Shown here one piece after another: positions 1 through 64,000 of a DNA stretch of 64,000 bases. Location of the stretch: assembly GCF_002787055.1 (NCBI RefSeq), contig NZ_CP024808.1, positions 186,001 through 250,000 of the forward strand. Reading direction: 5' to 3'. The first letter of the stretch is position 1. The number at the start of each line of letters is the position of its first letter. The position numbers and the translations under genes are program-made. Source of the stretch: Candidatus Nitrosotenuis aquarius. Its GTDB lineage: Archaea > Thermoproteota > Nitrososphaeria > Nitrososphaerales > Nitrosopumilaceae. Under the pieces are notes generated by a model. It ran no database searches and was not told where the DNA came from. It saw nothing but the letters and a program-made list of their open reading frames with translations.

Positions 1-173
1 AGGGCGGTGACGTAATTGTGGCACTGGATGGAAAAGTCGTGCGGGACATTGACGACCTTATCATATATCTAGCGGAAAACAAATCCGTGGGCGATACGGT
101 GTCAGTTAAGATTAATCGTGCAGGGGAGTTGCTGGAAATCACGGCGACCCTTGCCGCAAGACCTGCAAATTAA
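1..173 (+). CDS. C-terminal end of HtrA-like serine protease (PDZ domain), partial
   Basis: Only the last 56 codons lie in the window, in the frame beginning at base 3. They read GGDVIVALDGK, then IDDLIIYLAENK and a closing strand ending in LAARPAN. This is the typical second half of a PDZ domain, as found at the C terminus of S1C (HtrA/DegP/DegQ-like) proteases, which recognise and degrade misfolded extracytoplasmic proteins. The protease domain must lie upstream and cannot be checked, so another PDZ protein is possible. Confidence 0.7.
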   Translation, partial: GGDVIVALDGKVVRDIDDLIIYLAENKSVGDTVSVKINRAGELLEITATLAARPAN

Positions 174-205
174 TTTAAATTCGAGATTTCTCTGATTTCA
201 TTATT

Positions 206-352
206 ATGAAAAAGGATGTCAATTCTATCGATAAGGCCGGATTCTCAAACAAGTTCTTCGAAGAGCTTGGAAAAGAGCATGACAAAGTTAACGAATTTGC
301 AAATAAACAAAAACAACTAAGACAAAAACACAACCAGGCCAACCTAAAATAG
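206..352 (+). CDS. small hypothetical protein, 48 aa, charged
   Basis: An ATG-started frame encodes 48 residues, MKKDVNSIDKAGFSNKFFEE and then a Lys/Gln/Asn-rich helical tail ending in NQANLK. It begins 33 bases after the protease stop and ends 2 bases before the next gene, so it fills the gap neatly and is probably translated. The composition suggests a soluble amphipathic helix. I recognise no family. Confidence 0.5.
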   Translation: MKKDVNSIDKAGFSNKFFEELGKEHDKVNEFANKQKQLRQKHNQANLK

Positions 353-354
353 TC

Positions 355-1293
355 TTGATTGCGCATTTTCTTGCCATAATTGGAATTCTTGTGCTGGCAG
401 GAACTATAGTTTCTGTCGACGCGGCAACCATAAAGCAAACAATGGATGGGGCAATGGATGTTACACTGGAATATCCTGACTCTGTCATTGCTGGGCGCGA
501 CTTTGCAGTCTCTATATTTGTTCAAAACAACGGCTGGGAGGACAAACAAAACGTCCAGTTTACAGTAGAGTCACAAAGCCAGTCTATTTTGGCAAAAAAC
601 CAGACCATTTCCATTGAGCGCCTCTCAAAGAGCGGCTCTTTTGGAGGAACACTAGAGTTTAGCACCACATTGGAGTCTGAGCTTGGCACGCATTATCTGA
701 ATGGCTTGTATTCGCATGTGCTGCTCTCCAATAACGAAACACCGCAACCGGAATTCCAAAAAAACATCGCAATCCCAATTTTGATCAAGGCGGCACCGGA
801 AATCCAGCTAAACACCGTAACCCCAACAAGCATATTTCCAAACGCTGAATTTCCATTTGACATAGAAATAACATCACAGGATGTACTTATTCGAGATGTT
901 GCAGTCCAGATAATTGCGCCTTCCGATGTGAGCATTCGAGGGCAGACATCATACACATATTCCGTTATACAAAAAGACACTCCTATATTCATTCGAACCC
1001 AGGTGATTACAGACCCAAAAGATGTAACATCAGAGCACAAGATCCCGTTTGAGGTAGTAGTGTCATACACTGACGACTCTGGCGAGGACAAAACCACATC
1101 AAAAACAGTCTCGCTTTTGCTTAGGCCTAGAACCTTTATGGAATTTACGACCGACGGGGGACTCTGGCTTGGCGGATTCTTTTTGGCGCCATATGTGAGC
1201 ATTGGTACCATAGTTGGCATTCCAGCAGGTGCACTGTTCTCATTGTTTATTCACAGATTGCAAAAAAGAAAAAAATCCAGGAAAAAAAAGTAA
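355..1293 (+). CDS. secreted membrane-anchored protein, beta-sandwich type, unknown function
   Basis: 312 residues from a TTG start. Residues 1-24 are a signal peptide (hydrophobic stretch followed by VDAA). The body looks like repeated extracellular beta-sandwich segments with phrases such as FAVSIFVQNNGWEDKQNV and FPFDIEITSQDVLIRD, reminiscent of CARDB/NEW3-type adhesive domains. A C-terminal membrane helix (about 275-300, WLGGFFLAPYVSIGTIVGIP) is followed by a Lys/Arg-rich cytoplasmic tail RLQKRKKSRKKK. That topology fits a cell-surface protein anchored by its C terminus. Function not identified. Confidence 0.75.
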   Translation: MIAHFLAIIGILVLAGTIVSVDAATIKQTMDGAMDVTLEYPDSVIAGRDFAVSIFVQNNGWEDKQNVQFTVESQSQSILAKNQTISIERLSKSGSFGGTLEFSTTLESELGTHYLNGLYSHVLLSNNETPQPEFQKNIAIPILIKAAPEIQLNTVTPTSIFPNAEFPFDIEITSQDVLIRDVAVQIIAPSDVSIRGQTSYTYSVIQKDTPIFIRTQVITDPKDVTSEHKIPFEVVVSYTDDSGEDKTTSKTVSLLLRPRTFMEFTTDGGLWLGGFFLAPYVSIGTIVGIPAGALFSLFIHRLQKRKKSRKKK

Positions 1294-1297
1294 TATC

Positions 1298-1618
1298 ATG
1301 AAAATAGAGTTTGACGTAAAAAAATACATTGAGGAGATAAAAAACTCGGACGAATACTTCCACACATTTATCAACAGAGAAAACATTGCGGCGGGCGTCT
1401 TGGTACTCGAACCAGGAGAGGAAGACACGCAGACCCCACACGAGGCAGACGAGCTGTACTATATTATCAAGGGTGATGGGTTTTTACAAATAAACAAAAA
1501 AGACTATGCTGTCTCAGACGGCCTTGCATATTATGTGCAAAAAAACATACCACACAAGTTCCATGGCAACAAAAAACAACTGATTGCCTTGTATTTTTTT
1601 AGCGGCCCTGATTCCTAG
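1298..1618 (+). CDS. cupin-domain protein
   Basis: 106 residues from ATG at 1298, five bases after the preceding stop; a longer in-frame start at 1214 would overlap the upstream gene and is unlikely. The sequence shows a single conserved beta-barrel cupin: TPHEADELYYIIKGDG matches cupin motif 1 and VQKNIPHKFHG motif 2, with His and Glu residues placed to bind a metal. Substrate is unknown. The last 20 bases overlap purN on the opposite strand. Confidence 0.8.
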   Translation: MKIEFDVKKYIEEIKNSDEYFHTFINRENIAAGVLVLEPGEEDTQTPHEADELYYIIKGDGFLQINKKDYAVSDGLAYYVQKNIPHKFHGNKKQLIALYFFSGPDS

Positions 1619-2219
1619 TCTTTCTGCCACTTATCTTGACTTTGCCTTCTGCAACAAGCCTTACTGCCTTGACATAGGCCACGTGCTCTTTTGCCAATAT
1701 TCTCCTTGAGAGCGTTTCTTCGGTGTCATCATCCTTGATTGGTACAATTTCCTGCAGTATGATGGGACCAGTGTCAACACCAGAGTCTACAAAGTGGACT
1801 GTGCACCCTGAATATTTTACTCCATAGTCTAGTGCCTGCTTTTGCGCATGCAGTCCTGGAAATGACGGCAATAATGCGGGATGGATGTTGAGGATTCTGT
1901 TTTTGTATTTTGCAATAAACTCGGGACTAATTATTCTCATAAAGCCCGCCAGGCAAACTAGGCCTGATTTTGGTGTAACCTTGTACTTTTCTAGGGTTTT
2001 GATGATTATCTGGTCGTATTCCCCGCGGGTGCCTGAGAAGCCCTTGCTTGGAATCACCTCTGTTGGCACGCCCATCTTTTGGGCAATTTGGAGCCCCTTT
2101 GCGTCTGGATTGTTCGATATCACTATGGCAGGGTTAATTGGAATCTTTTTTCTTTTTATTGCCTTGAGGATTGCCTCCATGTTGCTGCCTCTGCCGGAAA
2201 TCAAAATTCCTAGGTTCAA
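1599..2219 (-). CDS. purN: phosphoribosylglycinamide formyltransferase
   Basis: 206 residues of the GART family. It transfers a formyl group from 10-formyltetrahydrofolate to glycinamide ribonucleotide, the third step of de novo purine synthesis, in the cytoplasm. The N terminus NLGILISGRGSNMEAIL holds the phosphate-binding loop; the catalytic Asn-His-Asp region is seen as RILNIHPALLPSFPG and HFVDSGVDTGPIILQ. Length is normal for PurN. It converges on the cupin gene with a 20-base overlap. Confidence 0.95.
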   Translation of the reverse strand: MNLGILISGRGSNMEAILKAIKRKKIPINPAIVISNNPDAKGLQIAQKMGVPTEVIPSKGFSGTRGEYDQIIIKTLEKYKVTPKSGLVCLAGFMRIISPEFIAKYKNRILNIHPALLPSFPGLHAQKQALDYGVKYSGCTVHFVDSGVDTGPIILQEIVPIKDDDTEETLSRRILAKEHVAYVKAVRLVAEGKVKISGRKTRNQGR

Positions 2220-2252
2220 CGCTTTTTTGTAAATGTGACTGATTTTATGCTT

Positions 2253-3128
2253 TTAGTATCTGGGCAGTCTGATAGTAAAGACGGTTCCCTTGTTTACTAT
2301 ACTAGAGCACTCTATTGTGCCACCGTGATTTTCTATTATGCTCTTGCAGCTTGCAAGGCCGAGGCCTGTCCCTCCTGGCTTTGTGGTAAATAACGGCTCA
2401 AAGATTCTTGGCAGGTGTTCCTTTTCTATTCCACGGCCATTGTCAATTACGTCGATTATAGTATAGTCGTCTATTTCCGATGCCTGTATCATTACTCTGC
2501 CGCCGTCGTCTCTAGCCTGCACTGCATTTAGAATCAGGTTGGAAAATACTATCTCTAATTGCTTTACGTCTCCGTATATGTCGACGTTTTGGTCTGGCAA
2601 AATGATCTTTGCATTGGTAGGGATGCTCAGGCCAGAGATTGTGTCTTTGAGTAGTGTTAGAATCGATGTCTTTTCCATTACAAGGTTGCTTGTTCTGACA
2701 TAGTCTAGCACATCATGGATCTGTTGTGACATTTTGTTTGCAGCCCTCTCTATTCTGTCGTAGCTTTCCTTGGTTTTTTTGTCAAGGTTTGGGTTTTTGA
2801 GATTTAGCAGTTCTATGGTATTTTTGATTATTGTAAGTGGATTCTGCAAGTCATGCGCTAGTCTGGAAGACATTTCCCCAATTGTGTATAGTTTGTCTTT
2901 TTTGATTGATACGTTTGGAGGGATGGTTTCTTCTGCCCCTTGATCTTGTGCTAGTCTGCCTACATCCTCTCTGGCATGTCGCAAAAGTCTCTCTGCGTCT
3001 TCTTGTGAGTTTTTTAATAGTCGCTCGGCATCCTCTTTTGCATGCCTTAGCAGTCGCTCTGCATCCTCCTGCGCATTTCTCAATAACCTGTCTACTTCAG
3101 TTTCCCTTGGGGCCTTCCTAGGATGCAT
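2253..3128 (-). CDS. soluble sensor histidine kinase with N-terminal 11-residue repeats
   Basis: 291 residues. Residues 12-58 hold four successive 11-residue units of the pattern xxRLLRxAxED, a likely right-handed coiled coil. A HisKA domain follows with the phospho-acceptor His92 in [12 protein letters not shown], then a HATPase domain with N box (NLILNAVQA), G1 (DNGRGIE), F box (FEPLFTTK) and G2 ([14 protein letters not shown]). No membrane helix is visible, so it senses a cytoplasmic signal or is docked through its coiled coil. No receiver gene is adjacent. Its kinase core closely resembles that of the kinase at 56678. Confidence 0.88.
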
Positions 3129-3263
3129 GGTTTTGTATCAGACTCGTCTGAATATTTGATCTAGTCTGTTTTGTGCAAACATCATCCGCATAAACCATCA
3201 TTTTATTGCCACACAATAAAACATCAGTCGTATTTTTATATCTGGCCCGTAAGAATATCATAC

Positions 3264-3548
3264 ATGGATGCCACAGAAATCCAGATAAAAAAAGCACTGG
3301 TCGCATTCTCAATAGAAAAGACACTCTTGAATCTAGGTGAGCCAGTATATCAAAAGGTAACAAAGACACTAAAAGATGACTATGGATGCTTTATTCCTGA
3401 CTGCTACGAGCACCCAGAATACCTAAAGAGAATTCTGGCAGATATCTATGGCAATGCACACATGACAATAATTGACTCAATCAAGTCCGATCTTGAGGAA
3501 TTCTCAACACAAGGCCCAATCCAAAAGTTTGTTTTGGCACTGGGCTAG
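3264..3548 (+). CDS. small NitrOD5-like output-domain protein
   Basis: 94 residues from ATG at 3264. The pattern KALVAFSIEKTLLNLGEPVY followed by KDDYGCFIPDCYEHPEYL and a final helix resembles the NitrOD5 output domain, described as a helical domain attached to signalling proteins of ammonia-oxidising archaea. Here it stands alone. The same domain type appears in the regulator at 8035. It ends two bases before the membrane protein at 3551, so the two are probably co-transcribed. Family assignment is from memory of its pattern and is moderate. Confidence 0.6.
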   Translation: MDATEIQIKKALVAFSIEKTLLNLGEPVYQKVTKTLKDDYGCFIPDCYEHPEYLKRILADIYGNAHMTIIDSIKSDLEEFSTQGPIQKFVLALG

Positions 3549-3550
3549 CT

Positions 3551-4348
3551 ATGCAAACCACCCTTGACGTAATATTATCAAAAAAATATCTAATTGCATC
3601 TGTTCTTGCAGTAGTTGCGTTTAATCTTGTTGCAAATCTGATGTCTCGCGAGTTTGCAACACTCGTTGGGAATCTGACGTACATTCCGATTGCTGGGTCG
3701 TTTCTGATCTTGGCGTTATTGACTGTGTCTCGCTTTGGCCTTGGGGGAAATCACGGCCTTGCATGGTTTTCATTTGCAGGATTTGCAGTGTCTTGGTTTA
3801 TTGCAGAGATGCTCTGGATACACCAAGATTTGGTCGTGCATGAGGATCCGTTTCCTTCTGCTGCCGACATATTCTACTTGATTGGCTATCCGTTTTTGCT
3901 AATGTTTTTTGTAGCATATTTGCAGCCGGTTCGAGCAGGAATCACAAATAAAGCCCTCGGCATTTCTAGTGTAATCTCAGTCGGCGTGCTGATTCCAAGC
4001 CTGTATTTTGTTTTGGGTAATGCAGAAAATCCCAGCAGCCTGGAGACTATTCTGGGTACGATATACCCAATCTTTGATTCCATAGTGATAGTTCCTGCCA
4101 TAATTGGGGTAGTGTTGTTCTTCAAGGGGCAAGTAAACCTGATGTGGACGCTGTTTAGTCTTGGAATCATATTGCTTTTTGCCGCAGACACTGCATTCTT
4201 ACTTGGGCAAATCGATGACTCGTACTATACTGGCAGTCCAATAGAGGTACTATTTTACTTGAATTATGTGCTGCTTGCCTTTGGGGTTCATAACCATTTG
4301 ACGCTTTTTAAAAAAGAGAAAAAGTCTGACAAGATAAACCTGCGATAA
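3551..4348 (+). CDS. multi-pass membrane sensor-like protein, paralogue of the gene at 5444
   Basis: 265 residues with about eight hydrophobic helices and a short basic C terminus. The central motif HEDPFPSAADIFYLIGYPFL is the hallmark of an N-terminal membrane module seen in front of some bacterial diguanylate cyclases and sensor kinases; here no output domain follows. The protein at 5444 carries the same motif (YPSPADIFYFAFYPF) on the other side of spermidine synthase. It immediately follows the NitrOD5-like gene. Role unknown; a ligand-sensing or partner-binding role is inference. Confidence 0.7.
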   Translation: MQTTLDVILSKKYLIASVLAVVAFNLVANLMSREFATLVGNLTYIPIAGSFLILALLTVSRFGLGGNHGLAWFSFAGFAVSWFIAEMLWIHQDLVVHEDPFPSAADIFYLIGYPFLLMFFVAYLQPVRAGITNKALGISSVISVGVLIPSLYFVLGNAENPSSLETILGTIYPIFDSIVIVPAIIGVVLFFKGQVNLMWTLFSLGIILLFAADTAFLLGQIDDSYYTGSPIEVLFYLNYVLLAFGVHNHLTLFKKEKKSDKINLR

Positions 4349-4457
4349 TCCAGTAGTAGTTTATGATGTTATTACGTGATTGGCATCGTGATTTATTTTT
4401 AATAATTGAGGCTTTGAAACGCGATCTTTAATAATAATACCTACTACTCATTTTCAA

Positions 4458-5459
4458 ATGTGGAAATATGTCGATATTGGGGAAGGGGAAAAAATATTTC
4501 ACAAAATTGACAAGTGCATATTTTCAAAAAAGACGAAATTTCAATTACTAGAGATAGTCAAAACGCAGGAGTTTGGCAATGTTTTGTTCCTGGATGGCGA
4601 CCCACAATCTTCCGAATCTGAGGAGCACATCTTCAATGAATGCCTAGTCCATCCATCAATGATCACAAACCCAAAACCAAAAACCGTATTCATCGGCGGA
4701 GGGGGGACTGGACTGACATTGCGCGAGGTATTGCGTCATGGCTCTGTTGACCGAGTTGACATTGTGGACATTGACAAAGAGGTAGTTGACATTTGCAGAA
4801 GCCTGTACAACTATGCGTCCGAGTCGTTTTCAGATCCGCGCACCAAATTATACCATGATGATGCAAGAAGGTTTCTTGATCAAACTGATTCAAAATATGA
4901 CTGCATGTTTTTAGATACTACAATGCCTCATCACGACGATATTGCAGCCCCACTGTATCGCAAAGAGTTCTTTGAGCTGATAAAAAACAAGCTAAATCCA
5001 AGTGGCATGTTTGCAACTGCGGCAAACTCTGCTGACTATAGGTATTCTACACGCTTTGCGTCTGTTGTAAAAACGCTCAAGGCCGTCTTTGACTATGTAG
5101 TCCCTTACATGGCATATACTCCTCTTTTTGGCCAAGAATGGGCGTTTGCACTCGCATCGGACACACCAATTCCTACATTAAATTCGGCACTGGTAGACGA
5201 AAAACTAAAACAACGAAAATGCGACAATCTTAGCTTTTATGATGGCCTAACTCACCAGCGAATCTTCTCAATTGACAAGAAAACACGCAAGGTACTGGAA
5301 ACTAAGGGTAAAATTCTGTCGGATTCTGATGCCATCCGGGACAAAATCTTTGTGCCGGATGTGGCCAAATCTCATCATTTTGATAACTTTGTAAACTTGG
5401 TAGATCTATCGGAGCTAGCCGCGCTAAAAGTAACTGCCCAATATCACAAGACTTTTTGA
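4458..5459 (+). CDS. speE: spermidine synthase-like aminopropyltransferase
   Basis: 333 residues. The family transfers an aminopropyl group from decarboxylated S-adenosylmethionine to a polyamine acceptor. The Rossmann-like core shows VFIGGGGTGLTLREVLRHG, the acidic strand RVDIVDIDKEVVDICRSL, and HDDARRFL. The usual catalytic DSTDP loop reads LDTTMPHHDD, so the acceptor specificity is uncertain (spermidine, thermospermine or other). The last 16 bases overlap the convergent membrane gene. The agmatinase-family gene at 24117 may supply putrescine. Confidence 0.88.
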   Translation: MWKYVDIGEGEKIFHKIDKCIFSKKTKFQLLEIVKTQEFGNVLFLDGDPQSSESEEHIFNECLVHPSMITNPKPKTVFIGGGGTGLTLREVLRHGSVDRVDIVDIDKEVVDICRSLYNYASESFSDPRTKLYHDDARRFLDQTDSKYDCMFLDTTMPHHDDIAAPLYRKEFFELIKNKLNPSGMFATAANSADYRYSTRFASVVKTLKAVFDYVVPYMAYTPLFGQEWAFALASDTPIPTLNSALVDEKLKQRKCDNLSFYDGLTHQRIFSIDKKTRKVLETKGKILSDSDAIRDKIFVPDVAKSHHFDNFVNLVDLSELAALKVTAQYHKTF

Positions 5460-6226
5460 TGCTTGTATAAGGAATAGATGATTACCATCCATCCGGCCTG
5501 CCATAATGCATTGACTACATGCGTGTCTGTATACTCGCTAAATATCTCAAGATAATAATACCAAATGTCGCCAAATATATGCAAGAACAATCCTACTGCC
5601 AGTAGTGACCAAACCACTGCAAATGCACTTCGTCTAAATGTCAGTGCACCCAAAATAGCAAATGATACTGATATTGATGCAGCAGTCACAAAAATCAGCG
5701 AATAATAATAGTCAAAATTTGTACCGCCCCAAGCTGTAATTGCAATATACGAATACGCAGTAAGGATTACTACTGGGATTGTTGCCATCCATGTGATTGT
5801 TTTTTTAGTAAACTTGACTTCAAAACCGCGAATGTTTGTTACCATGTGGTATATGGCAAATGGATAAAATGCAAAATAGAAGATATCTGCGGGCGACGGG
5901 TATGGCTCTATGAACAAAATATTTTCATAGACTTGCCAAACTAGTTCCCCTGCCAACCACATGCCAAATGCTATTCCTAGTGCAAAGTATGCCTTGCCGA
6001 AGACTTTACCTAGCCAATACAACTTTGATATGAAAAATGCCGTTATCATTGCAGCCGCCTGAAGGGATAATTCTATGACATCTATGACATTGAATTCTGC
6101 ATCTGTTATGTCCTTGATTGAAAAATTTACAATTTGGTATATTGCCGATAATCCAATTATGATCCAGATTATTTTATAGTCGATTTTGGCACCTAGATTG
6201 TCTGGAACTGAACGCGATTCTGTCAA
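5444..6226 (-). CDS. multi-pass membrane sensor-like protein, paralogue of the gene at 3551
   Basis: 260 residues with about eight predicted membrane helices. It shares with the 3551 gene the motif YPSPADIFYFAFYPFAIYHM and the preceding helix GELVWQVYENI, so the two are ancient duplicates. There is no kinase, cyclase or DNA-binding domain. It converges on spermidine synthase with a 16-base overlap and diverges from the transporter at 6372. Function unknown. Confidence 0.7.
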   Translation of the reverse strand: MTESRSVPDNLGAKIDYKIIWIIIGLSAIYQIVNFSIKDITDAEFNVIDVIELSLQAAAMITAFFISKLYWLGKVFGKAYFALGIAFGMWLAGELVWQVYENILFIEPYPSPADIFYFAFYPFAIYHMVTNIRGFEVKFTKKTITWMATIPVVILTAYSYIAITAWGGTNFDYYYSLIFVTAASISVSFAILGALTFRRSAFAVVWSLLAVGLFLHIFGDIWYYYLEIFSEYTDTHVVNALWQAGWMVIIYSLYKHQKVL

Positions 6227-6328
6227 ATATGTTTATGCGTGTTATCTGTCTTAAAAATATACGAGTCGATTTACGTATAGTATTGTGATGATTGACCTGA
6301 TAAAAGATCCATCTTAAATTTAGGGACT

Positions 6329-6348
6329 CATTTCCACTTGTGGGAATG
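6329..6348. promoter_or_regulatory. inverted repeat upstream of EamA transporter
   Basis: CATTTCCAC, two bases, then GTGGGAATG: nine-base arms with one G:T. The two-base spacer is too short for an RNA hairpin loop, so a protein-binding site is the better reading. It lies 23 bases upstream of the transporter start. A related half-site, GTGGAAATGG, overlaps the start of the regulator gene at 8035. Confidence 0.3.
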
Positions 6349-6371
6349 GTGCTACGATCTTGTCTATTGTA

Positions 6372-7319
6372 ATGGAAATCCAAAAAGTCAATACAATTCT
6401 TTCCAGATTCTACAAAATCAAATCTGTTAGTACTATGGGGTTTGTGGTTGCAATAATTGCCGCAGCTTTGTCTTCACTACCTGATGTTATTTCAAAGCCA
6501 ATCATTGATCCAACCGTTTCTGGAGTTGTTCCTACTGATCCTCTGTTTGTGGTGTTCATAATGTATATGGTTACTGGGGCAGTTTTTTCACCCATCTCAA
6601 AATTACAAAAACCAAAAAATCCCATCAAAAAGTCATCCTATTTTATTTTGATCATATATGGCGTTGCCTCTGCCTGCTCTACTCTGGCGTTTTCATATGG
6701 ACTAAAAGAAACAAGTGCTACTAATGCATCAATTCTGGCAAACAGTGAGATCGTCTTTACTGTGCTAATTGGAATGATAATGTACAAAGAATATCTTGCA
6801 AAAAAAGAGATACTCCCGTTTGTCCTAATTGCCGCAGGTGCAATCTTTATGCCGATTGGCTCTGATATTTATGAACACAAGTTTGAATTTACAAAATTTG
6901 TCTTTGGTGATGCCATGGTTTTGCTTTCAGGATTTATCTATTGTATTTGCACATTTATTGCAAAACATGCAGGTACTGTCAATACCGCAAAAGTAGTACA
7001 AGTAATGTCCTTGTCTGGTGCAGGCATGTGTTTTGCATTGATGTTGGCAACCGACGCACCATTTGTAATAGGAATGTCAGATCTTTCGTTGCTGTCCTTT
7101 GTAGGCGTGGCGGGAATAGGGGGCAGTGTTTTGTTCTTTGTTCTTGCCGTACGACTAATTGGGGCGGTTCGAACCATATTGGTTTATTCATCAAGCACTG
7201 CTTTTGGCATTGTATACTCTGGCGTCTATCTCTTGGAATCAGTAAACATATTCACTATTTCTTCTATAGTGATAGTGGCTGTGGGGTTATACCGACTTAG
7301 ATACAAACTAGCAGCTTGA
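6372..7319 (+). CDS. EamA/DMT-superfamily transporter
   Basis: 315 residues from ATG 6372 (a TTG twelve bases upstream is possible). Ten hydrophobic helices are visible in two homologous halves, the pattern of the drug/metabolite transporter superfamily, with the signature segment LKETSATNASILANSEIVFT in the first half and VRLIGAVRTILVYSSSTAFG in the second. Substrate cannot be predicted. It sits alone, divergent from the membrane protein at 5444. Confidence 0.85.
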   Translation: MEIQKVNTILSRFYKIKSVSTMGFVVAIIAAALSSLPDVISKPIIDPTVSGVVPTDPLFVVFIMYMVTGAVFSPISKLQKPKNPIKKSSYFILIIYGVASACSTLAFSYGLKETSATNASILANSEIVFTVLIGMIMYKEYLAKKEILPFVLIAAGAIFMPIGSDIYEHKFEFTKFVFGDAMVLLSGFIYCICTFIAKHAGTVNTAKVVQVMSLSGAGMCFALMLATDAPFVIGMSDLSLLSFVGVAGIGGSVLFFVLAVRLIGAVRTILVYSSSTAFGIVYSGVYLLESVNIFTISSIVIVAVGLYRLRYKLAA

Positions 7320-7385
7320 ACGTCTGATTTCCAAGTTTGGCAGAGTGATTTTTTATACCAAGTGCGAATGTCATACTACATACAC

Positions 7386-7538
7386 ATGGCTGACGGCACC
7401 CAATCCCTTCGTGACCCATTATTCGTAATTAGCGCCTCTTTGGAGATAATAAAGCATCAATCCAATGACAAGTCTGTCCAAGTAGAAATACAAAGAATAG
7501 AAAAGGCATTAGAAAAAATCCGCAAAATAATTAATTGA
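7386..7538 (+). CDS. micro-protein resembling a kinase dimerisation (DHp) hairpin without the histidine
   Basis: 50 residues from ATG 7386. The segment RDPLFVISASLEIIKHQ, a short turn, then IQRIEKALEKIRKIIN aligns by eye with the HisKA hairpin of the kinase at 2253 ([16 protein letters not shown] and [15 protein letters not shown]), but the phospho-acceptor His and its neighbours are absent. It converges with an 8-base overlap on a single-domain response regulator. Inference: a helical hairpin that could bind a receiver or a kinase. No TATA-to-start test or homologue search was possible. Confidence 0.55.
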   Translation: MADGTQSLRDPLFVISASLEIIKHQSNDKSVQVEIQRIEKALEKIRKIIN

Positions 7539-7887
7539 TATTTGAGATAATCTGGCTTATTTTTTCAATATCGTATGGCTTGATAAATACACGAGTTGGC
7601 TTGAGCTTGCTTAGTTTTGTGGCAGTCTCATCCCTCAAATCTGCAGTGACTATGACAATTTTTGCCTCTGGGCTTATTTTCCGAATATTTTCAAGAGCGT
7701 AAATTCCGTCATATTCCGGCATCATCAGATCCAAGAACACCACGTCTGGCTTGTGGGCCTGATACAGCTCTACTGCCATCTTTCCGTTGTATCCGCGCCC
7801 TACGACTTGGACATTTTTTATCTCCAGATAATCGCAAAATACGTCTACGGTGTCAATATCATCGTCTACTACTATGGCTGTGACCAT
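7531..7887 (-). CDS. single-domain response regulator (CheY-like receiver)
   Basis: 118 residues from the ATG at 7887; an earlier ATG at 7902 adds five residues and is less likely. Acidic pocket D8-D9 in IVVDDDIDTV, phospho-acceptor D53 in VVFLDLMMPEYDG, and the conserved Lys in VFIKPYD are all present. No output domain, so it acts by protein contact or as a phosphate relay. No kinase is adjacent. Confidence 0.88.
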   Translation of the reverse strand: MVTAIVVDDDIDTVDVFCDYLEIKNVQVVGRGYNGKMAVELYQAHKPDVVFLDLMMPEYDGIYALENIRKISPEAKIVIVTADLRDETATKLSKLKPTRVFIKPYDIEKISQIISNIN

Positions 7888-7914
7888 TTCTGATTCCCAC
7901 AACCCATCTTGTTT

Positions 7915-7933
7915 TGACCGCTAAAGCGGGTCA
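7915..7933. repeat. short hairpin upstream of the response regulator
   Basis: TGACCGC, loop TAAA, GCGGGTCA: a seven-base-pair stem with one bulged G. It lies 28 bases upstream of the receiver start and 100 bases before the regulator at 8035. It may belong to the divergent promoter region; nothing more can be said. Confidence 0.3.
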
Positions 7934-8034
7934 TCATATCTCTTGTAAACCAGTCCTACGTGTGAAGTTGATACCCATGTCTAGGAATGCTCTCATTACC
8001 ATATTTGGAAATGATAAAATGATATTAAACTCTT

Positions 8035-8691
8035 ATGCCCATGAGTGGAAATGGTAATATACTTGGGCGGTGGTATCATGGTATGACCGGATTGGACAGA
8101 CTTTTTGCAAAGTCGCTAGACGCCGTCATCCGGGAAAATCTTGGCAGCAGAACCGTGCAAAAGATAGAAAATAGACTGTTTGAGAAATTTGGAATCACAC
8201 TTACCGAATCCTTGGAACAGTTCCAAAAACTAGATTCTGTATTGCGCGAATACTTTGGCGCTGCGGCAGACGGTCTTGAGCAAAAATTCCTCAAAAGCGT
8301 TTGCACAGTCAGCTTTGCAAACGATGAGACTTGGCTAGTAATCGACAACCCTGTTCTGACTGGAGTGATACTGGGTTCATTTGGAGATGATGACAAAAAG
8401 AAGATTCTTGGCGCATTAAACGGCAACCCGCTTATAGTGTCTCAGATCATAGACCTGTGCAGCATTGCGCAGACTTCGGGATACCGAAAGGTAAACGCCC
8501 TAATTGACGATGGACTGCTTGTACCGTCTGGCTACATCACAACAAACGACGGCAAAAAGGTCTCAAAGTACCGCTCTGTCTTTGACAATATCAAAATAGA
8601 TATCGTCAAAAACAAGATTACAGTGTCGCTTCGCCTGGCAAAAGAAGACATTGGCAGTAGCACAATTCTGGCTGTCTGCACTCAGGCATAA
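8035..8691 (+). CDS. NitrOD5-like domain plus winged-helix regulator
   Basis: 218 residues (ATG at 8035; a second ATG at 8041). Residues about 30-90 (SRTVQKIENRLFEKFGITL to EYFGAAADGLEQKFL) match the same helical domain as the small protein at 3264. The C-terminal half, with NPLIVSQIIDLCSIAQTSG, YRKVNALIDDGLLVPSG and a beta wing, is a winged helix-turn-helix of ArsR-like type. Together they suggest a cytoplasmic transcription factor controlled by its N-terminal domain. Targets unknown. The 340-base region before it holds the divergent receiver gene. Confidence 0.7.
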   Translation: MPMSGNGNILGRWYHGMTGLDRLFAKSLDAVIRENLGSRTVQKIENRLFEKFGITLTESLEQFQKLDSVLREYFGAAADGLEQKFLKSVCTVSFANDETWLVIDNPVLTGVILGSFGDDDKKKILGALNGNPLIVSQIIDLCSIAQTSGYRKVNALIDDGLLVPSGYITTNDGKKVSKYRSVFDNIKIDIVKNKITVSLRLAKEDIGSSTILAVCTQA

Positions 8692-8800
8692 TCTGGCTAA
8701 ACATCTGTTTGGGTTTTAACTTTAAACTGGACGTATTTTTGATTTTATTGGTGTCTGCAATTTTGTGCTAAACAGATTTTCACTAGTCCGATGATCCTCA

Positions 8801-8808
8801 TTAAATAA
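8801..8808 (+). promoter_or_regulatory. TATA-like box for RNA candidate
   Basis: TTAAATAA lies about 26 bases upstream of 8828, the spacing expected between an archaeal TATA box and its start site. No open reading frame follows, so it would serve the structured RNA candidate. Confidence 0.35.
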
Positions 8809-8827
8809 TTCGTAGGCGTATGTGTCT

Positions 8828-8980
8828 TGATTCGAAAATGTAAGGGAACTCGGTGTCCAATTGCACAATTGAGCTAGCCATCAAGTGCTACTTGATTTTG
8901 CTCTCTTGCGCCGGTACAATGGTGCCGATTCGAATTCTAGCCAGGTGAATTGGACACTGCGATCTTTCCTATTTTTTTGC
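8828..8980 (+). ncRNA. candidate structured non-coding RNA
   Basis: The 372-base gap 8692-9063 has no credible gene but holds a folded element. Outer stem: GTGTCCAATT (8853-8862) with AATTGGACAC (8948-8957), perfect, extended by CAC/GTG after one bulged base. Inner stem: GCTAG (8873-8877) with CTAGC (8937-8941). Two hairpins inside: ATCAAG-TGCTA-CTTGAT (8880-8896) and CGGTAC-AATG-GTGCCG (8912-8927, one G:U). A TATA-like box lies upstream and a T-run downstream. A T-loop-like TTCGAAT is present, but no tRNA cloverleaf can be drawn. Ends are estimates. Confidence 0.55.
8972..8978 (+). terminator. T-run terminator of RNA candidate
   Basis: Seven T residues 14 bases after the outer stem, within the pyrimidine-rich stretch CTTTCCTATTTTTTT. 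Archaeal RNA polymerase stops at such T tracts. Confidence 0.45.
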
Positions 8981-9063
8981 TTGACAAAATTTTGTACAGT
9001 TTGTCAATGTTCAATCAAAGCCGAGACTTAAATCGCATGTAGATTCTGCCTTGATTGCAGCTA

Positions 9064-10032
9064 ATGATAAAAATGACAAAGACAGGAATTGTTTGCAAAA
9101 TAGATGGCAAGACCATAAACTTGGATCCAAAGACTGCCGCGCAAAACTGTGTGAATTTTGTGTCTCATGCCCACTCGGACCATCTGCCTAGCGGCAATAG
9201 TGGACTGGTCCTGGCAACTCGGGAAACAAGGGAGATTGCAAGCCTTAGGGGGCGAACACTGGCAAATCATGTTGAACACCTAGATGACTTTAGGCTATAT
9301 GACTCTGGCCACATTTTGGGCGCAAGAGGGGCGCTGTTCCATGACATTTTCTATACTGGTGATATCTGCACTAGGGATAGGGGCTTTCTCAAGGGTGCTA
9401 CAATACCAAAATGCCACACACTTATCATGGAATGCACCTTTGGCAAACCAGAATTTGTCTTTCCAAAAATAGACGAGACAGTAAAAAAAGTAAACGAGCT
9501 GATATCGGAATTGTACCACAAGGGCAAACCCGTGATATTGATGGGTTATCAGCTTGGCAAGGCCCAGACAATATCAAATCTCTTTGGACACTGGGAGCCG
9601 TTGTACTATCATGATTCTGTAAAAGAGATGAATCTGCTTCACAATCGCTTGGGTGTTCCACTCAAAGAAGCAATGGGCCACACCGAAGCCGAGTCAAAGG
9701 GATTGCTTAACAAAAAGCCATGGGTAATGGTGTGCCCACTCATGTCTGAGAACAATCCGTTTCTCAAGCAAATGAAGACAAAATACGGCGCAGTCACAGT
9801 CGGGTTTTCGGGTTGGGCAAAGTCAAACGTGTCATTTGGCAGAAAATCAGACTATTCCATCCCATTATCTGATCACTGCGATTACTCTGAATTGCTAGAT
9901 TTGGTCAAAAAGACAGGCGCCCAGAAAATCTATACAATTCATGGCTTTGTTGACGAGTTTGCATCCGATCTAGTCAGGCTTGGATATGACGCCCAACCTC
10001 TACATGAAATCTCTCTTGACGAGTTTTTCTGA
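9064..10032 (+). CDS. metallo-beta-lactamase-fold RNA/DNA-processing exonuclease family
   Basis: 322 residues from ATG 9064 (TTG 9055 and ATG 9073 are alternatives). The metal-binding motif SHAHSDHLPSGN sits near residue 30; later landmarks are YDSGHILGARGALF, YTGDICTRDRG, MECTFGKPEF, GYQLGKAQ and SDHCDYSELLD. These match the predicted exonucleases of the beta-lactamase fold related to mRNA 3'-end processing factors (Ysh1/beta-CASP relatives). Substrate, RNA or DNA, cannot be told from the sequence. Confidence 0.85.
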   Translation: MIKMTKTGIVCKIDGKTINLDPKTAAQNCVNFVSHAHSDHLPSGNSGLVLATRETREIASLRGRTLANHVEHLDDFRLYDSGHILGARGALFHDIFYTGDICTRDRGFLKGATIPKCHTLIMECTFGKPEFVFPKIDETVKKVNELISELYHKGKPVILMGYQLGKAQTISNLFGHWEPLYYHDSVKEMNLLHNRLGVPLKEAMGHTEAESKGLLNKKPWVMVCPLMSENNPFLKQMKTKYGAVTVGFSGWAKSNVSFGRKSDYSIPLSDHCDYSELLDLVKKTGAQKIYTIHGFVDEFASDLVRLGYDAQPLHEISLDEFF

Positions 10033-10119
10033 GGCTGGAATATTTCCGTAGTATCACATCATAAAACAACACCGTGCATCCTTCACCATCTTTAACTAAA
10101 ATCATATCTTGGGTGTGTC

Positions 10120-10425
10120 ATGTCAAAAACTATCCAAGAAGTTGCGCAAAAAGAGCTCTGGGTTCTAGTAAGCCAGCTCAAAGAAAATGCAAGCAACTCT
10201 GAGCTTGAAAGAATCGCACCACAAGTTCTATCCATAATTGATCAGTGGAGCGACTCTGGCAAGTTCATCTGGTCTGGGCCGTTTGGGGACAACACTGGGG
10301 GAATGGCAGTCTTTGAGGCAACACAAGAACAAGCAAATCAGTTTGCCAAAAACTATGGCGACATTGTTTCCGGCGTTCTGAACTATTACATCTACAAGTG
10401 GGATGTCCTCTGGGGCTCCAAATGA
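10120..10425 (+). CDS. hypothetical protein, possible YciI-like alpha/beta barrel
   Basis: 101 residues. The second half, with SGKFIWSGPFGDNTGGMAVF and then FAKNYGDIVSGVLNYYIYKW, has the strand-helix-strand rhythm and Gly-rich turn of dimeric ferredoxin-like (YCII/muconolactone isomerase-like) proteins. No catalytic residue can be named. It precedes the hemerythrin gene by 56 bases and may share its transcript. Confidence 0.6.
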   Translation: MSKTIQEVAQKELWVLVSQLKENASNSELERIAPQVLSIIDQWSDSGKFIWSGPFGDNTGGMAVFEATQEQANQFAKNYGDIVSGVLNYYIYKWDVLWGSK

Positions 10426-10481
10426 CCATTTTTTTCTTGCACCGGACTAGCTTTAAATGAGAATGGTTTTGCGAAAATTTT

Positions 10482-11036
10482 ATGGCAACTGAGTCGCTGC
10501 GCAAGGACCACGACCTAATAGAAAAACTAGTCAAGGCAATGGAAGTCACACTAGAATTGCTCAAGTCCGGCAAAAAAATCCCAGAATCGATTCTGATGCC
10601 GACAATAGATTTTACAAAAAATTTTACGGATGTGTGCCATCATGGAAAGGAAGAGGAATCACTCTTTCCGGCACTGGGGCAGGCAGGCATGCCAACAAAC
10701 ATGGGCCCAATTGCCGTAATGCTAATGGAACACGAAATTACGCGCAAAATAGCAACCCACATGGAGGGCTCTGCCAAAGAATACCTTGCTTCTGGGGCTG
10801 CAGATGCACTAATCGCTGATATCTCGCAATACATAGAACACATGGGCCAGCACCTCTGGAAGGAAAACAACCGACTGTTCATGATGGCAGAAATGCGCCT
10901 CTCTGGAGTATCTGATAAGGTCAATGCCGAGCTTGGTGCCGTTGAGAAAAAAAAGCTCGACCTGCTTGGCAAGTCAAGGCAAGACTATGAAAATCTGGTG
11001 CAGGGAATCCAGTCGGAAATATCTAAAATAAATTAA
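10482..11036 (+). CDS. hemerythrin HHE-domain protein
   Basis: 184 residues. Metal-ligand positions of the HHE family are visible: RKDHDLIEKL at the start, CHHGKEEESLFPAL, MEHEITRKIATHMEG, and HLWKENNRLFMMAE. The four-helix bundle binds a non-haem di-iron centre and in the family senses or stores oxygen or detoxifies NO. The last helix (about 150-184) is an added amphipathic tail. The plastocyanin gene follows on the other strand. Confidence 0.88.
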   Translation: MATESLRKDHDLIEKLVKAMEVTLELLKSGKKIPESILMPTIDFTKNFTDVCHHGKEEESLFPALGQAGMPTNMGPIAVMLMEHEITRKIATHMEGSAKEYLASGAADALIADISQYIEHMGQHLWKENNRLFMMAEMRLSGVSDKVNAELGAVEKKKLDLLGKSRQDYENLVQGIQSEISKIN

Positions 11037-11054
11037 AAGAAAAATAATGTGGAT

Positions 11055-11666
11055 TTATTCCACTATAACTTTGCCTGTCATCCACGGATGGACGATGCAA
11101 AAGTAGTCGTAATCGCCTTCTTCCTCAAAGGTGTGCTCAAATGTTGCACCTGACATGACAATACTGCTGTCAAAGACACCGTCTGGTCCATCTGTTGGTG
11201 TGCCACTAGTTACGGTGTGTGCTGCAGTGTCGTCGTTTGTCCATGTGACTGTTGCGCCAACGCTTACTGTTATCTCTGGTTCGATGTAGCATGCATTGTC
11301 TGCTTCACATCCTGGAGTCGATGATCCTTCTGGGATTGATACGTCTGCACTCATTACCATCTCAGAGTGTTCTTCTTCCATCACTGGTTCTTCCTCTGTT
11401 GGTACTTCCTCAGGTGTTTCCTCTACGGGAGCCTCTTCCTCAGGAATTTCTTCCTCAGGTACTTCTACTGGAGTCTCCTCAACGATCATTTCTTCAGGAG
11501 CTTCCTCAGCTGGTGCCGGAATGTCTACTGGCATTGGAGCTGATGGTGCTGGAATTGGAGCCACTGGTGCACTTTTGCCCGTTGCCGAAAATGACATGGC
11601 AAAGGCAATCAGAGCTACAGTAAATCCAATTGAAATGGCGATGCCGAATTTATCTGCGGCTGTCAT
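11055..11666 (-). CDS. membrane-anchored plastocyanin-like blue copper protein with Pro/Glu linker
   Basis: 203 residues: N-terminal membrane helix (8-28), a linker of about 80 residues rich in Pro, Glu and Val (repeats such as VEETPEEVPTEEEP), and a C-terminal cupredoxin. Type 1 copper ligands are the His in AAHTVTSG and the Cys, His and Met of YFCIVHPWMTGKV. Such anchored plastocyanins are abundant in ammonia-oxidising archaea, where they are thought to carry electrons outside the membrane. The acidic spacer probably projects the domain through the surface layer. Confidence 0.88.
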   Translation of the reverse strand: MTAADKFGIAISIGFTVALIAFAMSFSATGKSAPVAPIPAPSAPMPVDIPAPAEEAPEEMIVEETPVEVPEEEIPEEEAPVEETPEEVPTEEEPVMEEEHSEMVMSADVSIPEGSSTPGCEADNACYIEPEITVSVGATVTWTNDDTAAHTVTSGTPTDGPDGVFDSSIVMSGATFEHTFEEEGDYDYFCIVHPWMTGKVIVE

Positions 11667-11696
11667 GGCTCAACTAATTATGAACTCTAAATAAAG

Positions 11697-12236
11697 CTAC
11701 GACTTTACCAGAACTTGGTTTACTTGGGCATTGAATCTCTTTAGGCTGATTAGAATTTGCTCAAAATACCTGTACGGATCTTGGGTTTTTTGCACAAATT
11801 CATGCATTGTTTTGCCCTCGCGAACAGTGTATCTGAATACCAGTGAACACCCCGTCTTGCAGATGATGTTTCCGTGCATTGCCTGATTGCGAAGCGCCTG
11901 CAGTCTCCAAAGGCTGCTTTTGGTGGCATCGACCCTGGGCTTGGTCTTGGGGGTGGTAAAGTAGCTGGCAATTGCCTCTTTGGACTTTTTTTGTGAGCCT
12001 GAGTTTGCAAGGTTTTTTCGCAAGCCATGTATGTAAAAGACATTTTGTTTATCAAAAATCTCGAATCTGTCGTTAATCTGGCGCTTAATTATCTCAATTA
12101 CACCAGATGCAAAAAACAAAAAGGCCTCAGAGTTTTCTTCTAGTTTTTCTAATTCTCTTGGTGTTTTTGGGATTTGGCTTGGAATTTTCGCTAGAAACTT
12201 TTCTGCCGTTTCTAGCTTGAATTGCATACTGTCCAT
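11697..12236 (-). CDS. hypothetical protein, 179 aa
   Basis: Soluble and mostly helical. Visible landmarks are SEAFLFFASGVIEIIKRQI, FYIHGLRKNLANSG and WRLQALRNQAMHGNI; the last resembles the RN-x-x-x-H core of HEPN-like RNase folds, but the match is weak. It follows the 12254 gene on the same strand by 17 bases, so the pair may form an operon. I do not recognise the family. Confidence 0.6.
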   Translation of the reverse strand: MDSMQFKLETAEKFLAKIPSQIPKTPRELEKLEENSEAFLFFASGVIEIIKRQINDRFEIFDKQNVFYIHGLRKNLANSGSQKKSKEAIASYFTTPKTKPRVDATKSSLWRLQALRNQAMHGNIICKTGCSLVFRYTVREGKTMHEFVQKTQDPYRYFEQILISLKRFNAQVNQVLVKS

Positions 12237-12253
12237 GAAATAATGTGGTATGA

Positions 12254-12523
12254 CTAAAACGTAAATGCTTCTTTTAGCATTGCGTGTATGTCTTCTTTTA
12301 GATGATCGGAATTCATTGATATCTTGAGGTTCTCAAGTAATGTCTCTATTATGGTGCACTGGTTTTTGGAAAACTGATAGTAGCATTCCAGAACATCTTC
12401 GTACGACTTTGCGCGCTTGTACATTTGCCAGAAATTATCCGACATTATCTGGTAATTATACAGAAAAATCCTGATCGGCTCTTGTACTCCAGCAGAGGAA
12501 TTATACCTCAGCATGTTTACCAA
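12254..12523 (-). CDS. hypothetical helical protein, 89 aa
   Basis: Start is uncertain: TTG at 12523 or ATG at 12514. The frame remains open for about 29 further codons upstream and reads like coding sequence (EANLDARLEELL), but no ATG or GTG is found there, so either a rare start codon is used or the gene begins at the TTG. The protein is helical with IRIFLYNYQIMSDNFWQMYK and a Cys. No family recognised. Confidence 0.55.
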   Translation of the reverse strand: MVNMLRYNSSAGVQEPIRIFLYNYQIMSDNFWQMYKRAKSYEDVLECYYQFSKNQCTIIETLLENLKISMNSDHLKEDIHAMLKEAFTF

Positions 12524-12645
12524 AAGCTCTTCTAGTCTTGCATCTAGGTTTGCCTCAAAAATTGACTTGTAAATGCTGGTTGCAGCCGTCTATAACATCA
12601 CTGTATGATCCAAGATAAGTCTGTCTTGTGGTATAGTGAACGTTT

Positions 12646-12673
12646 GTTTAGCGTGCAAAAAACAACACTAAAC
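12646..12673 (-). terminator. terminator-like hairpin downstream of the Lrp-type RAM gene
   Basis: Read on the minus strand, GTTTAG and CTAAAC enclose a loop containing TTTTTT, about 28-55 bases beyond the stop of the gene at 12701. Six base pairs only. Confidence 0.3.
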
Positions 12674-12700
12674 GAATTTTCGTACAAAAAGTTTGGAGAG

Positions 12701-12943
12701 TTATTGCTGGCCTTCTATTCCCATCAATGTCAACGTGGAGCGGATTCTGTCTATTTTGCGGATCTTCCAAGTTATTGTCTCGCGGAGTTGTTCTGTAGTG
12801 GGTGTCTCTATTTTTGCCAAAATATCATATGCACCAAAGACTCCCTTGACCTCTCTTACCCCTTCCAGGGGCTTTATCTGATCAATTACTCTTTGCTCAG
12901 AGCCCAAGTCGCAGTTGATCAGAACATAGGCAGTCGCACTCAT
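12701..12943 (-). CDS. stand-alone Lrp/AsnC ligand-binding (RAM) domain protein
   Basis: 80 residues, starting MSATAYVLINCDLGSEQ and continuing with VREVKGVFGAYDILAKIETP and RKIDRIRSTLTLMGI. This is the ferredoxin-like effector domain of Lrp/AsnC regulators without the DNA-binding helix-turn-helix. Such stand-alone RAM proteins bind amino acids and can form mixed oligomers with full-length regulators. The gene is isolated, just downstream of uvrC on the same strand. Identity is clear; effector is not. Confidence 0.88.
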   Translation of the reverse strand: MSATAYVLINCDLGSEQRVIDQIKPLEGVREVKGVFGAYDILAKIETPTTEQLRETITWKIRKIDRIRSTLTLMGIEGQQ

Positions 12944-13051
12944 CTTATCCCTCTGGATTTCATGCTAGCATTATGCAATTTGTCGTATATATTGTAAATT
13001 ATGGAAAATCTACGAATTTGTTTAATTTTTTTGTTCCACTATGAACAGATT

Positions 13052-14641
13052 TTAAGAAAATTTGGATTTTGGCATACGCAGAGATCTGTTGTATGCCACG
13101 CCAAACCTGTGGGCCTCATCTCGCGCATGTTGCAGGATTTTCAGTGACTGGTTTTGCCTTGGTAGAATGATTGGCTCTTTTTGGCTGGGCAGGTACACCT
13201 CTTCGTTTTCTTTGGCAAGCGATGCGCAAGGAATTCTAATTGCCATGCTTTCCAGCGCAGACATTGCGGCGCCAAGCTGGCCTCGCCCCCCGTCAATTAA
13301 TATGAGATCTGGCATTTGCACGTTTTCATTGTCCAGCCTAAAATACCGGCGCTTGACTATCTCATTTATCATTGCAAAGTCGTCTTGACCTTTTACCGTC
13401 TTTATCTTGAATTTTCGGTATCCTGACTTGTCTGGCCTGCCGTTGACAAATCGCGACATAGAGCCAACTGCATATGACGTGCCGTGATTTGAAATATCAA
13501 AGCATTCTATTATTTTGGGTATGGCAGGCAGTGCGAGTCTTTCTTTTAGCTCGACTAGGCCTGGCTCTGAGCCACTTGACTGCACCAGGGCAATATTTCT
13601 CATTATTAAATCCAGCATTTCCCGTCGCTTGCCTGACTTTGGCGATATTATCTTGACTGGAAATCCTGCTGTCTTGGCAAACATTTGCTCTAGTAATGCA
13701 TGGTCTTCTGGGATCTGGTTTGTTATGATAACTGGCGGAATCTGGTTTGTCGTGTAATACTGGTATAGGAAGTTGGCAAACGTGTTATCGCCAATCAAAT
13801 CAAAGGAATATTTGTTGCTGTCGCGAATCACTCCGTTTATTTTCTTAAAAGTCATAATGTGGGCAGTCTGATCAGATGATACAATTCCAAAATATTCCTC
13901 ATCAGAACCTGTCGCATTTTCCATCTTTTGCCTGGTTTTGAGGCTGCCTAGTCTTTGGAGGGTGTCTTTGATTTCTTGGGCGCGCTCAAACTCGAGGTTT
14001 TTTGAGGCAAGTACCATCTCATGTTCTAGGCTTTTTGTAAATGCGCTCAGGTCTCTGCCCCGAAGTATTGCCTCTAGGTCTGCAACATGTTTTTTGTAGT
14101 CTGCTTGGGCCTGGACAAACTCGCACGGTGCCTCGCAATTTCCAAGATGGTATTCTAGACACGCCTTTTTTGGCAGTCTCTTGCAGATTCTGATCTTGAA
14201 TGTTTTTCGCAGCGAGCCGATGCTGAGAAGCTTGGAGCTGCCAGAGGTAAATGGCCCAAACACCTTGCCGTCTCCTAGGAATTTTCCACTGCGGGTTCTT
14301 CTTGCAACCAGTAATCTTGGGTATTGCTCGTCTGTTATTCTCAGATACGTGTATCTCTGCTGGTCTTTGAGCTCGATATTGAACATGGGCCTGTATTGCT
14401 TTATCATGTTTGATTCAAGCAAGAACGCCTCTGATTCGTTGTCTGTTAGGACAAATTCTATTTCTGAAATTTTTTCAACCAGCTTATGTGTCTTGTAGTT
14501 TTGGTTTTTTAGAAAATACGACCTGACTCTATTTTTGAGGTTTTTTGCTTTTCCAATATAGATTATTTTGGAATCGGCGTCCTTCATCAGATAAATTCCT
14601 GGGTGTGATGGAATGGTGATTTTTTTAATGTCTAGGGTCAA
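13052..14641 (-). CDS. uvrC: excinuclease ABC subunit C, lacking the C-terminal HhH domain
   Basis: 529 residues. GIY-YIG nuclease (HPGIYLMKDADSKIIYIGKA, residues 14-90) for the 3' cut, Cys-rich region (CKRLPKKACLEYHLGNCEAPC), UVR segment binding UvrB, and the RNase H-like nuclease for the 5' cut with ECFDISNHG, LILIDGGRGQ and RDEAHRF. The protein ends soon after that last motif, where bacterial UvrC continues into a helix-hairpin-helix pair; the following bases show no frameshifted remnant. It overlaps uvrA by four bases (ATGA) and closes the uvrBAC operon. Confidence 0.95.
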   Translation of the reverse strand: MTLDIKKITIPSHPGIYLMKDADSKIIYIGKAKNLKNRVRSYFLKNQNYKTHKLVEKISEIEFVLTDNESEAFLLESNMIKQYRPMFNIELKDQQRYTYLRITDEQYPRLLVARRTRSGKFLGDGKVFGPFTSGSSKLLSIGSLRKTFKIRICKRLPKKACLEYHLGNCEAPCEFVQAQADYKKHVADLEAILRGRDLSAFTKSLEHEMVLASKNLEFERAQEIKDTLQRLGSLKTRQKMENATGSDEEYFGIVSSDQTAHIMTFKKINGVIRDSNKYSFDLIGDNTFANFLYQYYTTNQIPPVIITNQIPEDHALLEQMFAKTAGFPVKIISPKSGKRREMLDLIMRNIALVQSSGSEPGLVELKERLALPAIPKIIECFDISNHGTSYAVGSMSRFVNGRPDKSGYRKFKIKTVKGQDDFAMINEIVKRRYFRLDNENVQMPDLILIDGGRGQLGAAMSALESMAIRIPCASLAKENEEVYLPSQKEPIILPRQNQSLKILQHARDEAHRFGVAYNRSLRMPKSKFS

Positions 14642-17451
14642 TTTAGGATCTTTTTGAGGTATTGCCCTGTATAGCTTTTAGAATTTGCGGCAACCTGGGC
14701 CGGAGTCCCAGTCGCAATTACTCTGCCGCCCTTGTCTCCTCCCTCTGGCCCTAGGTCTATTATCCAGTCGGAATTTTTGATTACATCCATGTTGTGCTCT
14801 ATTACCACTATGGTGTTTCCAAGGTTTACCAGCCTGTTTAGAACATCGAGCAGCTTTTGCACGTCAGCAAAGTGCAGGCCGGTGGTTGGCTCGTCTAAAA
14901 TATACATCGTCTTGCCGGTGTCGCGCTTTGCCAGCTCTGATGCCAACTTGACACGCTGGGCTTCGCCGCCTGATAGTGTGGTAGATGACTGGCCCAGCTT
15001 GATGTAGCCTAGACCAACATCAAATATTGTCTGCAAAATTCGCTTTATTTTAGGAATGTTTTCAAAAAATACCAGTGCTTCCTCTACTGTCATATCAAGG
15101 ACATCAGAGATGTTTTTGCCCTTGTACAATACAGAGAGAGTCTCGGAATTGTATCGTTTGCCCTTACATTCGTCGCATCGAACGTATACGTCTGATAAAA
15201 ACTGCATCTCTATTTTTTTGACGCCGTCTCCCTCACACGCAAAGCATCTACCGTCTGCAACATTAAACGAGAATTGTCCTGGCGTGTACCCTCTCTCTTT
15301 TGATGACTCGGTATTTGCAAACAATTCCCTAATTGGAGTGAATGCGCCAATGTATGTTGCAGGGTTTGATCTTGGGGTGCGCCCAATTGGGGACTGGTCT
15401 ATTGCAATTACCTTGTCAATTAGAGTGGTTCCTTCAATGGACTTATGCTTGCCAGGCCTCTCGTTTGTCTTGTAAAAATATGACGACAGTGCCTTTAGCA
15501 GAATCTCATTTACTAGGGTTGACTTGCCAGAGCCTGAAACCCCAGTCACAGTAACTAGCAGTCCTAGTGGTATGTCTACTGTAATGTCTTTGAGGTTGTT
15601 TTCTGCAGCGCCCGTGATGGTTATTGTTCCAATTTGGTTTCTCTTCTTGTCTGCTAGTCTGATGAGGTTTTTGTCCTTGAGATAGTCTCCAGTGACTGAC
15701 TTGTGGTTGTTCATTATCTGCGGAACAGTTCCCTCAAAGACCACCTCACCGCCGTGAATTCCTGCGCCTGGGCCCAAATCCACTATCCAGTCTGCGTTTT
15801 TGATTACCTCCTCGTCGTGCTCTACTACTATTACTGTATTGTCCAAGTCCCTAAGCTTGACTAGTGTTTTGATTAATCTGGCATTGTCGCGCTGATGCAG
15901 GCCTATTGTTGGCTCGTCCAGCACATACAGTACGCCTGTGAGATTAGAGCCAATCTGGGTTGCAAGCCTGATTCTCTGCGATTCCCCGCCTGATAGGGTC
16001 GAGCTTTGCCTGTTTAGTGTCAGATAGTTGAGGCCTACGTTTCGCAGAAATTCCAGTCTTTCTGTTATTTCCTTGAGAACGTCTTTTGCAATATATTTTT
16101 CAGTGTCCGTTAATTTGATTTCTTTGAAAAACTCGTAGCAGTCGTCTATGGACAGATCACATACTTCAAAAATTCCCTTGTCGTTTATCTTGACTGCAAG
16201 TGCTTCTGGCTTTAGCTTTTTGCCATCACATACATTACACGGGATGTCTCGCATGAACTGCTTTAGCCAGTCTCGCTTTGACTCGGAATCAGTCCCCATG
16301 AAGACTCGCTGCAAATTATTCAGTACGCCTTCAAATGAATTAGTATAGGCCCAGTGTGAATCCGTTGTCTGTGATTCATAATGGAAGTTTATTCTCTGGT
16401 CAGTCCCATGTAAAATAACCCGGAGATGTTCCGGCTTTAGCTTGTTAATTGGAGTCATCAGATCAAAGCCGAATTTTTTTCCAACTGCACGCAATTCCTG
16501 CTTTCTGAATGCGGAAAATCTCCCACTCCATGGAATGATTGCACCATCCAGAATCGATTTTGTCTTGTCTGGAATCACCAAATCTTCATCAAACTCCATT
16601 TTGACTCCAAGGCCATGGCACGCCTTGCAGGAGCCAAACGGCGAGTTGAATGAAAACGTCCTAGGCTCTATTTCGCCAACTGTTAATCCGCAATATGGAC
16701 ATGCATTATTCTGGGAAAACATCTTTTCGTCCTTGTCAGCTGATACCAAGACTGAGCCCTTGGCAGCCTTTAGCGCAGTCTGGATTGCCTCAAAGAGCCT
16801 GCTTTTTTCTGCCTTTGATGCCCTGAGTCTGTCTACTACAATTTCGATATTGTGCCATTTCTGCCTGTCAAGTGGTGGGATTTCATCCTCCAATAGAATT
16901 ACTTGGCCGTCCACTCTGGCTCGGGAATAGCCGTCCTTTTTCATCTGCTCGAACAGTTTTTCGTACGTTCCTTTTTTTCTCTGGATTAGCGGAGCCAAAA
17001 TCAGTACCTGCTTTTCATCAAAATCCTTGAAGATGGATTCGCAAATTGACTCTACTGACTGGTTTGAGATTTTCCTGCCGCATTTGACACAATGCGGAAT
17101 TCCGATTCTTGCGTATAGCAACCTCAGGTAATCATAGATTTCCGTAGTGGTGCCGACAGTAGAGCGGGGATTTTTTGATGTCGTCTTTTGTTGTATGGAT
17201 ATGGCAGGCGACAGCCCTTCTATGGAATCGACATCCGGCTTGTCCATCATTTCTAGGAATTGCCTTGCATATGCTGATAGTGATTCTACGTATCTTCTCT
17301 GTCCTTCTGCATAAATTGTGTCAAAGGCCAAAGTGGACTTGCCAGAACCAGACAGTCCAGATATCACTACTAGCTTGTTTTTTGGTATGTCCAAGTTTAG
17401 GTTCTTGAGGTTGTGATGGCGCGCACCTCGAATCTTTAGCTTATCGTGCAT
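14638..17451 (-). CDS. uvrA: excinuclease ABC subunit A
   Basis: 937 residues, the normal length. This damage-recognition ATPase loads UvrB on DNA. Two ABC modules are complete: Walker A GLSGSGKSTLAFDTIYAEG and GVSGSGKSTLVNEIL; signatures LSGGESQRIRLATQIG and LSGGEAQRVKLASELA. Zinc-binding cysteines appear in CVKCGRK, CPYCG with CKACHG, CNVCDGKK, and CFACEGDG with CDECKG. It overlaps uvrC by four bases and uvrB by eleven. Bacterial-type UvrABC is known in mesophilic archaea and is thought to come from bacteria. Confidence 0.97.
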   Translation of the reverse strand: MHDKLKIRGARHHNLKNLNLDIPKNKLVVISGLSGSGKSTLAFDTIYAEGQRRYVESLSAYARQFLEMMDKPDVDSIEGLSPAISIQQKTTSKNPRSTVGTTTEIYDYLRLLYARIGIPHCVKCGRKISNQSVESICESIFKDFDEKQVLILAPLIQRKKGTYEKLFEQMKKDGYSRARVDGQVILLEDEIPPLDRQKWHNIEIVVDRLRASKAEKSRLFEAIQTALKAAKGSVLVSADKDEKMFSQNNACPYCGLTVGEIEPRTFSFNSPFGSCKACHGLGVKMEFDEDLVIPDKTKSILDGAIIPWSGRFSAFRKQELRAVGKKFGFDLMTPINKLKPEHLRVILHGTDQRINFHYESQTTDSHWAYTNSFEGVLNNLQRVFMGTDSESKRDWLKQFMRDIPCNVCDGKKLKPEALAVKINDKGIFEVCDLSIDDCYEFFKEIKLTDTEKYIAKDVLKEITERLEFLRNVGLNYLTLNRQSSTLSGGESQRIRLATQIGSNLTGVLYVLDEPTIGLHQRDNARLIKTLVKLRDLDNTVIVVEHDEEVIKNADWIVDLGPGAGIHGGEVVFEGTVPQIMNNHKSVTGDYLKDKNLIRLADKKRNQIGTITITGAAENNLKDITVDIPLGLLVTVTGVSGSGKSTLVNEILLKALSSYFYKTNERPGKHKSIEGTTLIDKVIAIDQSPIGRTPRSNPATYIGAFTPIRELFANTESSKERGYTPGQFSFNVADGRCFACEGDGVKKIEMQFLSDVYVRCDECKGKRYNSETLSVLYKGKNISDVLDMTVEEALVFFENIPKIKRILQTIFDVGLGYIKLGQSSTTLSGGEAQRVKLASELAKRDTGKTMYILDEPTTGLHFADVQKLLDVLNRLVNLGNTIVVIEHNMDVIKNSDWIIDLGPEGGDKGGRVIATGTPAQVAANSKSYTGQYLKKILN

Positions 17452-19411
17452 TTTTCTTTTCCAACTCTACTTGAATTCGCCTCAGTCTGTCGCGACAGGC
17501 AATCGCATTCTCAAAGTCCAATTCTTCTGCATATTTTTTCATCTGGGTCTCTATTTCTATTATTTCACGCGACAGGTCGTGCTGGGTCTTGTTTTTGAGA
17601 TCATCAAGTGCTGCCACCTGCTCTGGAATGGACTTGATGATTGTCCGCGGCGTGATGTTGTGGATTTTGTTGTATTCTAGCTGTTTTGTGCGCCTTCTGG
17701 CCGTTTCTTCCATTGCCTGCTTCATGGACTTTGTGGTAGTGTCTGCATACATTATGACAGAGCCGTCTGCGTTTCTAGCAGCCCTGCCAAACGTCTGAAT
17801 CAAACTGGTAAAGTTGCGCAAAAAGCCCTCCTTGTCGGCATCAAGTATTGCAACTAGTGCCACTTCGGGAATGTCCAGGCCCTCTCGGAGCAGGTTAATT
17901 CCAACTAGGACATCAAAGTCGCCTAACCTCAGCTGGCGTATTAGTTCGGTTCTTTGCAGTCCTTCGATTTCAGAGTGCAGGTATCGCACGCGCACCTCTT
18001 TTTTTGCCAGATATTCTGCCAGGTCTTCTGCCATTCTTTTTGTCAGGGTGGTGACTAGGACGCGCTGATTTTTTTCAATGCGCTTTTTTATTTCAGATAT
18101 TAGGTCATCCATCTGGTTTTTTGTAGGCCTGACCTCTACTTGCGGGTCTACTAGTCCTGTTGGTCGAACCAGCTGTTCTACTATTTGGTATGATAGTTCT
18201 TTTTCATATGCAGATGGTGTTGCAGAAACAAAAATCGTATTTTTGATATATTTTTCAAATTCCTCGAATTTCAGCGGGCGATTGTCAAATGCGCTTGGCA
18301 ACCTAAATCCGTAATCAATTAGGGATTTTTTTCTGGTGTGGTCCCCGCCATACATTCCATGAAGCTGCGGAATTGTTACATGCGATTCATCTATTACTAG
18401 TAGATAGTCGTTGCCAAAAAAATCCAAAAGACAAAAGGCTTGCTGGCCTGGAGCCCTTCCATCAAAGTGGCGAGAATAATTCTCAATTCCGGAGCAATAG
18501 CCGAGCTCCTCGATCATCTCTAAATCAAACTTGGTTCGCATTTCCAGTCGCTGTTGCTCCAGCTCGTTTAATTCTGGCAGTCGCATTTTGAGTTCTTCTC
18601 GAATCGACTTTACTGCTCGGGCTCGTACATCATCTGCTATTAGATAGTGCTTTGCGGGAAAAATCTTGATTGAATTTGTCCTGCGCTTTTCTTTTAGGGA
18701 TACATTGTCCAGTATGGAGATTTTTTCAATCTCGTCGCCAAACATGGATATTCGAACTAAATCTTGGGAATATGCAGGAATCACATCCAGCGTGTCGCCT
18801 TTTACTCGGAAATTTCCAGGCGCAATCGTGGTGTCGTTGCGCTCGTATCGTGCGTTGACTAGGCGTCGAATCAGCTCACTTCTACTCATTTGCGCACCTG
18901 CCTTGATAGTGGTTGCCATCTCCTCCCAGTCTTTGGGATTACCTAAAGAATAGATGCATGACACTGTGGCTACTATAATGGTCGGCTCGCCAGACAAGAG
19001 CATGGCAGTTGCCTCTAGTCTCATTTTTTCAATTTTCTCGTTGATTTCGGTGTCTTTTTCGATGTATGTGTCGGTTTGCGCAATATAGCTTTCAGGCTGG
19101 TAATAGTCATAGTATGATACAAAATAGCCGACATTATTCTTTGGGAAAAACTGTTTTAGCTCTGAATATAGTTGTGCTGCAAGTGTCTTGTTGTGCGATA
19201 TTACAAGGGTGTTTTTGCCGGTTTTTGCAATTACGTTTGCAACCGTGAATGTCTTGCCCGAGCCGGTCACCCCAAGCAATGTCTGGACCTTGCCTTTTTG
19301 CACTCCCTGGACTAGTTTTTCTATTGCCTCTGGCTGGTCGCCTGTTGGCTCAAACTCTGATGATATTTGGTATGACTGTACCTGCAATAGGCAATGAAAA
19401 TTTAATTTCAA
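17441..19411 (-). CDS. uvrB: excinuclease ABC subunit B
   Basis: 656 residues. DEAD-like helicase that verifies damage and recruits UvrC. Walker A LLGVTGSGKTFTVANV, beta-hairpin region YYDYYQPESYIAQTDTYIEKD, DESHVTIPQLHGMYGGD, motif VI QTFGRAARNADG, and the C-terminal UVR contact segment ELDFENAIACRDRLRR are all present. The conserved part begins at residue 14 (YQISSEFEPTGDQPEA), so the ATG at 19411 gives a slightly long N terminus. First gene of the uvrBAC operon; the promoter should lie in 19412-19517. Confidence 0.96.
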   Translation of the reverse strand: MKLNFHCLLQVQSYQISSEFEPTGDQPEAIEKLVQGVQKGKVQTLLGVTGSGKTFTVANVIAKTGKNTLVISHNKTLAAQLYSELKQFFPKNNVGYFVSYYDYYQPESYIAQTDTYIEKDTEINEKIEKMRLEATAMLLSGEPTIIVATVSCIYSLGNPKDWEEMATTIKAGAQMSRSELIRRLVNARYERNDTTIAPGNFRVKGDTLDVIPAYSQDLVRISMFGDEIEKISILDNVSLKEKRRTNSIKIFPAKHYLIADDVRARAVKSIREELKMRLPELNELEQQRLEMRTKFDLEMIEELGYCSGIENYSRHFDGRAPGQQAFCLLDFFGNDYLLVIDESHVTIPQLHGMYGGDHTRKKSLIDYGFRLPSAFDNRPLKFEEFEKYIKNTIFVSATPSAYEKELSYQIVEQLVRPTGLVDPQVEVRPTKNQMDDLISEIKKRIEKNQRVLVTTLTKRMAEDLAEYLAKKEVRVRYLHSEIEGLQRTELIRQLRLGDFDVLVGINLLREGLDIPEVALVAILDADKEGFLRNFTSLIQTFGRAARNADGSVIMYADTTTKSMKQAMEETARRRTKQLEYNKIHNITPRTIIKSIPEQVAALDDLKNKTQHDLSREIIEIETQMKKYAEELDFENAIACRDRLRRIQVELEKKNAR

Positions 19412-19517
19412 ATTTAAAGGATGGGTGATTGTATTATCGTAGATTACCTAGTGGTAAGTAGCTCACTGATAATTCATACGTGTCTCTTTTAAGCTAATTT
19501 GCAAAGTCAAGCTTTGG

Positions 19518-20174
19518 TTGCAAGGCTCATTTAACACGCACTTGATCGCATTGTGTAGTATTGCGTTTGTTGTGGTGTCTGCATTTTTGATTTTCGATCT
19601 TGACGAGAAATTTTACCCAAAACCAACAGGACATGCGGCAAGCATTGACTATACTGAGACGCCAAACCCGACTATGATCCATGAGTCAGTTGCAGAATCC
19701 TCACTTGCATTAGAGCCTACTCCCACAATACAAAAATCAATGCCAAAATCTGTGCCGAAAATCCAAATCGAGCCTAAATCACGCCTAGCAGAACTAGAAC
19801 AAAAACAGTTCCAGCTTAATCTGAGCGGCGAGGCATTTGTTTCTGGCATGCTCAAAAAGGCAAACCTGCTACTAAAGCTAGAGCCAATTCAGGGAACAGG
19901 CCTAAAACAGTTCAAGGTAGTCGAGTCTCGACTGATCCTAGATGGCACCGGCGTTGCAATTGTATCGACTGGTGCAACCATTAATGACACTGTATTGACG
20001 CTGGACTTTACCGCAAACAATGTTGGACCATTTTCAATTTCCGTCACACTGGATAATAATATACTAGATGATGCAAACAACAAGCAAACCGTAACAATGA
20101 AGGACCAGAATTTCTATTTGGTCAAAAAGGAAATGCCGTACAGATTAAACCTAATGGGTACGCTGAGCAGCTAA
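19518..20174 (+). CDS. secreted or membrane-anchored hypothetical protein, 218 aa
   Basis: A TTG start gives an N-terminal hydrophobic helix (residues 8-27, LIALCSIAFVVVSAFLIF) without an obvious cleavage site, then a Pro/Ser/Thr-rich spacer and a beta-rich domain with LNLSGEAFVSGMLKKANLLLK and NNVGPFSISVTLDNN. Topology suggests a signal-anchored extracytoplasmic protein. No family recognised. Divergent from uvrB. Confidence 0.6.
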   Translation: MQGSFNTHLIALCSIAFVVVSAFLIFDLDEKFYPKPTGHAASIDYTETPNPTMIHESVAESSLALEPTPTIQKSMPKSVPKIQIEPKSRLAELEQKQFQLNLSGEAFVSGMLKKANLLLKLEPIQGTGLKQFKVVESRLILDGTGVAIVSTGATINDTVLTLDFTANNVGPFSISVTLDNNILDDANNKQTVTMKDQNFYLVKKEMPYRLNLMGTLSS

Positions 20175-20175
20175 G

Positions 20176-20808
20176 CTACCAGAGCGGCTCGTCTACCATC
20201 TTGACGTCGTTGTCTATTATCTCGAAGCCCATTATCTGCAACGCCTGCCTTGCAAGTGGGCTGTTTTTCTCTAAAATCTTTCTTGCCAGCTGAATTCTAG
20301 TGGACTTGTCCATGTGCTGGCCTATCTTGTATTTTCCTCGCATTGTCTTTGGCGTTACCTTGATGATTGCGACTTCGTCCACTACGTGCATTTCAGGCGT
20401 TAGCCTTTCATAGCCTCCCTCTGGCTGGTATTTTTCCATTAATGCATTGAGTGCCATTGCCTTTTCTGACCTGTCTTGTATTATTGATACGATTCCCTTT
20501 ATTACCACACTGATGTAAAGCGTGTCTGCCTGCGATGCGTCAGTGGGTGAGCTAAAGTATGATGGCAAAAACTCTACTTCTCTATCGACTTCAAAGCCCA
20601 CCTTTGGGTTTGCGCGAATGTTGTCAAGCTTTTCCCCTCTTGTGTGGGAGTGCATGTATATTGCGCCGTTTACAAAGGCAAAATTCATCGGTATTATCTG
20701 CGGAAAACCCTCTTTGTCTAGTGAGGCAATCCTTCCTACGTGCTCTGAGTTGAGAAATTCAGCTATTTTTTGGGGTGATTTTATCTCCAGCCTGCCTAGT
20801 AGCTGCAT
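20176..20808 (-). CDS. pyridoxamine 5'-phosphate oxidase-like FMN-binding protein
   Basis: 210 residues. The split-barrel flavin fold is recognisable: VGRIASLDKEGFPQIIPMNF, GAIYMHSHTRGEKLDNI, NPKVGFEVDREVEFLPS and VVIKGIVSIIQD. Members bind FMN, F420 or haem; the substrate here is unknown. The final 50 residues form an added helical tail. It converges on the gene at 19518 with one base between the ends. Confidence 0.82.
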   Translation of the reverse strand: MQLLGRLEIKSPQKIAEFLNSEHVGRIASLDKEGFPQIIPMNFAFVNGAIYMHSHTRGEKLDNIRANPKVGFEVDREVEFLPSYFSSPTDASQADTLYISVVIKGIVSIIQDRSEKAMALNALMEKYQPEGGYERLTPEMHVVDEVAIIKVTPKTMRGKYKIGQHMDKSTRIQLARKILEKNSPLARQALQIMGFEIIDNDVKMVDEPLW

Positions 20809-20853
20809 ACTGCAAATTATACTGCACTGATAATAAATTCAACCGAACTTGCT

Positions 20854-20915
20854 GCTTGGGATTTTTGCTCCCAAGCACTTGGGTACAGGTATGGCTTAGG
20901 GTCCATGTGCCCTAA
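20854..20915. other. tandem hairpins in intergenic region
   Basis: The 162-base gap 20809-20970 contains GCTTGGGA-TTTTTGC-TCCCAAGC (20854-20876, perfect eight-base-pair stem) and TTAGGG-TCCATGTG-CCCTAA (20896-20915, perfect six). Two adjacent perfect stems suggest a small RNA or a processed leader; strand is uncertain. On the minus strand the region lies between two co-directional genes. Confidence 0.4.
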
Positions 20916-20970
20916 TTGTTGTGATTATGCAATTTTACAATAAAACCATTACGCATGATTTGTCAGTATG

Positions 20971-21381
20971 CTATGTAGTTGTCCACTCATATATGGAAAA
21001 GGACAACCCTTCGTCTTTTTCGGATTCAACTAGCTTTTTCTCTAGTGTTGTCTTGTATATTGTAGAATCATCCTTTATGATGTCTAGGCCTGCCTCTACT
21101 TCCTTGCCTGATGCCATTATTGGTGATAATACTGCAAGCAGAACATTAGATAGTGAGTGTGTGTCTTTTTTTGCGTGCACGGAATCCTTTTTGACATAAA
21201 ATGTAACGCTTATGGATAGTGGCTTTGATTCTATTCTTTTTTTGACTGCATCAATGTTTTTGCCTAGCTTGGTTTCTATTGCCTCTTTGATTTTCTTTTT
21301 ATCCTCTTTGACGTTTTTGCCTGCCGTTGCGGGAATGAATCCTCGAACCGAAATGTTTTGCAGCAAAATGTCTCCCTTCAT
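20971..21381 (-). CDS. hypothetical protein, possible RusA-like fold
   Basis: 136 residues. The order is an N-terminal strand, KKIKEAIETKLGK helix, SISVTFYVKKDSVHAKK, DTHSLSNVLLAVLSP, then IIKDDSTIYKTTLEKK and a last strand. This resembles RusA-type Holliday-junction resolvases (DxDNLxK helix followed by a DD strand), but the helix reads DTHSLSN, so the active site is only partly conserved. The assignment is tentative; an unrelated alpha/beta protein is possible. Confidence 0.5.
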   Translation of the reverse strand: MKGDILLQNISVRGFIPATAGKNVKEDKKKIKEAIETKLGKNIDAVKKRIESKPLSISVTFYVKKDSVHAKKDTHSLSNVLLAVLSPIMASGKEVEAGLDIIKDDSTIYKTTLEKKLVESEKDEGLSFSIYEWTTT

Positions 21382-21452
21382 GGTATTGGATGAAAAAATT
21401 CTTAATTTAAGCTAGGCCTGCAAAGAAAATCTGGCCTGCTAGCTTGCACTTT

Positions 21453-21965
21453 TCATTCAAATTTGATCGGGCGGTGCCCAAAGTGCATAATGGTCTCATT
21501 TGCACCATCTAGCAGTTTTGACAAGCCCAGTGCTTTGTCCTGGTTTTCTGCAATGTTTTTCTTAAGCACATTGAGATAGTGGATGTTTTGCTTGAGCAGC
21601 TTTCTGCGCTTGTTTTTTGATAATTCTGATTCTTTTATCACCTTGAGGTTGGCAGAAATCTCGCATAATTTGATTAGGACTGATTCCCAAGGCGCTTGCT
21701 GTATCTGCTCTACATAGGACTCTTCCTGCTTTTTCTTTGGTTGGGTAGTATCCCGCATGATGCTAGTTGCCATGACTGCGACGTCGCGCCCAAAGCGCTC
21801 AAATAATTCATCAAAGGTTGATTTTGTCTGTGACAAGATGGCCGAGCACAGAATCTGTTCATGTGTTATTCCAATTGACTTTAACCTAAAGACTACTCCC
21901 ATGCAAAATGGTATGTCTGCTCCCTTACCGCGAGCATAGGCCTCACACTCGTCCAGAGTCGCCAT
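21453..21965 (-). CDS. degenerate RelA/SpoT-type HD-domain protein
   Basis: 170 residues. The helical layout follows the HD hydrolase domain of RelA/SpoT: ARGKGADIPFCMGVVFRLKS, then LCSAILSQTKSTFDELFERFG, AVMATSIMRDTTQPKK, and APWESVLIKLCEISANLKVI. Where active enzymes have LHDVVEDT and KLADRLHN this protein has LSQTKSTF and KLCEISAN, so the metal-binding His-Asp pair and the later Asp are lost. It is probably a non-catalytic binding protein. Nine bases separate it from the oxidoreductase at 21975, suggesting an operon. Confidence 0.6.
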   Translation of the reverse strand: MATLDECEAYARGKGADIPFCMGVVFRLKSIGITHEQILCSAILSQTKSTFDELFERFGRDVAVMATSIMRDTTQPKKKQEESYVEQIQQAPWESVLIKLCEISANLKVIKESELSKNKRRKLLKQNIHYLNVLKKNIAENQDKALGLSKLLDGANETIMHFGHRPIKFE

Positions 21966-21974
21966 TGAGGAAAA

Positions 21975-23060
21975 TTATCGTGTGTTGCCTTTGAGGTGTG
22001 GCATTACTTTGGATGCAAACTTGTCAATTGATCCAAAATAGTTAGAGCCCCAGAACCTGATGACAAAATGGTTGACGCCTGCCTTCATGAATCTCTCAAA
22101 CACTGGGATTACATCGTCTGGTGTTCCTACCGCAACAGAAGAGCGTGCGATTGCGTCTGGGATTGTGGTTGCACCCTCTCTCATCTTTACAATCCAGTCC
22201 TGGTTTGACATCGAGTATTCTGTGAAATATTTCTTAAAATCAAACCCCTCGATTGACTTTAGGTTGTGTACACGCAACACCTCTGGCTTGAATAATGATA
22301 CCTTGACTGCCTCTTTCATCTTTGCCCAGGATTCTTCTGCGTCTTCTGAGAAGTACACGTCTATGTCCAAAGCATATTGAAAGTTTTCCTGCTCTTCTTT
22401 GGTGCGGTTGTTTTCCTTCATTGATTTTCTAATTGTTGCAGCATGGTCTTCAAACAATTCCGGTGTGTATCCGATTGGCAGCCATCCGTCACCGTATTTT
22501 CCAGTCATTTGTAATGTTCGCTGTCCGCCAGCTGCCATGTATGTCGGTGGATGTGGCTTGCGAATCGGCTTTGCCTGCAAGCACGCGTCTGTTAGCTGAT
22601 AATATTTTCCATTAAAGTTTACAGTGTGTTCTGGTGATGATTGGTATAGCAATTTGATTACCTGGAGCTGTTCTTCCCATTTTGAGACCGGGTTGTCAAA
22701 TGGAATGTTGAATTCCTTTAGGTTTTGTGCCTCGCCCGCACCAATTCCAAGCGTTCCTCTTCCTTTTGAAATTCTGTCCAGTGTTATGGATGCAAGTGCA
22801 ATGTTTGATGGATGGCGTCGAATCGCATCTGTGACACATGTTCCAAGTTCTACATTTTGTGTAGTAGCTGCAATCGCAGATAGCATGACCCATGGATCCA
22901 GCACCGTTGCCTTTGTCCACTGCGGGACATTAGAGTGATCCATGTACCAAATGGAATCATAGCCTACTCTGTCTGCAAGCAAGCATGCTGTGAGAATCTG
23001 GTCTTCTGAAAAGCCGGCCCTTGCGACGTTTAGCCCGTTTTGAATTCCAAACTTTAGCAT
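21975..23060 (-). CDS. LLM-class flavin- or F420-dependent oxidoreductase
   Basis: 361 residues of the luciferase-like TIM barrel. FGIQNGLNVARAGFSEDQIL, YDSIWYMDHSNVPQW, VELGTCVTDAIRRHPSNIA, RGTLGIGAGEAQNLKEFNI and MAAGGQRTLQMTGKYGDGW are typical of F420-dependent dehydrogenases and methylenetetrahydromethanopterin reductase relatives. Ammonia-oxidising archaea make F420, so F420 is the likely cofactor, but the substrate is unknown. It leads a possible two-gene operon with the HD-like protein downstream. Confidence 0.85.
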   Translation of the reverse strand: MLKFGIQNGLNVARAGFSEDQILTACLLADRVGYDSIWYMDHSNVPQWTKATVLDPWVMLSAIAATTQNVELGTCVTDAIRRHPSNIALASITLDRISKGRGTLGIGAGEAQNLKEFNIPFDNPVSKWEEQLQVIKLLYQSSPEHTVNFNGKYYQLTDACLQAKPIRKPHPPTYMAAGGQRTLQMTGKYGDGWLPIGYTPELFEDHAATIRKSMKENNRTKEEQENFQYALDIDVYFSEDAEESWAKMKEAVKVSLFKPEVLRVHNLKSIEGFDFKKYFTEYSMSNQDWIVKMREGATTIPDAIARSSVAVGTPDDVIPVFERFMKAGVNHFVIRFWGSNYFGSIDKFASKVMPHLKGNTR

Positions 23061-23146
23061 CTTTTTTTGTGATCAGATTTGACCTATTTAAGTTTAGTAA
23101 ACGCCGGCGAAATTCGTGTACAAAATTAAAAGAGAAAATGAAAATT

Positions 23147-24091
23147 TTACAGCTTGCCGTCGACGATATCCTGTAGACACTGGATGACATCTTGTTTTGT
23201 CACCGGTCTTGGGTTTGGATCCAGATGGCCCTTGTCTGTCATGACTACATCCGCTGCCTGGTCTAGTGGTGCCTTGAGCGTCATTCTGTCGAATTTTAGC
23301 TTTTCAATTACTTCTTTGAACTGCTCGTAGAAAATCGACTTGTTGAACTTGTGTGCTACAGTTGTGCATGATGACAATGAATATCCATGTGCTACACCCT
23401 CATTTGAGAAGACATAGGATAGTGCGTGACCCAGTGTCGTGGAGCAGTTGCCAAATCCGATGCCTGATAGCATTGAACCATATGGATAGTTTTCCGGCTT
23501 GTCGTTCATTATTGCGTCATACAATACTTCAAATGCCTGCTTGCACATTGTTCTTGTGAACTCGTTGCCCAGCTTGGAATCGTATCCTTCAGTTGCCTGG
23601 GCACATGCGTCACAGACAGAGTTTTTGACTATTTGCTCTGGTGTTCCTTCCATAAAGTATGAATCTACAATTGCCCTGTCTGCTAGGAATCTGTCCTCGC
23701 GGAGCAGTTTTTTCTTGCCGTCGAATTTTAGGACGCAGTATGTGGTCATCTCTGCTCCAGTTCCAAATGTTGTTGGGATGAGTGTTTTTTCCAGTTTCAT
23801 TTCCGCTCCTGCATATTTTGCAACATCTAGTGAGCTTCCGCCACCCAATCCGATTATACAAGATGGATTCTTTGGCTTGAATTCTGCAATTACGTTTTGT
23901 ACGGTTTCGATTGATGGTTCTGGTTCTACTTTGTCATATAACATGTAATCTTTGATGCCCATTCTGCCTAGCCACTTTTGTGATATTGGTGGTGGGGCAG
24001 TTGTGATTACTAGAGCATTTTTTTGATATTCTGATTGAGATAATGCGTCTTTGCCGAAATTGATTATTTTTGGAATTTTTACTGTGTGCAT
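23147..24091 (-). CDS. iron-containing alcohol dehydrogenase
   Basis: 314 residues. The nucleotide-binding GLGGGSSLDVAKYAG, the TTFGTGAEMTTYCVL motif, and metal ligands in VCDACAQATEGYDS and GHALSYVFSNEGVAHGYS define the Fe-dependent dehydrogenase family. In ammonia-oxidising archaea one such enzyme reduces succinic or malonic semialdehyde in the 3-hydroxypropionate/4-hydroxybutyrate carbon-fixation cycle; this gene is a reasonable candidate, by inference only. Glycerol-1-phosphate dehydrogenase is a less likely alternative. Confidence 0.85.
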   Translation of the reverse strand: MHTVKIPKIINFGKDALSQSEYQKNALVITTAPPPISQKWLGRMGIKDYMLYDKVEPEPSIETVQNVIAEFKPKNPSCIIGLGGGSSLDVAKYAGAEMKLEKTLIPTTFGTGAEMTTYCVLKFDGKKKLLREDRFLADRAIVDSYFMEGTPEQIVKNSVCDACAQATEGYDSKLGNEFTRTMCKQAFEVLYDAIMNDKPENYPYGSMLSGIGFGNCSTTLGHALSYVFSNEGVAHGYSLSSCTTVAHKFNKSIFYEQFKEVIEKLKFDRMTLKAPLDQAADVVMTDKGHLDPNPRPVTKQDVIQCLQDIVDGKL

Positions 24092-24116
24092 GTTTTGGTG
24101 GTTGTAATTTGGGTAC

Positions 24117-24968
24117 TTATACCTTACAGGATGAAATCAGCTCGCCGATCATTCGCGATGCCAAGTGTGACGTGACATCGTTTAGGTCATGTGATGGGCA
24201 GACTTCCATGATATCAAGGCCTATGATTCCTCTCTGGGCCAGTTTTTTTACGCAATACATGGCGTCTGTGGACTGGATTCCTAGGGGCACTGGCACTGAT
24301 ACTCCTGGCGCAAATGACGAGTCAAGGCAGTCCATGTCAAATGACACATAGACATTTTCTTTTACGGTATCCAAAATGGTCTTGGCTGCCGACTTTATGC
24401 CTGATTCTATTATATCAAATGGGGTGATTACCCGGAGTCTGTGCTTTTTGATGTTGTCTAGTTCTTCTTGCTCGGGGCTGCGGATTCCTATCTGGATGCT
24501 GGACTTGATATCGATATAGTCCAGACAGTCGGTGATTACCGAACCATAATAGTTTCTGGTGTGCGATACAAAGTCAGGATGGGCATCAAAATACACTAGT
24601 GAGATTTTGCCATGCTTTTTTGCCATGGCTTTGATAATATGGGTGGTGTTGGAGTGGTCTCCGCCAATGGATATTGGCAGTTTTTTTGCGGCAAGAATTT
24701 TTGCCATGGTTGTTTCAATCTGCCGTCTTTTGATGTTGCCGTAGTCGTGGACGCGCGCTTGCCCTATTCCAAGTGTTGGCTGGGCCAAGCACAGCAATTT
24801 TTTTTCCGCATAGACGTCATTAGAATTTGAAATCTTTCTGATGTGATCTGGTGCGGCAGATGATCCTGCAAATATTGCGTGCGATCCCGTCTCGTCTGGA
24901 ATGCCAACTATAACAATATCAGAGTCATCATAGGACGAGTTTGCCCAGCAGATCTGTTTTTTATTCAA
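24117..24968 (-). CDS. speB: agmatinase/arginase-family ureohydrolase
   Basis: 283 residues. Binuclear manganese ligands are visible in SIGGDHSNTTHI, YFDAHPDF and SFDMDCLDSSFAPG, and the C-terminal GLDIMEVCPSHD. Agmatinase, which makes putrescine, is the likely role because an aminopropyltransferase gene is also in the window; guanidinobutyrase or arginase activity cannot be excluded. Stands 25 bases from the iron dehydrogenase on the same strand. Confidence 0.88.
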   Translation of the reverse strand: MNKKQICWANSSYDDSDIVIVGIPDETGSHAIFAGSSAAPDHIRKISNSNDVYAEKKLLCLAQPTLGIGQARVHDYGNIKRRQIETTMAKILAAKKLPISIGGDHSNTTHIIKAMAKKHGKISLVYFDAHPDFVSHTRNYYGSVITDCLDYIDIKSSIQIGIRSPEQEELDNIKKHRLRVITPFDIIESGIKSAAKTILDTVKENVYVSFDMDCLDSSFAPGVSVPVPLGIQSTDAMYCVKKLAQRGIIGLDIMEVCPSHDLNDVTSHLASRMIGELISSCKV

Positions 24969-25070
24969 TGAGGTAGCTTGGCTACCATGCGAAGAGAAGA
25001 TAACTCTTTCTACTAATCTTGGATGTGACTAGTGCTAATCTAATAAGCAAGGCAGGACTCAAATCATTCA

Positions 25071-26303
25071 TTGAGTGATGTGCGCAAAATTCTTGATGCC
25101 GGACTAGGTGCTGCAAGGCCTGCAACGTATATTAAAAAATACATTACACAAAACAGGCTTGTCTGCTCTGGCAAATCGTATCATACATCACAATATGATA
25201 AAATCTGGCTTGTCGCAATGGGCAAGGCAGCAGATGCAATGGCCAAGGCCGCACATAATATTTTACACGCAGACGGCGGAGTCATTGTGATTCCAAAAAA
25301 CACCGGGCCTGCATTTTACAATAAAAAATTTCGAGTCATCCGCGCAGGACATCCAACGCCTAACCAAAACTCGGTCCTTGCCGCAAAAAAGATCATAACA
25401 CTATTGCAAAATGCGGGCAAAGACGACCTGGTTGTGTTTTTGGTATCTGGGGGCGCATCTGCTCTGGTCTGTGCGCCTGCGGGAATTACACTGCAACAAA
25501 AAATCAAGACCACAAAAATACTGCTGGAATCGGGCGCCTCTATATCGGAAATTAACGCAATCCGCAAGCACCTCTCAGGCGTAAAAGGGGGTAAAATCCT
25601 AGAAAATCTCCACTGCGACGCATTATCCTATGTAATGTCGGATGTGGTGGGAAACGACTTGGGCGCAATTGCATCTGGAATGACATATTGCGATAAGACG
25701 ACATTTTCTGACTGTATTGGTATAGTATCAAAGTACAAGCTGGGCAAAAAGATGCCAAAGCCGGTTCTATCCAGACTGTGTCGTGGCGCGCAAGGCAAAA
25801 TAGCCGAGACTCCAAAAAAGCCAAAAATCCCAAACCAGATAATTGCGTCAAATTCCGACTGTCTTGGTATAATGTCGAAAAAGGCAAAATCACTTGGCTA
25901 TTCTGTGGTGCAGTATGGTGCTGTGACAGGAGATGTTGCACTGGCTGCGCAAAAAATTCTCAAAAAATTCCAAACTGCAAAAAAATCATGCCTTGTCTTT
26001 GGCGGGGAGACCACTGTACAAGTGCGCGGCAGGGGAAAAGGGGGGCGCAACCAGGAGCTTGTACTAAATATAATTCCAAAGTTGCCTGCAAACACAACTG
26101 TCGCATCGATTGGAACTGACGGAATTGATGGCAACACGGAATATGCCGGCGCAATCTTTGATCATGCAGTTGATTATGATGTTGTAAAGCCATACTTGCA
26201 AAACAATGATTCCAATTCGTTTTTTAGAAAATTTGGCGGCCTGATAAGGACTGGGCCCACCCACACAAACCTGCAAGACATTGGAATAATTCTACAACAT
26301 TGA
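25071..26303 (+). CDS. glycerate 2-kinase (MOFRL family)
   Basis: 410 residues from TTG 25071 (GTG 25080 is an alternative). Phosphorylates D-glycerate to 2-phosphoglycerate. N-terminal domain: WLVAMGKAADAMAKAAHN, AGHPTPNQNSVLAAKK, FLVSGGASALVCAP, SEINAIRKHLSGVKGG and YVMSDVVGNDLGAIASG. C-terminal MOFRL domain: FGGETTVQVRGRGKGGRNQE and SIGTDGIDGNTEYAGAI. All family landmarks are present. Divergent from the agmatinase gene; its end overlaps the next gene by 12 bases. Confidence 0.92.
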   Translation: MSDVRKILDAGLGAARPATYIKKYITQNRLVCSGKSYHTSQYDKIWLVAMGKAADAMAKAAHNILHADGGVIVIPKNTGPAFYNKKFRVIRAGHPTPNQNSVLAAKKIITLLQNAGKDDLVVFLVSGGASALVCAPAGITLQQKIKTTKILLESGASISEINAIRKHLSGVKGGKILENLHCDALSYVMSDVVGNDLGAIASGMTYCDKTTFSDCIGIVSKYKLGKKMPKPVLSRLCRGAQGKIAETPKKPKIPNQIIASNSDCLGIMSKKAKSLGYSVVQYGAVTGDVALAAQKILKKFQTAKKSCLVFGGETTVQVRGRGKGGRNQELVLNIIPKLPANTTVASIGTDGIDGNTEYAGAIFDHAVDYDVVKPYLQNNDSNSFFRKFGGLIRTGPTHTNLQDIGIILQH

Positions 26304-26678
26304 TGAGCTGATATTGTCTTGGCTTGATATCTTGGAGTACTGGTAGATTAGGCCGCGTTGTTCCGCTAATTGATTGATGAATCTTTTTTTGCCTTCTATT
26401 AGCGGGTCTTGAGATTTTTGGTCACTGGATAAATGTTTGATCATCTCGTCCGAGTCCAGCTGAATTTTTATCGTGTCGCCATTTTTTATTATGAAAACGC
26501 CGATTCCCCAAAAAATCCCTACGTGCAGCGCGATGTATTTTGATTGCAGGTCAGTTACTTTATCCAGGTAAATGTCGGCATGATCTCGGAACTGATCAAC
26601 TGTGGTACTGTCAGTCTGAATGGTCCAGCAAATTCTCTTTGCATTTCCGTCGCAAAAAATATTGTGAATCATAGTCAA
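26292..26678 (-). CDS. hypothetical protein, 128 aa, possible RNase H-like fold
   Basis: The N terminus MTMIHNIFCDGNAKRICW followed by alternating strands and helices (KYIALHVGIFWGIGVFIIKNGDTIKIQLD) could be a small nuclease-like alpha/beta fold, but catalytic residues are not convincing. ATG at 26678 or 26672. It converges on glycerate kinase with a 12-base overlap. Not recognised. Confidence 0.55.
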   Translation of the reverse strand: MTMIHNIFCDGNAKRICWTIQTDSTTVDQFRDHADIYLDKVTDLQSKYIALHVGIFWGIGVFIIKNGDTIKIQLDSDEMIKHLSSDQKSQDPLIEGKKRFINQLAEQRGLIYQYSKISSQDNISSSML

Positions 26679-26748
26679 CCAAAAAGGCGTTTTTTGTCTA
26701 TATAATTTGAATTCAGGTCTGAATAGTCAAGTGCAAAACCATACCGTA

Positions 26749-26955
26749 ATGCAAAAGTCCTTTGCCTTCTTTACGAGGATGGTCGACGAGCTGGTCCAAT
26801 TCTCCGACACTGATCCTGAACTAGCAGAAGGAATCAAGTGGCTTGATGCGCAGGCACAACAAAAAGGAATCACGTTTTACGAGATGGTGTTCCAAGTTTT
26901 GTACAAGCACGACATTACAAATCGCGCACAACAATGGCTCAACACTAGAAACTAG
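26749..26955 (+). CDS. small helical protein, paralogue of the gene at 37727
   Basis: 68 residues from ATG 26749. FFTRMVDELVQFSDTDPELAE and AQAQQKGITFYEMVF correspond to FMRQVDELVLSASPELQA and TAAQMSGRTFYDVY in the protein at 37727, so a small family exists. All-helical, acidic, no membrane segment. Its stop codon shares CTAG with the convergent basic protein at 26952. Confidence 0.65.
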   Translation: MQKSFAFFTRMVDELVQFSDTDPELAEGIKWLDAQAQQKGITFYEMVFQVLYKHDITNRAQQWLNTRN

Positions 26956-27104
26956 ATCTCGGATGCTTTTTTGAATTCTACTTTGTGATCTCCTGGAATG
27001 ACTTTGATCTTTGGCTCTATTCGTGGCTTTGATTTTTTCTTTGACTTGACAGGTGCCTTTTTCTTTTTTGGCTTGCCATAGTCAGAATATCTAATCCAGA
27101 CCAT
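26952..27104 (-). CDS. small basic protein, 50 aa
   Basis: Begins MVWIRYSDYGKPKKKKAP, then a Lys-rich stretch (VKSKKKSKPRIEPKIKV) and an ordered end, IPGDHKVEFKKASEI. The high lysine content suggests nucleic-acid or ribosome binding. It ends in the shared CTAG with the gene at 26749. No family recognised. Confidence 0.55.
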   Translation of the reverse strand: MVWIRYSDYGKPKKKKAPVKSKKKSKPRIEPKIKVIPGDHKVEFKKASEI

Positions 27105-27213
27105 TACTTACATTGCAAAAAATTCTCTAATAATTATTACCTTGAGCGGATCGCTGCACTTGGCTGCACAGTAAACGCCCCGCATATTAGCAGAATCTAC
27201 CAAAATCTCCATA

Positions 27214-28545
27214 ATGGACAGAAGCATCTTGATGGGCCTCTCTATCGTTGTTCTAGTGGGGATTGCAATTGTTACACTTGTTGCATTTCCTGCATCGCAG
27301 CACGTCTCATTTGCTGACAAGACTTCTGTCCTGCCTTCCCAGACAAGACACTATACCATAATTGCACAAGACACCACAATAGAGATTGCACCCGGAGTCC
27401 GCGTAGAGGCATGGACGTACAATGGTACAATACCTGGTCCCACAATACGCGCAACTGAGGGAGACCGAGTCATAATAGATTTTATCAACAACGGACATTT
27501 GCCTCACACGATACATCTGCACGGTGATCACAATGAGAAAAACGACGGCGTATTCCAAGAGGTGCTTCCAGGCCAATCCTACACGTATGACTTTGTAGCA
27601 GAGCCTGCAGGCGCATTCATGTATCACTGTCATGTGATGCCAGTCTCTGAGCACATTAGGAACGGCCTCTATGGGGCAATGATAATTGACCCCAAAGTAG
27701 CACCAGCGCCTGCGCGAGAGTTTGTCCTAGTCAAAGGCGAATATGACTTGGACGACCAAGAGTCATGGGAGCCGGACTATGTGTTCTTCAACGGCTATGC
27801 AGACCAGTACTGGAATAACCCACTGCAGGCAAAAACGGACGAGCTGGTCAGAATCTATTATGTGGACATGGGTGCAATGCCCGCATTTGGGTATCATATC
27901 CATGGGACAGTCTTTGATGCAATTGCGTCTGGAATATGGCAAAATCCACCGGTAAAGGCACAAACCTGGGAGGTCTCGCCAGGAAACGCAGCAATCTTTG
28001 AGGCAAGCTGGGAAGATCCAGGAAGATACTTGTTCCACCTGCACGGCTTGCCAGAAGAGCGTGGAACCATGGCGTACTTTGATGTGTCCGATGCATCTGA
28101 TGGCGCAATAGACGGAGTGGATGTTGCAAAAACAAAATCCATCTACATGTGGCAAGACCAGCTTGCACTATTGACAAGACTGCAGGCATCTGATACCGAC
28201 GGCACCGTTATACCATCATCTAGGCCAACGAGTACAGAGTCACATCAAAACCACTTTGCACAAACTCCTGCAACAATTCAGACCACAACATGTGAAATAG
28301 AAAATGGCTCTGCAATGAAATCAAGCAACAAATCATACTATCCTCAGCAAATCCAAGTAAACGCAGGAGACACAGTCCAGTGGAAAAACAGCGACAACTC
28401 CATTCACACTGTCACTGGGGAAGAATTTGACTCTGGAATGCTGATGGCGCAAGACACGTTTGAGTACACATTTGAGTCTGCGGGATTGTACGAATATTAC
28501 TGCACACTGCATCCCTGGATGAGAGGTGCAGTTCAAGTGATCTAG
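27214..28545 (+). CDS. two-domain multicopper oxidase fused to a C-terminal plastocyanin (NirK-like)
   Basis: 443 residues. Signal anchor 7-27. Cupredoxin domain 1 carries LPHTIHLHGDHNE and the copper cluster FMYHCHVMPVSEH; domain 2 carries FGYHIHGTVFD and YLFHLHGLPEERG. A Ser/Thr-rich linker (about 325-355) leads to a third, plastocyanin-type domain with SIHTVTGEEF and YYCTLHPWMRGAV. This architecture matches the NirK-like copper oxidases of ammonia-oxidising archaea; nitrite reductase activity is plausible, but the HxH pairs in both domains also fit a laccase-like trinuclear site. Acts outside the membrane. Confidence 0.85.
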   Translation: MDRSILMGLSIVVLVGIAIVTLVAFPASQHVSFADKTSVLPSQTRHYTIIAQDTTIEIAPGVRVEAWTYNGTIPGPTIRATEGDRVIIDFINNGHLPHTIHLHGDHNEKNDGVFQEVLPGQSYTYDFVAEPAGAFMYHCHVMPVSEHIRNGLYGAMIIDPKVAPAPAREFVLVKGEYDLDDQESWEPDYVFFNGYADQYWNNPLQAKTDELVRIYYVDMGAMPAFGYHIHGTVFDAIASGIWQNPPVKAQTWEVSPGNAAIFEASWEDPGRYLFHLHGLPEERGTMAYFDVSDASDGAIDGVDVAKTKSIYMWQDQLALLTRLQASDTDGTVIPSSRPTSTESHQNHFAQTPATIQTTTCEIENGSAMKSSNKSYYPQQIQVNAGDTVQWKNSDNSIHTVTGEEFDSGMLMAQDTFEYTFESAGLYEYYCTLHPWMRGAVQVI

Positions 28546-29060
28546 GCAGTAAACACGAGTGTGAACATTCTTGGGTTTGCGTCTATTTTGATTGGCTTTT
28601 CTAGGACGTCTCTGAATATTATCTCGAGTACTGTCTTGTGGTATAATGACCAGTTCTGGCCAAGATCGTGCTTTACAATGTAGGTATGGGTGTCGTTTTT
28701 GACATTGTGGTTTACCTCAAATCCGGACATTTGCATTCTTGTCTCAAACCACGAGGTAAATGACTCTAGGTTCATTGCGCCTTTCATGAATGTGGCAACA
28801 TCCTTTACTATTTCACTGCCGATTTTTTTTGCCATCTCTATTACCTCGTCTCCACTCAGCCTGCCAAAGAGCGAATCCAGGATAGGTCTTGCGACTGGAA
28901 CCATGCCGACCTTGGATTCAAACATGTCCCAATCTGTGTATCTTCTTAGGACTTGGTTTATCAAAACATTAAGGCTGATTCCTTGTTTTTCTGACTCGCG
29001 TCGAAGCTTTGCTAGAACCTCATTGTCAAGCCTAAATGAGATGGTGTCTGTTTTTCTCAT
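28542..29060 (-). CDS. ribbon-helix-helix DNA-binding protein
   Basis: 172 residues. Residues 1-45 (TDTISFRLDNEVLAKLRRES, then GISLNVLINQVLRRY) are a CopG/Arc-type ribbon-helix-helix. The remaining 120 residues form an unknown alpha/beta effector domain (MVPVARPILDSLFGRL, HDLGQNWSLYHKTVLEIIF). Its stop shares CTAG with the copper oxidase stop, and its start overlaps the upstream gene by four bases. Targets unknown. Confidence 0.75.
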   Translation of the reverse strand: MRKTDTISFRLDNEVLAKLRRESEKQGISLNVLINQVLRRYTDWDMFESKVGMVPVARPILDSLFGRLSGDEVIEMAKKIGSEIVKDVATFMKGAMNLESFTSWFETRMQMSGFEVNHNVKNDTHTYIVKHDLGQNWSLYHKTVLEIIFRDVLEKPIKIDANPRMFTLVFTA

Positions 29061-29488
29061 TTTGACGTCCTTGATACCAGCTGGGCCTTGATGAATCCTA
29101 CAAACTCTGGCTTGAACTTGTGGGAATTGTCATAAAACCATGACTTGTGCAGCTCTGACTCTAAAGTTATGATTGTGTTCCAGGTGTCGTGAATCTTTTT
29201 GTATCTGTCATGTACTGTGGCAGCTAGGTTCATTGCCATAAAGGCATATGATTCGTACGCAAAAAGCCTTGTGCCTGAAAATGATGTCTTGTAGTTGATG
29301 GTTTGTTGAGGATCTCTAAAGTCTGGGTTGTCTACTCCTGTTTTCATCAGCTCTGTGTACATTTTGTCAAGTGAGCTGTAAACAAAGTTGGCCTCTGACT
29401 TTTGCGCCGTAATTATTGAAATGGCAATTGCGGTAATCGATATTGTGATTGGCAGTATTGTTCCGATTACTGTATACTCTGGCGTCAT
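29057..29488 (-). CDS. membrane-anchored hypothetical protein, 143 aa
   Basis: Start taken at ATG 29488 because the preceding in-frame residues are implausible. A membrane helix at residues 6-26 (VIGTILPITISITAIAISII) is followed by a soluble helical domain with FVYSSLDKMYTELMKTG and FAYESYAFMAMNLAATVHDRY. It overlaps the ribbon-helix-helix gene by four bases (ATGA), so the two are translated together; a membrane signal feeding the regulator is inference. Confidence 0.65.
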   Translation of the reverse strand: MTPEYTVIGTILPITISITAIAISIITAQKSEANFVYSSLDKMYTELMKTGVDNPDFRDPQQTINYKTSFSGTRLFAYESYAFMAMNLAATVHDRYKKIHDTWNTIITLESELHKSWFYDNSHKFKPEFVGFIKAQLVSRTSK

Positions 29489-29505
29489 GATAAAAAAGAA
29501 GACTC

Positions 29506-29628
29506 CTAGCTTGTGACTAGGAATGCTCCTACTCCTGTTCCTACGCCAATTCCTAGGACAAAAAACAATGTATCCCAAGCAATGACTTTTTTGAATGGTG
29601 CGCGAATTTCGCGGTTCCAGTGACTCAT
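29506..29628 (-). CDS. small single-pass membrane protein, 40 aa
   Basis: MSHWNREIRAPFKKVIAWDT precedes one Gly-rich hydrophobic helix, LFFVLGIGVGTGVGAFLV. It ends 17 bases before the start of the membrane protein at 29488 on the same strand and is probably the first gene of that operon. The GxGxxxG spacing suggests helix packing with a partner. Confidence 0.5.
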   Translation of the reverse strand: MSHWNREIRAPFKKVIAWDTLFFVLGIGVGTGVGAFLVTS

Positions 29629-29708
29629 GTGTGTGATATGGCGTCAGAATTGATATTGTCTTGTCAGTAAGGTGTATGATTTATCAGCTAAGTTGTTGAT
29701 TTTTGTAT

Positions 29709-30893
29709 CTATTTTCTAAGATCGATTGGCTCGTACGTGCAGCCTTGCGGTCCGCAATACTTTCCGACATATACTGCCTTTGGTCTATACAATGCAGTCT
29801 TTGGCGCCGCCTGCGCAAATTTCTCCTCTATGACATGCGAGGTCCACCCTGCCACTCGAGATATTGCAAAGATTGGCGTGTTAAGATCTGGCGGAATCTT
29901 TAGCATGTAGTATAATGATGCGGAATACAAGTCAACGTTTGGGTAAATGTCGATTCCCTTTTGGCGCTTCATCTCGCGAATGGTAGTCTCTTCTACTGCC
30001 TGGGTGATATCATACCATGGCGCGCCTGTCTTTTTTGCCATTTTGCGTGATAGCTCCTTGAGGACCTGCGCTCTTGGGTCATACGTGCGGTATACTGCAT
30101 GGCCCATGCCCATTATCTTTTGGCCTTGGGCGATCCTTTCTTTGACCCAGGACTCTGCATTATCGACTGACTTGATTTCAAGCAACATCTTCATTACCTC
30201 ATAGTTTGCACCGCCGTGCAAGGGTCCAGACAATGCTCCAATTGCTGCGCTTACTGCAGAATACATGTGCGCACCAGTCGATGCTACCTCGCGTGCTGCA
30301 AACGTGGACGCGTTAAACGTGTGGTCTGCATGTAAAATCAGGCAAATATCAAAAATTCTCTCTGTTTCGGCGTCTGGCTTTTCGCCCACAAGCATGTTTA
30401 GAAAATTTGCCGCATGGGATAGCCTTGGGTCTGGGTCTACAATGTCTTTTCCCGTGCGGACTCGCTCCCAGCTTGCGACTATTGTTGGTGTCTTTGATAT
30501 TAGAGATATGGCGCTCTGATAGTTTACCTCCTGCTCGTTTGCACCTTTATCATCATAGTACCCTGACAGTGCAACTACAAATGCCTGCATCATTACCATC
30601 GGGTCGGCGTTTTTCTTCCAGTTTCTCATGTTGGACTGCATCTGGCGCGGCATGTCGCGCGCATCAATCAGCCTTTGCTTGAACTCGTCAAGCTCTGACT
30701 TTGTTGGGAGCTTGTCGTTGAGCAACAGATATGCAGTCTCCTCGTAGGTCGAGTTTTTTGTCAGATCCAAAATGTCGTATCCGCGATAGATCAGCTTGCC
30801 GTGCTCGCCGTCAATGTCGGATATTTTGGTGTCTGCCACTTCAATGTCGCGCAGGCCTATGTTTTTTGTCTCCAATTCGGCCTTTCTGCCCAA
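29709..30893 (-). CDS. gltA: citrate synthase
   Basis: 394 residues. Condenses oxaloacetate and acetyl-CoA. Active-site landmarks: LHADHTFNASTFAAREVAST, GPLHGGANYEVMKM and GMGHAVYRTYDPRA with the catalytic histidines, and DLYSASLYYMLKIP with the aspartate. The length is that of the short archaeal/Gram-positive-type enzyme; 2-methylcitrate synthase is the main alternative. Single gene. Confidence 0.93.
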   Translation of the reverse strand: MGRKAELETKNIGLRDIEVADTKISDIDGEHGKLIYRGYDILDLTKNSTYEETAYLLLNDKLPTKSELDEFKQRLIDARDMPRQMQSNMRNWKKNADPMVMMQAFVVALSGYYDDKGANEQEVNYQSAISLISKTPTIVASWERVRTGKDIVDPDPRLSHAANFLNMLVGEKPDAETERIFDICLILHADHTFNASTFAAREVASTGAHMYSAVSAAIGALSGPLHGGANYEVMKMLLEIKSVDNAESWVKERIAQGQKIMGMGHAVYRTYDPRAQVLKELSRKMAKKTGAPWYDITQAVEETTIREMKRQKGIDIYPNVDLYSASLYYMLKIPPDLNTPIFAISRVAGWTSHVIEEKFAQAAPKTALYRPKAVYVGKYCGPQGCTYEPIDLRK

Positions 30894-30931
30894 AAATTAC
30901 CTATTAAGTTTATGCAGGAAATTTGAAAATC

Positions 30932-31588
30932 CTACTTGAAGATTCGATTTCCGGTAAACTCTCCGCCGATTGTTATTTCCCCTACCGATCCTGACACTTG
31001 TCCTCTGATCAAATCACTGGTGACTGTTCCCCTGACGTCTAGTAGGCCCAGCTTGCCGGAAAACCCGGAACCAAAAATCTTGGCATCAACTGAGCCTAGT
31101 GGGGCTAGGCCTTCCTCAGAGCACACCTGCATGTTTCTTCCGCCTGTGACTTTGAAATTTGTTATCTCTGCTCCACCTCTGACGATGTTTCCGGTTTGGG
31201 TCAATGTCATCCCAAAGTTTCCTTGGTACTGGCAAGCCTCGCGATATGATCCCAAGTTGGGATCCCAATAATCAAAAGATGCAGACCATGTTGCAATTCC
31301 TTCCCACTTGCCAGACATGTCCAAGGACGTAGTCGAGCCTTGGGTATGAAGTTTTGGCTTGACTGGTTGCGGCTTTGCTGGCTTTATTGATTTTGTTAGG
31401 TTTTTTGGCTCTGATTCCTGTTTTGGCTTGAGTGGTTGAAATCCCGGCTTGAGCTTCTTTTTTTCCGCAGTCTTGGTTTTTTTCTTGGTGTCTTTTTGCT
31501 CGGCAAATGCTGAATCCGATGTTGATGCACTAAGTAACAACATTGCACCTAGAAATACTGCAAGCACACTGCGATTCAAGCAAGTCAC
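30932..31588 (-). CDS. secreted hypothetical protein with Lys/Pro linker
   Basis: 218 residues: signal peptide 1-29 (AVFLGAMLLLSASTSDSAFA), then a Lys/Pro-rich linker of about 60 residues, then a beta-rich domain with MSGKWEGIATWSASFDYWD, CQYQGNFGMTLTQTGN and two cysteines (C118 and C156 region) likely disulphide-bonded. The last segment is a series of Gly-rich strands. Extracellular, unknown function. Confidence 0.65.
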   Translation of the reverse strand: MTCLNRSVLAVFLGAMLLLSASTSDSAFAEQKDTKKKTKTAEKKKLKPGFQPLKPKQESEPKNLTKSIKPAKPQPVKPKLHTQGSTTSLDMSGKWEGIATWSASFDYWDPNLGSYREACQYQGNFGMTLTQTGNIVRGGAEITNFKVTGGRNMQVCSEEGLAPLGSVDAKIFGSGFSGKLGLLDVRGTVTSDLIRGQVSGSVGEITIGGEFTGNRIFK

Positions 31589-31751
31589 AATTTTCTTTAA
31601 TTGATTTAAGACTTGGTCACATTATCAGACTTGATATCGTGAAAATTTCAGTGATGGTTGTGGCCTTGAAAATCATGATCAGTCTTAAATAATATTTTGC
31701 CGTAATTATTTCCGACGAGAAACTGCCATATCTGCGTCGTAGACTTGGCAG

Positions 31752-31889
31752 ATGGGAAAACACATGTTATTGGAAAATACTACTTCGTTGTGGTTTTCCA
31801 CCGTGTTCTCGTCTGTTTTGTTTGGTATGGTATTGATTGGCTCTAAATATACACAAAAAATTTGTTCGCGGTTTATGAGGAATTATTGA
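31752..31889 (+). CDS. small single-pass membrane protein, 45 aa
   Basis: MGKHMLLENTTSLWF leads into one hydrophobic helix (STVFSSVLFGMVLIG) and a basic tail, KYTQKICSRFMRNY. It lies in the 294-base gap between the secreted protein and the MEDS regulator; a TATA-like TTAAATAATATT sits near 31685-31696. The rest of the gap (31589-31751) shows only A+T-rich promoter-like sequence. Its end overlaps the MEDS gene by seven bases. Confidence 0.45.
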   Translation: MGKHMLLENTTSLWFSTVFSSVLFGMVLIGSKYTQKICSRFMRNY

Positions 31890-32677
31890 ATATAATCTAA
31901 ACCCATCTTGTGTAAAAATGAACTGATGCTATCGAATTTATTCACAAATTCTCTTCCTTTATCGGTTATAGTTAGGGGGTCTCTTTGAATTAATTTTCTT
32001 TCTCTCATCTCATCAAGGTATTTGGTAAATTTATCATATGATAGATTACTCTTACCTTGAATTCTTGTCTGAACTGCATTTTCACCTGCTTCGCCTATTG
32101 CAACAAGTATGTCGAAATAGATTTCCAACTTGTTTCGTCTAAGTTGTTTTAGCGGTCTTGATGTTTCTTTGATTATGTCTGAGTGAAAGTCGTACAATCT
32201 ACCTCGGCTTTCTGGATTTAGGATGCCGATTGACTCTGACATGTATGCACATAATGCTGTGATTGGCAAATCAAACCCCATTCCTAATATTTTTTCACAT
32301 TCAAAGAATCTTTCCACATGGTCGTCTCTGAAAAATACTGTCTTATCTCCAAAAATCCTTATCCCAGTTTTTTTATCGTCTTTTGCCTGTTTTACGATAT
32401 CGTGCATTCTATTCAATAAATCATTAGAATCAAATTTGTCCTTTGGGAAATACCACTTGTTAGAATTCAAAATGACTGCGTTTTTTTCTTTTTCAAGTTT
32501 TTTCAAATCTATTCTGTAGTTTTTTTCCATTTGCTGTTTGAAGCTATTCTCCTCATCGTCTATGAGTATGATGATCTCATTTTGTTTGATACCTTCGATT
32601 AGGAATTCAGATGCATGTTTTATTTTTGATTCGAGATTAGAATAAATTAGTAAATTATGAACATTTTCTAATCCCAC
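31883..32677 (-). CDS. MEDS-domain sensor with C-terminal winged helix
   Basis: 264 residues. The first 160 (HNLLIYSNLESKIKHASEFL, QNEIIILIDDEENSFKQQ, GIRIFGDKTVFFRD, LPITALCAYMSESIG) match the MEDS/DcmR-type sensory domain, a RecA-like fold found in methanogen and methylotroph regulators. The C-terminal 80 residues (FDILVAIGEAGENAVQTRI, YDKFTKYLDEMRERKLI, LTITDKGREF) are a winged helix. Probably a soluble transcription regulator. It begins the A+T-rich block and is followed upstream by the seven-helix protein on the same strand. Confidence 0.78.
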   Translation of the reverse strand: MGLENVHNLLIYSNLESKIKHASEFLIEGIKQNEIIILIDDEENSFKQQMEKNYRIDLKKLEKEKNAVILNSNKWYFPKDKFDSNDLLNRMHDIVKQAKDDKKTGIRIFGDKTVFFRDDHVERFFECEKILGMGFDLPITALCAYMSESIGILNPESRGRLYDFHSDIIKETSRPLKQLRRNKLEIYFDILVAIGEAGENAVQTRIQGKSNLSYDKFTKYLDEMRERKLIQRDPLTITDKGREFVNKFDSISSFLHKMGLDYIQ

Positions 32678-32708
32678 TTCCTTATTGTGTGGTTTTTATA
32701 GATAAATC

Positions 32709-33413
32709 TTAGCTTTGAATTTTAGTAGTTGATATGCCTGCTTTATTCTTGACAAAAACTGACCAAACCAAAATGAATAATCCTACATCTCTTAATATGT
32801 TGGATGCAATCCTTGCAGCAACACTACCGTCGATTGAAAAAATTAACACCGAAAATTGACCCATTAGGAGAATCATAAATGCAAAGGGGACATGAATTGG
32901 ACCATTCTTTTGAGCTACATATTGTAATGAAGATTTTACTATGTATGCAAGTATGATTACATTGAATAGCCTGAATAAAAAGTTGGATTGATTGGCTATT
33001 GTTGGGCCAGGTAATTGCATTGTGATGTTGGTCAAAAATAACACAATTCCAGTCATGATGAATGCCGCAATTCCAATCTTTAACAAGGGAATTTGTTGAT
33101 CTTGTTTGCTACGATAATGATATGTTAATGCAATAAAAACAAAACCAGCTGATAGAAAAATCAACCGATACCAGTACAGTAAGTTATACTGACTTGATTC
33201 AAGAATTGGCCCAAATGTTGCTGTTATTAGCAAGAAAAAATCACCAAGAGCTATACTTGCAAAACCAATGACGAGTCCTAGCAAAAATTGACTCTGTGCG
33301 ATTTTGTACATTTTAAATGACTGCCCGGCAAAAATGCTTGCCAAAACAATTGAAATTATGCTTGTGGGCAGCAATACATGTGCAAGTGCAGAGTGATCAA
33401 TCAACAACTCCAT
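32709..33413 (-). CDS. seven-helix membrane protein
   Basis: 234 residues with seven hydrophobic segments (for example TSIISIVLASIFAG, QFLLGLVIGFASIALGDFF, LIFLSAGFVFIAL, IGIAAFIMTGIVLFL) and a short cytoplasmic tail. This resembles free-standing sensory membrane modules of archaeal kinases, with no output domain attached. Same strand as and 31 bases upstream of the MEDS regulator, divergent from the two-component operon at 33529. A receptor role is inference. Confidence 0.65.
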   Translation of the reverse strand: MELLIDHSALAHVLLPTSIISIVLASIFAGQSFKMYKIAQSQFLLGLVIGFASIALGDFFLLITATFGPILESSQYNLLYWYRLIFLSAGFVFIALTYHYRSKQDQQIPLLKIGIAAFIMTGIVLFLTNITMQLPGPTIANQSNFLFRLFNVIILAYIVKSSLQYVAQKNGPIHVPFAFMILLMGQFSVLIFSIDGSVAARIASNILRDVGLFILVWSVFVKNKAGISTTKIQS

Positions 33414-33528
33414 ACTGATCTAGTTGTTATGCGAAATTATTGATAATAAGACAAACTCCCCATGGGACATATCATAATATGTATTGAGTTGAGCAAGTCC
33501 TTTTAATCAGAATTTGATCTAACCACTA

Positions 33529-33900
33529 ATGTCGAATTCACAAAAAAAAGTACTCGTCATAGACGATAATGAAAGCATAACGAAATTATTGGCTAGTTAT
33601 CTAAAAATTAAAAAACATGATTGTGTTTATACAAACAATTCTATCACGGGCCTAAGTTTAATCCAGCAGCAGCAATTTGATGTCGTTCTTCTTGATATTG
33701 CAATGCCTGAGTTATCGGGCCTAGAGATTCTAGAACAATTGGATAAAAAAAATAAAATCAGGGAAAATCGAATTTATCTATTTACGGCAACACCAAATCA
33801 TCGCTCAGAGATAGAAAAATGGCTAGGTCGCGGTCTTAGTGGTTATCTAAGAAAACCGATCAAACTACAAGATCTAGTACAGATTATTGAATCACAATGA
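33529..33900 (+). CDS. single-domain response regulator
   Basis: 123 residues. D12-D13 in LVIDDNESITK, phospho-acceptor D56 in VVLLDIAMPELSG, the Thr of YLFTATPN and the Lys of YLRKPIKL complete a functional receiver. First gene of a four-gene operon with the membrane protease and two kinases; eight bases separate it from the protease start. Phosphorylation by one of these kinases is likely but not shown. Confidence 0.9.
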   Translation: MSNSQKKVLVIDDNESITKLLASYLKIKKHDCVYTNNSITGLSLIQQQQFDVVLLDIAMPELSGLEILEQLDKKNKIRENRIYLFTATPNHRSEIEKWLGRGLSGYLRKPIKLQDLVQIIESQ

Positions 33901-33908
33901 TGATGTGA

Positions 33909-34853
33909 ATGGATGACCACAGACACATACTAAATGAAAAAGAACAGGAGAAAATTCTTCTTGAAGCAAACATCCAAGAGCTTGACAATGAGGCCCAAAA
34001 ACTAAGAGCGAAAACACAAGATCTTGAAAAAAATCTCGATCAAAAAATACATCAATGTAATGAATTAGAGCAAGAAAAGATCCTTCTTGTAGAAAACATA
34101 CACCAAAATCGTTTCACAAAAAAACATTATTTATTGATAGTAGCCATCTCTGCTTTCATAATACCTGTCGTTGTATTTTCTACCCCACTAAAATCGTACG
34201 AGTCTGAATTAACATCAAAATACGTAATAGAAAATTTACGTGGAGATACAATTGACACATGGATCGCTTGGAAAATTCCAGACGGCACGGCTCTGGATGT
34301 GAATATAATTGGTGAAGACAAAATTTCTTCGGATAAAATTACCGCAATAAAGAATTCGATTTTATCTGATGCCGTACTGGAAATTGATGACTCTCTTTTA
34401 CATAAGGGTCCTAAGGGAATTGTTTCAAAATACTATGATGGGTGGAAAGGAGCATTAGTGAAAGCTTCAGAAACTCCAACATCATTACATATCCCAACAA
34501 AATTCAGTATTATTCAGTCAAATACTGGAGAAGGCGATATTATAATAAAACTAACAAATGAGCGAAATACTGATGGTTATACTGGATATACAAAATCTGT
34601 TGTAGAGGATAATCAAATTCTAAAATCCACCATAACGATATACAACGTGGACAATCTGACCGTAGATGAATTAAGCACAATAGCCAGACATGAATTTGGA
34701 CATGCGTTAGGCCTTGCACATTCTACTGCTCCAGAAGACCTAATGGCGCCCACAATCATATCTGCGTATCCATACATATCTGAATGCAATATTGACGCAA
34801 TTGTCTCACTGTATGATGGAAATCAATCTGGCCGCGTGAGATGTGAAAAATGA
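33909..34853 (+). CDS. membrane-anchored metzincin metalloprotease with cytoplasmic coiled coil
   Basis: 314 residues. Residues 8-65 form a coiled coil with the repeated phrase EQEKILL (12-18 and 54-60). A membrane helix follows (73-91, HYLLIVAISAFIIPVVVF), then an outside domain ending in the zinc motif HEFGHALGLAH (H261, E262, H265, H271) and a Met-turn DLMAP, the matrixin/archaemetzincin-like signature. The segment NLRGDTIDTWIAWKIPDGTA begins the catalytic fold. It overlaps the Cache kinase by four bases. A protease between a receiver and two kinases is unusual; substrate unknown. Confidence 0.82.
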   Translation: MDDHRHILNEKEQEKILLEANIQELDNEAQKLRAKTQDLEKNLDQKIHQCNELEQEKILLVENIHQNRFTKKHYLLIVAISAFIIPVVVFSTPLKSYESELTSKYVIENLRGDTIDTWIAWKIPDGTALDVNIIGEDKISSDKITAIKNSILSDAVLEIDDSLLHKGPKGIVSKYYDGWKGALVKASETPTSLHIPTKFSIIQSNTGEGDIIIKLTNERNTDGYTGYTKSVVEDNQILKSTITIYNVDNLTVDELSTIARHEFGHALGLAHSTAPEDLMAPTIISAYPYISECNIDAIVSLYDGNQSGRVRCEK

Positions 34854-36844
34854 GGGTTACTACCAAAACATATTTGGCATTTTTGGGCATATGTGTGGCC
34901 TTTCTTGTTAGTGGAGTTTTTTTGATCGTACAAACTGAAAAGATGACTAAAGAGACAATAGCCAATAATTATCAAGTTCGAGCAAAGATCCTTGCAAATT
35001 CTATAGATCATATAATACATGAAAAAATCTCATCATTTGAAAGATTTCAAGAAAAACAAGCTATACATCCCATGAAATCATCAAACGAAGAATTTTCCCA
35101 GTTTGCGGACGTTTCCGAGTACATAAAACAAATTGACAGTACGTGGAATTCACAAAATTCTGTTCATGCAGAAGCAATAACTCGTAATGATTTTTCAAAT
35201 GTTCTTGTGGATCAGGCCTCGTACTACAATAAAGCTTGGGATTTTAGCACTGTACAGGAAAATACCTCGTTTATTAAAGAAATAATCATGACAAATTCCT
35301 ATGGAGCAACGATAGCAGCAACTAACAAACCAAGTGATTATCGTCAAGATGATGAAAAGTGGTGGAATGAAGCACGTAATGTGGGATATTATGTTGATGA
35401 CATATACTACGATGAAAGCAGTAAAACCGATGCAATTGCAATCTCATTGGCAATAAATGATGATCAGGGAAATTTTGTAGGTGTTGCAAAATATGTGCTT
35501 GATCCTTTAGCAATCTCTTACCCGCTTCAAGAAGCAATATCAGTTTCCAAATACAACACCACCAAATATTATCTTCTCACGAATGATGGCAAAACAATTC
35601 ATTCTAATTATTTTGATGTGGGTCACAGTGTGCCATCTGAGAGTTTTTTTGATAAAATAATTAATTCTGAAGGATACGTTGATAGTAAATTATCTGATGG
35701 TACAGAAATTTTACTTGTATATACAAAAACTGCTAATCTCGTTAACTCTTCTAATTTGAACTGGATAGTGGGAATTAGCATAGACAATACAGAAATTATG
35801 GAGCAAGTCTTGCCTTTGATTAATAATGTAAGTCTATCATTGGTGATAATTTTTGTATCCGTGTCTGTAATCGTATTTGTTATATCTAGAACTAATCATA
35901 ATAAAATCGCACAGATACGAAAAATTGCAAATCAAATTTCAAATGGAAATCTAGATGAAGTTTCACAGTTGGAAGGAAATGACGAATTTGCAGAAATCAG
36001 TGGATATTTTGACAGAATACGAAGATCACTTAAATGTCAACTTGAAACAATCCGCCAAAATGAATATCAAATTAAAGACCATCTGGATCATGTAAAAAGA
36101 CTAATTCAGCAAAAAGATGAGTTTGTATCTTTGATGGCTCATGAACTGAAAACTCCACTTGTTCCGATATTGGGACACGTAGAATTACTCAAAGAGATTT
36201 CCACATACGACAACGACCAACTAGAATCCATGGATGAAATAACAAAAAATGCTAATAGGATAGAGTCACTAGTTAATGATTTACTAGACGCACAAAAACT
36301 TGATTGCGGTAAAATGAAAATACACAAGACAAAATTCAAAGTGACCTCTCTTCTTTTTGATGCATATCAGGAATTTGTTGCGGTTGCCAAGAAAAAGAAT
36401 ATTCAATTTGAAATAAAAGATGACACCAATGATGCAGCTATAGAAAGTGACTTTCAGAGACTTTCTCAAGTATTGAGAAATCTCTTACTAAATTCATTTG
36501 ATTTTGTAAACCACGATGGGGGCAAAATATTGCTCACTGCATTATTGAATGGTGACAATGTTGTGATTAGCGTAATGGATAATGGTATTGGAATCAGTAA
36601 AGAAAACCTCTCAAAATTATTTACTAAATTCTATCAAATAGACTCCTCAATAAAGCGGAGTCATGGTGGAACTGGACTGGGTCTTGTTATTTGTAAAGGC
36701 ATAGTGGAATTATTGGATGGAAACATCAAAATCACAAGCGAGAAGAATCTTGGGACTACCGTGTCGATTACTTTGCCCTTGATGCAAAAGAAAGCCACTG
36801 ATAATTCTAAATCAAAACCCATACTGCAATTATCTGAGAGATGA
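34850..36844 (+). CDS. transmembrane sensor histidine kinase with Cache and HAMP domains
   Basis: 664 residues. Membrane helix 7-26; extracytoplasmic double-Cache-like domain about 30-320 (IIMTNSYGATIAATNKPSDY, EKWWNEARNVGYYVDDIYYD, GNFVGVAKYVLDP); second membrane helix about 325-347; HAMP linker; HisKA with H431 in SLMAHELKTPLVPI; HATPase with NLLLNSFDFVN, VMDNGIGIS and GGTGLGLVICKGIVE. Cache domains bind small ligands such as amino or organic acids. Starts inside the protease stop (ATGA). Confidence 0.9.
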   Translation: MRVTTKTYLAFLGICVAFLVSGVFLIVQTEKMTKETIANNYQVRAKILANSIDHIIHEKISSFERFQEKQAIHPMKSSNEEFSQFADVSEYIKQIDSTWNSQNSVHAEAITRNDFSNVLVDQASYYNKAWDFSTVQENTSFIKEIIMTNSYGATIAATNKPSDYRQDDEKWWNEARNVGYYVDDIYYDESSKTDAIAISLAINDDQGNFVGVAKYVLDPLAISYPLQEAISVSKYNTTKYYLLTNDGKTIHSNYFDVGHSVPSESFFDKIINSEGYVDSKLSDGTEILLVYTKTANLVNSSNLNWIVGISIDNTEIMEQVLPLINNVSLSLVIIFVSVSVIVFVISRTNHNKIAQIRKIANQISNGNLDEVSQLEGNDEFAEISGYFDRIRRSLKCQLETIRQNEYQIKDHLDHVKRLIQQKDEFVSLMAHELKTPLVPILGHVELLKEISTYDNDQLESMDEITKNANRIESLVNDLLDAQKLDCGKMKIHKTKFKVTSLLFDAYQEFVAVAKKKNIQFEIKDDTNDAAIESDFQRLSQVLRNLLLNSFDFVNHDGGKILLTALLNGDNVVISVMDNGIGISKENLSKLFTKFYQIDSSIKRSHGGTGLGLVICKGIVELLDGNIKITSEKNLGTTVSITLPLMQKKATDNSKSKPILQLSER

Positions 36845-36851
36845 TCGATAA

Positions 36852-37637
36852 ATGAAATCGCAAGAAAATGTCAAACACAAAATCAAGGAGCTTGAACAAG
36901 AAAAAATGCTCCTCGCAGAACTGAATCTGTACCTAGACGAAAAAAGAGACATTGAGGTCAATGAGTTTCTGCAAGTTGTATCTCACGAACTCAAAACTCC
37001 GTTGGTGCCAATCATGACAAATCTGGATCTGATCTTACGGCATGATTCAATAAACCTCACTGACAAACAAAGGAAATATCTGTCTGAGATAAGTGCAAAT
37101 GTCGCATTTCTCTCACAGATTATAAAGAATTTACTTGATGCGAAAAAATTTGCTTTTGGTGAAATCATAATAAGTAAACAGCAAGCCGACTTGAATGAGA
37201 TAATTAGAAATGTAATGCATATGATGAGACAATCGTATCCAAACATTCCCACAATTACTTGTGATGCACAACAAAAAATTCCAATAATGTGCGACGTATC
37301 TAGAATAACACAAGTGATCTTTAATTTATTGAAAAATAGCGTAGAATCAACTACTGTTGATGGATTGATAGTGGTGAATGTTTTGAATGATGAGGACATT
37401 GTAACTATTTCTGTTTCTGATGATGGTGTAGGAATAAGTCAAGATCGTATGAATGATCTTTTCAAAATGTTTTACCAATCAGATATGTCTACTACTAGGG
37501 AAAAAAACGGACTTGGTTTGGGCTTGTATTTGTGTAAAAAAATTATTGAAGCACATGGGGGTACAATCTGGGCTAAGAGCGAACTAGGTGTTGGGACCAC
37601 AATTACATTTGTACTTCCCAAAGGGATTATTCAGTAG
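36852..37637 (+). CDS. soluble histidine kinase with coiled-coil N terminus
   Basis: 261 residues. Residues 8-35 are a coiled coil containing ELEQEKMLLAEL, matching the EQEKILL phrase of the protease two genes upstream. Phospho-acceptor H45 in QVVSHELKTPLVPI; HATPase motifs NLLKNSVES, VSDDGVGIS and GLGLGLYLCKKIIEAHGG. No membrane helix or sensor domain, so it is probably recruited by the coiled coil. Seven bases after the Cache kinase; last gene of the operon. Confidence 0.88.
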   Translation: MKSQENVKHKIKELEQEKMLLAELNLYLDEKRDIEVNEFLQVVSHELKTPLVPIMTNLDLILRHDSINLTDKQRKYLSEISANVAFLSQIIKNLLDAKKFAFGEIIISKQQADLNEIIRNVMHMMRQSYPNIPTITCDAQQKIPIMCDVSRITQVIFNLLKNSVESTTVDGLIVVNVLNDEDIVTISVSDDGVGISQDRMNDLFKMFYQSDMSTTREKNGLGLGLYLCKKIIEAHGGTIWAKSELGVGTTITFVLPKGIIQ

Positions 37638-37726
37638 TGTTACTCTTGCAAAAATGCCCTAAGAATTTAGTAATTGGTCTAATCTGACAAAGCTGAATCC
37701 TATAGGTTTGCTTTTGATTATTCATT

Positions 37727-37915
37727 ATGAGCCAAATAGAGCGCGACTTTATGCGTCAGGTAGACGAGCTGGTTTTGTCTGCCTCGCCAGAACTGCAGGC
37801 AAAGCTTGCAGAAATAGACACGGCTGCCCAAATGTCTGGCAGAACATTTTACGATGTCTACTCTAGTCTCTCAGATGAGGACAAGCGCCAGCTAATAGTC
37901 TTGGCAAAAAAGTAA
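37727..37915 (+). CDS. small helical protein, paralogue of the gene at 26749
   Basis: 62 residues. RDFMRQVDELVLSASPELQ and IDTAAQMSGRTFYDVYSSL correspond to segments of the protein at 26749. Acidic and helical. Followed after 36 bases by the DHH phosphoesterase on the same strand. Function unknown. Confidence 0.65.
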   Translation: MSQIERDFMRQVDELVLSASPELQAKLAEIDTAAQMSGRTFYDVYSSLSDEDKRQLIVLAKK

Positions 37916-37951
37916 TTTTGGTTTAAATTAGAGCCCAAAAGACCGCACCTT

Positions 37952-38959
37952 GTGGCGGCAAAAAAGTCAGTCAAAAAAACAAAGGTCTTGTGCATATCGC
38001 ACATGGAGGACGCAGACGGAATCAGCTCGGCAGCATTAATTAGAGAAGCCTTTGGCGGAGATACAATACTGGTTGACTATCCGGGATTGATGCCTGCAAT
38101 TGAGTCTCTAGTCCATGATGAAAAGCTAAAGACACTATACATTTGCGATTTAGGCCTTGCAAAAAACAACCAGGACAAGTTTGTCGAAGTATTATCCACT
38201 CTGAGAAAGCGCAAGGTTGCAGTCACCTACATTGACCATCATGATATCGACCCAGAAATAATAAAAAAACTGGAAAAGGCCAAAGTCAAGATATTCCACG
38301 ACATCAACGAATGCACCACGGTCCAAGTCTATGACGCATACAAGAAAAAACTATCTGACCATTCCACATTTGTTGCCACATGTGCAGCTATAACTGATTA
38401 CATGGAGGACAGACCCAAGGGCGCAAAACTACTCCAAATCTATGACAGGCAGTTTGCACTGATATCTGCTACCGTTCTGACCTACAACATAGTAGGACAC
38501 CAAAAGGATCCTGACTATTTACTATATCTAGTGGAAATGCTGGCCGAATCAAAATATCCACATGAAATCCCGAACACATTCGAGTTTGCGCAAATCCAGG
38601 TAGGAAAATTAGCAGAGATGATTGCCAAGGTCAAAAAGTCGCTAAAAACAATGAAGAACCTCGGGTACATGGAAATAACAGATGCAGGTGCATCGGGCGC
38701 AGTCAACTTTGTTCTGGGATTGTCCGGCAAAGACGTCGGCGTTGCATACAAGGAGAGAATAGACCATGGAATCTATGCTGTTTCCATTCGAGGATCCAAA
38801 TCATGCAAGATACACCTGGGAAGGATGGTAAACGGCCTGTCTGCAGAGTTTGGCGGCTCTGGAGGGGGGCACGACAAGGCGTGCGGGGCAGTAATACCAA
38901 AAGACAAGATTATGCCATTTATCAAAGAGTTCAACGCAAGGCTAAGCCAGAAAGCCTAG
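37952..38959 (+). CDS. DHH-family phosphoesterase (RecJ-like)
   Basis: 335 residues from GTG 37952. DHH domain: CISHMEDADGISSAAL, YICDLGLAKNNQDK, and the signature VTYIDHHDIDPE. DHHA1 domain at the C terminus: GGSGGGHDKACGAVIP. The family includes RecJ exonuclease, archaeal GAN nucleases and oligoribonucleases; which activity applies here is not evident. Its stop shares CTAG with the convergent RidA gene. Confidence 0.88.
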   Translation: MAAKKSVKKTKVLCISHMEDADGISSAALIREAFGGDTILVDYPGLMPAIESLVHDEKLKTLYICDLGLAKNNQDKFVEVLSTLRKRKVAVTYIDHHDIDPEIIKKLEKAKVKIFHDINECTTVQVYDAYKKKLSDHSTFVATCAAITDYMEDRPKGAKLLQIYDRQFALISATVLTYNIVGHQKDPDYLLYLVEMLAESKYPHEIPNTFEFAQIQVGKLAEMIAKVKKSLKTMKNLGYMEITDAGASGAVNFVLGLSGKDVGVAYKERIDHGIYAVSIRGSKSCKIHLGRMVNGLSAEFGGSGGGHDKACGAVIPKDKIMPFIKEFNARLSQKA

Positions 38960-39411
38960 GAAAACTCGACAGTCATGTCGATTTCTACAGTAGAGTTTAG
39001 CGGAAGGCTGCTCACGCCGACTGCGATTCTAGAGTGTTTTCCTTTTTCTCCAAAAATATCATAGAACAAATCCGATGCGGCGTTGATTATTTTTGGATGC
39101 TCTGCAAAGTCTGGCATGCAGTTCACAAATCCTGATACTCGCACGATTTTTGTGATTCTATCTAGGCTTCCAAGATTTGCCTTTAGCTGTGCCAATAGAT
39201 TGATTGCACATAGTCTGGCAGCGGACTGGGCCTCTTCTATTGATTTGTCTGAAGGGACCTTTCCTGTGAATAACACCTTGCCGTCATGCATTGGAATCTG
39301 CCCTGACACAAAGGCCAAGTTGCCGGATGTCACCACTGGAATGTAAGATCCTGCTGGCTTGGGCGGTGTGGGTAATGTTATGTTGAGCTGCACTAGTTTT
39401 TCTTCTATCAT
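38956..39411 (-). CDS. RidA/YjgF-family enamine deaminase
   Basis: 151 residues from ATG 39411 (ATG 39423 also possible). VVTSGNLAFVSGQIPMHDGK, the AARLCAINLLAQLKANLGS helix and RIAVGVSSLPLNSTVEIDM are typical; the catalytic Arg is in the segment HSRIAVGVSSLP. The family hydrolyses reactive enamine and imine intermediates from amino acid metabolism. Longer than E. coli RidA because of an extended middle helix. Confidence 0.87.
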   Translation of the reverse strand: MIEEKLVQLNITLPTPPKPAGSYIPVVTSGNLAFVSGQIPMHDGKVLFTGKVPSDKSIEEAQSAARLCAINLLAQLKANLGSLDRITKIVRVSGFVNCMPDFAEHPKIINAASDLFYDIFGEKGKHSRIAVGVSSLPLNSTVEIDMTVEFS

Positions 39412-39453
39412 AATGTGGTTCAAAGTATTTGGGAATTTATTGTTTTAAGATCT

Positions 39454-39786
39454 CTAAACAATGTGGTGTGTCCAGCTTCCCGGAAGATGCGCATTTTGGT
39501 GATATCCCAAGTCAGAGTTTGTTTTTGCCAAAAATCCGCACATCTTGCATGATTTGAGGCCCATCTCTTCCATTGGAATTTCCTTGGAAAATATCACAAC
39601 GTCTTCAAAGAACTTGATCTGATAGCTTTGCCTGTTTGTCTTTATTGCAAATGCTGCCAGATCATCTAGCACATTGTCTTTTGTCGTGATTATGGCATCC
39701 TCGACTATTATTGCATGACCTGTTTTTTTGAGATATTCTGACAGCTCTGTTGCTATAATGTGATCAAACACGCAGTCGATTCTCAA
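39454..39786 (-). CDS. hypothetical protein with C-terminal C2H2 zinc-finger pattern
   Basis: 110 residues. An alpha/beta N-terminal part (MRIDCVFDHIIATELSEYLK, YQIKFFEDVVIFSKEIP) is followed by CKMCGFLAKTNSDLGYHQNAH, a C-x2-C-x12-H-x3-H arrangement like a classical C2H2 zinc finger. A nucleic-acid or protein-binding role is inference. Same strand as RidA (42 bases apart). Confidence 0.6.
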   Translation of the reverse strand: MRIDCVFDHIIATELSEYLKKTGHAIIVEDAIITTKDNVLDDLAAFAIKTNRQSYQIKFFEDVVIFSKEIPMEEMGLKSCKMCGFLAKTNSDLGYHQNAHLPGSWTHHIV

Positions 39787-39825
39787 CGGGTGTAATTTGG
39801 CGATTTTTGCTTAAATTACTTGTGT

Positions 39826-41004
39826 CTAATTTATCTTGAGGTGAATCATCTCGCCCTTGTGCGAGTCTGAATGGTAGATCATTTTTGGATGGTTGCCCTT
39901 TTGCTCCAAATAACTCTCAATGAGCATTGCCCATGGAAGGGAGTGGCCAGAGTTTATCTTTGATTCTAGGATGATGTTGTTTGTTTTTTCGTCATATTGA
40001 ACTCGACCAGAGCATGTCATCTCTAGTGTGGAGTTTACGATATCCAGTACTTGGTCGAGGGTCTTGTCCTTAAATGAGATTCCAGACTTGTCTAGGAATT
40101 TGGTAAAGTCGACAAACTTTTTCGAGTTTAGTATAGAATGCAGCGCAAAGCCGAGGCCGTTTTGGTTTATTACATTGATTATCTTGCATACTTCGAGTGC
40201 CTGACTCTTTGTCATTTCTGATAAATTGTCGATTTTTAGTGCGTCCTTCCATAGTTGTGCAAACAATCTTGACTGGCTTGCACTGAGAATGTCGGTTCCA
40301 GAAAAGACTGCACCTCGGCCGTTTGTGTTGTCGATTAGCAAGATTTCAGAATCATCAAAGGCAAAGCAGTTTTGCACGATTTCAGATGAGCGAATCTTTA
40401 CCCCATCTGGAATGTTCCTAAACGATTCAGAGCCAATCACAGATACTGGCACAACTAGTCTGACGTCGAGGTCTCGTCGAAGCACCGATAGCAGTTCTTC
40501 CTTACACTCGGCTAAAATTGACAAGCCCCAGGAATCTGCAGTGATGTGTATGGATGTCTTTGCGCCGTCAATCATTGTTCTCATTCTGTCTGGGACATAG
40601 TTTGCGCCCAAGTGAAAGTAGCGCTTTTCTTCTGCCCCTTGCGCCTTTTTACCGTCCTCGCTTATTTTCTTTAATTTTGATACCAAGGTGTTCATTGCGT
40701 CAACCTTGCTGATTTGCTCGTGCACAATTTCATCAAATGCGTCTTCTGGTGCAATTGCCGTGCACATTACAGGCTTTGATTTTGATATTATGGCAAGTTT
40801 TTTCTGCTGTAGTTTTAGCAAAACTGGATAGACCTTGGTTCTTGGAAGCTCCGCGTAATATGCAACATCCGATGCGGAAATCGTCCCCTTGGTGATTAGT
40901 GTGACATAGGCTCGCGCCTCATACTGCGATAACCCAAATTCTTCTAGGCTTACTGTTATTTCCCGTTCTTTTCCCATGCGCAGTCTTGATGGTTTTCTAG
41001 TCAA
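39826..41004 (-). CDS. TrmB-family transcription regulator
   Basis: 392 residues. N-terminal winged helix (LEEFGLSQYEARAYVTLITKG, SASDVAYYAELPRTKVYPVL, KKLAIISKSKPVM), coiled linker, then a PLD-like effector region (RYFHLGANYVPDRMRTMIDG, SIHITADSWGLSIL, LLIDNTNGRGAVFSG) and a further domain of about 120 residues. TrmB-type regulators respond to sugars or other small molecules. It is divergent from the ESCRT-III-like/CdvC cluster, so control of that cluster is possible but unproven. Confidence 0.85.
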   Translation of the reverse strand: MTRKPSRLRMGKEREITVSLEEFGLSQYEARAYVTLITKGTISASDVAYYAELPRTKVYPVLLKLQQKKLAIISKSKPVMCTAIAPEDAFDEIVHEQISKVDAMNTLVSKLKKISEDGKKAQGAEEKRYFHLGANYVPDRMRTMIDGAKTSIHITADSWGLSILAECKEELLSVLRRDLDVRLVVPVSVIGSESFRNIPDGVKIRSSEIVQNCFAFDDSEILLIDNTNGRGAVFSGTDILSASQSRLFAQLWKDALKIDNLSEMTKSQALEVCKIINVINQNGLGFALHSILNSKKFVDFTKFLDKSGISFKDKTLDQVLDIVNSTLEMTCSGRVQYDEKTNNIILESKINSGHSLPWAMLIESYLEQKGNHPKMIYHSDSHKGEMIHLKIN

Positions 41005-41043
41005 GACCGTTTGTCAATTTCAGTAAACAATTAGAAAAAAACT

Positions 41044-41073
41044 GTAACCCCCGGGACTTGTTACCGCGGTTAC
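41044..41073. promoter_or_regulatory. candidate operator between TrmB regulator and cdv cluster
   Basis: Three copies of a GTAAC/GTTAC element lie in 30 bases: GTAAC (41044-41048), GTTAC (41060-41064) and GGTTAC (41068-41073), around the palindromes CCCGGG and ACCGCGGT. G+C-rich inverted elements in an otherwise A+T-rich divergent promoter suggest a regulator site. Confidence 0.35.
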
Positions 41074-41126
41074 GACAAAAATCGGGACACCGCGCTCATA
41101 AGCAAACCTCAGATCTGAAACTAGGT

Positions 41127-41666
41127 ATGGTCGCAAGCTCTGTATTTGTAAATGATATGGTCCATGTTTTGCCAAACCCGTATGCCATTACGATAAAGCC
41201 AAGACTGGAATACTGCATTCATGTATCTGGCATGATACTGGACAAGCTGGAGCAGGCAAACTCTGAGATCCATGCCAAAAACATGCAGTTTTACGCACAA
41301 AATGACTCGCTAGAAAACACGCAATTGGAAATGGAATCAAGTGTTTTGATTGCAATAGACGCAATAAAGTCAGTCAAATCCACACTGATTTCAATATCGC
41401 AAATCTCCGGCATTGTACAAATCTGTCCGCTAATTTCATTAATCCGAATGGTAAACTCTAACATCTATGGAATAGTTCCTGGCACGCGCCATGATCTAGT
41501 TGAGCTCTCGACTTCTTTGGGCAGCATTGTTATGGATTCGGGGTGTCTGTTGGAATCTAGGTTTGATTTTAAGCAGACCAACCTCGAATCCAAACAAATC
41601 CTAGCTGAGCTTAATTTGATGGCCGAATCTAAAATCCGCAAGTTCTATCCTAATCTTAATTCCTAA
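41127..41666 (+). CDS. ESCRT-III-like (CdvB-family) protein
   Basis: 179 residues from ATG 41127. The succession of long helices, with IKPRLEYCIHVSGMILDKLE, LENTQLEMESSVLIAIDAI, VQICPLISLIRMVNSNIYG and VPGTRHDLVELSTSLGSIV, follows the Snf7 core of archaeal CdvB proteins, including the hydrophobic helix followed by a Pro and a later amphipathic helix. No MIT-interacting motif is obvious. Polymers of such proteins constrict the membrane during division. It heads a three-gene cluster ending in CdvC. Confidence 0.7.
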   Translation: MVASSVFVNDMVHVLPNPYAITIKPRLEYCIHVSGMILDKLEQANSEIHAKNMQFYAQNDSLENTQLEMESSVLIAIDAIKSVKSTLISISQISGIVQICPLISLIRMVNSNIYGIVPGTRHDLVELSTSLGSIVMDSGCLLESRFDFKQTNLESKQILAELNLMAESKIRKFYPNLNS

Positions 41667-41677
41667 TCATACACACC

Positions 41678-42142
41678 ATGAACTTTGAGAGTACTAGTTT
41701 TGAGCGTGATTTGGGCAAGGTAAAGCAGCTCTCAGGCCTAGTCAGAAAAAAGATCCTAGAATCCAACCCAAACTATGAATCCAAAATAAACAAGCTATCA
41801 AAGGACGAGCTAGAGGACCTGGATTCAATACTGGCGCTAGCCGAGCAGATAATACTCAAGCACCACGGCAAAAAGGAGGCCTATGCATTATTGCGCGAAT
41901 TCGTAGACATGATGAAAAACTGGTCCGTCTCTATTGAAGAGGTAAACGACCAAATCCAGGAATTGCTAATATCGGCAAAATCATCCGTGTCTGAAATAGA
42001 GAGCGCAAAGAGCGACGTGTCCAATAACCTGTCTTTTGATGGGCAAAATCAAGGTACAATAAATTTAACAAAATTTGTCAACGGAGTTCACACCCAAGAA
42101 TACCAAGGCAAATCTAAAGTCACATTCGAGCAGGTAGTATAG
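41678..42142 (+). CDS. unknown helical protein between ESCRT-III-like gene and CdvC
   Basis: 154 residues. Helical with LSKDELEDLDSILALAEQII and EVNDQIQELLISAKSSVSEIE, then a more polar C-terminal tail (FDGQNQGTINLTKFVNGVHT). Eleven bases after the ESCRT-III-like gene and two bases before CdvC, so it is almost certainly co-expressed with both. It could be an adaptor or an MIT-binding partner; I recognise no family. Confidence 0.7.
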   Translation: MNFESTSFERDLGKVKQLSGLVRKKILESNPNYESKINKLSKDELEDLDSILALAEQIILKHHGKKEAYALLREFVDMMKNWSVSIEEVNDQIQELLISAKSSVSEIESAKSDVSNNLSFDGQNQGTINLTKFVNGVHTQEYQGKSKVTFEQVV

Positions 42143-42144
42143 AA

Positions 42145-43344
42145 ATGAGTCTGGCACCACAAGAACTAGAAAACAACGCATCAAAATACGCATCCGATGC
42201 AATAAAGCTGGACTCACAGGGCGCCCGCGGAATGGCAATTGCCAACTATCAAAAGGCAATCGACTCGCTAGTAAAATTAATCCAATTATATCCAGACAAC
42301 AAGCTAAACAAGGTTTACACTGAGAGGTGCCGTGCATATGAAAACAGAATCAAGGCTTTGCAGATGAGCCATGGCGTCGATATAGAGCCCGCCGTGGACC
42401 CAAACGCAACCCCTGCTGAGCAAAAGGCACAGCTGGAAAAGAAAAAGGACGAAGACACATTTGATGACCTAATAATGAAGGAAAAGCCAGATGTTACCTG
42501 GAAGGAGGTAATCGGTCTTGACGATGCTAAAAACGCATTGCGTGAATCCATCGTTTATCCTACACAAAGAGCAGATTTGTTCCCACTTGGATGGCCAAGA
42601 GGCATACTTTTGTATGGTCCGCCAGGATGTGGAAAGACAGTACTAGCTGCTGCCACCGCAAACGAAATTGACGGCTATTTCATTGTAGTTGATGCCGCAT
42701 CGATGATGTCAAAGTGGCTAGGAGAAGCAGAGAAAAACGTCTCAAAGGTATTCAAATTAGCACGAGGATATGCGGAAAAGGAAAACAAGCCAGTCATACT
42801 GTTTATCGACGAAATCGATTCACTGCTTGGAAACCGCAACTCTGAAGTCGGAGGCGAGGTTAGAACCAAGAACCAATTCCTAACAGAAATGGATGGAATC
42901 AACGGAAAAGGCAAGGACATCAAAATGTACGTAATCGGCGCTACAAACAAGCCGTGGAGTCTGGACTGGCCGTTCCTGCGAAGATTCCAAAAAAGAGTCT
43001 ATGTGCCATTGCCGACACTTGAGGCAAGAGAGGCACTCTTTGAGCTATACACTGCACAACTAAAGAAAGACGACAAGGTAAAGCCAATAGAGCTTGCAAA
43101 ATTATTTGATGGTTACTCTGCATCCGATGTCAAGGATGTCTGCCAGAGCGCACAGCTAAGAATAGTAAACGAGTTATTCACACAGCCTGGCTATCATGAG
43201 CCAGTAGAGGGTGAGACTCCACCGCAGCCGCGAGATCTAACAGTGGCTGATTTCAAGGAAATCATGGCAAGACGCAAGCCAAGCGTATCAATGGACATGA
43301 TTCGCGCCTACTACAAGTGGAGCGAGCAGTTCAGAGCACTCTGA
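42145..43344 (+). CDS. cdvC: Vps4-type AAA ATPase, cell division protein CdvC
   Basis: 399 residues. N-terminal MIT domain (1-75, helices around AIKLDSQGARGMAIANYQKA), linker, then the AAA module: Walker A LYGPPGCGKTVLAAAT, Walker B VILFIDEIDSLLGNRNSE, sensor 1 YVIGATNKP, arginine finger region FLRRFQKRVYVPLPT, and a C-terminal Vps4 helix (MIRAYYKWSEQFRAL). It remodels ESCRT-III polymers during cytokinesis. The neighbouring ESCRT-III-like gene is a probable substrate or cofactor. Confidence 0.93.
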   Translation: MSLAPQELENNASKYASDAIKLDSQGARGMAIANYQKAIDSLVKLIQLYPDNKLNKVYTERCRAYENRIKALQMSHGVDIEPAVDPNATPAEQKAQLEKKKDEDTFDDLIMKEKPDVTWKEVIGLDDAKNALRESIVYPTQRADLFPLGWPRGILLYGPPGCGKTVLAAATANEIDGYFIVVDAASMMSKWLGEAEKNVSKVFKLARGYAEKENKPVILFIDEIDSLLGNRNSEVGGEVRTKNQFLTEMDGINGKGKDIKMYVIGATNKPWSLDWPFLRRFQKRVYVPLPTLEAREALFELYTAQLKKDDKVKPIELAKLFDGYSASDVKDVCQSAQLRIVNELFTQPGYHEPVEGETPPQPRDLTVADFKEIMARRKPSVSMDMIRAYYKWSEQFRAL

Positions 43345-43428
43345 TCCACGGTCTTGTTGCAAATCCTGGCTTGATTTGATAAAAAACTATTTTCAAAACC
43401 AAAGCGACAAACCTGCCTCAAAAACGAT

Positions 43429-43442
43429 ATCTGGCGCCAGAT
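43429..43442. repeat. perfect 14-base palindrome
   Basis: ATCTGGCGCCAGAT, in the 164-base gap after cdvC. With no spacer it suits a dimeric protein site rather than a terminator. Otherwise 43345-43508 shows nothing recognisable. Confidence 0.35.
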
Positions 43443-43508
43443 TCATAAAATCCGGCACTATATTTCAATGAAAAATATGGAAAGATACGGCTTATGCCCT
43501 GATTCTGA

Positions 43509-43670
43509 CTAGAAATCTTCTTTATAGTGGACCAGAACTGAGCGCTCCATTACTGGATGCACTGCTACTATGTTGTCGCCTTTTTCTGCCAAAAAGTCGT
43601 TTACTATATCCTGGAGGAAAACACCCGGCTCCAATTTGTCAGCTTCAAAATATTTTATTTTATGGATCAT
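43509..43670 (-). CDS. small hypothetical protein, 53 aa
   Basis: MIHKIKYFEADKLEPGVFLQ, DIVNDFLAEKGDNIVAVHPV and a final strand, RSVLVHYKEDF. The alternating strand-helix-strand order and balanced charge look like a real small alpha/beta protein. Convergent with cdvC. No family recognised. Confidence 0.55.
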   Translation of the reverse strand: MIHKIKYFEADKLEPGVFLQDIVNDFLAEKGDNIVAVHPVMERSVLVHYKEDF

Positions 43671-43769
43671 ACAAGTCTAGCTTAACATGTGGATATAACA
43701 ATACTGTGACTGGTTTTTCTGATCGCTATTTTACTCATAAAACTTAAATCATCTCTAAAATCCAAACAC

Positions 43770-43775
43770 GGAGGG
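43770..43775 (+). promoter_or_regulatory. strong Shine-Dalgarno for carA, pointing at an ATT start
   Basis: GGAGGG, five bases before ATT at 43781. No ATG, GTG or TTG exists in the carA frame between the upstream in-frame stop (43745) and conserved coding sequence, so this ribosome site decides the start. Confidence 0.6.
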
Positions 43776-43780
43776 TCACA

Positions 43781-44938
43781 ATTTCAATAAAAAAATCCCA
43801 GTTTGCAAATAAAAAAGCAAAACTGATCTTATCTGATGGTACCGTTCTTTCTGGCAAGGGCTTTGGCGCATCAAAGACCGTTTTTGGCGAACTAGTATTC
43901 AACACCGGAATGGTAGGATACGTCGAAACACTGACTGACCCGTCTTATTCGGGGCAAATCCTGACTCTGACTTATCCACTTGTGGGCAATTATGGCGTGC
44001 CGGACCCGTCACAAGCCGACGAGTCTGGGATATCAAAATTCTTTGAATCTGGGCGTATCCAGGCTCGAGGCTTGGTTGTACACGAACTATCCGAGATTGC
44101 AAGCCACTGGAATCTCTCCATGACACTAGATGAGTGGATGCACAAGGAGGGGGTGCCGGGAATTTCCGATATTGACACTAGGGAGCTGACAAAAAGACTT
44201 CGAATCAGCGGAGTCACAATGGCTGCACTGGTGGTGTCTGATTCTGAAATCAACGTGGAGCAAATCAAAAGAGAGCTGGCATCTGCAAAGCCATACTCTG
44301 AGGAAAAATTCATGGATGCAGTTTCCACAAAACAAGTCCAGTCATTTGGACAAGAATCTGACTGTGTCGTGGTGGTGGATACCGGTGTCAAAAATGCTAT
44401 ACTGCGAAATGTCCGGGATCTGGGATACAAGGTAATCAAGGTTCCATGGAATACTAGCTATTCAGATATCATGAAATATTCTCCAAAGGGAGTAGTGCTC
44501 AGCAACGGACCTGGCGACCCGGAGGCATGTCCTGAAACAATAGAGACTGCCAAGAACCTGATCCAAAATAACATTCCGACACTTGGCATTTGTCTTGGTG
44601 CACAAATTATAGGACTTGCTGGTGGCGCATCAACATACAAGCTAAAATACGGACACCGAGGACAAAACAAGTCCTGCCTTAATCTGCAAAATAAACAGGT
44701 CTATGTAACGTCACAAAACCATGGATATTGCATAGACCCCGACTCGCTTGGAAAGACGGAATTTGATCTGTGGTTTACAAACACTGACGATAACACAGTC
44801 GAAGGCATTCGACACAAGCTCAAAAAAATAATTGCAGTGCAATTTCATCCAGAGGCATCGCCTGGCCCATATGACTGCAAATTTGTTTTCGAAGAGCTTG
44901 ATTCTTTGATAAAGGGAGGGAAGCAAAATCAAAAATGA
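43781..44938 (+). CDS. carA: carbamoyl phosphate synthase small subunit (probable ATT start)
   Basis: 385 residues if translation begins at ATT 43781. Glutamine amidotransferase subunit supplying ammonia to CarB for arginine and pyrimidine synthesis. The N-terminal domain reads KKAKLILSDGTVLSG and FNTGMVGYVETLTDPSYSGQ; the class I amidotransferase domain has the catalytic Cys in PTLGICLGAQIIG and the His-Glu pair in VQFHPEASPGP. The first ATG in frame, at 43910, would remove 43 conserved residues, so it is not the true start. Confidence 0.93.
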   Translation: MSIKKSQFANKKAKLILSDGTVLSGKGFGASKTVFGELVFNTGMVGYVETLTDPSYSGQILTLTYPLVGNYGVPDPSQADESGISKFFESGRIQARGLVVHELSEIASHWNLSMTLDEWMHKEGVPGISDIDTRELTKRLRISGVTMAALVVSDSEINVEQIKRELASAKPYSEEKFMDAVSTKQVQSFGQESDCVVVVDTGVKNAILRNVRDLGYKVIKVPWNTSYSDIMKYSPKGVVLSNGPGDPEACPETIETAKNLIQNNIPTLGICLGAQIIGLAGGASTYKLKYGHRGQNKSCLNLQNKQVYVTSQNHGYCIDPDSLGKTEFDLWFTNTDDNTVEGIRHKLKKIIAVQFHPEASPGPYDCKFVFEELDSLIKGGKQNQK

Positions 44939-47900
44939 GTCACTGAAAAAAATCCTAGTTCTTGGCAGTGGGGCAATCAAAATCGGAGAAGCAGGCGAAA
45001 GTCGCTAAAACGACCGCTAATTCGACTACTCCGGTAGCCAATGCCTCAAGGCCATACACGAAGACGGTCTGAAATCCGTACTGATCAATCCCAACATCGC
45101 AACGATTCAGACCGACACTAGGTTTGCAGACAAGGTGTACCTTCTTCCGGTTACGCCAGAGTATGTCTCCTCTATAATAGAATCAGAGCGACCAGATGGA
45201 ATCATGCTTGGATATGGAGGGCAGACTGCCCTGAACTGCGGCGTAAAGCTAGCGGAAGCAGACGTTTTGCAAAAATATGATGTCAAAGTACTGGGAACGC
45301 AAATTCCTGGAATCCAAAAAACCGAAGACAGGCAACTATTCAAGGACTCAATGACAGAGTGCGGCGTTCCTGTACTAAAATCAAAAACAGTCAACACGTT
45401 TGAGGATGCAAAAAAGGCAGCAGAAGAACTGGGATACCCAGTAATAATTCGAGTTGCATATACTTTGGGCGGCCGTGGCGGGGGAGTCGCTCATAACGAA
45501 ATCGAGCTGCACGAAATCGTAGAGCGGGGACTCAACGCAAGCCTTGTCCACCAAGTACTAATTGAGGAATACATTGGCCACTGGAAGCAAATCGAATACG
45601 AGGTAATGCAGGACTATGAGGGAAACAATGTCATCGTATGCAACATGGAAAATGTCCTATCAATGCGAGTCCACACTGGCGACAACATCGTAGTTGCCCC
45701 ATCTCAGACAATAGATAATCGGGAATACCACATGTTGCGCTCTGCGGCATTGCGTGGGACAAAACATGTTGGTATTATTGGTGAATGTAACATCCAGTTC
45801 GCACTCGATATGAAGTCTGATCGATATGTTGCAATTGAAATCAACCCAAGACTTTCTAGATCATCTGCATTGGCTAGCAAGGCAACCGGATATCCACTTG
45901 CGTACATGTCTGCCAAAATCGGCCTCGGTCACACATTGCCTGAGCTAGTAAACAGAATAACAAAAACCACGACTGCCTGCTTTGAGCCATCTTTGGATTA
46001 TGCCGTAATCAAGCATCCTAGGTGGGACTTTACCAAATTTGAGCGTGCAAACCGCAAGCTGGGGCCCACAATGAAGTCGGTAGGCGAAGTAATGGCAGTT
46101 GGGCGCACCTTTGAAGAGTCTCTCCAAAAGGCAATTCGTATGTTGGATATTGGTAATGACGGCCTGGTTCTAAACAGACTCAATGTAGACGATAAGGAAA
46201 TAGAAGACATTGAAAATCACCTACTAAACCCAGACGACCGCATTTTGTATTATGTGGCAGCTGCACTGCGAAAAGGTGTCTCTGTTGAGAAAATCCACAA
46301 ACTCTCGTTTATTGATCCGTGGTTTATTGAGAAAATCAAAAACATCGTCGATGTGGAATCCGATCTCAAGAAAAAATCACTGGACATGAATCTGATGAGA
46401 AAAGCAAAACACCTGGGATTCTCTGATAGACAGATTGCGCGGGCGGTAAACAAGGACGACTTGGAGGTGCGAAAAATCCGCAAAGACATGGGTGTGTTGC
46501 CTGTTGTAAAGCAAATCGATACGCTTGCCGCAGAGTGGCCTGCCAAGACTAACTATCTTTACATGACATATGGTGGATACGACAACGACATTACAGTAAC
46601 GCCTGATCAAAAAGGCATAATCGTGCTTGGTGCAGGACCGTACCGAATCGGCTCATCAGTGGAATTTGACTGGGGAACAGTCAACATGGTGTGGGGCTTG
46701 CAGCAAAACGGCGAGTCCAATGTTGTCGTAGTCAATTGTAATCCTGAAACAGTATCTACTGATTATGACATTTGCTCTCGATTGTACTTTGAAGAGCTGA
46801 CGCTGGAGAGAATTTTGGATATTGTGGACATGGAAAATCCGAAAGGCGTTGTGACATCCGTGGGCGGACAAACCGCAAATAACCTGACTCCAAAACTTGC
46901 CAAGGCAGGAATCAAGCTGTTTGGCACATCTGCCGAAGATGTGGACAGGGCCGAAGACCGCTCCAAGTTCAGCGCAGTGCTGGATAAATTACACATAAAG
47001 CAGCCTCAGTGGCAGGCGTTTTCCAACTTTTCAGAGGCAAAATCCTTTGCCACAAAGGTTGGCTATCCTGTCTTGGTTAGGCCTTCATACGTGCTTTCTG
47101 GCGCGGCAATGAAGGTTGTCTGGTCACAGGAAGAGCTATCAAGATATGTCGGCGAGGCAACAACGCTTTCGCCAGACCATCCGGTTGTAATAACAAAATT
47201 CATGCTAAACTCGCTTGAGGTGGACGTTGACGGTGTCTCTGATGGAAAGAACGTCTTCATCGGAGCACTAGTGGAACACATTGACGCAGCTGGCGTACAC
47301 TCTGGTGACGCAATGATGGTGATTCCTCCATGGAGACTGTCAAACAAGCAAGTCGAGACCATAACTGACTATGCGACACGAATCGCAAAATCATTTAACA
47401 TTAGGGGGCCATTCAACCTCCAGTTTCTGATAAACAACGACCAAGTCTATGTCATAGAGCTAAACATCAGGGCGTCTCGCTCCATGCCGTTTGTATCAAA
47501 ACTAATCAAGACAAATCTTATCAGCTTGGCAGCACAGGCAGTCCTAGGAAAGGAGCTTCCAAAAATCCAGCCAGACAAGTGGAAGAAAACACCAATCCAT
47601 GGAATCAAGATGCCCCAGTTTTCGTTTATGCAGCTGGATGGAGCAGACATTGTGCTTGGTGTTGAAATGCAATCCACCGGCGAGGCAGCATGCTTTGGAG
47701 ATAGCTTCTATGACGCACTATCAAAGGGCTTGATTTCAGTTGGGTACAATCTGCCAAAGACTGGAACCGCGCTAATCACAATAGGCGGCTCAGAAAACAA
47801 GGAAAAACTGCTCCAAACAATGGCAACACTCAAGCACCTTGGATTCAAGTTGCTGGCAACAGAGCACACTGCGGAATTCCTAGAGGAAAAGCAAATAGGC

Positions 47901-48188
47901 GATGTGCAAATAGTGCACAAAATATCAGAGCCGGAGCGCAAGCCAAACATCTCGGATTTGCTATATGAGAGAAAAATCAATTTTATCATCAACATTCCGT
48001 CTACTTCAACACTGGAAAAATACGTGGGAATGCTAAATGACGAATACCAAATTAGACGAAAGGCAATAGAGCTTGGTATTCCTGTTCTTACGACAACGGA
48101 GCTGGCAGAATCCTTTGTCAAGACGCTAGAATGGATGACGCACAATGAAACCACTAAAAAAGCACTAGAACCGTACGATCCAATGTAG
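44928..48188 (+). CDS. carB: carbamoyl phosphate synthase large subunit with disrupted 5' end
   Basis: The body from 45135 is intact (over 1,000 residues): two ATP-grasp halves (AYTLGGRGGGVAHNE, EINPRLSRSSALASKATGYP; VRPSYVLSGAAMKVV) and a C-terminal allosteric domain. The first conserved block KKILVLGSGAIKIGEAGE is present from 44946, but then 21 bases (45000-45020) with two in-frame TAA codons separate it from FDYSGSQCLKA, which should follow directly. The nearby ATG (44935) is one base out of frame. Either the sequence is faulty, the gene is damaged, or the insert is removed in RNA. Confidence 0.88.
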
Positions 48189-48190
48189 TG

Positions 48191-49759
48191 ATGGTTAAGA
48201 AAGCTTATTCCACATACGCAGTCCCGATTCTGGTTGGAGCACTGATTCTTCTTGGAAGCTTGATTGTGTCTTATCAGTTGTCACAATACCAAAATGAAAT
48301 CAAAAAATCAAACAAGGAAAAATTCACCAACATTATTGAAAATACTATTTCCCGCAGGGAGGGAAGGATAAACACAATTGCGTCCAGCGTAATTGCATTT
48401 TACGCAAATTCTGAAAAAGTAGAGCCAATAGAATTTGATAGGTTCGTCGGCGAGATTCTTGGGAAAAACCAAGAAATCATAAATGTCTTTACATTATCTA
48501 ATAACACAATTACCCAGTCCTTTCCAATCAAAGAATATGTTGGTAGGGATTTTGATGAGGCATTTCCTACATATCCTACTGTAGTTGCGGCAAAAAAGGC
48601 AATGACTGTCGAGTTTCCAGTCAACGACCAAATCACATTAATTCTGGCAGTGCCGTTTGACTATTTTGTCCAAGAAGGAGTGATCGCAAGTGATTCATAC
48701 AAGCTTGTCCTTCTGAGCCCAATAGATGACAATGTAGAATTGTATAAACTTGCAAAATCTGGAGGAATAACATCCAACAATGTCGAGTTTACCGAGCAAG
48801 AATTGCGCAATTCTGTGACTGTGGAACATCAGACAACACTGTTTGGCCACAAAATCCAGGAAAATTATGATCTAAAGTATTTCATATGGGACATTTCTTT
48901 TAATGACGACCTGACCAACCAAATCATAATTTCGGGAATGGGAATGGCACTGTCAATTTTGATCCCAATCTTGCTGATTAGATCAAACCTGCTAAAGATC
49001 CAACTGCAGGAAAAGTCTACAAAACTTGAATCCCTCAACGAAGAGCTGATTCAAGTTGAAAAGTCAAAGGATGAATTTGTTACAATGATTGTACACGACC
49101 TAAAAAACCCACTCGTACCAATACATGCGTACACGGACATGCTTCTTGAGCAGACCCTTGGGAGCCTAAACGAAAAGCAAATCCAGCGGCTACAGTCAAT
49201 CAAAAACAGTGCATCATCGCTGCAAAAGCTGATTCAGGATCTTTTGGACGCAAACAAACTGGAGCTGGGCATGCTTAAACTCAATTTACAAGATAATGAT
49301 TTGGCTCAAATCATACAAGACCAGATACATCACCTCGATTCGGAGTTTCAGAAAAAGGGAATTGCAGTGTCATTTAAGCCAAAACCTGTCTCTTGTCAAT
49401 GCGACGGCTCAAGAATAGGCCAGGTTCTGAACAATATTCTGATAAACTCTATTGACTTTGTGGATGAAAATTCCGGCAAAATTGTTATCAGTCTTGACTC
49501 TGATCAAAAAACTGCAAAAATAACAATTCAAGATAACGGAATCGGCATTGCAAAGGACAAGATTGGAAATCTCTTTGTCAAATTTTACCAGATAAATCCA
49601 AATCAGCAGCGCAAGTATGGTGGAACAGGGCTTGGGCTTGCTGTATGTAAGGGAATAATGGAAAGTCACGGGGGCAAAATCTGGGCAGAGTCTGACGGCG
49701 AAGGAAAAGGAACCAAGTTCCACATGGAGATTCCACTGAGACAGCCGGAAAAGGCTTAA
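48191..49759 (+). CDS. transmembrane sensor histidine kinase with CHASE-like domain
   Basis: 522 residues from ATG 48191. Membrane helix about 10-28; outside sensor domain about 30-245 with INVFTLSNNTITQSFPIKEY and GRDFDEAFPTYPTVVAAK, similar to CHASE-type domains; second helix about 245-265 (SGMGMALSILIPILLI). HisKA His302 in MIVHDLKNPLVPI; HATPase NILINSIDFVD, IQDNGIGIAKDK and [15 protein letters not shown]. Two bases after carB, so possibly read through from the car operon. No receiver beside it. Confidence 0.88.
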   Translation: MVKKAYSTYAVPILVGALILLGSLIVSYQLSQYQNEIKKSNKEKFTNIIENTISRREGRINTIASSVIAFYANSEKVEPIEFDRFVGEILGKNQEIINVFTLSNNTITQSFPIKEYVGRDFDEAFPTYPTVVAAKKAMTVEFPVNDQITLILAVPFDYFVQEGVIASDSYKLVLLSPIDDNVELYKLAKSGGITSNNVEFTEQELRNSVTVEHQTTLFGHKIQENYDLKYFIWDISFNDDLTNQIIISGMGMALSILIPILLIRSNLLKIQLQEKSTKLESLNEELIQVEKSKDEFVTMIVHDLKNPLVPIHAYTDMLLEQTLGSLNEKQIQRLQSIKNSASSLQKLIQDLLDANKLELGMLKLNLQDNDLAQIIQDQIHHLDSEFQKKGIAVSFKPKPVSCQCDGSRIGQVLNNILINSIDFVDENSGKIVISLDSDQKTAKITIQDNGIGIAKDKIGNLFVKFYQINPNQQRKYGGTGLGLAVCKGIMESHGGKIWAESDGEGKGTKFHMEIPLRQPEKA

Positions 49760-49765
49760 CATAAT

Positions 49766-50227
49766 GTGTCAAGAACGGTAATGTTTACTAGGAATAGCAA
49801 CGTATTGTATGGCGTATTGGAAAGCAAAGGCAATTGCATATCTTTATGTGATATTCTCAAAAACAATACTACCAAGGTAATCAAAAAACTAGAATCCCAA
49901 ATTCCGCCAAACATTCAGACAAGCTCTAACCTATACATGCAATATTTGCATCTGCTGGATGATTACTTTGGCACCTGTTATCTGTGGCAAAAGCAGTATT
50001 TTGACAAGCTAGGCTTTGACAAAAACATGCTCGAGGCAATAGACAACTACTGGAATGTCGTAACTGACTTGTACTGCTCGCAAATCGAAGTGGTCACTGG
50101 CACACAAAAATCCAGCGCTGATGTGCAAGAAAAAATGATGCACCTGTGTGATCAATATCTTCACCAGGCACTAGACTATTACGGCAAGATCTTTGCGGAT
50201 GCGCTGGCAAAAATGAATCAGAAATAA
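49766..50227 (+). CDS. hypothetical helical protein, 153 aa
   Basis: From GTG 49766, six bases after the kinase (ATG 49781 is the alternative). Aromatic- and Cys-containing helices such as MQYLHLLDDYFGTCYLWQK and AIDNYWNVVTDLYCSQIEV suggest a compact four-helix bundle, vaguely like polyhydroxyalkanoate-associated (PhaE/phasin-like) helices, but this is not firm. The spacing suggests co-expression with the kinase. Confidence 0.6.
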   Translation: MSRTVMFTRNSNVLYGVLESKGNCISLCDILKNNTTKVIKKLESQIPPNIQTSSNLYMQYLHLLDDYFGTCYLWQKQYFDKLGFDKNMLEAIDNYWNVVTDLYCSQIEVVTGTQKSSADVQEKMMHLCDQYLHQALDYYGKIFADALAKMNQK

Positions 50228-50250
50228 TAAAAAAAAGATTCAACTAAGCT

Positions 50251-50400
50251 TTAGTATCTTTTTTGAAATCTTGGTTTTTGGTGTTTTGGTAGACATTCTT
50301 TGCAATAAACTGGTCTGTCTGGTTTTGGTTCAAAAGGTACCTCTGATGCCTTGCCGCAGTCTGAGCATGTACATGGGTACATTTTTTTGTCATATGACAT
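50251..50400 (-). CDS. small zinc-ribbon protein, 49 aa
   Basis: MSYDKKMYPCTCSDCGKASE, then PFEPKPDRPVYCKECLPKHQ and a basic end. Two CxxC pairs separated by 17 residues form a zinc ribbon of the type common in archaeal transcription- or translation-associated micro-proteins. The gene faces the hypothetical at 49766 and lies downstream of the phosphoesterase. Confidence 0.7.
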   Translation of the reverse strand: MSYDKKMYPCTCSDCGKASEVPFEPKPDRPVYCKECLPKHQKPRFQKRY

Positions 50401-50447
50401 GCCTTGGCTTTTACCAATCCAAATAAGAATGAATAGTTTGATCTCTT

Positions 50448-51194
50448 CTAGATTACTTGAGACAGTGATGATTCGTCGCCGATTATTGTGCCATCCAGGG
50501 TTACTATTTTTGCAGACAGATCCCCTTTGATCTTTTCTATGATTGGGGAGATTGATTTTTTGTATGATTTTTTCTTGGTTGCGTAAAAATACCGATTAAA
50601 CGACGGCACGATGATTATTTCCAGTTCTCCAGACTCTGATGGGAAGATGTTTTCTTTTTGCGTCCTAATTGAGACCCAGACGCGCTGGCCGTTCAGAATC
50701 GAATTCTCATCAAAGAAAACTGGGTGGACATGACCCATCACGATTTTTGACACGTGCGAAAAATTCTCAGTAGGCATTGTATGGCCATGTGTGAGCAGTG
50801 TGTCTTCTAGGATCATCCCAAGGGAGCTGATCAAAGTTATGCTTGATGGCGTAAGATGGGAAATGTTTGCGTCGTGGTTTCCCGGTATGAGTATTGTCTC
50901 GGTTTTTTCTGCCAGTGCCGATAACAACTTTGGCACCTCATCCCATTCTGACTTTGAGATTCTGGAAATTCCTGATTTTACATCACCTAGCAAGATGAGT
51001 GAGTCTGGCTTTACAGAGTCGATTAAAGATGTTATCTTTTGGATGGATTCGTTTAGTGTGGTGTTTTTTCCAACAAAGATCTTGTTTTGCGCAAGACTAT
51101 CTTCAAAGCCGACATGCAGGTCAGTTAGGACTAGGTGTTTTTTGTCTCCTTCTAGGACTAGTGCAGCTTCGCCTGGTATTGGCTTTGTTTTCAT
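50448..51194 (-). CDS. ICC-like metallophosphoesterase
   Basis: 248 residues from ATG 51194 (the ORF extends to 51239 without a better start). Calcineurin-like motifs: LTDLHVGFED, LILLGDVKSG, ILIPGNHDANIS, LLTHGHTMP and MGHVHPVFF. This subgroup is often linked to DNA ligase or helicase genes; here the partner is a divergent SWIM-finger gene 33 bases away. Substrate unknown. Confidence 0.85.
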   Translation of the reverse strand: MKTKPIPGEAALVLEGDKKHLVLTDLHVGFEDSLAQNKIFVGKNTTLNESIQKITSLIDSVKPDSLILLGDVKSGISRISKSEWDEVPKLLSALAEKTETILIPGNHDANISHLTPSSITLISSLGMILEDTLLTHGHTMPTENFSHVSKIVMGHVHPVFFDENSILNGQRVWVSIRTQKENIFPSESGELEIIIVPSFNRYFYATKKKSYKKSISPIIEKIKGDLSAKIVTLDGTIIGDESSLSQVI

Positions 51195-51227
51195 CAAAAA
51201 ATAATACAATGTGTTTTGAATTAATTC

Positions 51228-51527
51228 TTGTTGGCGCAAGAAAAAACTTCAGTCATTGTATCGGAGAGGCGAGTAAAGTGCCATATCTTTGAGCCAAGCA
51301 AGCGCCAGATCTGGACGGTGGTTGGCATGGGAAAGGAGCACTGGCTTGCACCAGAGCACGATTATTGCTCTTGCGAAGGGTTTTACTTTGGCAAGCTAAA
51401 GGGCAAAAAATCCTGTTATCATCTGGATTCTCTGAAATTGGCGCAAAAACAGCATGAAATAGAATACGTAGAATTTTCCGATGATGAATTTGCTGATTTT
51501 CTCAAGGGATTGATTTCGGAATTATAG
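51228..51527 (+). CDS. SWIM zinc-finger protein
   Basis: About 99 residues from TTG 51228 (TTG 51231 also fits). The SWIM signature CSCEGFYFGKLKGKKSCYHL (CxCx13CxH) occupies the centre. SWIM fingers bind DNA or proteins and in archaea occur in Sws1/Rad51-associated factors. Head-to-head with the phosphoesterase, sharing a 33-base promoter gap. Confidence 0.8.
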   Translation: MLAQEKTSVIVSERRVKCHIFEPSKRQIWTVVGMGKEHWLAPEHDYCSCEGFYFGKLKGKKSCYHLDSLKLAQKQHEIEYVEFSDDEFADFLKGLISEL

Positions 51528-51740
51528 CTAGTTGTTTCTAATTGAATCTCGTGTGTGGCCTTTGTTTACTAACATCTGAATTACTGCATCTACCGAATAG
51601 TCTATTCCGTGCTCGTTTTCAAAATGGTCTCGAAGCTTTTTGATCATGCTGAGGCTTTTTTCACCTGATATGGTAAACCCGCACTCAAATCCGTAATCAG
51701 AGCATGTAAGCTTGAATGTCATACAAGCTTTGCCTTTCAT
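51528..51740 (-). CDS. DUF1059-like small protein
   Basis: 70 residues from ATG 51740 (ATG 51722 is an alternative). LTCSDYGFECGFTISGEKSL, then LRDHFENEHGIDYS: cysteines plus a HFENEH segment match the DUF1059 family of small predicted metal-binding proteins. Immediately abuts the SWIM gene in convergent orientation. Function unknown. Confidence 0.7.
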   Translation of the reverse strand: MKGKACMTFKLTCSDYGFECGFTISGEKSLSMIKKLRDHFENEHGIDYSVDAVIQMLVNKGHTRDSIRNN

Positions 51741-51790
51741 TGTTCGTTTATAACTTTTATTCCCGTACTGACGATCAAACACTAGAAAAA

Positions 51791-52084
51791 TTATAGTGGA
51801 ATTGTGGTAATGTCTTCTTTAGAGACTCCCTTCCATAACCCGATCATTCCCTGCGGTTCTACTGGCTCGACTTTGGTGATTTTCTGAATCTTGATGTGGT
51901 CTGGATTTGGAGGCATCCAAAGCATTGCCATGTATTCGCCAACTTGGCCTACCTTTGTTGGAACTGCCGGAGTTATCTTGTCCTTGGAGAATCCTTTTGA
52001 TACCAGGGCGTCGACTGATTTTTGCATCAGATCCATTCTTCCATGAACAAAAAGATAGACTGTCTGTGTGTTGTCTAGCGACAT
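51791..52084 (-). CDS. hypothetical protein, 97 aa
   Basis: Begins MSLDNTQTVYLFVHGRMDLM, then KSVDALVSKGFSKDKITPAV and MAMLWMPPNPDHIKIQKITK. Likely a small alpha/beta soluble protein. About 50 bases upstream of the DUF1059-like gene on the same strand. Family not recognised. Confidence 0.6.
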   Translation of the reverse strand: MSLDNTQTVYLFVHGRMDLMQKSVDALVSKGFSKDKITPAVPTKVGQVGEYMAMLWMPPNPDHIKIQKITKVEPVEPQGMIGLWKGVSKEDITTIPL

Positions 52085-52165
52085 TGTACTGGCTTTGCGT
52101 GGTTGCTAAATCAACGTTTGGGCTGACTGAAAAACGGTTAAATTGGCACGTGTGGGCGCAAAATC

Positions 52166-52462
52166 GTGAAGATTGTAACTATAGGCAGCAGAATCTTTGT
52201 TACAAGCTTTCAGCTTGCAGGAGTACAGGGTGTAGTAGTTGATACTCCACAAAATGCGTTTTCCGAGGTAAAAAAACTAGCAGACGATCCTGATGTTGGT
52301 CTAGTCTTGATATCAGAAGACATGTCGACTCCAATTAGCACAGAGCTGACCAAGCTTCGCGCAACAAAATCAAAACCCCTCATATTTGCACTTCCGGCGT
52401 CCGGCTCTGAGAAAAAGGAAGTCGACTATAGAAAAATGCTCAAGACAATCTTGGGCGTCTAG
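52166..52462 (+). CDS. atpF: A-type ATP synthase subunit F
   Basis: 98 residues from GTG 52166. MKIVTIGSRIFVTSFQLAGV, ADDPDVGLVLISEDMS and KPLIFALPASGSEKKEVDYR match the short, Rossmann-like F subunit of archaeal/vacuolar ATPases, part of the central stalk. It is separated from other ATPase subunits, none of which are in the window. Its stop shares CTAG with the convergent membrane gene. Confidence 0.85.
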   Translation: MKIVTIGSRIFVTSFQLAGVQGVVVDTPQNAFSEVKKLADDPDVGLVLISEDMSTPISTELTKLRATKSKPLIFALPASGSEKKEVDYRKMLKTILGV

Positions 52463-53160
52463 AATCTGTCGTATTTTGCCTGATTTTCCTGCTTTAGTTT
52501 GGATATTTTTGGCCCGCCAAGATATGTGGTGATATACGCAATTCCGCCTGATATGATACCTGTGGCAAAAACCAGTGCAAACACCGCCACCGGAATCTTG
52601 ACAATGTCTGTCAGATATTGCGCTTGGTTTTGCTCGCCTTCTGCAAAGCTCACAAAACCGGTTCCTACGAATCCTGCCACGATAAGAAGTATTGTAGTTG
52701 CCGCTCCGCCCACATTCATTCCGACTAGCTGAATCCAAACTAGCTTGTTTTTTGAGCCGCGTACTGATTTGCCTAGGTTTGACTCTAGGTGATTGTAAAA
52801 AATCGCAGTGATTGCTATTGCCACTACAAGTGTGATATGCATGAAATATCCAAAAAAGAACCACTTTGCCGGACCATCCAGCGACAAGGAGAGAAACTCA
52901 ATTAATGATACCTCAGAAAATATTGCCTGCATTAGGATCAACGATACTGTCAGGCCTGTTATGACTGCGCCTTGGATTATTGCAGACAGGACGAACCTGT
53001 TGCCCCATGGGCTGGGTTTTTTCTTATCCGATACCTCCAAGAACCGCTTGCGCTCTGACTCTTTTTTCTCTATTTCTGCATAATCGTAGAATTTCTTTAG
53101 TAATCTGGACTCTTCTTCCTCTGAAAAAAAGTCATCTACTGGATTGTCCCATCTTGACAT
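52459..53160 (-). CDS. integral membrane protein, 233 aa
   Basis: A charged cytoplasmic N terminus (about 55 residues, with EEEESRLLKKFYDYAEIEKK) precedes four membrane helices: LSAIIQGAVITGLTVSLIL, YFMHITLVVAIAITAIF, GAATTILLIVAGFVGTGFV and IPVAVFALVFATGIISGGIA. A further charged tail ends the protein. Conserved-looking, function unknown. Confidence 0.65.
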   Translation of the reverse strand: MSRWDNPVDDFFSEEEESRLLKKFYDYAEIEKKESERKRFLEVSDKKKPSPWGNRFVLSAIIQGAVITGLTVSLILMQAIFSEVSLIEFLSLSLDGPAKWFFFGYFMHITLVVAIAITAIFYNHLESNLGKSVRGSKNKLVWIQLVGMNVGGAATTILLIVAGFVGTGFVSFAEGEQNQAQYLTDIVKIPVAVFALVFATGIISGGIAYITTYLGGPKISKLKQENQAKYDRF

Positions 53161-53199
53161 TGTATGGTATCATTTGAATTTTATAATATCTGATATCAT

Positions 53200-53212
53200 G
53201 TTCGAATCGAAC
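53200..53212. promoter_or_regulatory. palindrome GTTCGA-A-TCGAAC upstream of membrane gene
   Basis: Perfect six-base arms around one base, 40 bases upstream of the 53160 start. Suited to a dimeric regulator. It also contains the T-loop-like TTCGAAT but no tRNA can be folded here. Confidence 0.3.
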
Positions 53213-53221
53213 GGATTGTTT

Positions 53222-53243
53222 GAAAAATTGTAACAATTTTTTC
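53222..53243. terminator. A/T-rich hairpin after the gene at 53276
   Basis: GAAAAATTG-TAA-CAATTTTTTC, nine-base arms with one extra T, 33 bases past the stop of the minus-strand gene. The T tract on the minus strand suits termination. Confidence 0.45.
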
Positions 53244-53275
53244 AAAACCATGAAGCAAATTGTGGAAATTGCTCA

Positions 53276-53752
53276 TCATATCATGGTGAACAGCGATCCA
53301 ACTATAGCTCCGTATGCTAGATGACCAATCAGGCTTGTGATCATGGGTAGATTTCCGTCAGGATGCCTCCACGGTATTATTCCTGTGATTGGTTTGTGTA
53401 TTGGGATTAATGTGGCGACCCACAAAAAGACTCCATAGGCAACGCCTGCCAGAATGACACTTGATGTTGCAAATGGAAATATGATCAACACCAAGGCAAA
53501 ACCCATCCCGCCGAGGCCGCCATTTACAAAATGCAACAAGAATATGCCCTTTATGTGAAGATCAGACTCTGCCAGTCTGAAAAACTTGGTAGATAAGACC
53601 TGATTTTCATGCCATTCCAAGACTCCGCGTAACCCAAACCTCTTCCAAGCAGGAATCTCTATTATTGTCATGACTAGCGTGGCGACAAGGCCTGCCAACA
53701 ATGAAAGAAAGAACACATCAATGTTGGGGTTATTCATGAAAATCTGCTTCAA
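53276..53752 (-). CDS. four-helix membrane protein, 158 aa
   Basis: Helices at IDVFFLSLLAGLVATLVMTI, LGGMGFALVLIIFPFATSSV, VAYGVFLWVATLIPI and MITSLIGHLAYGAIVGSLF. Resembles small conserved archaeal membrane proteins of unknown role. HWEN and HKPITGIIPWRH segments contain histidines near the membrane face that could bind metal or protons; speculative. Confidence 0.65.
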   Translation of the reverse strand: MKQIFMNNPNIDVFFLSLLAGLVATLVMTIIEIPAWKRFGLRGVLEWHENQVLSTKFFRLAESDLHIKGIFLLHFVNGGLGGMGFALVLIIFPFATSSVILAGVAYGVFLWVATLIPIHKPITGIIPWRHPDGNLPMITSLIGHLAYGAIVGSLFTMI

Positions 53753-53864
53753 TTACTGATCTGTGTTTGTAAATTATTAAGCAAGGCAAATGGCTGGCAC
53801 TAGTGCTAACTTTTTGATTGGCGGTGAATTTTTTAAAAGCTGATTTTTTGGCAAGAAATTCAGA

Positions 53865-54194
53865 ATGCGTGTCTGGGATATCCAACCAAAAAAACTGTGC
53901 CGGGAACATTTGCTTGGTGAACACAGAGAACTACATGCGATTTGGACAATTCTGACGCAAGGCAAGACTGGATATTCACATCATCCTGAGACATTGCGCT
54001 GGCGGGGAAAATTACATGCGCTATATCACAGACATGATTTGCTAGTTAGCGAGATGATCAGGCGGGGATACAACCACAACAGCAACCTGGATAAAAGACT
54101 GGCAAGTGGCACTAGAACACAAAATGATTTTGTTGATTCCTATCAGGACCAAATCAAAATTCTAAGACAGAAAAATTGCGCATGCGAGGTCTGA
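53865..54194 (+). CDS. pyrimidine-dimer DNA glycosylase (T4 endonuclease V family)
   Basis: 109 residues. MRVWDIQPKKLCREHLLGEH followed by RELHAIWTILTQGKTGYSHH and LRWRGKLHALYHRHDLLVSE is the characteristic start of the DenV-like family, which removes pyrimidine dimers using an N-terminal amine and a catalytic Glu (E19 or E22 of REHLLGEHRE is the candidate). The gene is shorter than T4 DenV (138 aa). It complements the UvrABC operon elsewhere in the window. Confidence 0.85.
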   Translation: MRVWDIQPKKLCREHLLGEHRELHAIWTILTQGKTGYSHHPETLRWRGKLHALYHRHDLLVSEMIRRGYNHNSNLDKRLASGTRTQNDFVDSYQDQIKILRQKNCACEV

Positions 54195-54238
54195 TCCTCT
54201 AAAAGACTACATATACCCTAAACGAATAGCTTCATCAA

Positions 54239-55264
54239 ATGAAGACTGCATCAGTCAAAGGACCGTCTCTTGTTGATGTCACAGAAACAACAAAGCCGAC
54301 TGTGGGTCCTGGCGACATTTTAGTAAAAATGCAGTCCTGCGGAATTTGTGGCTCTGATGTGGAAAAGGTATTTGGAAAATATGGCCAGCCATCAATGAGA
54401 CTTGGACACGAGCCAGCAGGAATAATAGTCGAAGTCGGCGCAAATGTCAGGGATTTCAAAAAAGGAGACCGAGTCTTTACCCATCACCACGTACCGTGTT
54501 ATTCATGCCATTTGTGCAATCATGGAAATGAGACCATGTGCCCAAAGTATTATGAGACTAATCTGTCCCCATGCGGATTATCAGAGGAATATGTCGTGCC
54601 GGAATGGAATGTGTCCCATGGCGGGGTGCTGAAAATACCGGATTCAATGTCGTTTGATGAGGCTGCATTGATAGAGCCCCTGGCGTGCTGTATTAGGTCC
54701 TGGAACAAGTTCAAATCTCAAAAAGGCGACACTGCGGCAATCTTTGGAGCAGGCCCAACCGGCATGATGCATGTAATGCTTGCACAGTCGCAAGAATTCT
54801 CCAAAATATTTGCACTGGATCTTAATGACTTTAGGCTGGATTATGCAAAATCAATTGGAGCAATTCCTCTAAAGTCCGGCACGCCCCAATCGATTCAAAA
54901 AATCCTAGAGGAAACAGCAAACCAAGGTGTCGATGTATCTATTGTGGCAACGGGCGCACTGTCTGCGGTAACTGATGCCATAGCGCTCACAAGAAAGGGC
55001 GGCACAATAGTCATGTTTGGTGTCCCATCAAAGGGCGCCACGCTAAGTGTGGACATGAGCGTTGTTTACTCTAAGGAGCTAACACTGGTTACAAGCTATG
55101 CAGCATCAGACCGGGACACAAAGCAGGCACTCGATCTAGTATCAACAGGCAAAGTTCCTGCAAAAAAGCTAATCACACATCGATACTCATTGGCAGAATC
55201 GCAAAAAGCATTTGAGCATGCACATACAGGCCACAATGCCATGAAGATAGTAATAAACGGCTGA
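54239..55264 (+). CDS. zinc-dependent medium-chain dehydrogenase
   Basis: 341 residues. Catalytic zinc ligands in SCGICGSDVEKVFG and RLGHEPAGIIVE; structural zinc CysS in HHHVPCYSCHLCNHGNETMC; cofactor-binding IFGAGPTGMMHVML. Alcohol, sorbitol, threonine or sugar dehydrogenase activity cannot be distinguished. It precedes the aldolase by 43 bases on the same strand and the two may act on related sugar phosphates. Confidence 0.88.
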   Translation: MKTASVKGPSLVDVTETTKPTVGPGDILVKMQSCGICGSDVEKVFGKYGQPSMRLGHEPAGIIVEVGANVRDFKKGDRVFTHHHVPCYSCHLCNHGNETMCPKYYETNLSPCGLSEEYVVPEWNVSHGGVLKIPDSMSFDEAALIEPLACCIRSWNKFKSQKGDTAAIFGAGPTGMMHVMLAQSQEFSKIFALDLNDFRLDYAKSIGAIPLKSGTPQSIQKILEETANQGVDVSIVATGALSAVTDAIALTRKGGTIVMFGVPSKGATLSVDMSVVYSKELTLVTSYAASDRDTKQALDLVSTGKVPAKKLITHRYSLAESQKAFEHAHTGHNAMKIVING

Positions 55265-55307
55265 GGAAAAGATTAAGAAGGGTCTGGATAGGTCGGTTTT
55301 TACAGAT

Positions 55308-56513
55308 ATGGATTACGGATTAAAAAGCAGAATGGCGAGCATTCTGAAGCCAAACAACGGCAGAGGAGTAATGCTTGCAGTAGATCACGGCTATTTTCTT
55401 GGACCAACAGAAAAACTCGAAGTACCAAAAAGAACAATTTCTCCAATTGTGAGATACTGTGACTCTTTGATGGTAACAAGAGGTGTAGTTAGAAGCTCAG
55501 TTGATCCAAATTTCCCAGTGCCAATAGTGCTTCGAGTCTCAGGCGGCGCAAGCATCATTGGCGAAGACCTCTCAAACGAGGAAATTACAACCAGCATCAA
55601 AGACGCAATCAGAATTAACGCAACGGCAGTAACAATGTCTATTTTTGTAGGCGCAAAATATGAGCACAAGTCTCTAGTCGGCTTAGGACACCTAGTAAAT
55701 GAGGCAGAAGAATATGGCTTGCCGGTACTGGCTGTTACCGCAGTAGGAAAAGAGCTGGCAAAGCGAGACGCAAGATACCTGTCATTGTCATGCAGAATTG
55801 CAGCTGAATTTGGCGCACACATGGTAAAGACCTATTATTGCGATGACTTTCAAAAGGTAGTCAACTCTTGCCCAGTGCCAATCATAGTGGCTGGCGGACC
55901 AAAAATCCCAGAGCGCGACGCACTAGCCCTGACATACAACTCCATCAAGGCAGGTGCTGCAGGCGTAGACATGGGACGAAACATCTGGCAATCACAATAC
56001 CCCGTGGCAATGATTAGGGCAGTACGAGCTATCGTTCACTCTAATTACAACTTGGACCAAGCATACAAGCTGTTCCAACAACTGGCAAAAGGACAACCAG
56101 TACAACAAAACAACAGGGGCAACTTTAATCCAAACCAAAACAGAAACCAAAACCGACCACAAGGAAACAGGCCAAATCCACAAGGAAATAGGCAAAACCA
56201 AAAAAACCAACAAAGACGCCCACAACAAAACAGACCAAACAACCAAAACCAAAAGCCAGGACAACCAAATCAACCTAAACCAAACCAAAAACCAAACCAC
56301 GGAAAACCTCAGAACCAAAACAAACCACAGAACAAACCTCAACAAAAACAAGGACAAAAACCACCAAACAAACCAAACCAAGGAAAACCACAAAACCAAA
56401 ACAAGCAACAAAACAAGCCACAACAAAAACCAAACCAACCAAAACCAACACAACAACCAAAGCCAGCTGCACAACCGGTAACTCCTGCACCAGCAGCTCC
56501 AAAACCGCAATAA
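55308..56513 (+). CDS. DhnA/LsrF-type class I aldolase with long N/Q/P/K disordered tail
   Basis: 401 residues. Residues 1-265 are a TIM-barrel aldolase: MLAVDHGYFLGPTE, VLRVSGGASIIGEDL, the Schiff-base Lys174 in HMVKTYYCDDF, VNSCPVPIIVAGGPK and AGAAGVDMGRNIWQS. The family includes LsrF and archaeal FBP or ADH-synthase-type aldolases, so the substrate is uncertain. From about residue 266 to the end (56103-56510) the protein is almost only Asn, Gln, Pro, Lys, Arg and Gly, which relatives lack. The codons there are A/C-rich with almost no T. Confidence 0.88.
   Translation: MDYGLKSRMASILKPNNGRGVMLAVDHGYFLGPTEKLEVPKRTISPIVRYCDSLMVTRGVVRSSVDPNFPVPIVLRVSGGASIIGEDLSNEEITTSIKDAIRINATAVTMSIFVGAKYEHKSLVGLGHLVNEAEEYGLPVLAVTAVGKELAKRDARYLSLSCRIAAEFGAHMVKTYYCDDFQKVVNSCPVPIIVAGGPKIPERDALALTYNSIKAGAAGVDMGRNIWQSQYPVAMIRAVRAIVHSNYNLDQAYKLFQQLAKGQPVQQNNRGNFNPNQNRNQNRPQGNRPNPQGNRQNQKNQQRRPQQNRPNNQNQKPGQPNQPKPNQKPNHGKPQNQNKPQNKPQQKQGQKPPNKPNQGKPQNQNKQQNKPQQKPNQPKPTQQPKPAAQPVTPAPAAPKPQ
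56103..56510 (+). repeat. low-complexity tail-coding repeat
   Basis: Irregular repetition of AACCAAAACCAAAACAA-like units encodes the N/Q/P/K tail of the aldolase. Strong strand asymmetry: the plus strand is mostly A and C. The open antisense frames here are a by-product. Confidence 0.8.
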
Positions 56514-56551
56514 AACTACGCATTATTTACAGAGATATACTATGAATTCAG

Positions 56552-56570
56552 TGTGTTCATTTTGAACACA
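56552..56570. terminator. perfect hairpin after the aldolase gene
   Basis: TGTGTTCA-TTT-TGAACACA, eight-base arms, 39 bases after the aldolase stop. No long T-run follows, so an operator function is equally possible. Confidence 0.4.
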
Positions 56571-56623
56571 TTCCTACGTTTAATGTGATTCAAATAAATC
56601 ATTTTTATGAATAGGGCACCGCT

Positions 56624-56644
56624 TTCCAATTCACAATATTGGAA
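56624..56644. other. hairpin upstream of histidine kinase
   Basis: TTCCAAT-TCACAAT-ATTGGAA, seven perfect base pairs, 34 bases before the kinase start, within the 164-base gap. Could be a 5' UTR structure or binding site. Confidence 0.3.
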
Positions 56645-56677
56645 GCCAGAGTTTCATTAGAACGGAACTGAGAGACA

Positions 56678-57703
56678 ATGACTAAATTCATGAATAAAAA
56701 GACTAACGATTCAACAAATGTGGAAAGGAAAATCTACTTTACTAAAAACAAAGAAAACACAGACACCAAGAATCCAAGCGATTTTGAACAAATAGAATTT
56801 GCAGAAAATTTTGTGGACCTTGACAACTCTGATGATTCGCTAGAAGTTGATGTGCTTGATATGACAGAAGATGATCGAATGCGCTTACTACGATCAGTCA
56901 TAGACCGTGAAAAAAAGGAATTGGACACCATGATGCGCCTAGTCGAAAAACAAACACAAAGCATCCAAAATTCACGAAAAATGCTGACTGACAAACAGCT
57001 ATTATTGCAACTGGAGCTCTCAAAAAAGGCAAGCAAATTCTCTACAAATGAGAAACTCTCCCTGATAGGTGATCTGTCTGTTAAGATGGCTCACGACATA
57101 AAAAACCCAATCACGGTATTGAAGTCCCAGATTGAGCTTTTAAAATTACAATTCTCAAAAAACGAAAATTCCATAATGCTTGGCTCATTGAATCGAATGG
57201 ACAAGGCAATCTCAATAATAATGACTCAATTTGATGACATGCTTCATTTTCTGCGGGAAGAACCTCAATATGATTTTGAAGAATGTGACGTCAGACAAAT
57301 AATACGTGATGCGTTATTTGGAATAAAAATACCATCTAACATCAATCTGAGATGGCCATCAAACGACATTGCCCTTTTGTGTGACAAGAGCAAGCTCCAG
57401 CGCGTTTTTGCAAATCTGATCCAGAATTCAATTCATGCTATGGAAAACGGTGGCGAAATATCTGTTGAAATATCCGAAAACAAAGAAGATGTCACAATTA
57501 AGGTTCAAGACTCTGGTCCTGGCATTGCAGAAGACAAACTGGACAAGATCTTCCAGCCGCTATTTACCACCAAAAAATATGGCACGGGATTGGGGCTGGT
57601 AATTTGCAAACAAATCGTAGAAGCACACCACGGAAGTATCTCCTTACACAACAACCCTACCACATTTACAATAAAAATTCCTAAACAATCAAGAAAGAAT
57701 TAG
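56678..57703 (+). CDS. soluble sensor histidine kinase
   Basis: 341 residues. An acidic N-terminal region of about 65 residues and a coiled coil (70-120, MTEDDRMRLLRSVIDREKKE) precede HisKA with His139 in VKMAHDIKNPITVL and a HATPase domain: NLIQNSIHAMENGG, VQDSGPGIAEDK, FQPLFTTKKYGTGLGLVICK. Close in sequence to the kinase at 2253. No membrane helix, no adjacent receiver. Its stop region overlaps the zinc micro-protein by four bases. Confidence 0.88.
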   Translation: MTKFMNKKTNDSTNVERKIYFTKNKENTDTKNPSDFEQIEFAENFVDLDNSDDSLEVDVLDMTEDDRMRLLRSVIDREKKELDTMMRLVEKQTQSIQNSRKMLTDKQLLLQLELSKKASKFSTNEKLSLIGDLSVKMAHDIKNPITVLKSQIELLKLQFSKNENSIMLGSLNRMDKAISIIMTQFDDMLHFLREEPQYDFEECDVRQIIRDALFGIKIPSNINLRWPSNDIALLCDKSKLQRVFANLIQNSIHAMENGGEISVEISENKEDVTIKVQDSGPGIAEDKLDKIFQPLFTTKKYGTGLGLVICKQIVEAHHGSISLHNNPTTFTIKIPKQSRKN

Positions 57704-57804
57704 GCAGACTGTAATTCTAGTGATTTTGCAAAACACTTGGATGAGCAATACGAGCTTGCCCTGTTTTCGAATTCAGTGCCGCATTCTTTACACATTTGTT
57801 TCAT
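57700..57804 (-). CDS. zinc-finger micro-protein, 34 aa
   Basis: MKQMCKECGTEFENRASSYC followed by SSKCFAKSLELQSA: C-x2-C-x11-C-x3-C, a compact zinc-binding fold. Ends in TTAG shared with the kinase stop. Similar small treble-clef-like proteins are common in archaea; function unknown. Confidence 0.6.
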   Translation of the reverse strand: MKQMCKECGTEFENRASSYCSSKCFAKSLELQSA

Positions 57805-57897
57805 GTGGTATTTTGTCTTGTTTTTCTTATAAACAAGAATGGATAGATTTGCGCGTTGGCACTAGCATTTTTTCACTATGATTATTGTAATCATGTC

Positions 57898-58296
57898 TTA
57901 GATCTTTGATAGGTGAATATGGGCTATTTTCCAGCTCTCTTTTTTGACTAGAACAAAGGTGGCTCGTCCCTGTATCTCCATGAATTCGCCGGTGTATGCC
58001 TTGGTGTCAACTAGCATTCCCTTCTGTGTTAGCTCAAATGCCACCACTGCAACATCACCAAAGATGCTTATCTTTGGGTTTCTAATGGAATAATCATAGT
58101 CTGATATTGAGACGAATCGAAGCTCTTCCAGCTCTACTGATGTCTTGTAGTCTTTGAGGTCATATGGCGGCAAGTCCGAAAATGATGAAAACGCAGGATC
58201 ATTTAGCTGTATTTCCCGCAACGGTGTGAGGTCCTTGGTCTTGCCTGCCTCAAAGAATGTCTCTATTGTTTTGATAATGTCTTCTCTGTCTGACAA
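57898..58296 (-). CDS. SnoaL/NTF2-like protein
   Basis: 132 residues. The pattern REDIIKTIETFFEAGKTKDL, then strands including PKISIFGDVAVVAFELTQ and GRATFVLVKKESWKIAHIHL, is the cone-shaped NTF2-like fold used by SnoaL cyclases and limonene-epoxide-hydrolase relatives, or simply as a ligand-binding domain. No catalytic residue assigned. Confidence 0.75.
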   Translation of the reverse strand: MSDREDIIKTIETFFEAGKTKDLTPLREIQLNDPAFSSFSDLPPYDLKDYKTSVELEELRFVSISDYDYSIRNPKISIFGDVAVVAFELTQKGMLVDTKAYTGEFMEIQGRATFVLVKKESWKIAHIHLSKI

Positions 58297-58361
58297 GTGA
58301 TTTTTTTGAGCCTGAGTCAGAGTTTAAGCCTTGGGGTCTGGCTTCAAAGTATCAAGCAATC

Positions 58362-58368
58362 TTTATAA
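58362..58368 (+). promoter_or_regulatory. TATA box for the ilvB leader transcript
   Basis: TTTATAA, 27-34 bases before the ATG of the leader peptide at 58396, so the predicted start site near 58391 would give an almost leaderless message. Confidence 0.5.
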
Positions 58369-58395
58369 GAATAATTTCGCTCTCTAATCTTGAAT

Positions 58396-58452
58396 ATGTC
58401 ATATAGCTTGACAGCACCATTTGTAGGACTGCTAGTCGAGCTGGTGCTGTAA
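58396..58452 (+). CDS. Leu/Val-rich leader peptide upstream of ilvB, 18 aa
   Basis: Sequence begins MSYSLTAPF and ends VGLLVELVL; seven of the last nine residues are Leu or Val. It starts about five bases after a predicted transcription start and stops 36 bases before ilvB. The product of the downstream genes is the pathway to Leu, Val and Ile. Composition and location resemble bacterial attenuation peptides, which is unexpected in an archaeon. Confidence 0.5.
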   Translation: MSYSLTAPFVGLLVELVL

Positions 58453-58474
58453 ATTTATACTACAGCGCGCTTTT
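58411..58474 (+). promoter_or_regulatory. overlapping alternative hairpins before ilvB (attenuator-like)
   Basis: ACAGCACCA (58411-58419) pairs perfectly with TGGTGCTGT (58442-58450), enclosing a small GACT-GCT-AGTC hairpin. The segment GTGCTGTA (58444-58451) can instead pair with TACAGCGC (58461-58468, one G:U), followed by GC and TTTT. The two stems are mutually exclusive, and both lie in or just after the leader peptide frame. The second stem's loop contains a TATA box, so a protein-bound operator is the alternative reading. Confidence 0.45.
58454..58459 (+). promoter_or_regulatory. TATA box for ilvB
   Basis: TTTATA, about 32 bases before the ilvB ATG at 58489, giving a near-leaderless transcript. 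It is framed by GCTGTA and TACAGC inverted half-sites. Confidence 0.5.
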
Positions 58475-58488
58475 GTGGTGAATAAATC

Positions 58489-60177
58489 ATGGAAAAAATT
58501 TCAGGCGCAAGATCGTTAATCAAAGCATTAGAAAAACAAGGAGTAAAAGAAATCTTCGGGCTACCGGGAGGTGCAAACCTTCCAATGTATGATGAGCTCT
58601 ACAAGAGCAACATTCGACATATTCTAGTTCGACACGAGCAATCAGCTGCACACATGGCAGACGGATTTGGCAGAGTTTCAAGGCGTGCAGGTGTGTGCTT
58701 TGCAACATCCGGCCCTGGCGCTACAAATATCGTGACAGGCCTTGCAACTGCAAACGCAGACTCGGCGCCAATGGTGGCAATAACAGGACAGGTGCCAACT
58801 GCCATGATAGGACGCGACGCTTTCCAGGAAAGCGACATTATTGGAATAGCAAACCCAGTTGTAAAATATTCATTCCAGCCAACCAAGGCAACCGACATTC
58901 CAGAGGTGGTCAAAAAGGGATTCTACATTGCAGAGACAGGAAGACCGGGCGCAGTACTGATCGATATACCTAAAGATGTTCAGACAAACGAAGCAGAGAT
59001 TCCATTCCCTGAAGAAGTCAAAATCCGTGGTTACCATCCATGGACTGATCCAGACATTGTCGCAATAGAAAAAGCAATCAAGTTGTTATTGTCATCTACA
59101 AAGCCAGTAATTCTAGCTGGTGGCGGTGTCATAATATCATCAGCGTTTGCGGAATTGCAATCACTAGCTGAAATGCTAATGATTCCGGTGGTGTCAACAT
59201 TCAAGGGCAAGGGAGCATTTCCAGAAAACCACGCACTATCACTAGGCCCAATAGGTATGCATGGACACGCAGAAGCAAACAAGATAATGTCTGAAGCCGA
59301 CTGTGTGTTAGCAATAGGAACTAGATTCTCTGACAGATCAGTAGGAAGATTTGACGAATTTGAGAAAAACCTCAAAATCATACACCTAGATGTCGACCCT
59401 GCAGAAATTGGCAAAAACCAGACAACCAGTGTTGCAATAGTGGGTGATGTCAAGGCGTCATTGAGAATATTTGTCAAATTATTGATGCAAAAGGCATTTA
59501 AAAAGACAGAAGAAAACGAATGGCTCAAACACGTAACCGAAGTAAAGCAATACTGGCGAGACAATCTAAAATTACATCCGGGAGAATTGACTGCAGCAAA
59601 AATCTTGCGCAAACTACGCGAGGTAATGCCGGCACAATCTATAGTTACAACCGAGGTAGGCCAGCACCAAATGTGGGCATCATTATTCTATGATGTAATA
59701 TCTCCTGGCACTTTCTTTAGCTCAACTGGTCTTGGTACCATGGGCTGGGGGTTCCCGGCAGCAATTGGTGCAAAGGCAGCTAGGCCAGACTTGCCAGTAG
59801 TGGACATTGCAGGCGATGGCAGCTTTAACATGACGGAAAACTCGCTAGCTACGTCGGTCCTAGACAATTTGCCGGTAATCGTATTTTTAGTAAACAACTA
59901 CACCCTTGGAATGGTTGCCCAGTGGCAGAGAACATTCTATGACAGAAGAATGATTGGCGTTGACCAAAAACAATGCCCTGACTATTGCAAGCTAGCAGAA
60001 TCATACGGCGCGCAGGGAATCAGAGTGGGCGACCTAAACGAGCTAGGCCAAGCAATCAAGGCAGGACTAAAATCCGACGTTGCAACGGTAATTGACATTC
60101 CAATCGACCCAGAAGAAGACGTGTTGCCGTTTGTGGCGCCTGGAACATCACTTAAGGACATGATCCTACCATCCTAG
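58489..60177 (+). CDS. ilvB: acetolactate synthase large subunit
   Basis: 562 residues. TPP enzyme that condenses pyruvate units in valine/leucine and isoleucine synthesis. Key parts: GLPGGANLPMYDELYKSN, the catalytic Glu in LVRHEQSAAHMADGFGR, ATSGPGATNIVTGLATAN, FAD-region QFPF-like loop FQPTKATDIPEVV, and the TPP motif GDGSFNMTENSLATSVLDN. Full length. First main gene of ilvB-ilvN-leuA-leuB. Confidence 0.94.
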   Translation: MEKISGARSLIKALEKQGVKEIFGLPGGANLPMYDELYKSNIRHILVRHEQSAAHMADGFGRVSRRAGVCFATSGPGATNIVTGLATANADSAPMVAITGQVPTAMIGRDAFQESDIIGIANPVVKYSFQPTKATDIPEVVKKGFYIAETGRPGAVLIDIPKDVQTNEAEIPFPEEVKIRGYHPWTDPDIVAIEKAIKLLLSSTKPVILAGGGVIISSAFAELQSLAEMLMIPVVSTFKGKGAFPENHALSLGPIGMHGHAEANKIMSEADCVLAIGTRFSDRSVGRFDEFEKNLKIIHLDVDPAEIGKNQTTSVAIVGDVKASLRIFVKLLMQKAFKKTEENEWLKHVTEVKQYWRDNLKLHPGELTAAKILRKLREVMPAQSIVTTEVGQHQMWASLFYDVISPGTFFSSTGLGTMGWGFPAAIGAKAARPDLPVVDIAGDGSFNMTENSLATSVLDNLPVIVFLVNNYTLGMVAQWQRTFYDRRMIGVDQKQCPDYCKLAESYGAQGIRVGDLNELGQAIKAGLKSDVATVIDIPIDPEEDVLPFVAPGTSLKDMILPS

Positions 60178-60186
60178 GTGTGTACA

Positions 60187-60672
60187 ATGGTGTGGGCAAT
60201 CTTATCAATTCTAGTAGAAAACAAGCCTGGAATACTATTCAAGGTGACTCACTTGTTTCGCTCCAGAAACTTTAACATTGATTCAATCTCTGTTGGCGTG
60301 ACTCAGAACCCGGAATTCTCCAAGATGACAATTACCACAATAGGCGATGAAAAACAAATAGAGCAAATCGTAAAGCAACTAGACAAAATGATTGATACCA
60401 TAGAGGTAAAGAGACTAGACGACAAAAAAACAGTATTTCGGGAGTTGTCGTTGTTTAGAGTCAAAGTGTCAAAGCCGTCGGATTCCATGGAAATCAACAA
60501 CATAGCAAACTCGTTTGGCGCCAAGGTTCATGACGCAAGACGCGACTCTATCATGGTGGAACTCACTGCCACGCCTGAGCAGATCAACAATCTTCAAGAG
60601 CTACTAGCACCCTATGAAATACTAGACATTGCAAGGACTGGCGTTGCTGCACTACAAAGGGGCGGGGACTGA
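60187..60672 (+). CDS. ilvN: acetolactate synthase small (regulatory) subunit
   Basis: 161 residues from ATG 60187 (GTG 60178 is an alternative). N-terminal ACT domain WAILSILVENKPGILFKVTH, RSRNFNIDSISVGVTQ; C-terminal regulatory half KVSKPSDSMEINNIANSFGA and DARRDSIMVELTATPEQI. It confers feedback inhibition by valine in relatives. Starts ten bases after ilvB and overlaps leuA by one base (TGATG). Confidence 0.93.
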   Translation: MVWAILSILVENKPGILFKVTHLFRSRNFNIDSISVGVTQNPEFSKMTITTIGDEKQIEQIVKQLDKMIDTIEVKRLDDKKTVFRELSLFRVKVSKPSDSMEINNIANSFGAKVHDARRDSIMVELTATPEQINNLQELLAPYEILDIARTGVAALQRGGD

Positions 60673-62192
60673 TGCGAGTTAGAATATTTGATACCACATT
60701 ACGGGACGGCGAGCAAACCCCTGGTGTTGCACTATCCCCAGAAAAAAAGCTCTCCATAGCCCAAAAACTAGACCAGCTAGGCGTCGATGCAATAGAGGCA
60801 GGCTTTCCAGTGATATCGGAAGGCGAGCAACAAGGAATTAAGATGATTACAAAGGCTGGACTCAAAGCAGAAATCTGCGGCCTAGCTAGGACCAACAAAA
60901 AAGACATTGACGCCGCAATTGACTGCGGATTAAAGTACATTCACACATTTATCGCAACATCTGACATTCACTTGCAGTACAAGCTAAAAATGACTCGAGA
61001 GCAGGCGCTAGCCAAGGCAATTGAGGCAGTAGAATATGGAAAATCCCATGGACTACAAGTAGAGTTTTCTGCAGAAGATGCTACAAGGACAGATCGTGCG
61101 TTTCTAAAGCATGTCTTTGGCGAAGTAGCTAAAGCGGGAGCAGACAGAATAGACATTCCAGATACCGTGGGTTATTCCACACCGCAATACATTGCAGAAA
61201 TCACACGCGATGCAATCGATGCAACACACCTTCCGATTTCAGTTCACTGCCACAATGACTTTGGCCTAGCCGTTGCAAACGCAATCTCTGGCGTTCAGGC
61301 AGGCGCATCATGCGCACACGTTACAATAAACGGAATTGGAGAACGGGCAGGAAACGCATCACTAGAGGAATTTGTAATGGCATTGCAATGTCTACAGTTC
61401 GGTGATCAAAAATGGGAAACCGGAATCAACACCAAGTTACTATACGAGACTTCAAAATTCGTATCAAACCTAGTTGGAATCAAGGTCCAGCCAAACAAGG
61501 CAATAGTGGGCGAGAACGCATTTGGCCACGAGTCTGGAATCCACACACACGGTATACTAAACAATCCTTTGACATATGAGCCAATCAGCCCAGAACTAGT
61601 TGGAAGAACACGTTGGCTACAGGTAGGAAAGCATGCTGGAATCCACGGAGTCTCTGCAATGCTAGAAGAATATGGAGTCAAACCAAACGAGGACCAGCTA
61701 AAGCAAATTCTGGATAAGGTAAAGGCAATTGGAGACCAAGGAAAGCAGGTAACAGAGGTGGAGCTAGTATCAATTGCAAATGAAATACTATCAGAACACC
61801 CAATCAAAAGAATCGTTCAGCTAGCAGGATTTTCAGTATCTACAGGTATAGGCACAATGCCGTATGCATTTGTCAAGCTAAACATTGATGGTTCTGACTA
61901 TAGCGGAACCGACTTTGGAGTAGGCCCAGTAGATGCAGCAATCAATGCCATTCAGAAAACCACCGGAGAGATTGCAAAGGTGCGAGTAAAAGAGTACAAA
62001 CTAGACTCTATTTCTGGAGGAGCAGACGCACTCTGTGAGGTTACCATAAAAGTCGAGGACGCATACGGAAATGTCGCATCTGCCAAGTCAATTGGTGAAG
62101 ACATTGTCACAACAAGCGTCCAGGCAGTAATAGAAGGCATTAACAGAATAATGTTCAAAAACACGCTAAAGCAGAAAAAATTCGGCAGCTAG
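60672..62192 (+). CDS. leuA: 2-isopropylmalate synthase
   Basis: 506 residues. Condenses acetyl-CoA and 2-oxoisovalerate, first step of leucine synthesis. DRE-TIM barrel: FDTTLRDGEQTPGVALSP, GFPVISEGEQQGIKMI, HCHNDFGLAVANAISG and GIGERAGNASLEEFVMAL. The C-terminal LeuA dimerisation/allosteric domain (about 395-500, FVKLNIDGSDYSGTDFGVGP) supports IPMS over citramalate or homocitrate synthase, though these relatives cannot be fully excluded. Confidence 0.9.
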   Translation: MRVRIFDTTLRDGEQTPGVALSPEKKLSIAQKLDQLGVDAIEAGFPVISEGEQQGIKMITKAGLKAEICGLARTNKKDIDAAIDCGLKYIHTFIATSDIHLQYKLKMTREQALAKAIEAVEYGKSHGLQVEFSAEDATRTDRAFLKHVFGEVAKAGADRIDIPDTVGYSTPQYIAEITRDAIDATHLPISVHCHNDFGLAVANAISGVQAGASCAHVTINGIGERAGNASLEEFVMALQCLQFGDQKWETGINTKLLYETSKFVSNLVGIKVQPNKAIVGENAFGHESGIHTHGILNNPLTYEPISPELVGRTRWLQVGKHAGIHGVSAMLEEYGVKPNEDQLKQILDKVKAIGDQGKQVTEVELVSIANEILSEHPIKRIVQLAGFSVSTGIGTMPYAFVKLNIDGSDYSGTDFGVGPVDAAINAIQKTTGEIAKVRVKEYKLDSISGGADALCEVTIKVEDAYGNVASAKSIGEDIVTTSVQAVIEGINRIMFKNTLKQKKFGS

Positions 62193-62209
62193 AGGAGCTG
62201 AATCCACAT

Positions 62210-63223
62210 TTGTACAAGATCTCACTAATCACCGGAGACGGTATTGGACCTGAACTATCCGAGTCTGTCATTTCTGTATTGAATACAATCCATGACAAAT
62301 CTGGTGTAAAATTCGACATTCAAAAATTGCTTGCGGGGGACATTGCACTAAAGCAGTATGGAAAAGCATTGCCTGATCAAACACTGGATGCAATCAAAAA
62401 ATCCGATGTCTGTATGAAGGCACCCGTTGGCGAATCAGCTGCTGATGTCATAGTGGTGTTGCGCAGAATGCTAGACTTGTATGCAAATATTCGTCCTGCA
62501 AAATCTTACCCTGGAATGAATGCCCTAAAGGATGGAATTGATATGGTAATTGTGCGTGAAAATACCGAGGATTTGTACACTGGCCAAGAGTTTGAGACAC
62601 CAGGTGCTGCCGTGGCATTTAGGATAATCTCAGAAAAGGCATCTACAAAAATTGCAAAATATGCGTTTGAGACAGCAAGACAACGAAGTGGCAAAAAAAG
62701 AGTCACATGTGTGCACAAATCAAACGTAATGAGAAAAACAGATGGCTTGTTCTCTCGGGTTTGCGCAGATGTTGCAAAATCCTATTCAGATATACAATTT
62801 GATCAAATGTATGTTGATGCATGCGCGATGAATTTGATCAGGCGTCCTGAAACATTTGATGTCATAGTGACTACGAATCTATTTGGCGATATTCTATCTG
62901 ACGAGTCATCTGAGGTGGTAGGTGGATTGGGAATGGCGCCAGCTGCAAACATTGGTGATAATTTTGCATTATTTGAGCCAGTCCATGGTGCAGCATTTGA
63001 CATTGCTGGAAAAGGGATTGCAAATCCTTCTTCGTTCATTCTATCTGCAAAAATGATGCTAGAGTGGCTAGGAAAAAAGCATAATGATCCTAAATGCTTT
63101 GAAATTGCCAGAAAACTGGAATCTGCAGTATATGGTGTAGTAAACAGGGGAATCAAAACTGTAGATATTGGCGGAACTAAATCTACGTCCGAGTTTACCA
63201 AAGAAATAGTTTCTTTGTTATGA
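62210..63223 (+). CDS. leuB: isopropylmalate/isocitrate-type dehydrogenase
   Basis: 337 residues from TTG 62210. Decarboxylating dehydrogenase family: ITGDGIGPELSESVISVL, VIVRENTEDLYTGQEFE, THE Lys-containing CVHKSNVMRKTDGLFS, and NLFGDILSDESSEVVGGLG with the metal-binding Asp residues. Position after leuA favours 3-isopropylmalate dehydrogenase, but homoisocitrate or isocitrate dehydrogenase is possible. The stop codon sits three bases before a tRNA-3'-end-like sequence. Confidence 0.85.
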   Translation: MYKISLITGDGIGPELSESVISVLNTIHDKSGVKFDIQKLLAGDIALKQYGKALPDQTLDAIKKSDVCMKAPVGESAADVIVVLRRMLDLYANIRPAKSYPGMNALKDGIDMVIVRENTEDLYTGQEFETPGAAVAFRIISEKASTKIAKYAFETARQRSGKKRVTCVHKSNVMRKTDGLFSRVCADVAKSYSDIQFDQMYVDACAMNLIRRPETFDVIVTTNLFGDILSDESSEVVGGLGMAPAANIGDNFALFEPVHGAAFDIAGKGIANPSSFILSAKMMLEWLGKKHNDPKCFEIARKLESAVYGVVNRGIKTVDIGGTKSTSEFTKEIVSLL

Positions 63224-63226
63224 TAC

Positions 63227-63251
63227 GGTTCGAGTCCCACGGATCCAACCA
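63227..63251 (+). other. tRNA 3'-end-like remnant, possible attachment site
   Basis: GGTTCGAGTCCCACGGATCCAACCA reads as T-loop TTCGAGT, T-stem strand CCCAC, acceptor strand GGATCCA, discriminator A and CCA, but the matching 5' T-stem and the rest of a tRNA are absent, because the leuB gene end lies there. A 3' tRNA fragment is typical of a recombined att site. The small genes that follow look accessory. Confidence 0.45.
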
Positions 63252-63346
63252 ATCTGTATTATTCAGACAAGTCGATTTTGAGAAATTCGATTTTTGTACC
63301 ATTTTTTTCCATTTTAGGATATAAACAAACTCGACAATACCACACC

Positions 63347-63601
63347 ATGGACGCATTTTACACCAAAATCACAAGACCCGACCCAGACGACCCAACAAAG
63401 TCATACGCTGATCATACTCTGCTCAAAACAACCGAGTACTGCTGCGAACAATTCCAAAACCACAACAAAAAATTCCCAAGCTGGAACTATAGCACAGGCA
63501 AATTCACCATCATTGATTCCATAACGTATGATTCCAGCACTCTAGTGTCAATCAACTACTGCCCGTTTTGCGGACAAAAGATACGATACAAAAAAGCCTA
63601 G
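63347..63601 (+). CDS. small zinc-binding protein with CPFCG motif, 84 aa
   Basis: ATG 63347 is preferred over an upstream start in the same frame. MDAFYTKITRPDPDDPTKSY, TTEYCCEQFQNHNKKF and a C-terminal YCPFCGQKIRYKKA. The CPFCGxK ending is common in small mobile-element proteins of archaea and phages. Function unknown. Confidence 0.65.
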   Translation: MDAFYTKITRPDPDDPTKSYADHTLLKTTEYCCEQFQNHNKKFPSWNYSTGKFTIIDSITYDSSTLVSINYCPFCGQKIRYKKA

Positions 63602-63783
63602 CTTATCTCGTTTTCACACTGTATGGAGCATGCGCCCTTGTTCAAAACATCCTCAAATTCCCGTCCACAATGGACACACTTTCTGAAGCTCATCCATACC
63701 ACTACGCATCCATTGCATATAACATTGCACTAACATTGTTAACTGGATTGATATGCTCTACACTATGGATGGATTTTTGGTAA
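63568..63783 (+). CDS. small membrane protein, about 71 aa
   Basis: From TTG 63568, overlapping the previous gene by 34 bases in another frame; an internal ATG further on is possible. Two hydrophobic stretches, SLAYLVFTLYGACALVQNIL and ALTLLTGLICSTLWMDF. Compact overlaps like this are usual in plasmid or virus-like regions. Confidence 0.5.
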   Translation: MRTKDTIQKSLAYLVFTLYGACALVQNILKFPSTMDTLSEAHPYHYASIAYNIALTLLTGLICSTLWMDFW

Positions 63784-63917
63784 AATGCCGAATCTGCAAC
63801 ACCGAATTTGCCATGCCAGACATGGGACCGTGCACGGATTTGGAATTTCAATCCTACATAAAAGATTCAGGCTTTGTATGCAAGTGCGCAAAAAACGACT
63901 GGGAACTAGTACAATAG
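63753..63917 (+). CDS. small cysteine-rich protein, 54 aa
   Basis: ATG 63753 (or 63765). FLVKCRICNTEFAMPDMGPC then FVCKCAKNDWELVQ: two CxxC/CxC pairs suggest zinc binding. It overlaps the preceding membrane gene by 31 bases in a different frame. No family recognised. Confidence 0.5.
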   Translation: MLYTMDGFLVKCRICNTEFAMPDMGPCTDLEFQSYIKDSGFVCKCAKNDWELVQ

Positions 63918-63961
63918 AATCAGGCGAGCTTGTTTTATGCAATGACTGTATATCATAATCC

Positions 63962-64000
63962 ATGGTTTTTGTCTATATTGGAATTGGAATTGCAATACTA
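63962..64000 (+). CDS. start of a membrane protein, partial
   Basis: ATG at 63962 opens a hydrophobic frame, MVFVYIGIGIAIL, which runs off the window. Probably a membrane or signal-anchored protein. Confidence 0.4.
   Translation, partial: MVFVYIGIGIAIL

Follow-up and report, generated by a model that had tools for sequence, protein, structure and literature searches.

Membrane-anchored matrixins linked to two-component genes in Nitrosopumilaceae: a candidate signalling output outside the cell

Could a two-component system take effect outside the cell, by way of a protease? We here describe an operon of Candidatus Nitrosotenuis aquarius that encodes a stand-alone receiver, a membrane-anchored zinc protease (hereafter MP) and two histidine kinases. 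Sequence and structural model together show the gene order, the domains, the catalytic residues, the recurrent linkage of MP homologs to two-component genes, fusions of MP to HisKA domains as well as split forms thereof, a coil motif shared with the soluble kinase, and an MMP fold, the latter as a prediction. On balance, and by a modest margin, we read this operon as a two-component pathway with a zinc protease, facing outward, as its output.

The operon and its protease

The window, that is, the whole stretch of 64,000 nt analysed here, spans positions 186001-250000 of the single 1,697,207-bp contig of Candidatus Nitrosotenuis aquarius. Within it, the relevant features are:

33529-33900, + strand: REC-only response regulator (123 aa; phospho-acceptor Asp D56)
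33909-34853, + strand: membrane-anchored matrixin protease MP (314 aa; Peptidase_M10, AlphaFold2 model, Foldseek)
34689-34721, + strand: zinc site HEFGHALGLAH of MP (residues 261-271)
34850-36844, + strand: transmembrane Cache histidine kinase (664 aa; Cache-like outside sensor, HAMP, HisKA, HATPase_c)
36852-37637, + strand: soluble coil-HisKA-HATPase_c kinase (261 aa)

Receiver and MP genes are spaced by 8 bp, MP and Cache kinase genes overlap by 4 bp, and 7 bp separate the two kinase genes. No surface-protein gene lies beside the operon.

MP matches Pfam Peptidase_M10 with an E-value of 5.2e-10 (39.9 bits, against a cut-off of 24), and its best solved relative is MMP-20 (2jsd; E 4.3e-9). The protein consists of a cytoplasmic coil (residues 1-70), a transmembrane (TM) helix (~74-92) and a catalytic domain (~105-314). 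Arginine and lysine residues lie on the N-terminal side of the membrane helix and, by the positive-inside rule, we infer from sequence alone that the N-terminus faces the cytoplasm and the C-terminus the outside. Residues 260-272 read RHEFGHALGLAHS and are followed by a Met-turn, DLM, at 277-279. The zinc ligands are conserved and the catalytic residues intact: H261, E262 and H265 are invariant in 125/125 MP homologs, while H271 and M279 each occur in 121/125, and Peptidase_M10 is matched at E<=1e-4 by 122 of the 125. Proteolytic activity itself is inferred. A C-terminal cysteine pair, C293 and C312, is likewise invariant across the 125 homologs. No cysteine occurs between the TM helix and the active site in 124/125 of them, so that the family lacks a cysteine switch; a cysteine-switch propeptide is not required of bacterial matrixins such as karilysin.

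An AlphaFold2 model of MP, built from a 12-sequence input (mean pLDDT 74.6), places coil and TM segment in one helix (residues 2-84), followed by a zincin fold with a confident catalytic core. When this model was submitted to Foldseek, all 50 listed matches were catalytic domains of MMPs or karilysin (probability 0.99-1.00), with TM-scores to single-domain targets of ~0.5-0.6. MP is hence predicted to carry the MMP catalytic fold. An aspartate-switch role for D113, a position occupied by Asp in 102/125 homologs, was considered and dropped, the model being unreliable at residues 83-116.

The remaining three proteins meet the sequence criteria of a two-component system, phosphotransfer between them being inferred solely from their sequences. 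The receiver matches Response_reg (E 1.4e-21) and carries the acidic pair D12/D13, D56 and K109 as found in related receivers; Pfam detects no output domain in this 123-aa REC-only protein, and REC-only regulators are frequent in archaea (PMC5847659). HisKA and HATPase_c score above the Pfam cut-off in both kinases, with readable H, N and G boxes. For the Cache kinase, the dCache_1 match is significant yet below the cut-off (33.8 bits versus 45; E 3.4e-8) and the HAMP match is weak. Within the family, this kinase lacks a close ortholog, its best full-length match reaching 35% identity.

Much of this had been anticipated. The original prediction had described four tightly linked genes with the above spacings, which ORFs and Pfam confirm, and a protease with a cytoplasmic coil, one membrane helix, an outside zinc motif and a Met-turn, which held as well, the outside position remaining an inference. 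It had also proposed modelling the structure, with the lack of a folded metzincin domain counting against it; MP passed this check with its predicted MMP fold.

Two-component linkage and architectures across the MP family

Is this arrangement peculiar to one genome? This possibility was rejected, as receiver-MP linkage recurs among homologs. We took 120 homolog regions, containing 125 MP genes, and read gene order from mechanical ORF calls; an MP gene was counted as linked if a receiver or kinase gene was adjacent on the same strand within <=300 bp. By this definition, 85/125 homologs (Nitrosopumilaceae-type) have a two-component neighbour. A receiver lies immediately upstream of MP in 54/125 and immediately downstream in 21/125, and a kinase immediately downstream in 24/125 and immediately upstream in 5/125. 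In a control of genes of >=200 aa, drawn from 40 stretches of 20 kb in 12 complete relatives, only 2/439 had such a neighbour. Since the homologs are related, a Fisher p-value for this comparison overstates their independence; mechanical gene starts and draft contigs are further caveats of the survey. Linked members are spread over several clades of the MP tree, although this tree was built quickly and its deep branches are weak. The window MP forms a long single branch therein, its nearest relative by path being a response regulator-linked copy (locus L039).

The partners resemble those of the window. Adjacent receivers are mostly short (66/75 are <=165 aa), and the phospho-acceptor Asp is kept in 74/76 aligned receiver rows, the window receiver included. 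Among 58 linked kinases, counting the window's two, 25 match dCache_1, six CHASE3 and two CHASE, all of them sensors of the outside; an SSF transporter domain and MASE3 each occur in a single kinase. About 40/125 MP homologs lack an adjacent two-component gene. They include a pyrB/CBS-linked clade of ~16 MPs without two-component neighbours, to which the second MP of the window genome belongs, and the family must thus also have a role free of two-component systems.

The family itself appears confined. MP matches were found in 113/250 genomes of the host family, and a draw of 400 genomes from the class gave no listed match at E<=1e-12 outside the host family; on this draw and at this threshold, a wider archaeal spread was rejected. 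Close relatives carry names from Nitrosarchaeum, Nitrosopumilus, Nitrosotalea and other Thaumarchaeota. Among the relatives outside the family returned by a collection scan, the match mostly covers the active site only. A viral origin was likewise rejected: viral contigs held no close relative of MP, only weak matches, again mostly over the active site.

The commonest architecture, coil-TM-MP, is that of the window. Beyond it, 17 MPs match Pfam HisKA in a HisKA-coil-TM-MP order; none of the 17 shows an ATPase domain, the phospho-acceptor His is kept in 16/17, and 12/17 sit in the gene order kinase, receiver, MP. (An AlphaFold2 model of such a fusion was of low confidence, with pLDDT 68 and pTM 0.39, and was excluded from the fold comparison.) In a split form (loci L036 and L042), a DHp-only protein of 131-133 aa is encoded between receiver and MP, and the MPs of these two loci nest among the HisKA-MP fusions in the tree. 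Two further proteins (L125 and L148) are built as Cache-TM-linker-TM-MP, with an N-terminal dCache and neither a kinase part nor any other recognised output. Finally, multi-TM-MPs occur as divergent pairs (L146, L149-L151), one partner often lacking the third zinc His. In every architecture found, the protease is the C-terminal part, which is the usual position of an output.

The window MP has no HisKA domain, and its tie to the receiver and kinases therefore rests on gene order and on the coil. The N-terminal coil of the soluble kinase resembles that of MP: a search with the former retrieved ten MPs at E<=1e-3 plus several kinases, and only 2/903 other genes at E<=0.1. Eight short DHp-type proteins are encoded in MP operons, some of which begin with the ELEQEK coil of the window's soluble kinase, and within the MP set 14 ORFs contain this motif, within the kinase set three, against 0/2029 other ORFs. 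Conversely, the MP coil alone reached kinases weakly, at E 0.009 and worse only, and coil likeness was rejected as proof of contact. Because coils resemble each other easily, we count the similarity as support rather than proof, and as weak evidence for homology or contact.

A proposed inside-out pathway and its rivals

How might these parts work together? We propose a general order running from sensor kinase to receiver, to a DHp or coil partner, and on to the transmembrane protease. The part of the DHp protein would fall, in the window, to the soluble coil-HisKA kinase. The Cache kinase would sense an outside ligand and phosphorylate the stand-alone receiver. The receiver, the soluble kinase or both would then act on MP via its cytoplasmic coil. 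As coil and membrane helix are modelled as one continuous helix, the change inside could travel along it to the outside matrixin domain, which would then cut a surface protein. Phosphotransfer, coil contact, the inside-to-outside direction, activation rather than inhibition of the protease, and the substrate are all inferred, with no biochemistry to support them. Possible substrates are the products of two neighbouring genes: a secreted Fn3 and copper-binding protein encoded 9 bp downstream of MP in L036, and a LamG/Ig surface protein whose gene overlaps that of MP in L151.

In the fusions, the DHp domain lies N-terminal to the TM helix and comes without an ATPase, so that it could be phosphorylated or interact with a receiver, yet would be unable to initiate a signal. 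Together with the C-terminal protease and the Cache-MP fusions without another effector, this argues for the protease as an output rather than a sensor, a direction toward which the evidence leans and which is inferred, not shown. The original prediction made MP an integral part of a two-component pathway, and linkage, fusions and the MMP fold support this; the same prediction would have been refuted had the protease occurred mostly without the kinases, which is not the case, as most homologs are two-component-linked. The choice between output and sensor had been left undecided there, and it is the HisKA-MP fusions, the split DHp-MP genes, the Cache-MP proteins and the C-terminal protease that now tip it toward output. 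A bolder version, in which a cytoplasmic His-Asp relay via DHp and coiled coil would mechanically switch a transmembrane matrixin, with the cutting of surface proteins as its output, we put forward tentatively and judge a little more apt to fail than to hold.

The first alternative is that the protease serves as sensor. It would cut a target outside the cell (the kinase's Cache domain, or its own ectodomain); either this cleavage or a substrate in the bound state would be reported inward via the coil to soluble kinase and receiver. The likeness of the two coils speaks for this, as a coil beside a kinase could feed that kinase, and the single coil/TM helix of the model permits either direction. 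However, the HisKA of the fusions precedes coil, TM helix and protease and has no ATPase, whereas in sensor kinases the sensor comes before HisKA, and no cytoplasmic output is recognised in the Cache-MP fusions. We consider this alternative unlikely.

Alternatively, the genes might merely be co-expressed: protease and two-component proteins would serve a shared physiological response (surface or peptide use) and would not signal to each other directly. A polycistronic arrangement would by itself yield the linkage, and the pyrB-linked clade indicates that MP is able to work without two-component neighbours. Yet the HisKA-MP fusions, the split DHp-MP genes and the common coil motif imply that, in the members concerned at least, protease and two-component proteins are physically coupled, and mere co-expression, too, appears improbable.

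In a third scenario, MP would be inactive as an enzyme and serve a receptor complex as scaffold or structural element, its matrixin fold binding peptide. The third zinc His is gone from some multi-TM members, which makes binding without cutting possible in the family. The near-complete conservation of the zinc ligands and the purifying selection on the catalytic Glu favour activity and make this explanation very unlikely for MP. Chance, or hitch-hiking in genome regions rich in two-component genes, is all but excluded by the gap between MP homologs and control genes, the several clades involved and the fusions, even though complete genomes of the Nitrosopumilaceae type carry 10-34 receivers each (12 genomes), sometimes clustered.

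Significance and relation to known systems

Returning to the reading of MP as an output, the family offers stand-alone receivers, whose targets are mostly unknown, a concrete and testable effector. According to a 2018 census of archaeal two-component systems, stand-alone RECs account for ~75% of thaumarchaeal regulators (PMC5847659); the window receiver is of this kind, and MP may be one missing output of the many such proteins in ammonia-oxidising archaea. If the proposed direction is true, this would be a two-component pathway acting outside the cell without transcription: recurrent linkage and fusion suggest that the cutting of surface proteins is controlled by phosphorylation inside the cell and not by gene expression alone. 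Environmental sensing would then be tied to surface remodelling in ammonia oxidisers, whose surface is where ammonium is gathered (PMC11153153).

The original prediction had further reported knowing of no described two-component pathway with such a protease as a built-in part, and this held within the open-access literature searched: combining matrixin, metzincin or metalloprotease with two-component systems returned nothing relevant by title or abstract, and no description of the layout HisKA-coil-membrane helix-matrixin was found. The main text of the 2018 census mentions neither 'protease' nor 'peptidase', a sponge-symbiont paper noted a matrixin gene and related it to the host protein matrix (PMC6697440), and a 2025 MMP phylogeny names Nitrosopumilales in passing (PMC12587646). 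As only open-access literature was covered, this absence is no proof of novelty.

Several known systems share single features with MP. Matrixins and MMPs (Peptidase_M10), including bacterial karilysin, have the same HExxHxxGxxH motif, Met-turn and catalytic fold; MP differs from them in its N-terminal anchor with cytoplasmic coil or HisKA, the missing cysteine switch and the invariant C-terminal Cys pair. Spo0B and ChpT are DHp-based phosphotransfer proteins, in which a dimerising, His-bearing DHp has no kinase activity of its own. The MP system likewise uses DHp in this way, but either as a short protein on its own or joined to coil, membrane helix and outside protease. CpdR of Caulobacter, like the receiver in our proposal, is a single-domain receiver that controls proteolysis (PMC8973945), yet it acts on cytoplasmic ClpXP, whereas MP is membrane-bound and faces the outside. 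The nearest working analogue is LapD-LapG of Pseudomonas, which controls proteolysis in the periplasm from the inside out (PMC3032545, PMC3032553) and where a cytoplasmic signal, relayed via a membrane protein, sets the outside proteolysis of a surface adhesin. The parts are unrelated: LapD is a reader of c-di-GMP that brings in a separate protease, and Pfam finds neither a GGDEF-EAL receptor nor its periplasmic protease among the four window proteins. In the MP system, the membrane protein is at once the protease; it belongs to the zinc matrixins and is paired in the cytoplasm with HisKA, coil and REC modules.

Divergent neighbours of the operon

Upstream of the two-component operon lies, in window coordinates:

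31883-33413 (-), multi-pass membrane protein (234 aa) and MEDS-winged-helix regulator, divergent from the operon

Conceivably, these genes form a second signalling unit that has its intergenic region in common with the operon.

Further matrixin genes in the genome

A second copy of the membrane-anchored matrixin protease (MP) is encoded in the same genome (L064:5280-7148, near 1341782-1342645), where it has a gene that matches CBS weakly on one side and a pyrB-like aspartate carbamoyltransferase gene on the other, and this layout, without any two-component gene, is kept in ~16 relatives. Two more matrixin genes (G000:C1:511661-512041 and G000:C1:306511-306801) are only distantly similar to the MP family.

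Neighbourhoods of MP homologues

Among the regions fetched around homologues, one MP-adjoining histidine kinase (L085:3874-6540, minus strand) carries a sodium:solute symporter (SSF) domain. In L086:5206-6471 and L118:4859-5251, the phospho-acceptor histidine of the DHp domain is replaced (NDELRNP, ADKLRNP), and these copies may be phosphorylation-dead. Multi-TM matrixin proteins occur in divergent pairs in L146, L149, L150 and L151, one partner in every pair lacking the full HExxHxxGxxH zinc motif. The genes directly 3′ of MP at L036:3016-5175 and L151:1-2274 have large, secreted products that contain Fn3/copper-binding or LamG/Ig-like domains and are possible MP substrates.

Follow-up and report, generated by a model that had tools for sequence, protein, structure and literature searches.

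How can carB of Candidatus Nitrosotenuis aquarius be expressed when its coding sequence is interrupted, close to the 5' end, by 21 bases that carry two in-frame stop codons? The gene lies in a 64,000-nucleotide stretch (hereafter the window) of a genome that is a single contig of 1,697,207 bases. The insert, AGTCGCTAAAACGACCGCTAA, occupies positions 45000-45020, after GCAGGCGAA (44991-44999) and before TTCGACTACTCC (from 45021), and parts GGC GAA from TTC GAC TAC. Direct reading bears out the first-pass annotation, which had described an insert that keeps the frame and adds two TAA codons: the carB frame runs GGC GAA AGT CGC TAA AAC GAC CGC TAA TTC GAC TAC. Also as described there, an imperfect tandem is present (CGCTAAAACGAC at 45003-45014 and CGCTAATTCGAC at 45015-45026), the carB frame is not the one in which the ATG at 44935 stands (it reads ATG AGT CAC TGA), and the remainder of the gene is intact, exon 2 encoding all of CarB, the large subunit of carbamoyl-phosphate synthase, from position 25 of the profile onward (TIGR01369, 1392 bits). 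A whole-genome search with the first 400 amino acids of exon 2 found no intact second carB; it matched carB itself, the second half of carB and three weaker ATP-grasp-like sequences (19-29% identity).

We conclude that the insert is very probably an archaeal bulge-helix-bulge (BHB) intron in the carB pre-mRNA. Removal from RNA had been offered as one option among several, and comparative evidence from geometry, covariation and rescue of the frame now supports it strongly, splicing itself being inferred from sequence. The features to which we refer are as follows.

43781-44938, plus strand: carA, directly upstream of carB, with a probable ATT start (TIGR01368)
44914-44920, plus strand: putative Shine-Dalgarno-like run GGGAGGG before carB, within the end of carA (from sequence)
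44928-44930, plus strand: ATC, probable near-cognate start codon of carB, 7 nt after GGGAGGG
44928-44999, plus strand: carB exon 1, encoding ...KKILVLGSGAIKIGEAGE, with a probable start (frame and conservation)
44983-44988, plus strand: 5' arm of the outer exon stem, TCGGAG, pairing with 45029-45034
44994-44997, plus strand: 5' arm of the central helix, GGCG (exon), pairing with 45015-45018
44998-45000, plus strand: 5' bulge AAA, predicted cut 44999/45000; ARA in 131 of 131 family inserts
45000-45020, plus strand: predicted BHB intron, 21 nt (geometry, conservation, covariation, frame rescue)
45001-45014, plus strand: intron hairpin GTCG-CTAAAA-CGAC; of the four pairs, three show double changes (67 sequences)
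45015-45018, plus strand: 3' arm of the central helix, CGCT (intron), from the family inserts
45019-45021, plus strand: 3' bulge AAT, predicted cut 45020/45021; AAT in 120, AGT in 8 and ATT in 3 of 131 family inserts
45021-48188, plus strand: carB exon 2 (TIGR01369)
45029-45034, plus strand: 3' arm of the outer exon stem, CTCCGG, pairing with 44983-44988

Predicted fold of the insert and its exon flanks

At BHB sites the cut falls after the second nucleotide of each bulge. In carB both bulges are 3 nt long and lie on opposite strands with a 4-bp helix between them, and canonical cuts applied to this fold remove exactly 45000-45020. Folding of the pre-mRNA would give an outer stem of exon bases, a 4-bp central helix in which exon pairs with intron, the two bulges, and a short hairpin within the intron. 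The tRNA-splicing endonuclease would cut after the second nucleotide of each bulge, a ligase, probably RtcB, would join the exons, and CarB would be made from the spliced mRNA. With the predicted cuts the product reads ...KIGEAGE-FDYSG..., and the junction peptide would be IGEAGEFDYSGSQCLK. The resemblance to a BHB site had been called loose, a description that does not hold given the GGCG/CGCT central helix, the two 3-nt bulges and the exact excision of the 21 bases. The suggested pairing of GTCG with CGAC within the insert does form, but it makes the inner hairpin alone and not the central helix. Beside the 3' bulge there is no strict helix but an internal loop, which is followed by the 6-bp outer stem; the site therefore departs from the strict hBHBh' form and is best described as a relaxed BHB.

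The same plan is found across the family. The central helix has 4 bp in 124 of 131 family inserts and 3 bp in the other 7; its partner strand is CGTC in 72, CGCT in 27, CGCC in 25 and CGCA in 7, and the bulges are AAA or AGA (5') and AAT, AGT or ATT (3') in all 131. Covariation extends to the central helix, as locus L219 has GGTG/CACC in place of GGCG/CGCC. RNAalifold recovers the same fold unaided. Among 67 distinct sequences, 99.5% of cells pair and three stem pairs show double changes. Cells with double changes number 36, against a mean of 12.7 in shuffled alignments that ignore relatedness (0 of 500 as high), and control alignments that were slid out of register pair in only 21-51% of cells. 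The stem has been rewritten in families f3, f5, f8, f10, f11 and f12. When the 21 bases were shuffled with their boundaries fixed, both helices formed in 1.5e-5 of 200,000 shuffles; the single-sequence folding energy is unremarkable (z -1.39, with 17 of 200 shuffles equally good). A search of Rfam with positions 44850-45150 gave no match at E values up to 1.

The exons, too, bear the mark of the fold. All six outer-stem pairs are present in 174 of 176 loci with the intron and in 12 of 50 loci without it, counts in which relatedness is still contained. At similar GC3 (0.29 for 114 low-GC3 loci with the intron, 0.25 for the 50 without), the codons with the wobble base that the fold requires are ATC in 113, GGC in 114, TAC in 111 and TCC in 103 of the 114 intron-bearing loci, as compared with 15, 3, 10 and 3 of the 50 intron-free loci, relatedness again not having been removed. 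Conservation of the outer-stem wobble bases is confined to loci that have the intron. Control sites +17 and +23 likewise differ between the two sets of loci, and site +23 falls within a further exon-exon pairing. This pairing, of 44969-44975 with 45042-45048, lies outside the outer stem; it is complete in 102 of 132 intron-bearing loci of family f1, in 3 of the 44 outside that family and in 4 of 50 intron-free loci, and because it is so rare beyond the intron-bearing loci of f1 it is not a general feature.

Distribution of the insert

To follow the insert through the order we used a DNA search that matched 216 of 250 family genomes, from which 180 family loci were read, together with 46 loci that come almost entirely from the other families of the order. 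From one batch of 68 matching genomes 30 loci were read and 38 left out, and a few genomes (G036 and G228) gave two loci. The junction was parsed in 226 order loci: 176 have an insert at exactly this codon and 50 do not. Insert lengths are 21 nt in 91 loci, 22 in 43, 20 in 25 and 23-33 in 17. Among 171 inserts the length leaves a remainder of 0, 1 or 2 on division by three in 97, 43 and 31 cases, so that 74 are not multiples of three; in all 171 the unspliced frame meets a stop codon, and in all 171 the spliced frame is open. The canonical cut yields a Glu codon in every one of the 171, whereas a cut one base earlier would give Asp in 10. A covariance model built on the intron and the sequence on either side found matches in 226 of 400 order genomes, some of them to intron-free exons (36-nt matches). 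A pattern scan of the named collection matched at least 120 contigs, and the titles among these matches include Nitrosotalea, Nitrosopumilus, Nitrosarchaeum, Nitrososphaera, Nitrosocosmicus and Cenarchaeum.

The intron has also been lost exactly: L019, of the same genus as the window, reads GGCGAATTTGATTAT, without the insert. On a weak tree of 218 rows the intron state changes at least 13 times within the order, a count that by itself cannot tell loss from gain; since no fewer than seven families have the intron at one and the same place, the simplest interpretation is repeated loss.

In a sample of the phylum the covariance model matched 59 of 398 genomes. Seven of these lie outside the order, all with 36-nt matches, and on reading they have no insert, GEAAEFDYSG being uninterrupted. 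One contig among the at least 120 scan matches, L343, is titled Woesearchaeota; this Woesearchaeota-titled contig (L343/L397) carries carA as well as a carB with the same intron. In the phylum to which that record belongs 11 of 371 genomes matched, L343's own among them, and all 11 show the same plan, with 17-30 nt inserted at the same codon; by the rule of our script the inner stem of L407 pairs over only 2 bp. Across all loci the carB introns span 17-34 nt. Any single Woesearchaeota-type record may stem from a misbinned contig, an explanation against which the agreement of eleven records speaks. Five of the 11 Woesearchaeota-type carB genes (L397, L399, L402, L404 and L407) have, some 20 codons upstream of the shared intron and between GSGA and KIGEAGE, a second putative intron that measures 29-36 nt and contains a long hairpin.

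In a CarB tree of 52 rows, from which L401 and L402 were dropped for stops further along the frame, the nine Woesearchaeota-type rows form one clade (100/100), a neighbour of the order's own clade (100/99) and no part of it. Jointly, these clades are set against seven intron-free outgroup rows at 88/87, below the tool's own trust mark. Since the intron is common to two archaeal phyla, it would be either very old or transferred between them, and both old shared descent and an old transfer fit the CarB tree.

Alternative explanations and start codons

The alternative that survives best, though we regard it as improbable, is translational bypass, in which the RNA retains the insert and ribosomes skip it, as in gene 60 of phage T4 and the byps of yeast mitochondria. 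An insert that forms a hairpin and that must be missing from the protein is what such a mechanism would also call for. By eye, however, the take-off and landing codons are unmatched, GAR standing against TAA, CAA, CAG, AAA and others before TTY, and bypass would not account for the exact geometry of the two bulges, for a central helix in which exon bases pair with the insert, or for the exon stem.

Less probable still is that exon 1 is noncoding and that translation begins downstream at GTG 45135. An open reading frame of 1017 amino acids does begin there, and upstream no canonical start codon is available: the carB frame has no ATG, GTG or TTG on the stretch that runs from its upstream stop codon to the insert. 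Against this, exon 1 together with the first codons of exon 2 keeps the CarB motif GSGAIKIGEAGEFDYSGSQ, which is found also in intron-free relatives and in outgroups.

The first-pass annotation had further weighed recent damage and sequencing or assembly error, both of which are excluded by the conservation of the insert over an order. For a pseudogene, which we consider most improbable, there are the two in-frame stops; the covariation, the opening of both exons after splicing and the position of carB as the sole copy in its genome all contradict it. An error, with the insert found in independent assemblies over the order, deserves practically no credence.

The start codon of carB is likely the ATC at 44928, and that of carA, which in the window also has no ATG, GTG or TTG at the expected start, is likely the ATT at 43781; each lies a few bases past a Shine-Dalgarno-like run. 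In 169 intron-bearing loci the codon aligned with the carB start is CTG in 81, ATG in 40, TTG in 9 and another codon in 39, and in 49 intron-free loci it is TTG in 25, ATG in 23 and AAT in 1. AT[ACT] occurs at this place in 14 loci (8 ATA, 4 ATC and 2 ATT). carA could be anchored in 81 of 86 loci of sufficient length, and in these we took the first of six allowed codons to be preceded by a Shine-Dalgarno sequence; the candidates are ATT in 51, ATA in 22, ATC in 2, and ATG and GTG in 1 each, with none in 4. A near-cognate start (ATT or ATA) of carA across order-mates may thus be noted as a lead. We considered and rejected a tie between the non-canonical carB start and the intron: the intron-free L019 is likewise without a nearby canonical start, and near-cognate carA candidates occur both with and without the carB intron. 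A search of the open-access literature for an untranslated stretch reported to lie in Pseudomonas carA gave no relevant result.

Known systems, possible significance and machinery

Introns in the cbf5 pre-mRNA of Crenarchaeota were reportedly described by Watanabe in 2002. According to a 2020 paper (PMC7714728), the intron of cbf5 mRNA is the only additional archaeal BHB intron reported, and Yokobori 2009 (PMC2738675) states that, as of that year, pre-mRNA splicing in archaea had been confirmed for no gene other than cbf5. In the accessible part of a 2026 review (PMC13149111), BHB splicing is mentioned only for tRNA. Our search of open-access papers, which covered titles and the starts of abstracts, found no report of an intron in carB, and the carB intron is likely new to the literature. 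The cbf5 introns resemble that of carB in that a BHB lies in a protein gene at one conserved position with lineage-specific losses (PMC2738675, in the text available); they differ in gene and in lineage, and in the size of the carB introns given above. A table in the same excerpt marks the cbf5 intron as absent from Nitrosopumilus maritimus and Cenarchaeum.

The BHB introns of archaeal tRNA and rRNA have the same substrate geometry and enzymes as proposed for carB (PMC7714728 and PMC12397907, in the parts available, and general knowledge), whereas in carB the exons are codons and their pairing is bought with the choice of wobble bases. The mRNA known to be processed by the same endonuclease is processed in its 5' UTR, and the carB site lies inside the coding frame. 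The putative 12-bp introns of the rudivirus SIRV1, cited in the available part of PMC2738675, are similar in being tiny introns proposed for archaeal protein genes; they differ in being viral and proposed only.

If the reading as a BHB intron is true, carB would be the second archaeal protein gene with such an intron, after cbf5, and the intron would be found both in the order to which the ammonia-oxidising archaea belong and in Woesearchaeota-type genomes far removed from it. Many genome annotations are then likely to show carB as broken or truncated. Splicing of carB would link the splicing endonuclease to the supply of pyrimidine and arginine besides that of tRNA, and with over 170 naturally occurring versions of a single substrate there would be a resource for learning what the endonuclease accepts. 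It is conceivable, though we would not expect it, that archaea have long had, under selection, an obligatory mRNA splicing step as a point of control over carbamoyl-phosphate synthesis. The intron would lie about 70 nt from the start codon, with codons forming the outer stem, and translation of both carA and carB frequently seems to start at near-cognate codons (AUU or AUA; CUG and others). If a ribosome initiated too early, it would open the BHB and run into a stop codon; with slow initiation, splicing may have time to happen first.

The genome has the genes that the proposed splicing would call for, namely two for PF01974 endonuclease subunits and one for RtcB. The 177-amino-acid PF01974 product keeps Tyr, His and Lys at what we take to be the positions of the catalytic triad, and the 197-amino-acid product is without the His. 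Two such products, one with the full triad and one without the His, suggest an endonuclease of the (alpha-beta)2 type. Crenarchaeal enzymes of this type are described, in the available text of PMC12397907, as accepting relaxed motifs, a tolerance that by analogy may carry over to this genome. ARAGORN, run on eight tRNA loci, called no gene in L393. The genome has 40 tRNA matches, of which several span 96-123 nt (for example G000:C1:728320-728442) and may hold introns.
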